Below, piece after piece: positions 1 through 15,153 of a DNA stretch of 15,153 nucleotides (positions are counted from its first letter, which is position 1; each line of letters opens with the position of its first letter). The position numbers and the translations under genes were made by a program. A model generated the notes under the pieces. The model was not told the origin of the DNA, searched no databases, and saw nothing but the letters and a program-made list of their open reading frames with translations. The DNA is from Candidatus Woesearchaeota archaeon (GTDB taxonomy: Archaea; Nanobdellota; Nanobdellia; Woesearchaeales; 21-14-0-10-32-9), in the NCBI GenBank assembly GCA_007117145.1, contig SKHC01000017.1, positions 1-15,153 on the forward strand, given 5' to 3'.

Positions 1-138
1 ATTAATAGGCCGTGGGGCTTTGCTTTCACAATATTTTTCTTTATGCTATTCACTGCTAGTATGATTTCAATGACTAAGGCAGATACAAGTCCTGGCTCAA
101 TTGACAGCTTAGCGATAAAAAGGCTTAAGAAGAAATGA
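1..138 (+). CDS. C-terminal fragment of an unidentified membrane protein (5' truncated)
   Basis: Frame 1 is open from the window edge to a TGA at 136-138, giving 45 residues that begin INRPWGFAFTIFFFMLFTAS and end in a basic tail (KRLKKK). The hydrophobic run at about residues 6-24 reads as a last transmembrane helix followed by a short positively charged, probably cytoplasmic, tail. The stop overlaps the start of the next gene (ATGA at 135-138), which is typical of translational coupling, so the two genes are probably one operon. Too little of the protein is visible to assign a family. The open frame, the overlap and the plausible membrane segment support a real coding end. Confidence 0.6.
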   Translation: MNRPWGFAFTIFFFMLFTASMISMTKADTSPGSIDSLAIKRLKKK

Positions 139-926
139 AAGTATTGGTTATTGGTGGAAACGGTTTTCTTGGTAGGCAAATCTGCAAAGCAATTCCAAAC
201 TCCACGACGTATGGTAGAGCGAGAAATTCTAAGACTCACATAAAAGGAGACATATTAGAGCTTGAAAAACTAGCAGAAGTCATCCCTAAATTCGATGTTA
301 TAATTAACTGTGTTGGACTCTCACCTTTAAAGCAACCAAAGAAAGATATGTACAGTCAAATACACGTTTTAGGCGTTAGAAACATCTTGTTTAGCTTAAA
401 GCAAGGTCAAAGATTTATTCAAATATCGGCAATTGGAGCGGATTCTTCAAGTGAAATAGAGTATTTAAGAACGAAAGGCAAAGCTGAGGAAATCATAAAG
501 TCAAGCAAGTCAAATCATTTAATAATTCGCCCTTCCATCATGTTTGGAAAGTCAGCAGAAATATTTAAGCTCACAGAATCTCTCCCGTTTTTCCCAAACA
601 TAAAAGCAAAAGTATCTCCTGTATACATAGGAGATGTCGCAAGTATCATTAAAGAGAATTTAAAGAAAAGAGAGGGTGTAATAGAAGTTGCGGGAAATAT
701 GCAAATGACGATGTATGAATTTGTAAAAAAATACAAGAAAGCCAAAAAACAAATCATAATAAAAATTCCAAAGCCAGTATACTCACCTTTTTTATACATG
801 GCATGCAAATTGAATTTGTTTGGACTCTCGATGAATCAATATAAATCGATAAATAAAGACAATGTGTCAAGGAAGAGATATGATTACAAATACAAAGAGT
901 ACGAGGATTGGCTCCGCAACTTATAA
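135..926 (+). CDS. NDUFA9-like atypical short-chain dehydrogenase (NAD(P)-binding Rossmann protein)
   Basis: The 263-residue protein starts MKVLVIGGNGFLGR, with the glycine-rich dinucleotide loop GxxGxxG at G7/G10/G13 after the first beta strand. An ISAIGA segment (98-102, catalytic Ser position) is followed by YLRTK (Y110, K114), the YxxxK active-site pair, and then IIRPSIMFG (131-138). This order is that of atypical SDRs of the complex I NDUFA9 / nucleoside-diphosphate-sugar epimerase-like group. In that family the role is an NAD(P)-dependent reductase or epimerase, or a structural NADPH-binding subunit; the substrate cannot be read from sequence. The C-terminal third is Lys/Tyr-rich and has no recognisable domain. 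The ATG overlaps the stop of the upstream membrane protein and AAGAAG lies just before it, so it is probably co-translated with that gene. Archaeal lipid or quinone enzymes are often neighbours of such genes, but here that is only a guess. Confidence 0.8.
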   Translation: MKVLVIGGNGFLGRQICKAIPNSTTYGRARNSKTHIKGDILELEKLAEVIPKFDVIINCVGLSPLKQPKKDMYSQIHVLGVRNILFSLKQGQRFIQISAIGADSSSEIEYLRTKGKAEEIIKSSKSNHLIIRPSIMFGKSAEIFKLTESLPFFPNIKAKVSPVYIGDVASIIKENLKKREGVIEVAGNMQMTMYEFVKKYKKAKKQIIIKIPKPVYSPFLYMACKLNLFGLSMNQYKSINKDNVSRKRYDYKYKEYEDWLRNL

Positions 927-930
927 ATAT
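921..930 (+). promoter_or_regulatory. TATA box of mscS (leaderless promoter)
   Basis: TTATAAATAT overlaps the stop codon of the SDR gene and is centred about 27 bases before the ATG at 953. With archaeal TATA-to-start spacing, transcription would begin at or next to the A of the ATG, giving a leaderless message. No Shine-Dalgarno is present. Confidence 0.6.
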
Positions 931-952
931 AATAAGTTAATTCAAGATAAAA

Positions 953-2005
953 ATGGAAGATTACCTAAACCTAGTTTTTTTAAACAACAGTGTAGAATCT
1001 TGGCTTTTTGCACTAGCCATATTTGTGTCTACTTGGATAGTCATGCTGGTGTTCAAATTCGTAATCTTAGCAAAGTTAGAAAAGTTTTCAAAGCGTTCTA
1101 AAAACAAATATGATGATATATTAGTTAAAGTACTGAAAGGTTTAGGTTGGCCCTTATATGCTTGGTTTAGCATATTTGCAAGCACTCTATATCTTGAGAT
1201 GCCTAATTGGTACGATGGATTTATGAGGTACTTCTTCTTCATAGTCGTATTGTATTACTTAGCTAAAAGCATAACGCTTGTTGTAGAGGATGCAAAACAG
1301 TTAGTAATCGAGAAACAGAAAAAAGAAGATGTTCACGATACAGCCCTAATAGATTTTTTCAGTACAATAATTAAAGGACTTGTTTGGCTTCTAGCAATAT
1401 TATTTTTCTTATCAAACATAGGTGTGGAGATAACAACTTTCATCGCGGGCTTAGGTATTGGTGGTCTGGCAGTAGCTATTGCTCTTCAAGGAGTCCTTAC
1501 AGATTTATTTGCAAGCATCGCCATATACTTTGATAAACCATTCAGAGTAGGTGATTTCATAGTGCTCGGGGCAGATATGGGTGTAGTTCAAAAAATTGGA
1601 ATTAAAACGACAAGGATAAAAACTTTGCAAGGTCAAGAGCTTGTCATAAGTAATAAGGAGTTAACAGAATCCAGGGTAAACAACTTCAAACGAATGGAGA
1701 AAAGAAGGATAGTTTTCATAGTGGGTGTTGTTTATGGAACCAAAACTACAAAGCTTAGAAAAATTCCCAAAATAGTAAAGGAAGTTTTTGATAAAGTGGA
1801 TGATGCTGATCTAGACAGAGTTCATTTTAGCAAATTTAATGCATTTTCATTAGATTTTGAGATAGTGTACTACGTTAATACAAGTGATTATAATAAGTAC
1901 ATGGATATTCAACAAAATGTTAATTTAGATATAAAAGAAAGATTTGAAAAAGAAAAAATTGAGATGGCATTCCCAACACAAACACTTTACCTCAAAAAAG
2001 ATTAG
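953..2005 (+). CDS. mscS: Small-conductance mechanosensitive ion channel, MscS family
   Basis: The 350-residue membrane channel opens under membrane tension to release solutes during hypo-osmotic shock. Hydrophobic segments lie at about 17-40, 68-82, 90-110, 138-155 and 160-192. The last carries the MscS pore helix signature, Gly/Ala-rich with GLGIGGLAVAIALQG at 166-180, running into FASIAIYFDKPFRVGDFI, the start of the cytoplasmic beta domain. The C-terminal half (about 200-345) matches the MscS beta and alpha/beta cage, including TTRIKTLQGQELVISN and the FPTQTLYL ending. Length and topology (five segments rather than three) fit the larger MscS-like archaeal proteins. The gene has its own TATA box and appears leaderless. 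Its stop overlaps the stop of the opposing radC by about four bases. Confidence 0.93.
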   Translation: MEDYLNLVFLNNSVESWLFALAIFVSTWIVMLVFKFVILAKLEKFSKRSKNKYDDILVKVLKGLGWPLYAWFSIFASTLYLEMPNWYDGFMRYFFFIVVLYYLAKSITLVVEDAKQLVIEKQKKEDVHDTALIDFFSTIIKGLVWLLAILFFLSNIGVEITTFIAGLGIGGLAVAIALQGVLTDLFASIAIYFDKPFRVGDFIVLGADMGVVQKIGIKTTRIKTLQGQELVISNKELTESRVNNFKRMEKRRIVFIVGVVYGTKTTKLRKIPKIVKEVFDKVDDADLDRVHFSKFNAFSLDFEIVYYVNTSDYNKYMDIQQNVNLDIKERFEKEKIEMAFPTQTLYLKKD

Positions 2006-2652
2006 TTGTTATCTGTGAAGCTGTGATATCCCTCTCCAATTATTACATGGTCTAAAATTTTTATGTCTAGTAATTCACCTGCTTTTATGAGTTTACCTGT
2101 GATGTCAATGTCAGCTTCACTTGGAGTTGGGTCACCACTTGGATGATTATGCACAAGAATTATTGAGTTCGCACTTTCCCTTATAGCTTCTTTAAATATT
2201 TCTCGTGGGTGTATAACTGTAAGGTTGAGTGTTCCAATACTTATTAGATGTCTTTTTATAAGTTTATTTTTTGTGTCAAGTATAAGTATGACGAAATGCT
2301 CTTGTTCTAAGAGCTTCATATCTTCGCATACTTTGTGCACGTCTTTTGAGTTTTTAATCGTGATGTTAATCCTTTTCTTATTTCTGCTTCCAAGCTCCAT
2401 TGCCGCTTTTATTTTCATAGCAGTTATTTCTCCAACACCTCTAATTTTTTTTAGTTCAGTTATACTTGCTACTTTTAAAGCACAAGTATCATATTTTTTT
2501 ACGATGTTATTGCTAATTGACATGACATCAGCTCTTTGACTTCCATTGCCAATTATTATTGCAAGCAAATCACGATCGTCAAGCCTTGAAACTCCTTCAA
2601 GTTTCAATTTTTCTCTAGGTTTTAAGTGAAAAGGCATTTCTTTAATTTTCAT
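2002..2652 (-). CDS. radC: RadC/JAB family (MPN+) protein with helix-hairpin-helix
   Basis: The 216-residue protein has full-length RadC architecture. An N-terminal region (LDDRDLLAIIIGNG) is followed by a helix-hairpin-helix at about 66-90 (IRGVGEITAMKIKAAMELG). The C-terminal JAMM/MPN+ domain has Glu118 and HNHPSGDPTPSEAD at 168-181, that is HxH-x7-S-x2-D, all metal-site residues being present. RadC proteins were first linked to DNA repair, but that role is doubtful. The intact JAMM site predicts a Zn-dependent hydrolase or peptidase, and the HhH predicts DNA binding. The family is mainly bacterial, so transfer into this archaeal lineage is likely (inference). A TATA-like element (2677-2687) lies about 30 bases upstream of the ATG and there is no Shine-Dalgarno. 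Confidence 0.9.
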   Translation of the reverse strand: MKIKEMPFHLKPREKLKLEGVSRLDDRDLLAIIIGNGSQRADVMSISNNIVKKYDTCALKVASITELKKIRGVGEITAMKIKAAMELGSRNKKRINITIKNSKDVHKVCEDMKLLEQEHFVILILDTKNKLIKRHLISIGTLNLTVIHPREIFKEAIRESANSIILVHNHPSGDPTPSEADIDITGKLIKAGELLDIKILDHVIIGEGYHSFTDNN

Positions 2653-2676
2653 AAATAACTGAAGAATAAGTGTTAA

Positions 2677-2687
2677 TTAATATTTAA
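2677..2687 (-). promoter_or_regulatory. TATA box of radC
   Basis: On the minus strand TTAAATATTAA is centred about 30 bases upstream of the radC ATG (2650-2652). This fits a leaderless or very short-leader transcript. Confidence 0.45.
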
Positions 2688-2701
2688 CTAGAAAATTATC
2701 G

Positions 2702-2720
2702 AAAAAAATGAATAAAAAAA
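2702..2720 (-). terminator. Poly-T terminator behind the FKBP gene
   Basis: Just downstream of the FKBP stop, the minus strand has two runs of seven T separated by five bases. Archaeal RNA polymerase terminates on such T-rich tracts without needing a hairpin. The tract precedes the radC promoter, so the FKBP gene and radC are probably separate units. Confidence 0.5.
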
Positions 2721-2736
2721 TAAAGATTTTACGTGT

Positions 2737-3168
2737 TTACTCTCTTTTAACATCCACTACTTTTAGTTTGAAGTGCAGTCTTTTTCCAGCTAGCGGAGGG
2801 TTTAAGTCGATAGTTAGTTTGTCATCGTGAACTTTAACTACTGTTGCAGGGAATTGTTGTCCGTCTGGGCTTTGAACAGCCAGAATCATTCCTTCTTTTA
2901 CTTCTCCTTCAGGTAGTTTTTGTTTTGGTATCTCTGTTACTAGCTCATCTCTTCTTGGACCGTAGGCTTCATCACTTTCGAGTTTAATATTTTTCTCGTC
3001 GCCTTTTTTCATTCCAATAATTGCAGAATCAAAACCTTTTATTACTTGTCCGCTTCCTGCTTTAAACTCCAAAGGTTTTCCATGTTTCTCTGAACTATCA
3101 AATATTGTTCCGTCGTCTAGTTTTCCTTCGTATTCCACAGTTACGTGGTCATTTTGTTGAACTTCCAT
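2737..3168 (-). CDS. FKBP-type peptidyl-prolyl cis-trans isomerase, SlyD-like
   Basis: The 143-residue cytoplasmic protein-folding catalyst interconverts cis and trans prolyl bonds and has chaperone activity. The FKBP fold is visible in VTVEYEGKLDDGTIFDSS (9-26), PLEFKAGSGQVIKGFDSAIIGM (32-53) and the closing strand HFKLKVVDV (132-140). Between EAYGPRR (68-73) and LNPPLAGKRLHF (122-133) sits the insert-in-flap chaperone domain typical of SlyD and archaeal short FKBPs. The usual NHPLAGK is NPPLAGK here, with the His replaced by Pro. No signal peptide is present. The ATG lies about 27 bases downstream of a TATA box, so the mRNA is probably leaderless and independent of the 99-residue gene upstream. 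Confidence 0.93.
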   Translation of the reverse strand: MEVQQNDHVTVEYEGKLDDGTIFDSSEKHGKPLEFKAGSGQVIKGFDSAIIGMKKGDEKNIKLESDEAYGPRRDELVTEIPKQKLPEGEVKEGMILAVQSPDGQQFPATVVKVHDDKLTIDLNPPLAGKRLHFKLKVVDVKRE

Positions 3169-3189
3169 TTTATAATAGAAATATTTCTG

Positions 3190-3199
3190 TTTTTATAAG
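3190..3199 (-). promoter_or_regulatory. TATA box of the FKBP gene
   Basis: Minus-strand ACTTATAAAA is centred about 27 bases before the FKBP ATG (3166-3168). It is a strong archaeal-type box and suggests a leaderless transcript starting at the ATG. Confidence 0.6.
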
Positions 3200-3220
3200 T
3201 GTATTGTTATAGGTAAAAAA

Positions 3221-3520
3221 TTAGTCTTGTTGCTTATCAAATTTTTCTTTGGTTTTGCTTTCTTTAAAGAATACTTCGTGGCTTGCTCTTTTTTCAAAAA
3301 GTGACGTTGCAATGCGTACGATGTGTGTTTGTGTTTCAAACAGTTTTTCCCCTCTCACAATTTCTCGAGCATCAGCTATGCATTCTTTCATCACACCAAT
3401 ATTTTTTTCTCTGCACAGATTCTCTGCTTCTCTTTCTTCTTCAGCTGTCAAGCTAACCTCAATCCATTTAGGGTAAACTGTTTTATCACTTGACTTAGCA
3501 TAATTTTTACTGTATGGCAT
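3221..3520 (-). CDS. Hypothetical 99-residue protein, possible ribbon-helix-helix
   Basis: I do not recognise a named family. The protein is short, charged and predicted mostly helical, with no membrane segment. Residues about 18-55 read as a strand (KWIEVSLT), a helix (AEEEREAENLCREKN), a turn (IGV) and a second helix (MKECIADAREIV). This resembles the strand-helix-helix order of ribbon-helix-helix DNA-binding proteins, which is only a suggestion from pattern. The Lys/Asp/Gln-rich tail is likely disordered. A TATA-like element at 3543-3556 lies about 28 bases before the ATG, so it appears to have its own leaderless promoter in the gap behind the HerA gene. The good start context and independent promoter support a real gene. 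Confidence 0.65.
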   Translation of the reverse strand: MPYSKNYAKSSDKTVYPKWIEVSLTAEEEREAENLCREKNIGVMKECIADAREIVRGEKLFETQTHIVRIATSLFEKRASHEVFFKESKTKEKFDKQQD

Positions 3521-3542
3521 AATTAATAGAAAGTATTGTTAA

Positions 3543-3556
3543 GTTAAATATTTTTT
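3543..3556 (-). promoter_or_regulatory. TATA box of the 99-residue gene
   Basis: Minus-strand AAAATATTTAACTT lies about 28 bases upstream of the ATG at 3518-3520. It sits in the 50-base gap behind the HerA gene and supports separate transcription. Confidence 0.45.
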
Positions 3557-3570
3557 TGAAGTTTTTCCGG

Positions 3571-5880
3571 TTATTCTTCAGAATCCTTAATAGCACTAGG
3601 AGCACCTCCTCCGTGCCATGTAAATCTTGGTCTAATCCTTATAGGATACATCTTTTCGTTTGTATCGTCAAATATTATAGCGCTTCCTTTATCTCTTGGT
3701 AGGTTGTCAAGTTGCTCTACTAGTCCTTGTCTCATATAGCTTTGCATAAGTGTTCCAAGAGCGTCAGTGTCTAGTTTAGCTGTGATTCTGTGAGCGATAA
3801 CTGTGTCGCTTTGAGTCATAACGTCTGTGTGAATTTTTCCGGGTTGCTGAGTTGCAAGTATCAAACTTATTCCAGGTTGCCTACCTTCCCTTAATATCGT
3901 AACTAACGGGTCTGTTGCAAGTGTTTTTCCTTTTACAGGTAAAAACTCGTGTGCTTCGTCGATTACCAGCCAAACCATTGGGAAGTCTTGCTTTGTATTT
4001 GTCGAGTCTGAAAATGGATTTTCTGATTTGTGTACTGCTTGGTATTCTTCTTCTTTTCTTGCAATCATTCTTTGTACGAATAATTTATCTGCGATGAGTC
4101 CGATTACTAAGTTTTTCACGTTCCAACTTCCAGGCATCGTAGCATAGCAACTAACATCTAAAACGCTAACTTGTCCTGCTACTGCAACGTCTTTCAAAGT
4201 TGTTCCGTTTTTGCTGAAAAGTCCCCACGTCTTTGCGTTTTGAAACAAGTTCTTTGCTGCACTCACAACGTGTTTTTCAAAGTCTTTTTGTTTTTCTATT
4301 TCTTTTACAATATCTTCTATTTCAAAGTCGTGCATGTTTTCATGCAAATCATTAATGACTTTTTCTATTAAAACTCCTCTGGGCTCTTCTGGTTGTATGC
4401 TAAATGTAAGATTCCAGTCTTTTCCACTAAGCTCGCTTGGTTTAATAGCGAAAGGGTAATCTGTTGGTATGTCTTTTTCTTTGTACTCTTCATGATATTT
4501 GTACGGTGTGAATATTTTTACGTCAAGTGATTTTTCTTCGAGTTCCCATTCTTCAAGTAGTTTTTTGTCTTGCTTGTTTGGGTACTTCATAGTCCAATAT
4601 ACACCCATGGTGTCTAGGATTATGACTGATATGTTGTTTTTTACTTCTTCTGGAAGCTCACTTACTCCTTCAGCTATAACTCCCATAGTGTATGAGTTAT
4701 GAACAATCACGTCGTTTGCAATAAAGTTATTTGTTTCAGGCACAGTTATGTCGTACACTTCCGTTTTTTCTTCAATTTTTTCAAGTTTAACTATCTCGTC
4801 CCAGTAAATATCTGATTCCATTAAGCTTTTAACGAACATGTTGTGTTGCGTTTCACTTATTTCTTTATAGTTGTAGTTGGTGTTTGGAATTACAAATTTT
4901 TTCCCTAATACCTCCCAATCTACAGGGTCGAAGAATTCAAGTACTTCTTCTGGTACGTCTATTGGTTGTAAGTTGTTTACGGTTTCTCTTAGCGCGATTT
5001 TTTGTTTTTCTTCTTTATCTCCCCAAAAGCCTATGTTTTCTAGATACGTTTTTATGAATCCATCTTCAATGTATAAGTATTGAAATCTACTGTTTATCCT
5101 AGTAGTTACCACTCCGAATCTTAAAAGTAAATGTTGTATTTGGCTTGCAATCTTCTTGTTTTTTGCTTTATATGTGATGTACCAATCCCCTTTTTTTCCA
5201 AGTTTTCCATCTGCGCTTAAAACTCTGTTTAAAAACAAAGCTAGTTTGTATTTTGGTAGTTTATATACGCTTTCAGGTACTTCATTTAATTCCTTAACAT
5301 TTAGTTTTTCAATTTCTTTGCTAATCATCTCTTCGTTTAGGGTTTGTGATACTCCGTATGCGATTTCTTTGACTTTGTTTTCTTTTAAGTCAAATTCTCC
5401 AAATACAGGTAGAATTTTCGGGGTGGCTATCCTGTTTCCTATGTTTAAGTCTTGTGCTTCTTCCCATCCATAAATAGTGAGTAGAGGATGTTCAGGTGTG
5501 CACCGTATCACTCTTCCAGTTCCAGTTGTCACTTCAAGTATTTCTTCTACTTCTCGTTTGAAAAAACTATCTTTCTCTTTAGCGTTAATTTTCAAGTTTA
5601 AGTCTAAACTCAATACTGTGTGGTCGTCCAACTCCAAGTCTTTAATATTTTTTAGGCTTCCATCTCCAAGAACTATTTGTGTGTCTCCAGTTAGACATTT
5701 TCCACCGCCTCGTTTACCACATATGAATACTACGTGGCTTTTTGTTACATCAAGCATAACTTTGTTTGACAAACTGGCAACTCTTCCCATCTGAATGTAG
5801 TGTTTTCCGATGTATACAGTACCTTTAGAACCTAAGTCTTTTCTGTCTTTTTCCTCCCTTCCAATAACTATATCGTTCAT
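3571..5880 (-). CDS. herA: HerA-like hexameric ATPase/helicase interrupted by an intein in the P-loop
   Basis: The 769-residue precursor yields a mature ATPase of about 435 residues (1-61 joined to 396-769). Once joined, the Walker A motif is GKRGGGKSYT. Walker B is VWLVIDEAHEF (D641, E642), preceded by a hydrophobic strand. REGRQPGISLILATQQP (664-680) is the arginine-finger/sensor segment of HerA/FtsK-type ATPases. IILDTMGVYWTMKYPN (420-435) is a characteristic HerA-like stretch. These proteins are ring-shaped, ATP-driven DNA translocases; classical HerA works with NurA nuclease and Mre11-Rad50 in end resection. No nurA, mre11 or rad50 is in the window, so this may be one of the stand-alone archaeal HerA paralogues. 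Activity must depend on intein removal, because Lys61 and Ser396 of the P-loop are separated in the precursor. An upstream TATA box suggests a near-leaderless transcript. Confidence 0.9.
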   Translation of the reverse strand: MNDIVIGREEKDRKDLGSKGTVYIGKHYIQMGRVASLSNKVMLDVTKSHVVFICGKRGGGKCLTGDTQIVLGDGSLKNIKDLELDDHTVLSLDLNLKINAKEKDSFFKREVEEILEVTTGTGRVIRCTPEHPLLTIYGWEEAQDLNIGNRIATPKILPVFGEFDLKENKVKEIAYGVSQTLNEEMISKEIEKLNVKELNEVPESVYKLPKYKLALFLNRVLSADGKLGKKGDWYITYKAKNKKIASQIQHLLLRFGVVTTRINSRFQYLYIEDGFIKTYLENIGFWGDKEEKQKIALRETVNNLQPIDVPEEVLEFFDPVDWEVLGKKFVIPNTNYNYKEISETQHNMFVKSLMESDIYWDEIVKLEKIEEKTEVYDITVPETNNFIANDVIVHNSYTMGVIAEGVSELPEEVKNNISVIILDTMGVYWTMKYPNKQDKKLLEEWELEEKSLDVKIFTPYKYHEEYKEKDIPTDYPFAIKPSELSGKDWNLTFSIQPEEPRGVLIEKVINDLHENMHDFEIEDIVKEIEKQKDFEKHVVSAAKNLFQNAKTWGLFSKNGTTLKDVAVAGQVSVLDVSCYATMPGSWNVKNLVIGLIADKLFVQRMIARKEEEYQAVHKSENPFSDSTNTKQDFPMVWLVIDEAHEFLPVKGKTLATDPLVTILREGRQPGISLILATQQPGKIHTDVMTQSDTVIAHRITAKLDTDALGTLMQSYMRQGLVEQLDNLPRDKGSAIIFDDTNEKMYPIRIRPRFTWHGGGAPSAIKDSEE
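4696..5697 (-). mobile_element. Intein (334 residues) with degenerate LAGLIDADG domain, in the HerA Walker A motif
   Basis: The in-frame protein-splicing element occupies residues 62-395 of the HerA precursor. Block A starts with the nucleophile Cys62 (CLTGDTQIVLGDG). Block B has TPEH (T128-H131, the TxxH motif) in GRVIRCTPEHPLLT. Block F is VYDITVPETNNFIAND (375-390), and block G is VIVHN with His394-Asn395, followed by the +1 nucleophile Ser396. The centre holds a DnaB-intein-like endonuclease region: LALFLNRVLSADG (213-225, a degenerate LAGLIDADG motif that keeps the last Asp-Gly), then ASQIQHLLLRFGVVTT (245-260) and an IGFWGDKEEK segment. I see no second clear LAGLIDADG motif, so homing activity may be lost, while all splicing residues are intact. 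The element splits the P-loop exactly between Lys and Ser. Confidence 0.93.
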
Positions 5881-5904
5881 ACCTTTATTTGGAGAGTATT
5901 CTCT

Positions 5905-5916
5905 TTTATATATTTA
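5905..5916 (-). promoter_or_regulatory. TATA box of herA
   Basis: Minus-strand AAATATATAAAA is centred about 30 bases upstream of the ATG at 5878-5880. It lies in the divergent gap shared with the parvulin gene. Confidence 0.55.
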
Positions 5917-5931
5917 CCTTTTAATCGATAC

Positions 5932-5948
5932 TTTTTAATAATAATAAA
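5932..5948 (+). promoter_or_regulatory. TATA-like element of the parvulin gene
   Basis: TTTTTAATAATAATAAA is centred about 28 bases before the GTG at 5968. This supports both a leaderless transcript and the GTG as the true start. Confidence 0.45.
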
Positions 5949-5967
5949 GATTTTTCATTTCTACAAG

Positions 5968-6942
5968 GTGATATTTTTGGTTAAAAAGAAATCATTATTA
6001 AAAAGAAAAAAATTTTTTAAACAATATAGTTATCAGCTACTTTCAGCTGTTTTGATTCTAGGTATAGTTGCTGTGTTTTTCTTAACATTTTATTCGAGAT
6101 CCACAACTACAAGTCCTGCTGAAGAAGTTGTAACTGTTAATGGAGACGCAATTACAATGGCAGATGTCCAAAACAGGTTATCATTTGCGACAGGTATGGG
6201 TGCAATGACTACAGAGGAGGAAGTGATAGATGAGCTTGTTACGGAAACTTTACTCTTGCAAGAAGCTGAAAGGCGAGGAGTTAGTGTGAGTGCTGCGCAA
6301 TTCGAAGAAGAGTACCAAACCCTCTTGATGATGAATGGCATAACTGAGCAAGATTTAATGGGTCAGCTTGGTATGATTGGAGTGAGTTTAGAGTACTTTA
6401 AAGAATACTTCAGAGCTAATGTGGTGATAAGCCAGATGCTTGATGACTTAGTTGAAACAATTGAAGTGTCAGACGATGAGATTAATATGTACTACGTTCA
6501 GAACTTAGATCAGTTTAGTCAACCGTCTGCTAGTGTTGTAAGACACATCTTAGTATCTAATGATGTTGAAGGATACGAGCAGGAAGCTGAAAGAATCAGA
6601 GGATTAATCGCGGACGACTTTTCAAACTATTGTGACTTAGTTGAAGAACATACAGATGATGTTGCAAGCGCTGGTACTTGTGGAGAGTACACAGTAAGTG
6701 CAGGGGATCCATTCGTAGAGGAGTTCAAACAAGCAGCGTTAGAGATGGAAGTTGGAGAATTAAGAAGTGTTGAAACTGATTTCGGAGTTCACATTATGTT
6801 AAAGCAAGAAGAGCTTCCAGAGAGGGATTTGCCTTTAAGTGAAGTCAGAAGTGACATAGAGTCATTTTTAAAGCAAAGTCAAGCTCAAGAAGAATTTGAA
6901 GCTTTGCTCTTAGAACTTCAGCAGAACGCAGTGATTATATGA
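5968..6942 (+). CDS. Membrane-anchored parvulin-type (SurA/PrsA-like) peptidyl-prolyl isomerase
   Basis: The 324-residue protein is probably an extracytoplasmic foldase. A basic N-terminus (KKKSLLKRKKFFK) and one hydrophobic segment at about 23-41 anchor it. The absence of a lipobox or obvious cleavage site suggests an uncleaved signal anchor. Residues about 53-165 form a helical SurA/PrsA N-domain, beginning VVTVNGDAITMADVQNRL. The parvulin domain spans about 187-281: SASVVRHILVSND, then LVEEHTDDVASAGTCGEY, DPFVEEFKQAALEMEVGEL and TDFGVHIMLKQEE. A C-terminal helix closes the SurA-type fold. Parvulins are common in bacteria and patchy in archaea, so acquisition by transfer is likely. The start is a GTG at 5968, with no nearby ATG upstream of the membrane helix. 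The chain is strongly acidic outside the anchor. Confidence 0.88.
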   Translation: MIFLVKKKSLLKRKKFFKQYSYQLLSAVLILGIVAVFFLTFYSRSTTTSPAEEVVTVNGDAITMADVQNRLSFATGMGAMTTEEEVIDELVTETLLLQEAERRGVSVSAAQFEEEYQTLLMMNGITEQDLMGQLGMIGVSLEYFKEYFRANVVISQMLDDLVETIEVSDDEINMYYVQNLDQFSQPSASVVRHILVSNDVEGYEQEAERIRGLIADDFSNYCDLVEEHTDDVASAGTCGEYTVSAGDPFVEEFKQAALEMEVGELRSVETDFGVHIMLKQEELPERDLPLSEVRSDIESFLKQSQAQEEFEALLLELQQNAVII

Positions 6943-6965
6943 ATTGTTGTTAATTATTAATAACA

Positions 6966-6973
6966 TTTATATA
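6966..6973 (+). promoter_or_regulatory. TATA box driving the structured RNA / dnaG leader
   Basis: TTTATATA is centred near 6970. Transcription would begin about 25-27 bases downstream, at roughly 6995-6997, which is the first base of the closing stem of the structured element. The inverted repeat TGTTA...TAACA abuts the box on its upstream side. Confidence 0.6.
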
Positions 6974-6995
6974 CTTAATTTTTTTCCTTATATTA

Positions 6996-7103
6996 AGCCC
7001 GACATGAGAGTACTCAATGGAGCTTATGGCGAAACTCCGTAAAAGGAGCACCTGTTAAAAGGTGACCTGGCAATGAGCTTGGGAGTTAGTGTCTCGGGCT
7101 ACA
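6996..7103 (+). ncRNA. Structured RNA of unknown class (domain 1), candidate ncRNA or dnaG leader element
   Basis: AGCCCGA (6996-7002) pairs with TCGGGCT (7094-7100), a perfect 7-bp closing stem over about 91 bases, followed directly by ACA (7101-7103). Inside are TGAG-AGTA-CTCA (7005-7016), AACTCC (7033-7038) able to pair with GGAGTT (7082-7087), and CACCT-GTTAAA-AGGTG (7049-7053 / 7060-7064). An alternative 6-bp hairpin pairs ATGGAG (7017-7022) with CTCCGT (7035-7040). The region is richer in G and C than its surroundings, and the predicted transcription start falls at the 5' end of the stem. The ACA directly after the stem recalls H/ACA guide RNAs, but the size and inner structure do not clearly fit. 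The class is unassigned. Confidence 0.5.
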
Positions 7104-7107
7104 ATAT

Positions 7108-7217
7108 CATAGTCACTATCACTTTAGAACAAGTATTATTATTGTTTTCACACGTATCACAGACCTTGAATGGTCGAAAAACCTTAGTACTTTGTTCTAT
7201 TTGTTTTTATGACTATG
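7108..7217 (+). ncRNA. Long imperfect RNA hairpin (domain 2) between the first RNA element and dnaG
   Basis: CATAGTCA (7108-7115) pairs with TGACTATG (7210-7217), 8 bp. After an asymmetric internal loop, TAGAACAAGTATTA (7125-7138) pairs with TTAGTAC-T-TTGTTCTA (7185-7199), 14 bp with one G-U pair and one bulged T at 7191. The apical region contains a small hairpin, GACC (7162-7165) with GGTC (7172-7175). The 22 paired positions spanning 110 bases make a coincidental arrangement unlikely, but no family is recognised. No T tract follows, so transcription probably continues into dnaG. Confidence 0.5.
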
Positions 7218-7244
7218 TCTCAACGTAAAACTAGAAATTATTTA

Positions 7245-7249
7245 GGAGG
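7245..7249 (+). promoter_or_regulatory. Shine-Dalgarno of dnaG
   Basis: GGAGG lies nine bases before the ATG at 7259. It is one of two strong ribosome-binding sites in the window and confirms that dnaG is translated from a leadered mRNA. Confidence 0.8.
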
Positions 7250-7258
7250 CATAAAAAA

Positions 7259-8563
7259 ATGGCGAAAATCGCACAAGTATCCGCAAAATATATTATTAAT
7301 GCGAACATCTTTATAGAGGGAGTTGTTGATAGACCTGACGTTATCGGAGCAATCTTTGGTCAAACAGAGGGTTTGCTAGGAGCAGACTTAGAGCTCAGAG
7401 AGCTACAAAAGTCAGGTAGAATCGGCAGAATAGAAGTTAATCTTTCAACGAAAACCGGAAAAACAACTGGTGAAATAATAATTCCAAGTAGTTTAGACAA
7501 GGCTGAAACAAGTATTGTCGGGGCTGCTATTGAAATTATTCAAAGAATAGGTCCATGTAATGCTAAAGTCGAAGTTACTAAAATCGAAGATATCAGGATT
7601 AGCAAAAGAGAAAGCGTTATTACAAGAGCTAAAATTTTGCTAAAAGATTTAATGGATAAATCAATGCCTGACAGCCAGGAGTTAAGTGATGAAGTTGCTT
7701 ACAGTGTTAGGATGATGGAAATCAGTAGTTATGGTAAAGAGAAGCTAGCTTGTGGTCCAGGTATTGATGAAGCAGAAGAAGTTATCTTAGTTGAAGGAAG
7801 AGCAGATGTTTTAACACTTCTTAAGCACGGGTTTAAAAACGTGATTTCTATAAATGGTACAAGTATACCTCAAACTATTATCGACCTTGGCAAGGAAAAA
7901 GTTCTAACAGTTTTTGTCGATGGAGATAGAGGTGGAAAACTTATTGTTCAAGAATTACTTGGCACCGTCGAGTTAGATTACGTAACGAAGGCTCCGGATG
8001 GTAAAGAAGTGGAAGAGTTAACAAAAAAAGAAATTCACAAAGCTTTAAGGAGTAAGATAACTGCTGAGCAGGCAAGACTGGAAATGTCAGGAGACAATGG
8101 AAACGGTCATGACAGAAGAAACAGCAGAGATTCAAGAGATAGATCTAGTAGTCAAAGAAGTGATTCTAGAGACAGACCTAGTAGTCAAAGAAGTGATTCG
8201 AGAGAGAGAAGTGATTCGAGAGACAGAAGACCAAGTCCAAGATCTACTCCTACGCAGTCTGCTAAAGATGCAACACAAGCAGAACAAGCAAAGTTTAAGA
8301 CCATGATTGAAGACTTAATTGGTACTCGTGGAGCTTACATACTAGATGCTAAGTTAAACATTTTGGGGAAAGTTCCTGTAACTGAGCTTGTGAGCACAAT
8401 TAAAAGTCTTGGTAGTGGGATGTACGCTGTTTTATTTGATGGCAAGGTAGAAAAAGATTTAGTGGGTGTTGCTGAAAGGTCAAATATTAATTATTTGGTT
8501 GGAATGGACAGTCAAGTTAAATCTTCAGATAGCGTAAAAATATACTCTGTATACCAATTATAA
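7259..8563 (+). CDS. dnaG: Archaeal DnaG-like primase / exosome-associated TOPRIM protein with an RS-rich linker
   Basis: The 434-residue archaeal DnaG homologue is, in this family, a stable component of the RNA exosome that helps poly(A)-rich substrate binding, and some members have weak primase activity. The N-terminal domain (1-165) includes MAKIAQVSAKYIINANIFIE and LLGADLELRELQKSGRIGRI. The TOPRIM domain (about 174-255) has VEGRADV (Glu179) and DGDRGG (Asp221, Asp223), the metal-binding residues. The conserved C-terminal domain starts near 346 (FKTMIEDLIGTRGAYILD). Between them, residues about 286-330 form an Arg/Ser/Asp-rich low-complexity linker built from DSRDR(S/P)SSQRS repeats. Translation starts at ATG 7259, downstream of a strong Shine-Dalgarno and a long structured leader. 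A T-rich terminator follows. Confidence 0.95.
   Translation: MAKIAQVSAKYIINANIFIEGVVDRPDVIGAIFGQTEGLLGADLELRELQKSGRIGRIEVNLSTKTGKTTGEIIIPSSLDKAETSIVGAAIEIIQRIGPCNAKVEVTKIEDIRISKRESVITRAKILLKDLMDKSMPDSQELSDEVAYSVRMMEISSYGKEKLACGPGIDEAEEVILVEGRADVLTLLKHGFKNVISINGTSIPQTIIDLGKEKVLTVFVDGDRGGKLIVQELLGTVELDYVTKAPDGKEVEELTKKEIHKALRSKITAEQARLEMSGDNGNGHDRRNSRDSRDRSSSQRSDSRDRPSSQRSDSRERSDSRDRRPSPRSTPTQSAKDATQAEQAKFKTMIEDLIGTRGAYILDAKLNILGKVPVTELVSTIKSLGSGMYAVLFDGKVEKDLVGVAERSNINYLVGMDSQVKSSDSVKIYSVYQL
8129..8242 (+). repeat. Imperfect tandem repeats encoding the RS-rich linker of DnaG
   Basis: Two 33-base copies (8129-8161 and 8162-8194) differ at only a few positions. They are followed by a shortened 18-base copy (8195-8212) and a divergent last unit (8213-8242), all starting GATTC(A/T/G)AGAGA. 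They encode DSRDRSSSQRS, DSRDRPSSQRS, DSRERS and DSRDRRPSPR. All lengths are multiples of three, so unit gain or loss keeps the frame. The near-identical DNA, including third codon positions, points to recent duplication. Confidence 0.88.
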
Positions 8564-8593
8564 TTTCTATTTTTTTTTTCTTTAATTTTTTTC
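8564..8593 (+). terminator. T-rich terminator after dnaG
   Basis: The stretch directly behind the dnaG stop is nearly all pyrimidine, with runs of ten and seven T. This matches hairpin-independent archaeal termination and separates dnaG from rfcL. Confidence 0.6.
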
Positions 8594-8599
8594 TAAATA

Positions 8600-8608
8600 T
8601 TTATATTA
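8600..8608 (+). promoter_or_regulatory. TATA box of rfcL
   Basis: TTTATATTA is centred about 27 bases before the ATG at 8631. This spacing favours 8631 over the upstream in-frame ATG at 8610, which overlaps the box region. Confidence 0.6.
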
Positions 8609-8630
8609 TGTGCTTCGTTTCTTTTGTGTT

Positions 8631-9821
8631 ATGAGCGTTCCTTGGATTATTAAGTATAAACCGAAATCTTCTATAGATATTGTTGGGCAAGAAGAGCAAT
8701 TGGTTGAATTGAAACAAAAAATTTCTTCTTATAAAAAAGGAGATAAGCCAATATTTTTGTATGGGGGTACAGGTAATGGTAAGACGAGCAGTGTGTACGC
8801 TGTAGCAGAAGAATTAGATTTAGAAGTTGTTGAGGTCAATGCTTCAGATATTAGAAAAGCTCAAGCACTCGAGTCAGTTCTTGGAAACGCGATTGGCCAG
8901 ATGAGTTTGTTTGGCTCTTCAAAAGTCATATTGGTAGATGAAGCAGAAGGTTTAAGCGGAGTATACGATAGAGGTGCAGCTCCAACCATTTTGAAATTAC
9001 AGGAAAAAAGCCAATTCCCTGTTGTAATTGTTGCAAGTGATGCGTATGAGAGAAAGTTAAAAGAAATTAGAAAAAAATCTTATTTAATCGAGTTCAAACC
9101 AGTAACTTATGATAAAGTGTATTCTTTGCTTAAAAAAATATCTTTAGAAGAACAAATCAGTGCTGAGGATGACGCGTTAAAGCACTTAGCCAGAGTATGT
9201 GGGGGTGACGTTCGAGCTGCAGTTAATGATTTGCAAAACTTAGGAAAAACAATAACTTTGAAATCAGCGCTCTCTATAAGTCCAAGAGATAGAAAATCTG
9301 AGTTAAATAATGCTTTAAGAATAATTTATAAAACGAAAAACCCAGATATTGCTTTAAGAGCATTAGATGATGTGAATGCAGATTTAGATGAAATATTTCT
9401 TTGGATTGAGGAAAACACTCAGCTAGAATACTTAAAAGTTGTAGACTTAGATAGGGCTTTTGAAAACATTGCTTTGGCAGACAAGTTCTTTGGAAGAATT
9501 AGGAGGTGGCAGTATTATAGGTTTTACGTTTACTGTTATGCTTTGCTAACTGCGGGGGTGAGTTTAGCTAAGGCTGACAAGTACAGTCACAGTGTTGATT
9601 ACAAGCAAAATTCTCGTCCTTTAAAAATATGGATAGCTAACAGAGCAAACGCAAAGAAAGATAGCATTGCAAGCAAACTCGCTCAAAACACTCATGTTTC
9701 AAGAAGAAAAGCAAAAACAATTTTACCATACATAAAATACCAGTTTAAACACGGCAAAAGTAACAATCTCATAAAAGTTTTAGAGTTAAACAACGAAGAA
9801 ATAGATTGGTTAAAAAAATAA
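8631..9821 (+). CDS. rfcL: Replication factor C large subunit (clamp loader)
   Basis: This AAA+ ATPase, with the RFC small subunit, loads the PCNA sliding clamp onto primed DNA. I chose ATG 8631 (396 residues) because MSVPWIIKYKPKS matches the usual RfcL start and the TATA box is 27 bases before it. The alternative start at 8610 adds an odd MLRFFCV. Walker A is GGTGNGKT (45-52), and Walker B is VILVDEAEGL (Asp103, Glu104). ASDIRK, LKEIRKKS (sensor 1/arginine region) and CGGDVRAAVNDLQNL (sensor 2) follow in the expected order. The C-terminal collar domain is present. Unlike many archaeal RfcL proteins, it ends EEIDWLKK without a clear PCNA-interacting QxxLxxFF box. The canonical GPPGxGKT is GGTGNGKT here. 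The small subunit gene is not in the window. Confidence 0.95.
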   Translation: MSVPWIIKYKPKSSIDIVGQEEQLVELKQKISSYKKGDKPIFLYGGTGNGKTSSVYAVAEELDLEVVEVNASDIRKAQALESVLGNAIGQMSLFGSSKVILVDEAEGLSGVYDRGAAPTILKLQEKSQFPVVIVASDAYERKLKEIRKKSYLIEFKPVTYDKVYSLLKKISLEEQISAEDDALKHLARVCGGDVRAAVNDLQNLGKTITLKSALSISPRDRKSELNNALRIIYKTKNPDIALRALDDVNADLDEIFLWIEENTQLEYLKVVDLDRAFENIALADKFFGRIRRWQYYRFYVYCYALLTAGVSLAKADKYSHSVDYKQNSRPLKIWIANRANAKKDSIASKLAQNTHVSRRKAKTILPYIKYQFKHGKSNNLIKVLELNNEEIDWLKK

Positions 9822-9842
9822 AGTAAAAAAATAATTTTGAAG

Positions 9843-10247
9843 TTAAAACTTTAACTTAAGTTTCTCATCTAAGCTAAGCTCAGTTGTTTTATGCTTCATA
9901 AGTGCAACAAGTCCTGCGATAAATACTAAGTGTTGCGTTATTGCTGCAAAGTTTCCTGAGTGCACAAGAACAATTGCTCCAGCCATTACACCTGCAAGCA
10001 AGAAACTACTCATCCATGTTAAAAGTCCAAGAATTAAGAATATTCCTCCGAAGAACTCAACTAATGCAACAAGCCATGCCATCACAGGTCCTATTGCTTC
10101 GCCAAAAAAGTTTACAAACATTCCTGTTGGCTGTTCGCCTCCACTTAGAAGTCCTTGCAATTTATTAAATCCGTGCACTAAAAACATAAGTCCTAGAGCA
10201 ATTCTTAAATAGAATAATCCGGATAATTCTTTTAAATCGTTAATCAT
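9843..10247 (-). CDS. DoxX family membrane protein
   Basis: The 134-residue integral membrane protein has four hydrophobic helices (about 10-28, 52-75, 76-97, 103-120), the DoxX/DoxD-like fold. The family signature appears in LFYLRIALGLMFLVHGFNKL (residues 11-30) and VEFFGGIFLILGLLT. Relatives include the quinol oxidase subunit DoxD and membrane redox-associated proteins such as MhqP/CatD, but the biochemical role of stand-alone DoxX is poorly defined. It is convergent with rfcL and divergent from the TGS GTPase gene. Unlike most genes here it has a Shine-Dalgarno (AGGGGG, about 10 bases from the ATG). A palindrome lies between its putative TATA box and transcript start, suggesting repressor control. 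Confidence 0.85.
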   Translation of the reverse strand: MINDLKELSGLFYLRIALGLMFLVHGFNKLQGLLSGGEQPTGMFVNFFGEAIGPVMAWLVALVEFFGGIFLILGLLTWMSSFLLAGVMAGAIVLVHSGNFAAITQHLVFIAGLVALMKHKTTELSLDEKLKLKF

Positions 10248-10254
10248 TTTTTAT

Positions 10255-10262
10255 CTACCCCC
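10255..10262 (-). promoter_or_regulatory. Shine-Dalgarno of the DoxX gene
   Basis: On the minus strand, AGGGGGTA lies about 7-14 bases upstream of the ATG at 10245-10247. It is the second strong ribosome-binding site in the window, implying a leadered transcript. Confidence 0.6.
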
Positions 10263-10281
10263 TAACACGTATTTCGTGTTA
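10263..10281. promoter_or_regulatory. Perfect 7+7 palindrome, candidate repressor operator for doxX
   Basis: TAACACG (10263-10269), a 5-base spacer and CGTGTTA (10275-10281) form a perfect inverted repeat in the divergent gap. A TATA-like GTTTAAATT on the plus strand (10284-10292; AATTTAAAC for DoxX) would put the DoxX transcription start near 10261. The palindrome would then sit between TATA box and start site, where a dimeric repressor blocks polymerase. It also lies about 25 bases upstream of the opposite TATA box, so it could influence the GTPase gene. Confidence 0.5.
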
Positions 10282-10304
10282 TTGTTTAAATTATTTTTGA
10301 ATAA

Positions 10305-10314
10305 TTATATAAAA
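10305..10314 (+). promoter_or_regulatory. TATA box of the TGS GTPase operon
   Basis: TTATATAAAA is centred about 28 bases before the ATG at 10338. It is a strong box with leaderless spacing, and no Shine-Dalgarno is present. Confidence 0.65.
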
Positions 10315-10337
10315 CCTTTGTTATTACTATTACTAAG

Positions 10338-11531
10338 ATGCTCATTGGAATTGTTGGTAAGCCAAACTGTGGAAAAAGTACTTTTTTTAAAGCGAGTACA
10401 TTGGCAAATGTTGAAATTGCAAATTATCCTTTCGCTACAATTAAACCCAATAAAGGTATAGGTTTTCTAAGAGTTGAGTGTGCTGATAAGTTTTTTAACA
10501 CTACGTGTAATCCAAGAACTGGTTATTGCATAGATCATAAAAGATTTGTCCCTGTAGATTTAATAGATGTTGCAGGTCTTGTGCCTGGAGCGCATGAAGG
10601 TAAAGGTATGGGTCTTGAGTTTTTAAATGATTTAAATCAGGCTGATGCTCTAATTCACGTTATAGATGTTTCAGGTTCAACTAATGAGAAAGGTGAGCCA
10701 GTTTCGATTGGTGAGTACGACCCTGCAGAAGATATCAAGTTTTTAGAAACAGAACTCGATTTTTGGTATTTATCAATTCTTAAAAAGAGCTGGGAGAAAT
10801 TTAGTAGAAGTGTGAGTCAGACAAATCAAGACATAGTAAAATCTCTTCACAAACAATTCTCAGGACTTGGAAGTGATGAAGATATGATAAAAGCCATTTT
10901 GAAACAATTAGGTTTAGTTGAGAAAAAGCTTAGCAGTTGGTCTGATGAAGAACTTTTGGCTTTTGCTAGCAAGCTTAGAAAAAAAACAAAGCCAATACTA
11001 ATTGCTGCAAACAAAGCAGATGTTAAAGGTGCTTTAGCTAACTATGAAAGATTAAAAAAAGAGTTTCCAAATTACATAATAATTCCTTGCAGTGCTGAAA
11101 GTGAGCTTGCATTAAAAGAGGCAAGTAAGCACAAATTAATAAACTACGTTCCAGGAGATGATGGTTTTGAGTTAATCGGAAATTTAAACGAGAAACAGCA
11201 AAGCGCGTTAAAATTCATAGACGAAAACGTATTAAAAAAATTAGGCGGCTCTGGTGTTCAGCAAACAATAGATTCTGCAGTCACAAAACTCTTAAAATAC
11301 ATCCACATATTCCCAGGGGGTGTTTCCAAGCTTGAAGATAAGGATGGTAACAGATTACCTGATTGCTTTTTACTAAAAGAAAACAGTACAGCGCTAGATT
11401 TCGCATACAAAGTTCACACAGACCTAGGTGATAATTTCATCAGAGCAGTAGATGTTAAAATCAAAAGAACCGTGGGTAAAGATCACTTGTTAAAAGCAGG
11501 AGATGTCATTGAAATCATAGCAGACAAGTAA
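10338..11531 (+). CDS. YchF/Obg-related GTPase with C-terminal TGS domain
   Basis: The 397-residue P-loop GTPase belongs to the archaeal YchF/OLA1-like branch of the Obg-HflX superfamily and is probably ribosome- or translation-associated. G1 is GKPNCGKS (7-14). G3 is DVAGLVPGAHEGKGMG (77-92). G4 is NKAD (225-228), the GTP-specific form, not the NMSE-like variant of ATP-preferring YchF proteins. A helical insert occupies about 130-215. The TGS domain (about 333-397) contains LPDCFLLKENSTALDFAYKVH and ends LKAGDVIEIIADK. It is first in a two-gene unit, its stop being two bases before the ATG of the alpha-oxoamine synthase. The divergent DoxX gene shares the regulatory region. Confidence 0.9.
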   Translation: MLIGIVGKPNCGKSTFFKASTLANVEIANYPFATIKPNKGIGFLRVECADKFFNTTCNPRTGYCIDHKRFVPVDLIDVAGLVPGAHEGKGMGLEFLNDLNQADALIHVIDVSGSTNEKGEPVSIGEYDPAEDIKFLETELDFWYLSILKKSWEKFSRSVSQTNQDIVKSLHKQFSGLGSDEDMIKAILKQLGLVEKKLSSWSDEELLAFASKLRKKTKPILIAANKADVKGALANYERLKKEFPNYIIIPCSAESELALKEASKHKLINYVPGDDGFELIGNLNEKQQSALKFIDENVLKKLGGSGVQQTIDSAVTKLLKYIHIFPGGVSKLEDKDGNRLPDCFLLKENSTALDFAYKVHTDLGDNFIRAVDVKIKRTVGKDHLLKAGDVIEIIADK

Positions 11532-11533
11532 AA

Positions 11534-12781
11534 ATGTTAAACACAAATTTTCAGGATTTATTACAAAAAGAACTAGAAAGGATTGATAGTTTAGGAATCC
11601 AAAAAAGAAATGAAAGAATAATTGAAGGATTCAATAAAGAACATGGTTCTACAAAAGCAAAAATAAAGAAAAAAAACTTCTTAGTATTCAACTCAAATGA
11701 TTACCTTGGACTTAGGCACAACTCTTTAATTGCAAATGCTGAGCACAAAGCCACAAAAAAATATGGAACAGGTCCTGGAGCAGTCAGGTTTATTTCTGGA
11801 ACACTAAAAATATACAAAGACTTAGAAAGTGAAATTTCGAAGTTTCACAAAAAAGAATCAGCAATGCTTTTCTCTTCCGGCTTTGCTACTAATCTTGGAG
11901 TAATTCAAGCACTTGTTAAAGGACCAAGCAAAGACTCACTGATAAATTCAAACACCTTAATCGTAAGTGATGAGTTAAATCACAGAAGCATAATTGATGG
12001 TATAAGAGTAAGCGGACTTTCAAAAGAATCTAGACTTATCTTTAAGCACAAAGACACAAAACATCTAGACAAACTTTTAGATGAAAACAAAAATAAGTTT
12101 GACAGAGTAATAGTTATCACTGATGGAATTTTTAGTATGCTTGGAAACTTTCAAGACTTAAAAGAAACAAGAAAAGTAATAGATAAACACAAACAAAGTT
12201 ATTCTCAAGGAATCTTGCTAGTAGTTGATGACTGTCATGGAGTTGGCTGTTTTGGAAAAACAGGTAGAGGAGTAGAAGAGCACACAAAAGCAAAAGCAGA
12301 CCTACTTGTCGGAACGTTTGGAAAAGCATTTGGAGTAGATGGAGGATACATAGTTGCAGATAAACTAATAGTAGATTACTTAAAAGAAAGCACTGCAACA
12401 TACATTTATTCAAACCCTGTTAGTCCTGGGTGCGCAGGAGCTAGTCTTCAAGCAGTAAAAATAGTGAACTCTGCTTCAGGACAAAAACGTTTATCCAAGT
12501 TAAATGATAATATTTCTTATTTTAAGAAGAAATTAAAAAATACAAGTTATAAGTTAGCTCAAGATTCTTCTCATGCAATTCAGCCAATTCTTATTGGTGA
12601 TTCAAAGAAAACAAAAGAGTTAGTCAATCATTTTTTTAAAAACGAAATATTAGTTACAAACATAAGTTATCCAATAGTTCCAAAAGGTCAAGATGAAATA
12701 AGAGTTCAGTTAAGTTCAAGTCACACAAAAAAAGACATAGATGCTTTCTTTGAAGTGCTAAACATGTTCCAATATAATTAA
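11534..12781 (+). CDS. PLP-dependent alpha-oxoamine synthase (Kbl/BioF-like)
   Basis: The 415-residue fold-type I PLP enzyme belongs to the family that condenses an amino acid with an acyl-CoA: glycine C-acetyltransferase (Kbl), 8-amino-7-oxononanoate synthase (BioF), serine palmitoyltransferase. It shows NDYLGL (55-60), GTGPGAVRFISGT (78-90), SDELNHRSIIDG (145-156, His150 stacking on PLP), VVDDCHGVGCFG (230-241, Asp/His) and TFGKAFGVDGGY (261-272, Schiff-base Lys264). GAVRFISGT looks closer to Kbl, but the substrate is not decided. No biotin genes or threonine dehydrogenase are beside it. It starts two bases after the GTPase stop with no Shine-Dalgarno, so it is probably translated from the same mRNA. 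An internal insertion of Lys/Ser residues (130-143) lengthens it slightly. Confidence 0.88.
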   Translation: MLNTNFQDLLQKELERIDSLGIQKRNERIIEGFNKEHGSTKAKIKKKNFLVFNSNDYLGLRHNSLIANAEHKATKKYGTGPGAVRFISGTLKIYKDLESEISKFHKKESAMLFSSGFATNLGVIQALVKGPSKDSLINSNTLIVSDELNHRSIIDGIRVSGLSKESRLIFKHKDTKHLDKLLDENKNKFDRVIVITDGIFSMLGNFQDLKETRKVIDKHKQSYSQGILLVVDDCHGVGCFGKTGRGVEEHTKAKADLLVGTFGKAFGVDGGYIVADKLIVDYLKESTATYIYSNPVSPGCAGASLQAVKIVNSASGQKRLSKLNDNISYFKKKLKNTSYKLAQDSSHAIQPILIGDSKKTKELVNHFFKNEILVTNISYPIVPKGQDEIRVQLSSSHTKKDIDAFFEVLNMFQYN

Positions 12782-12789
12782 ATAAGATA
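12777..12789 (+). promoter_or_regulatory. TATA-like element of the sugar dehydrogenase gene
   Basis: AATTAAATAAGAT overlaps the end of the oxoamine synthase gene and is centred about 28 bases before the ATG at 12811. This is consistent with a leaderless transcript. Confidence 0.4.
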
Positions 12790-12810
12790 ACTTATTCTCT
12801 TTAAATTACA

Positions 12811-13959
12811 ATGAATCACAAAATACTAATGCTCGCATTAATTCTAGTTTTTCTAATTGGATGTGCTCAGCAAGAAACAGAGCAAGAAACAATAGAAGAA
12901 ACCATTCAAGGAATAATTGAAACAGCAGATTATGAATACGAAGTCGTATTTGATAATCTGAATAGTCCTTGGGGTATGCATTTTCTAAACAGCACACATC
13001 TTTTAATAACTGAAAAAGGAGGCGATATGAAACTACTAAATATTGAAACAAAACAATACGAAACACTTTCTGGTCTTCCAAGTATTGACGTTGTTGGTCA
13101 AGGGGGGCTTCTAGATATTAACTTTGATGGAAGATATGTATACATCACATATTCTGCCGGAAACAGTCAAGGATACACTACACATCTTGGAAGAGGAGTT
13201 TTAAACATAGACTCGGTGTCTATTGATGATTTTGAAGTTTTAAGAATAGCAGAGCCTTTTATGAGCGGTGGAGCTCACTTTGGCTCAAGAATAGTTTTGC
13301 AAGATGATTACGTTTTTTTCTCAACAGGTGACAGAGGCAGAAAAGATTTTGGACCAGATCACATAAGTCAAGATACTTCAAATGAATTAGGTGCTGTTAT
13401 GAGGCTATACAAAAATGGCTCAGTTCCAAGTGATAATCCTTTCGTTGATGATGATTCTGTTATTGATTCAATTTACACATATGGTCATAGAAACGTTCAA
13501 GGAATGACTCTTCATCCTCAGACAGGTCAGATATGGGTTAGTGAGCATGGAGAAAATGATGGTGATGAAATCAATATACTTCAAGCAGGAGGTAATTATG
13601 GTTGGCCAATCACTCACACAGGATGCAGATACGGTACAAATATTCCTGTAGCAGAAGATCCATTTGATAACCCAGATGTTGTTGACCCTGCTTATTATTG
13701 GAGATGTGGAACTGGAGGGTTTCCTCCAGCAGGCATGACTTTTTATATAGGGGATAGATACGAAGAATATCAAGGAAATCTATTCTTAGGAAACCTTGCA
13801 GGGCAGTACCTTGGAAGATTTGAAGTAATTAATGGACAAGTAACTGAGCTAAAACCATTATTAGAAGATGCTGGTTGGAGAATTAGAGATGTTGCTCAAA
13901 GCCCTGATGATTATTTGTATGTTCTAACTGATAATGGTTATCTTGTAAGAATAAGCTAG
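12811..13959 (+). CDS. Lipoprotein PQQ-dependent soluble aldose sugar dehydrogenase (GSDH/sGDH family)
   Basis: The 382-residue secreted six-bladed beta-propeller has an N-terminal hydrophobic signal ending in FLIG-C (Cys18), a lipobox, so it is probably lipid-anchored outside the membrane. A Gln/Glu-rich linker follows. The core shows LNSPWGMHF (50-58), GQGGLLDINF (97-106), GGAHFGSR (153-160, His156 aligned with the catalytic base of sGDH), TGDRG, YGHRNVQGM (224-232), EHGENDGDEINIL (246-258), NYGWP and PPAGMTFYIGDRYEEYQGNLF (305-325). Family members oxidise aldoses with PQQ and Ca2+. Cys272 and Cys299 could form a disulfide. Some family members bind no PQQ, and no PQQ synthesis genes are seen, so substrate and cofactor are unproven. 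It appears leaderless and is convergent with the fic gene. Confidence 0.88.
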   Translation: MNHKILMLALILVFLIGCAQQETEQETIEETIQGIIETADYEYEVVFDNLNSPWGMHFLNSTHLLITEKGGDMKLLNIETKQYETLSGLPSIDVVGQGGLLDINFDGRYVYITYSAGNSQGYTTHLGRGVLNIDSVSIDDFEVLRIAEPFMSGGAHFGSRIVLQDDYVFFSTGDRGRKDFGPDHISQDTSNELGAVMRLYKNGSVPSDNPFVDDDSVIDSIYTYGHRNVQGMTLHPQTGQIWVSEHGENDGDEINILQAGGNYGWPITHTGCRYGTNIPVAEDPFDNPDVVDPAYYWRCGTGGFPPAGMTFYIGDRYEEYQGNLFLGNLAGQYLGRFEVINGQVTELKPLLEDAGWRIRDVAQSPDDYLYVLTDNGYLVRIS

Positions 13960-13962
13960 TCG

Positions 13963-13980
13963 AAAAAAAAAGGGACGCCC
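13963..13980 (-). terminator. Terminator of the fic-like gene
   Basis: On the minus strand, GGGCGTCCC (able to form a 3-bp GC stem) is followed directly by nine T. This lies 12 bases past the fic stop. It is also the convergent end with the sugar dehydrogenase gene, and its T tract is on the fic transcript strand. Confidence 0.6.
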
Positions 13981-13992
13981 AGGGTGAAAACT

Positions 13993-15138
13993 TTATTTTT
14001 TTATTTCTTCGTGAACGAGTATGGTCCAAAATAATCTGGTTAATACATCATCATCTCGTTTCTTTGATAACTTGGTTAAGTTCATGTATTCTTCAAATGA
14101 GCCCATTTTTAGAAGTATTAGGGGAAAACCATTTTTCATCATTATCCAATTTAAAATCATTCTTGTTGTTCTACTATTTCCATCAGCGAATGGGTGTATT
14201 CTTTGAAGTTCGTTATGAATCCATCCTAATTTGTTTAAACAATTATTTGGGTTCATTTTTTTTATTTCTGAGCAGAAAATTTTCATTTGGTATTGAACTT
14301 GGTTTGGAGGTGTTGTTTTAAAATCAGGATTGCCTTGAATTTTATTTTGAGTTATTTTGTATTTTCCTGCATGTCTGTGCATACTGAACATAACTAAGTA
14401 ATTTATTTTCTTTATGTGTTCTTCAGTAATTTCATCATCAACGTTCTCCAAAACATAGAGGAGTGCTTCGTTAAGATTTTTTACCATTTGTATGTCTTTT
14501 TGGGGTTTATCTGGGTATATATCATTAACTAATAATTCTCTTGTTTCACCAATAGAAATGGTTGCTCCTTCTAGCTGAGCACTGCCTGCGAGAAATGAAA
14601 ATATTTCTTCATCGAAAGGATTTACTGGTTTTCCTTTAATTCTTTTAACTTTTTGTTCTACTTCTTTAAAAAATAAATTAGGTTTAGGCACTCTCTGTTT
14701 AATATCAAAAAATCCTGATAAGTTTTCTAATAGTTGATGTCTTAACATAGTTCCTATATAAGGTCTTTTTTTATGAACTAAAATGAATTGATTGTTTTCT
14801 AAGTATGATAAGACGTTTAAGATGTCTTTGTTATTTTTTAATTTAGGTGGACGCAAATTCGGAGTATTTTTAATTAGCTCATTCAAAATCAAAGGTATGT
14901 TTTTTGAGAAAAACAAGTTATAATCTAAATTATTTTTTATGCAATATTTAATTATTTTAAATGCGAAAATTGTTTTATTGTTTTTAATTGGGGCGTAAGA
15001 TTTATTTTGTTCTTTAACAAACCCTATTTTTACTAATTCTTTTAGTTGAACAAATACTTCGCTTCTAAAACCTAGTTCTGATTCTCTTGAAGGACTTTTT
15101 TCTATTAGCTTAGCAAATACATCATATTTTGTTGGCAT
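13993..15138 (-). CDS. Fic-domain protein (AMPylator-type) with N-terminal inhibitory motif and HTH-like head
   Basis: This is a 381-residue protein if it starts at ATG 15138. An in-frame GTG at the window edge (15153) or further upstream cannot be excluded. The Fic motif at 315-326 is HPFADGNSRTTR, against the family HPFx(D/E)GNGRxxR: catalytic His and Arg are present, but the second Gly is Ser. The N-terminal half holds the class II inhibitory helix motif SAQLEG (186-191, (S/T)xxxE(G/N)), followed by the Fic core. Residues about 1-50 resemble a winged-helix (LRELVKIGFVKEQ-like) DNA-binding head. Fic enzymes transfer AMP or related groups to Ser/Thr/Tyr hydroxyls of target proteins, and the inhibitory Glu limits activity. 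No separate antitoxin is visible. Class II proteins regulate themselves. Confidence 0.87.
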   Translation of the reverse strand: MPTKYDVFAKLIEKSPSRESELGFRSEVFVQLKELVKIGFVKEQNKSYAPIKNNKTIFAFKIIKYCIKNNLDYNLFFSKNIPLILNELIKNTPNLRPPKLKNNKDILNVLSYLENNQFILVHKKRPYIGTMLRHQLLENLSGFFDIKQRVPKPNLFFKEVEQKVKRIKGKPVNPFDEEIFSFLAGSAQLEGATISIGETRELLVNDIYPDKPQKDIQMVKNLNEALLYVLENVDDEITEEHIKKINYLVMFSMHRHAGKYKITQNKIQGNPDFKTTPPNQVQYQMKIFCSEIKKMNPNNCLNKLGWIHNELQRIHPFADGNSRTTRMILNWIMMKNGFPLILLKMGSFEEYMNLTKLSKKRDDDVLTRLFWTILVHEEIKK

Positions 15139-15153
15139 GACTAATAGAAACAC

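Follow-up and report, generated by a model that had tools for sequence, protein, structure and literature searches.

The segment between positions 6996 and 7103 of the 15,153-nt window (the whole stretch of woesearchaeal DNA analysed here) is quite probably an archaeal guide RNA of the H/ACA type with one hairpin, directed at helix 69 of 23S rRNA and made as the leading portion of the dnaG transcript. The initial annotation of this DNA had proposed a long structured RNA ahead of dnaG. This proposal is borne out, as the element is conserved, its stems covary and it folds better than shuffled sequences. The accompanying remark that it could be matched to no RNA class known to the annotator is not supported, since the hairpin is built like an archaeal H/ACA guide and has a plausible ribosomal target. 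Autoregulation through decay of the leader by its own gene product, which the annotation offered as an idea, is conceivable.

DPANN archaea are mostly uncultured, and to our knowledge few studies have addressed their guide RNAs. An RNA that has a predicted target in the ribosome and almost always occurs once per genome would form a new Rfam family. Its position before the gene of an exosome subunit would allow a direct test of whether rRNA modification and RNA decay are linked.

Architecture of the dnaG Leader

All elements of the DnaG leader named in the initial annotation can be read off the window sequence. These are the 7-bp stem 6996-7002/7094-7100 (AGCCCGA/TCGGGCT), the second element with its 8-bp arms (7108-7115/7210-7217) and inner arms at about 7125-7135/7188-7199 with one bulged base, the TATA box and the Shine-Dalgarno sequence. 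The whole leader folds better than its dinucleotide shuffles (z −3.67, 0/200 as good). The following features were assigned:

6964..6974 (+): TATA-type box CATTTATATAC, just over 20 nt 5′ of the guide hairpin
6996..7103 (+): H/ACA-type guide hairpin including the ACA box, based on covariance model R1, anatomy and target match
6996..7005 (+): 5′ strand of the lower stem (AGCCCGA + CAU), pairing with 7089-7100
7006..7011 (+): guide strand on the 5′ side of the pocket (GAGAGU), which can pair with ACUCUC in helix 69 (23S 1919-1924)
7013..7018 (+): 5′ strand of the upper stem, pairing with 7078-7083
7020..7023 (+): non-bulged strand of the K-turn motif (GAGC); GA in 50/54 aligned sequences, AA in 4/54
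7024..7069 (+): extension at the apex that adds two hairpins, also found in G004, G005, G007 and G010 of the family
7070..7076 (+): bulged strand of the K-turn motif (GCAAUGA); GA in 54/54, the preceding U in 53/54
7084..7088 (+): guide strand on the 3′ side of the pocket (AGUUA), which can pair with UAACU in helix 69 (1911-1915)
7089..7100 (+): 3′ strand of the lower stem with a 2-nt bulge (7092-7093); pairing assigned by reading and supported by the structure count over 54 sequences
7101..7103 (+): box, ACA in the window
7108..7217 (+): second leader element, hairpin A, with UCAC at 7148-7151 and 7157-7160
7244..7249 (+): Shine-Dalgarno AGGAGG, from the sequence
7259..8563 (+): dnaG, start ATG at 7259; NCBIfam NF003108, 477.9 bits against a cut-off of 300

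A loose Shine-Dalgarno match is present in 100 of 109 dnaG leaders. Between the guide hairpin and dnaG lie 92 to 557 nt, with a median of 216 nt (109 leaders, 107 distinct). Archaeal DnaG has been described as a cap subunit of the exosome (PMC4227792).

Anatomy of the Probable Guide Hairpin

The hairpin combines a covarying stem-pocket-stem structure with a K-turn motif in its upper part and, in the window, an ANA box 3′ of the lower stem. Its assignment to the H/ACA class rests on the K-turn motif, the CA-ending box that follows the lower stem and the single strands of the internal loop, which are near-invariant among the aligned relatives. The stretch 6994-7102 folds at −42.3 kcal/mol compared with −27.1 ± 3.3 kcal/mol for 200 dinucleotide shuffles, none of which is as good (z −4.67). 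The K-turn, recognized as a sequence motif, consists of GGAGC facing GC-AAU-GA, and its tandem G-A is complete in 50 of the 54 aligned sequences. The box trinucleotide, placed after the lower stem plus one base, is ACA in 40 of these sequences, UCA in 7, CCA in 4 and GCA in 3; the latter 14 boxes end in CA, lack the first A and are thus not ANA.

In archaeal H/ACA RNAs, the box is reported to lie 14-16 nt from the pair closing the pocket, with a GA stem of 10 layers in productive folds (PMC4652768). Here, ACA lies 17 nt from the last canonical pair of the upper stem, with 9 layers; counting the A-A layer gives 16 nt and 10 layers.

The apical region is a short loop in most relatives, and a few carry other long inserts. 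The length of the window's extension (7024-7069) is common to the four relatives listed above and not to G001, which is of the same genus.

Conservation and Linkage to dnaG

A DNA search in 118 relatives revealed two conserved hairpin blocks (about 1-41 and 77-109) with a variable middle. The alignment comprised 54 of the 79 distinct hairpin sequences collected. The consensus structure pairs 90.0% of the cells compared with 25-40% for slid versions, an excess partly owed to the structure having been hand-written on the same 54 sequences. Double-sided changes were found in 10 of 22 pairs (104 cells vs. 36 in shuffles). In the upper stem (7013-7018/7078-7083), both sides changed in 4 of 6 pairs. 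In the lower stem, four sequences have UAC/GUA or AAC/GUU in place of CAC/GUG. The sixth pair is seen as A-U, U-A, C-G and G-C.

Within the phylum, 371 genomes were sampled, and 232 of them matched the covariance model R1 at E up to 0.01; the other 139 gave no match and may lack the RNA or carry a divergent form. One of the 139, G351, has both dnaG and hairpin A next to a weak R1 match (E 0.002). The RNA is nearly always present in one copy per genome; among the matches listed, two copies were found in G072 and G291. The window itself, which belongs to the training set of R1, scored E 1.5e-18. The initial annotation would have been refuted by stems lacking conservation or covariation among close relatives; in the guide hairpin, conservation and covariation were both seen.

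When 80 loci were selected by their DnaG, R1 matched 77, many of them belonging to the training set. In the remaining three, only 214 nt (L086) and 180 nt (L121) precede dnaG, or the 3′ part alone is visible (L096). In all 30 loci taken from R1 matches, dnaG was located directly downstream on the same strand. Four of these came from the window's order; the remaining 26 belong to the class but to different orders, and the linkage was kept in each of them.

Complementarity to Helix 69 of 23S rRNA

Positions inside the helix 69 loop (1911-1915 and 1919-1924) follow E. coli numbering. The target scan counted Watson-Crick pairs only and used the consensus pocket GAGAGUA/AGUUA rather than the guide of each genome. 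A 23S match was obtained in 25 genomes, and 21 full-length 23S genes were scanned, 8 of them with flanking sequence and 13 after trimming to the gene. Helix 69 (GUAACUAUAACUCUC; E. coli 1915/1917) was the best site for the consensus pocket in all 21 genes, with 6 + 5 = 11 pairs. No site of more than 8 pairs was found for this pocket in the 12 16S genes scanned. With equal search freedom in the 23S and 16S rRNA of one relative, 11 pairs were reached by 6 of 3000 shuffled pockets. The helix 69 sequence is identical in 21 loci, which partly overlap the 21 scanned. The window's own genome (80% complete) gave no 23S match.

The common form of the pocket leaves 3-4 nt of the target unpaired, compared with the canonical 2. 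A rare pocket, GAGAGUUA with GUUA (3/109 leaders), leaves exactly U1915-A1916 unpaired and forms 12 pairs, which was matched by 1 of 5000 shuffles. Of 109 leaders, 62 contain GAGAGUA; the 26 leaders of other orders all lack it. In 21 of the 26 guides of other orders the strand is GAGAAUA, which mismatches helix 69 as known from the window's order; a 23S gene from the GAGAAUA clades was searched for, and none was found. In other archaea, helix 69 has been reported to be served by the H/ACA hairpins Pab40.3, Pf7.3, Af4.3 and Hvo2 (PMC4652768, PMC2584109).

Tandem Upstream Hairpin

Many relatives carry an additional upstream hairpin built in the same way as the guide hairpin. The box of this additional hairpin is where the two join. 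Its alignment consisted of 35 of 38 sequences picked by a motif rule. Double changes occurred in 15 of 17 pairs. The covariance model of this hairpin, R2, matched 39 of 77 dnaG-chosen leaders, most of them in the training set, and every match ended where the guide hairpin begins. Only one of the 30 RNA-chosen loci, from the window's order, possessed this hairpin. It was sought in the window and in its genome (80% complete) and not found.

The 23S A-loop is tentatively proposed as the target of the upstream hairpin, judging by base complementarity. Its pocket formed 10 pairs with the A-loop in 6 of 13 trimmed 23S genes, a result equalled by 128 of 3000 shuffled pockets. When guide and A-loop of 11 genomes were set side by side, five paired fully and three with one wobble. 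In G124, both were changed in step with only 4 pairs kept, and the fit was poor in G011 and G118.

Promoter Position and Transcript

Of the 70 leaders without the upstream hairpin, 45 have a TATA motif 15-40 nt ahead of the guide hairpin (25-nt stretch). In leaders with the upstream hairpin, the motif preceded that hairpin in 35 of 39 (41-nt stretch) and was found between the two hairpins in 0 of 39. The background was 8 of 109 in a 25-nt stretch. Before dnaG, four 25-nt stretches contained the motif in 1, 1, 2 and 1 of 109 leaders. Several of the 25 leaders without a TATA motif show other AT-rich boxes, which were left out of the count. Since the TATA motif stands before the first hairpin and dnaG apparently lacks one of its own, the guide hairpin and dnaG are probably on one transcript.

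Runs of at least five T were present in 46 of 107 distinct gaps between guide and dnaG compared with 34 expected; the window has such a run at 7204-7208. As such runs are not depleted, the RNA could end before dnaG. For the same reason, the rarity of TTTT was dropped as an argument against termination.

Hairpin A and Its UCAY Motifs

Hairpin A was recognized by a loose rule, (U)AGAACAAG...CUUGUUCUA, in 83 of 109 leaders. UCAY, a tetranucleotide bound by KH domains, occurs 574 times in the 107 distinct gaps compared with 262 ± 12 in 60 dinucleotide shuffles and 168 on the other strand; the leaders are related to one another, and these counts overstate independence. Within hairpin A, 218 copies lie in the 5′ half and 8 in the 3′ half. 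This hairpin hints at a new RNA-binding regulator.

The exact hairpin A pattern was found at 28 places in the 371 genomes, 16 of them in dnaG leaders with the guide upstream. The remaining 12 look like chance, and a control pattern matched 17 genomes; the idea of a wider regulon was dropped.

A further hairpin is situated between hairpin A and dnaG in L077, L090, L117, L126 and L128 and was not seen in the window. It has GAAGGAG- or GAAGC-type arms and AUCAU repeats in the loop, and a narrow rule detected it in 15 of 109 leaders. Small frames noticed by eye in hairpin B of relatives were discarded, as at least two relatives (L107, L126) have no ATG there.

Relation to Known RNA Classes

The Rfam search suggested in the initial annotation returned no known class at the cut-off: Rfam 15 gave no match to the leader RNA at gathering level in the window and three relatives. 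Readings as SRP RNA, RNase P RNA, tRNA or 5S rRNA were dropped, none being reported in the window by Rfam or ARAGORN.

Among described RNAs, the third hairpin of Pab40/Pf7/HgcG (RF00064; Pa40.3, Pf7.3) and Af4.3 are H/ACA guides for the equivalent of E. coli position 1915 (PMC4652768, PMC2584109). RF00064 has three hairpins, whereas the dnaG-leader RNA has one or two and is placed before dnaG; the two are set apart by this layout and not by direct sequence comparison. RF00064 (cut-off 77 bits) gave no match in window positions 6940-7265 up to E 10. Its best match was to the relative L093 (9.4 bits, E 2.4), disappeared in a shorter L093 stretch and was absent in two other relatives.

In Haloferax volcanii HP1/HP2 (Hvo1/Hvo2), one hairpin has been proposed to serve both helix 69 positions via alternative folds (PMC2584109, PMC4652768). 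The dnaG-leader guide resembles this hairpin in the 10- and 11-pair modes predicted for it on helix 69. The partner hairpin of Haloferax differs in its target, position 2621 (E. coli 2586) (PMC2584109, PMC4652768). The 159-nt H/ACA sRNA of Nanoarchaeum equitans is similar to the tandem arrangement, with two K-turn hairpins separated only by ACA (PMC3491384). This likeness is one of description, and the location, between NEQ389 and NEQ392, is different (PMC3491384). The l7ae mRNA also contains a K-turn in an archaeal 5′ leader; it has been described as serving translational autoregulation of l7ae, and no guide function is described for it in the abstract (PMC5539422).

Open-access literature yielded nothing on Woesearchaeota ACA-box sRNA or on dnaG together with ACA sRNA, and among papers on Woesearchaeota noncoding RNA there was, by title, nothing on a dnaG-leader guide. 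The H/ACA class is known, and the dnaG-leader family and its setting were not met in the literature searched.

Proposed Function and Alternative Explanations

According to the proposed mechanism, transcription from the TATA box just upstream would run through the guide hairpin into dnaG. The K-turn would be bound by L7Ae, and Cbf5, Nop10 and Gar1 would take the pocket and the ACA box. The pocket strands GAGAGU and AGUUA would then hold helix 69 of 23S rRNA, and Cbf5 would convert U1915 and/or U1917 (E. coli numbering) into pseudouridine. Once expressed and assembled into the RNP, the guide might be cut out of the mRNA or work while attached to it.

It seems unlikely that the guide is an independent H/ACA gene keeping its place beside dnaG, with a transcript ending before the latter. 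The T5 runs in the gaps agree with such a gene, as does the intergenic sRNA of N. equitans (PMC3491384), but a TATA motif precedes dnaG in at most 2 of 109 leaders per stretch, and the linkage is kept in all loci of other orders. This explanation overlaps the preferred one in everything save the shared transcript, and their probabilities are not exclusive. The non-canonical gap at helix 69 and the GAGAAUA pockets of other orders could instead suggest that this H/ACA-type RNA acts mainly on some other RNA or on an mRNA. Such a target is improbable, given that helix 69 is the best site in every 23S gene scanned, is rarely equalled among shuffles and is served by H/ACA RNAs of other archaea (PMC4652768).

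A leader that is cis-regulatory only would bind L7Ae, DnaG or another exosome protein through the K-turn hairpin and hairpin A, tune the translation or decay of dnaG and modify no rRNA. The linkage to dnaG, the near absence of TATA motifs before this gene together with the frequent loose Shine-Dalgarno match, and the second conserved hairpin are in line with it, and L7Ae has been reported to repress via a leader K-turn (PMC5539422). However, this reading leaves the helix 69 complementarity, the ACA-type box and the tandem H/ACA hairpin unexplained and is quite improbable.

The helix 69 guide could also be one half of a leader with two functions, in which UCAY of the 3′ hairpin A is read by an RNA-binding protein, e.g., Rrp4 of the exosome cap. 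This extension is rather doubtful at present. If true, it would tie the maturation of a ribosome-modifying RNP to the synthesis of an exosome subunit through one transcript in a large part of the class.

Protein Partners and Neighboring Genes

Cbf5 carries a TruB_N domain. A TruB_N protein was found in the window's genome (640 kb, 80% complete) and also in all 14 control genomes including bacteria, and the match is therefore unspecific. Nop10 was detected in the window's genome and, among the 14 controls, only in the four archaea. The L7Ae match in the window's genome contains one in-frame TGA.

The DnaG protein of the window has an Arg/Ser/Asp-rich repeat stretch (residues 283-329; 8105-8245) C-terminal to the Toprim domain. 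On the minus strand, a frame for a HerA-like ATPase at 3571-5880 includes an intein splicing domain and a LAGLIDADG domain, and a Fic/DOC family protein at 13993-15153 is cut off at the window's end.
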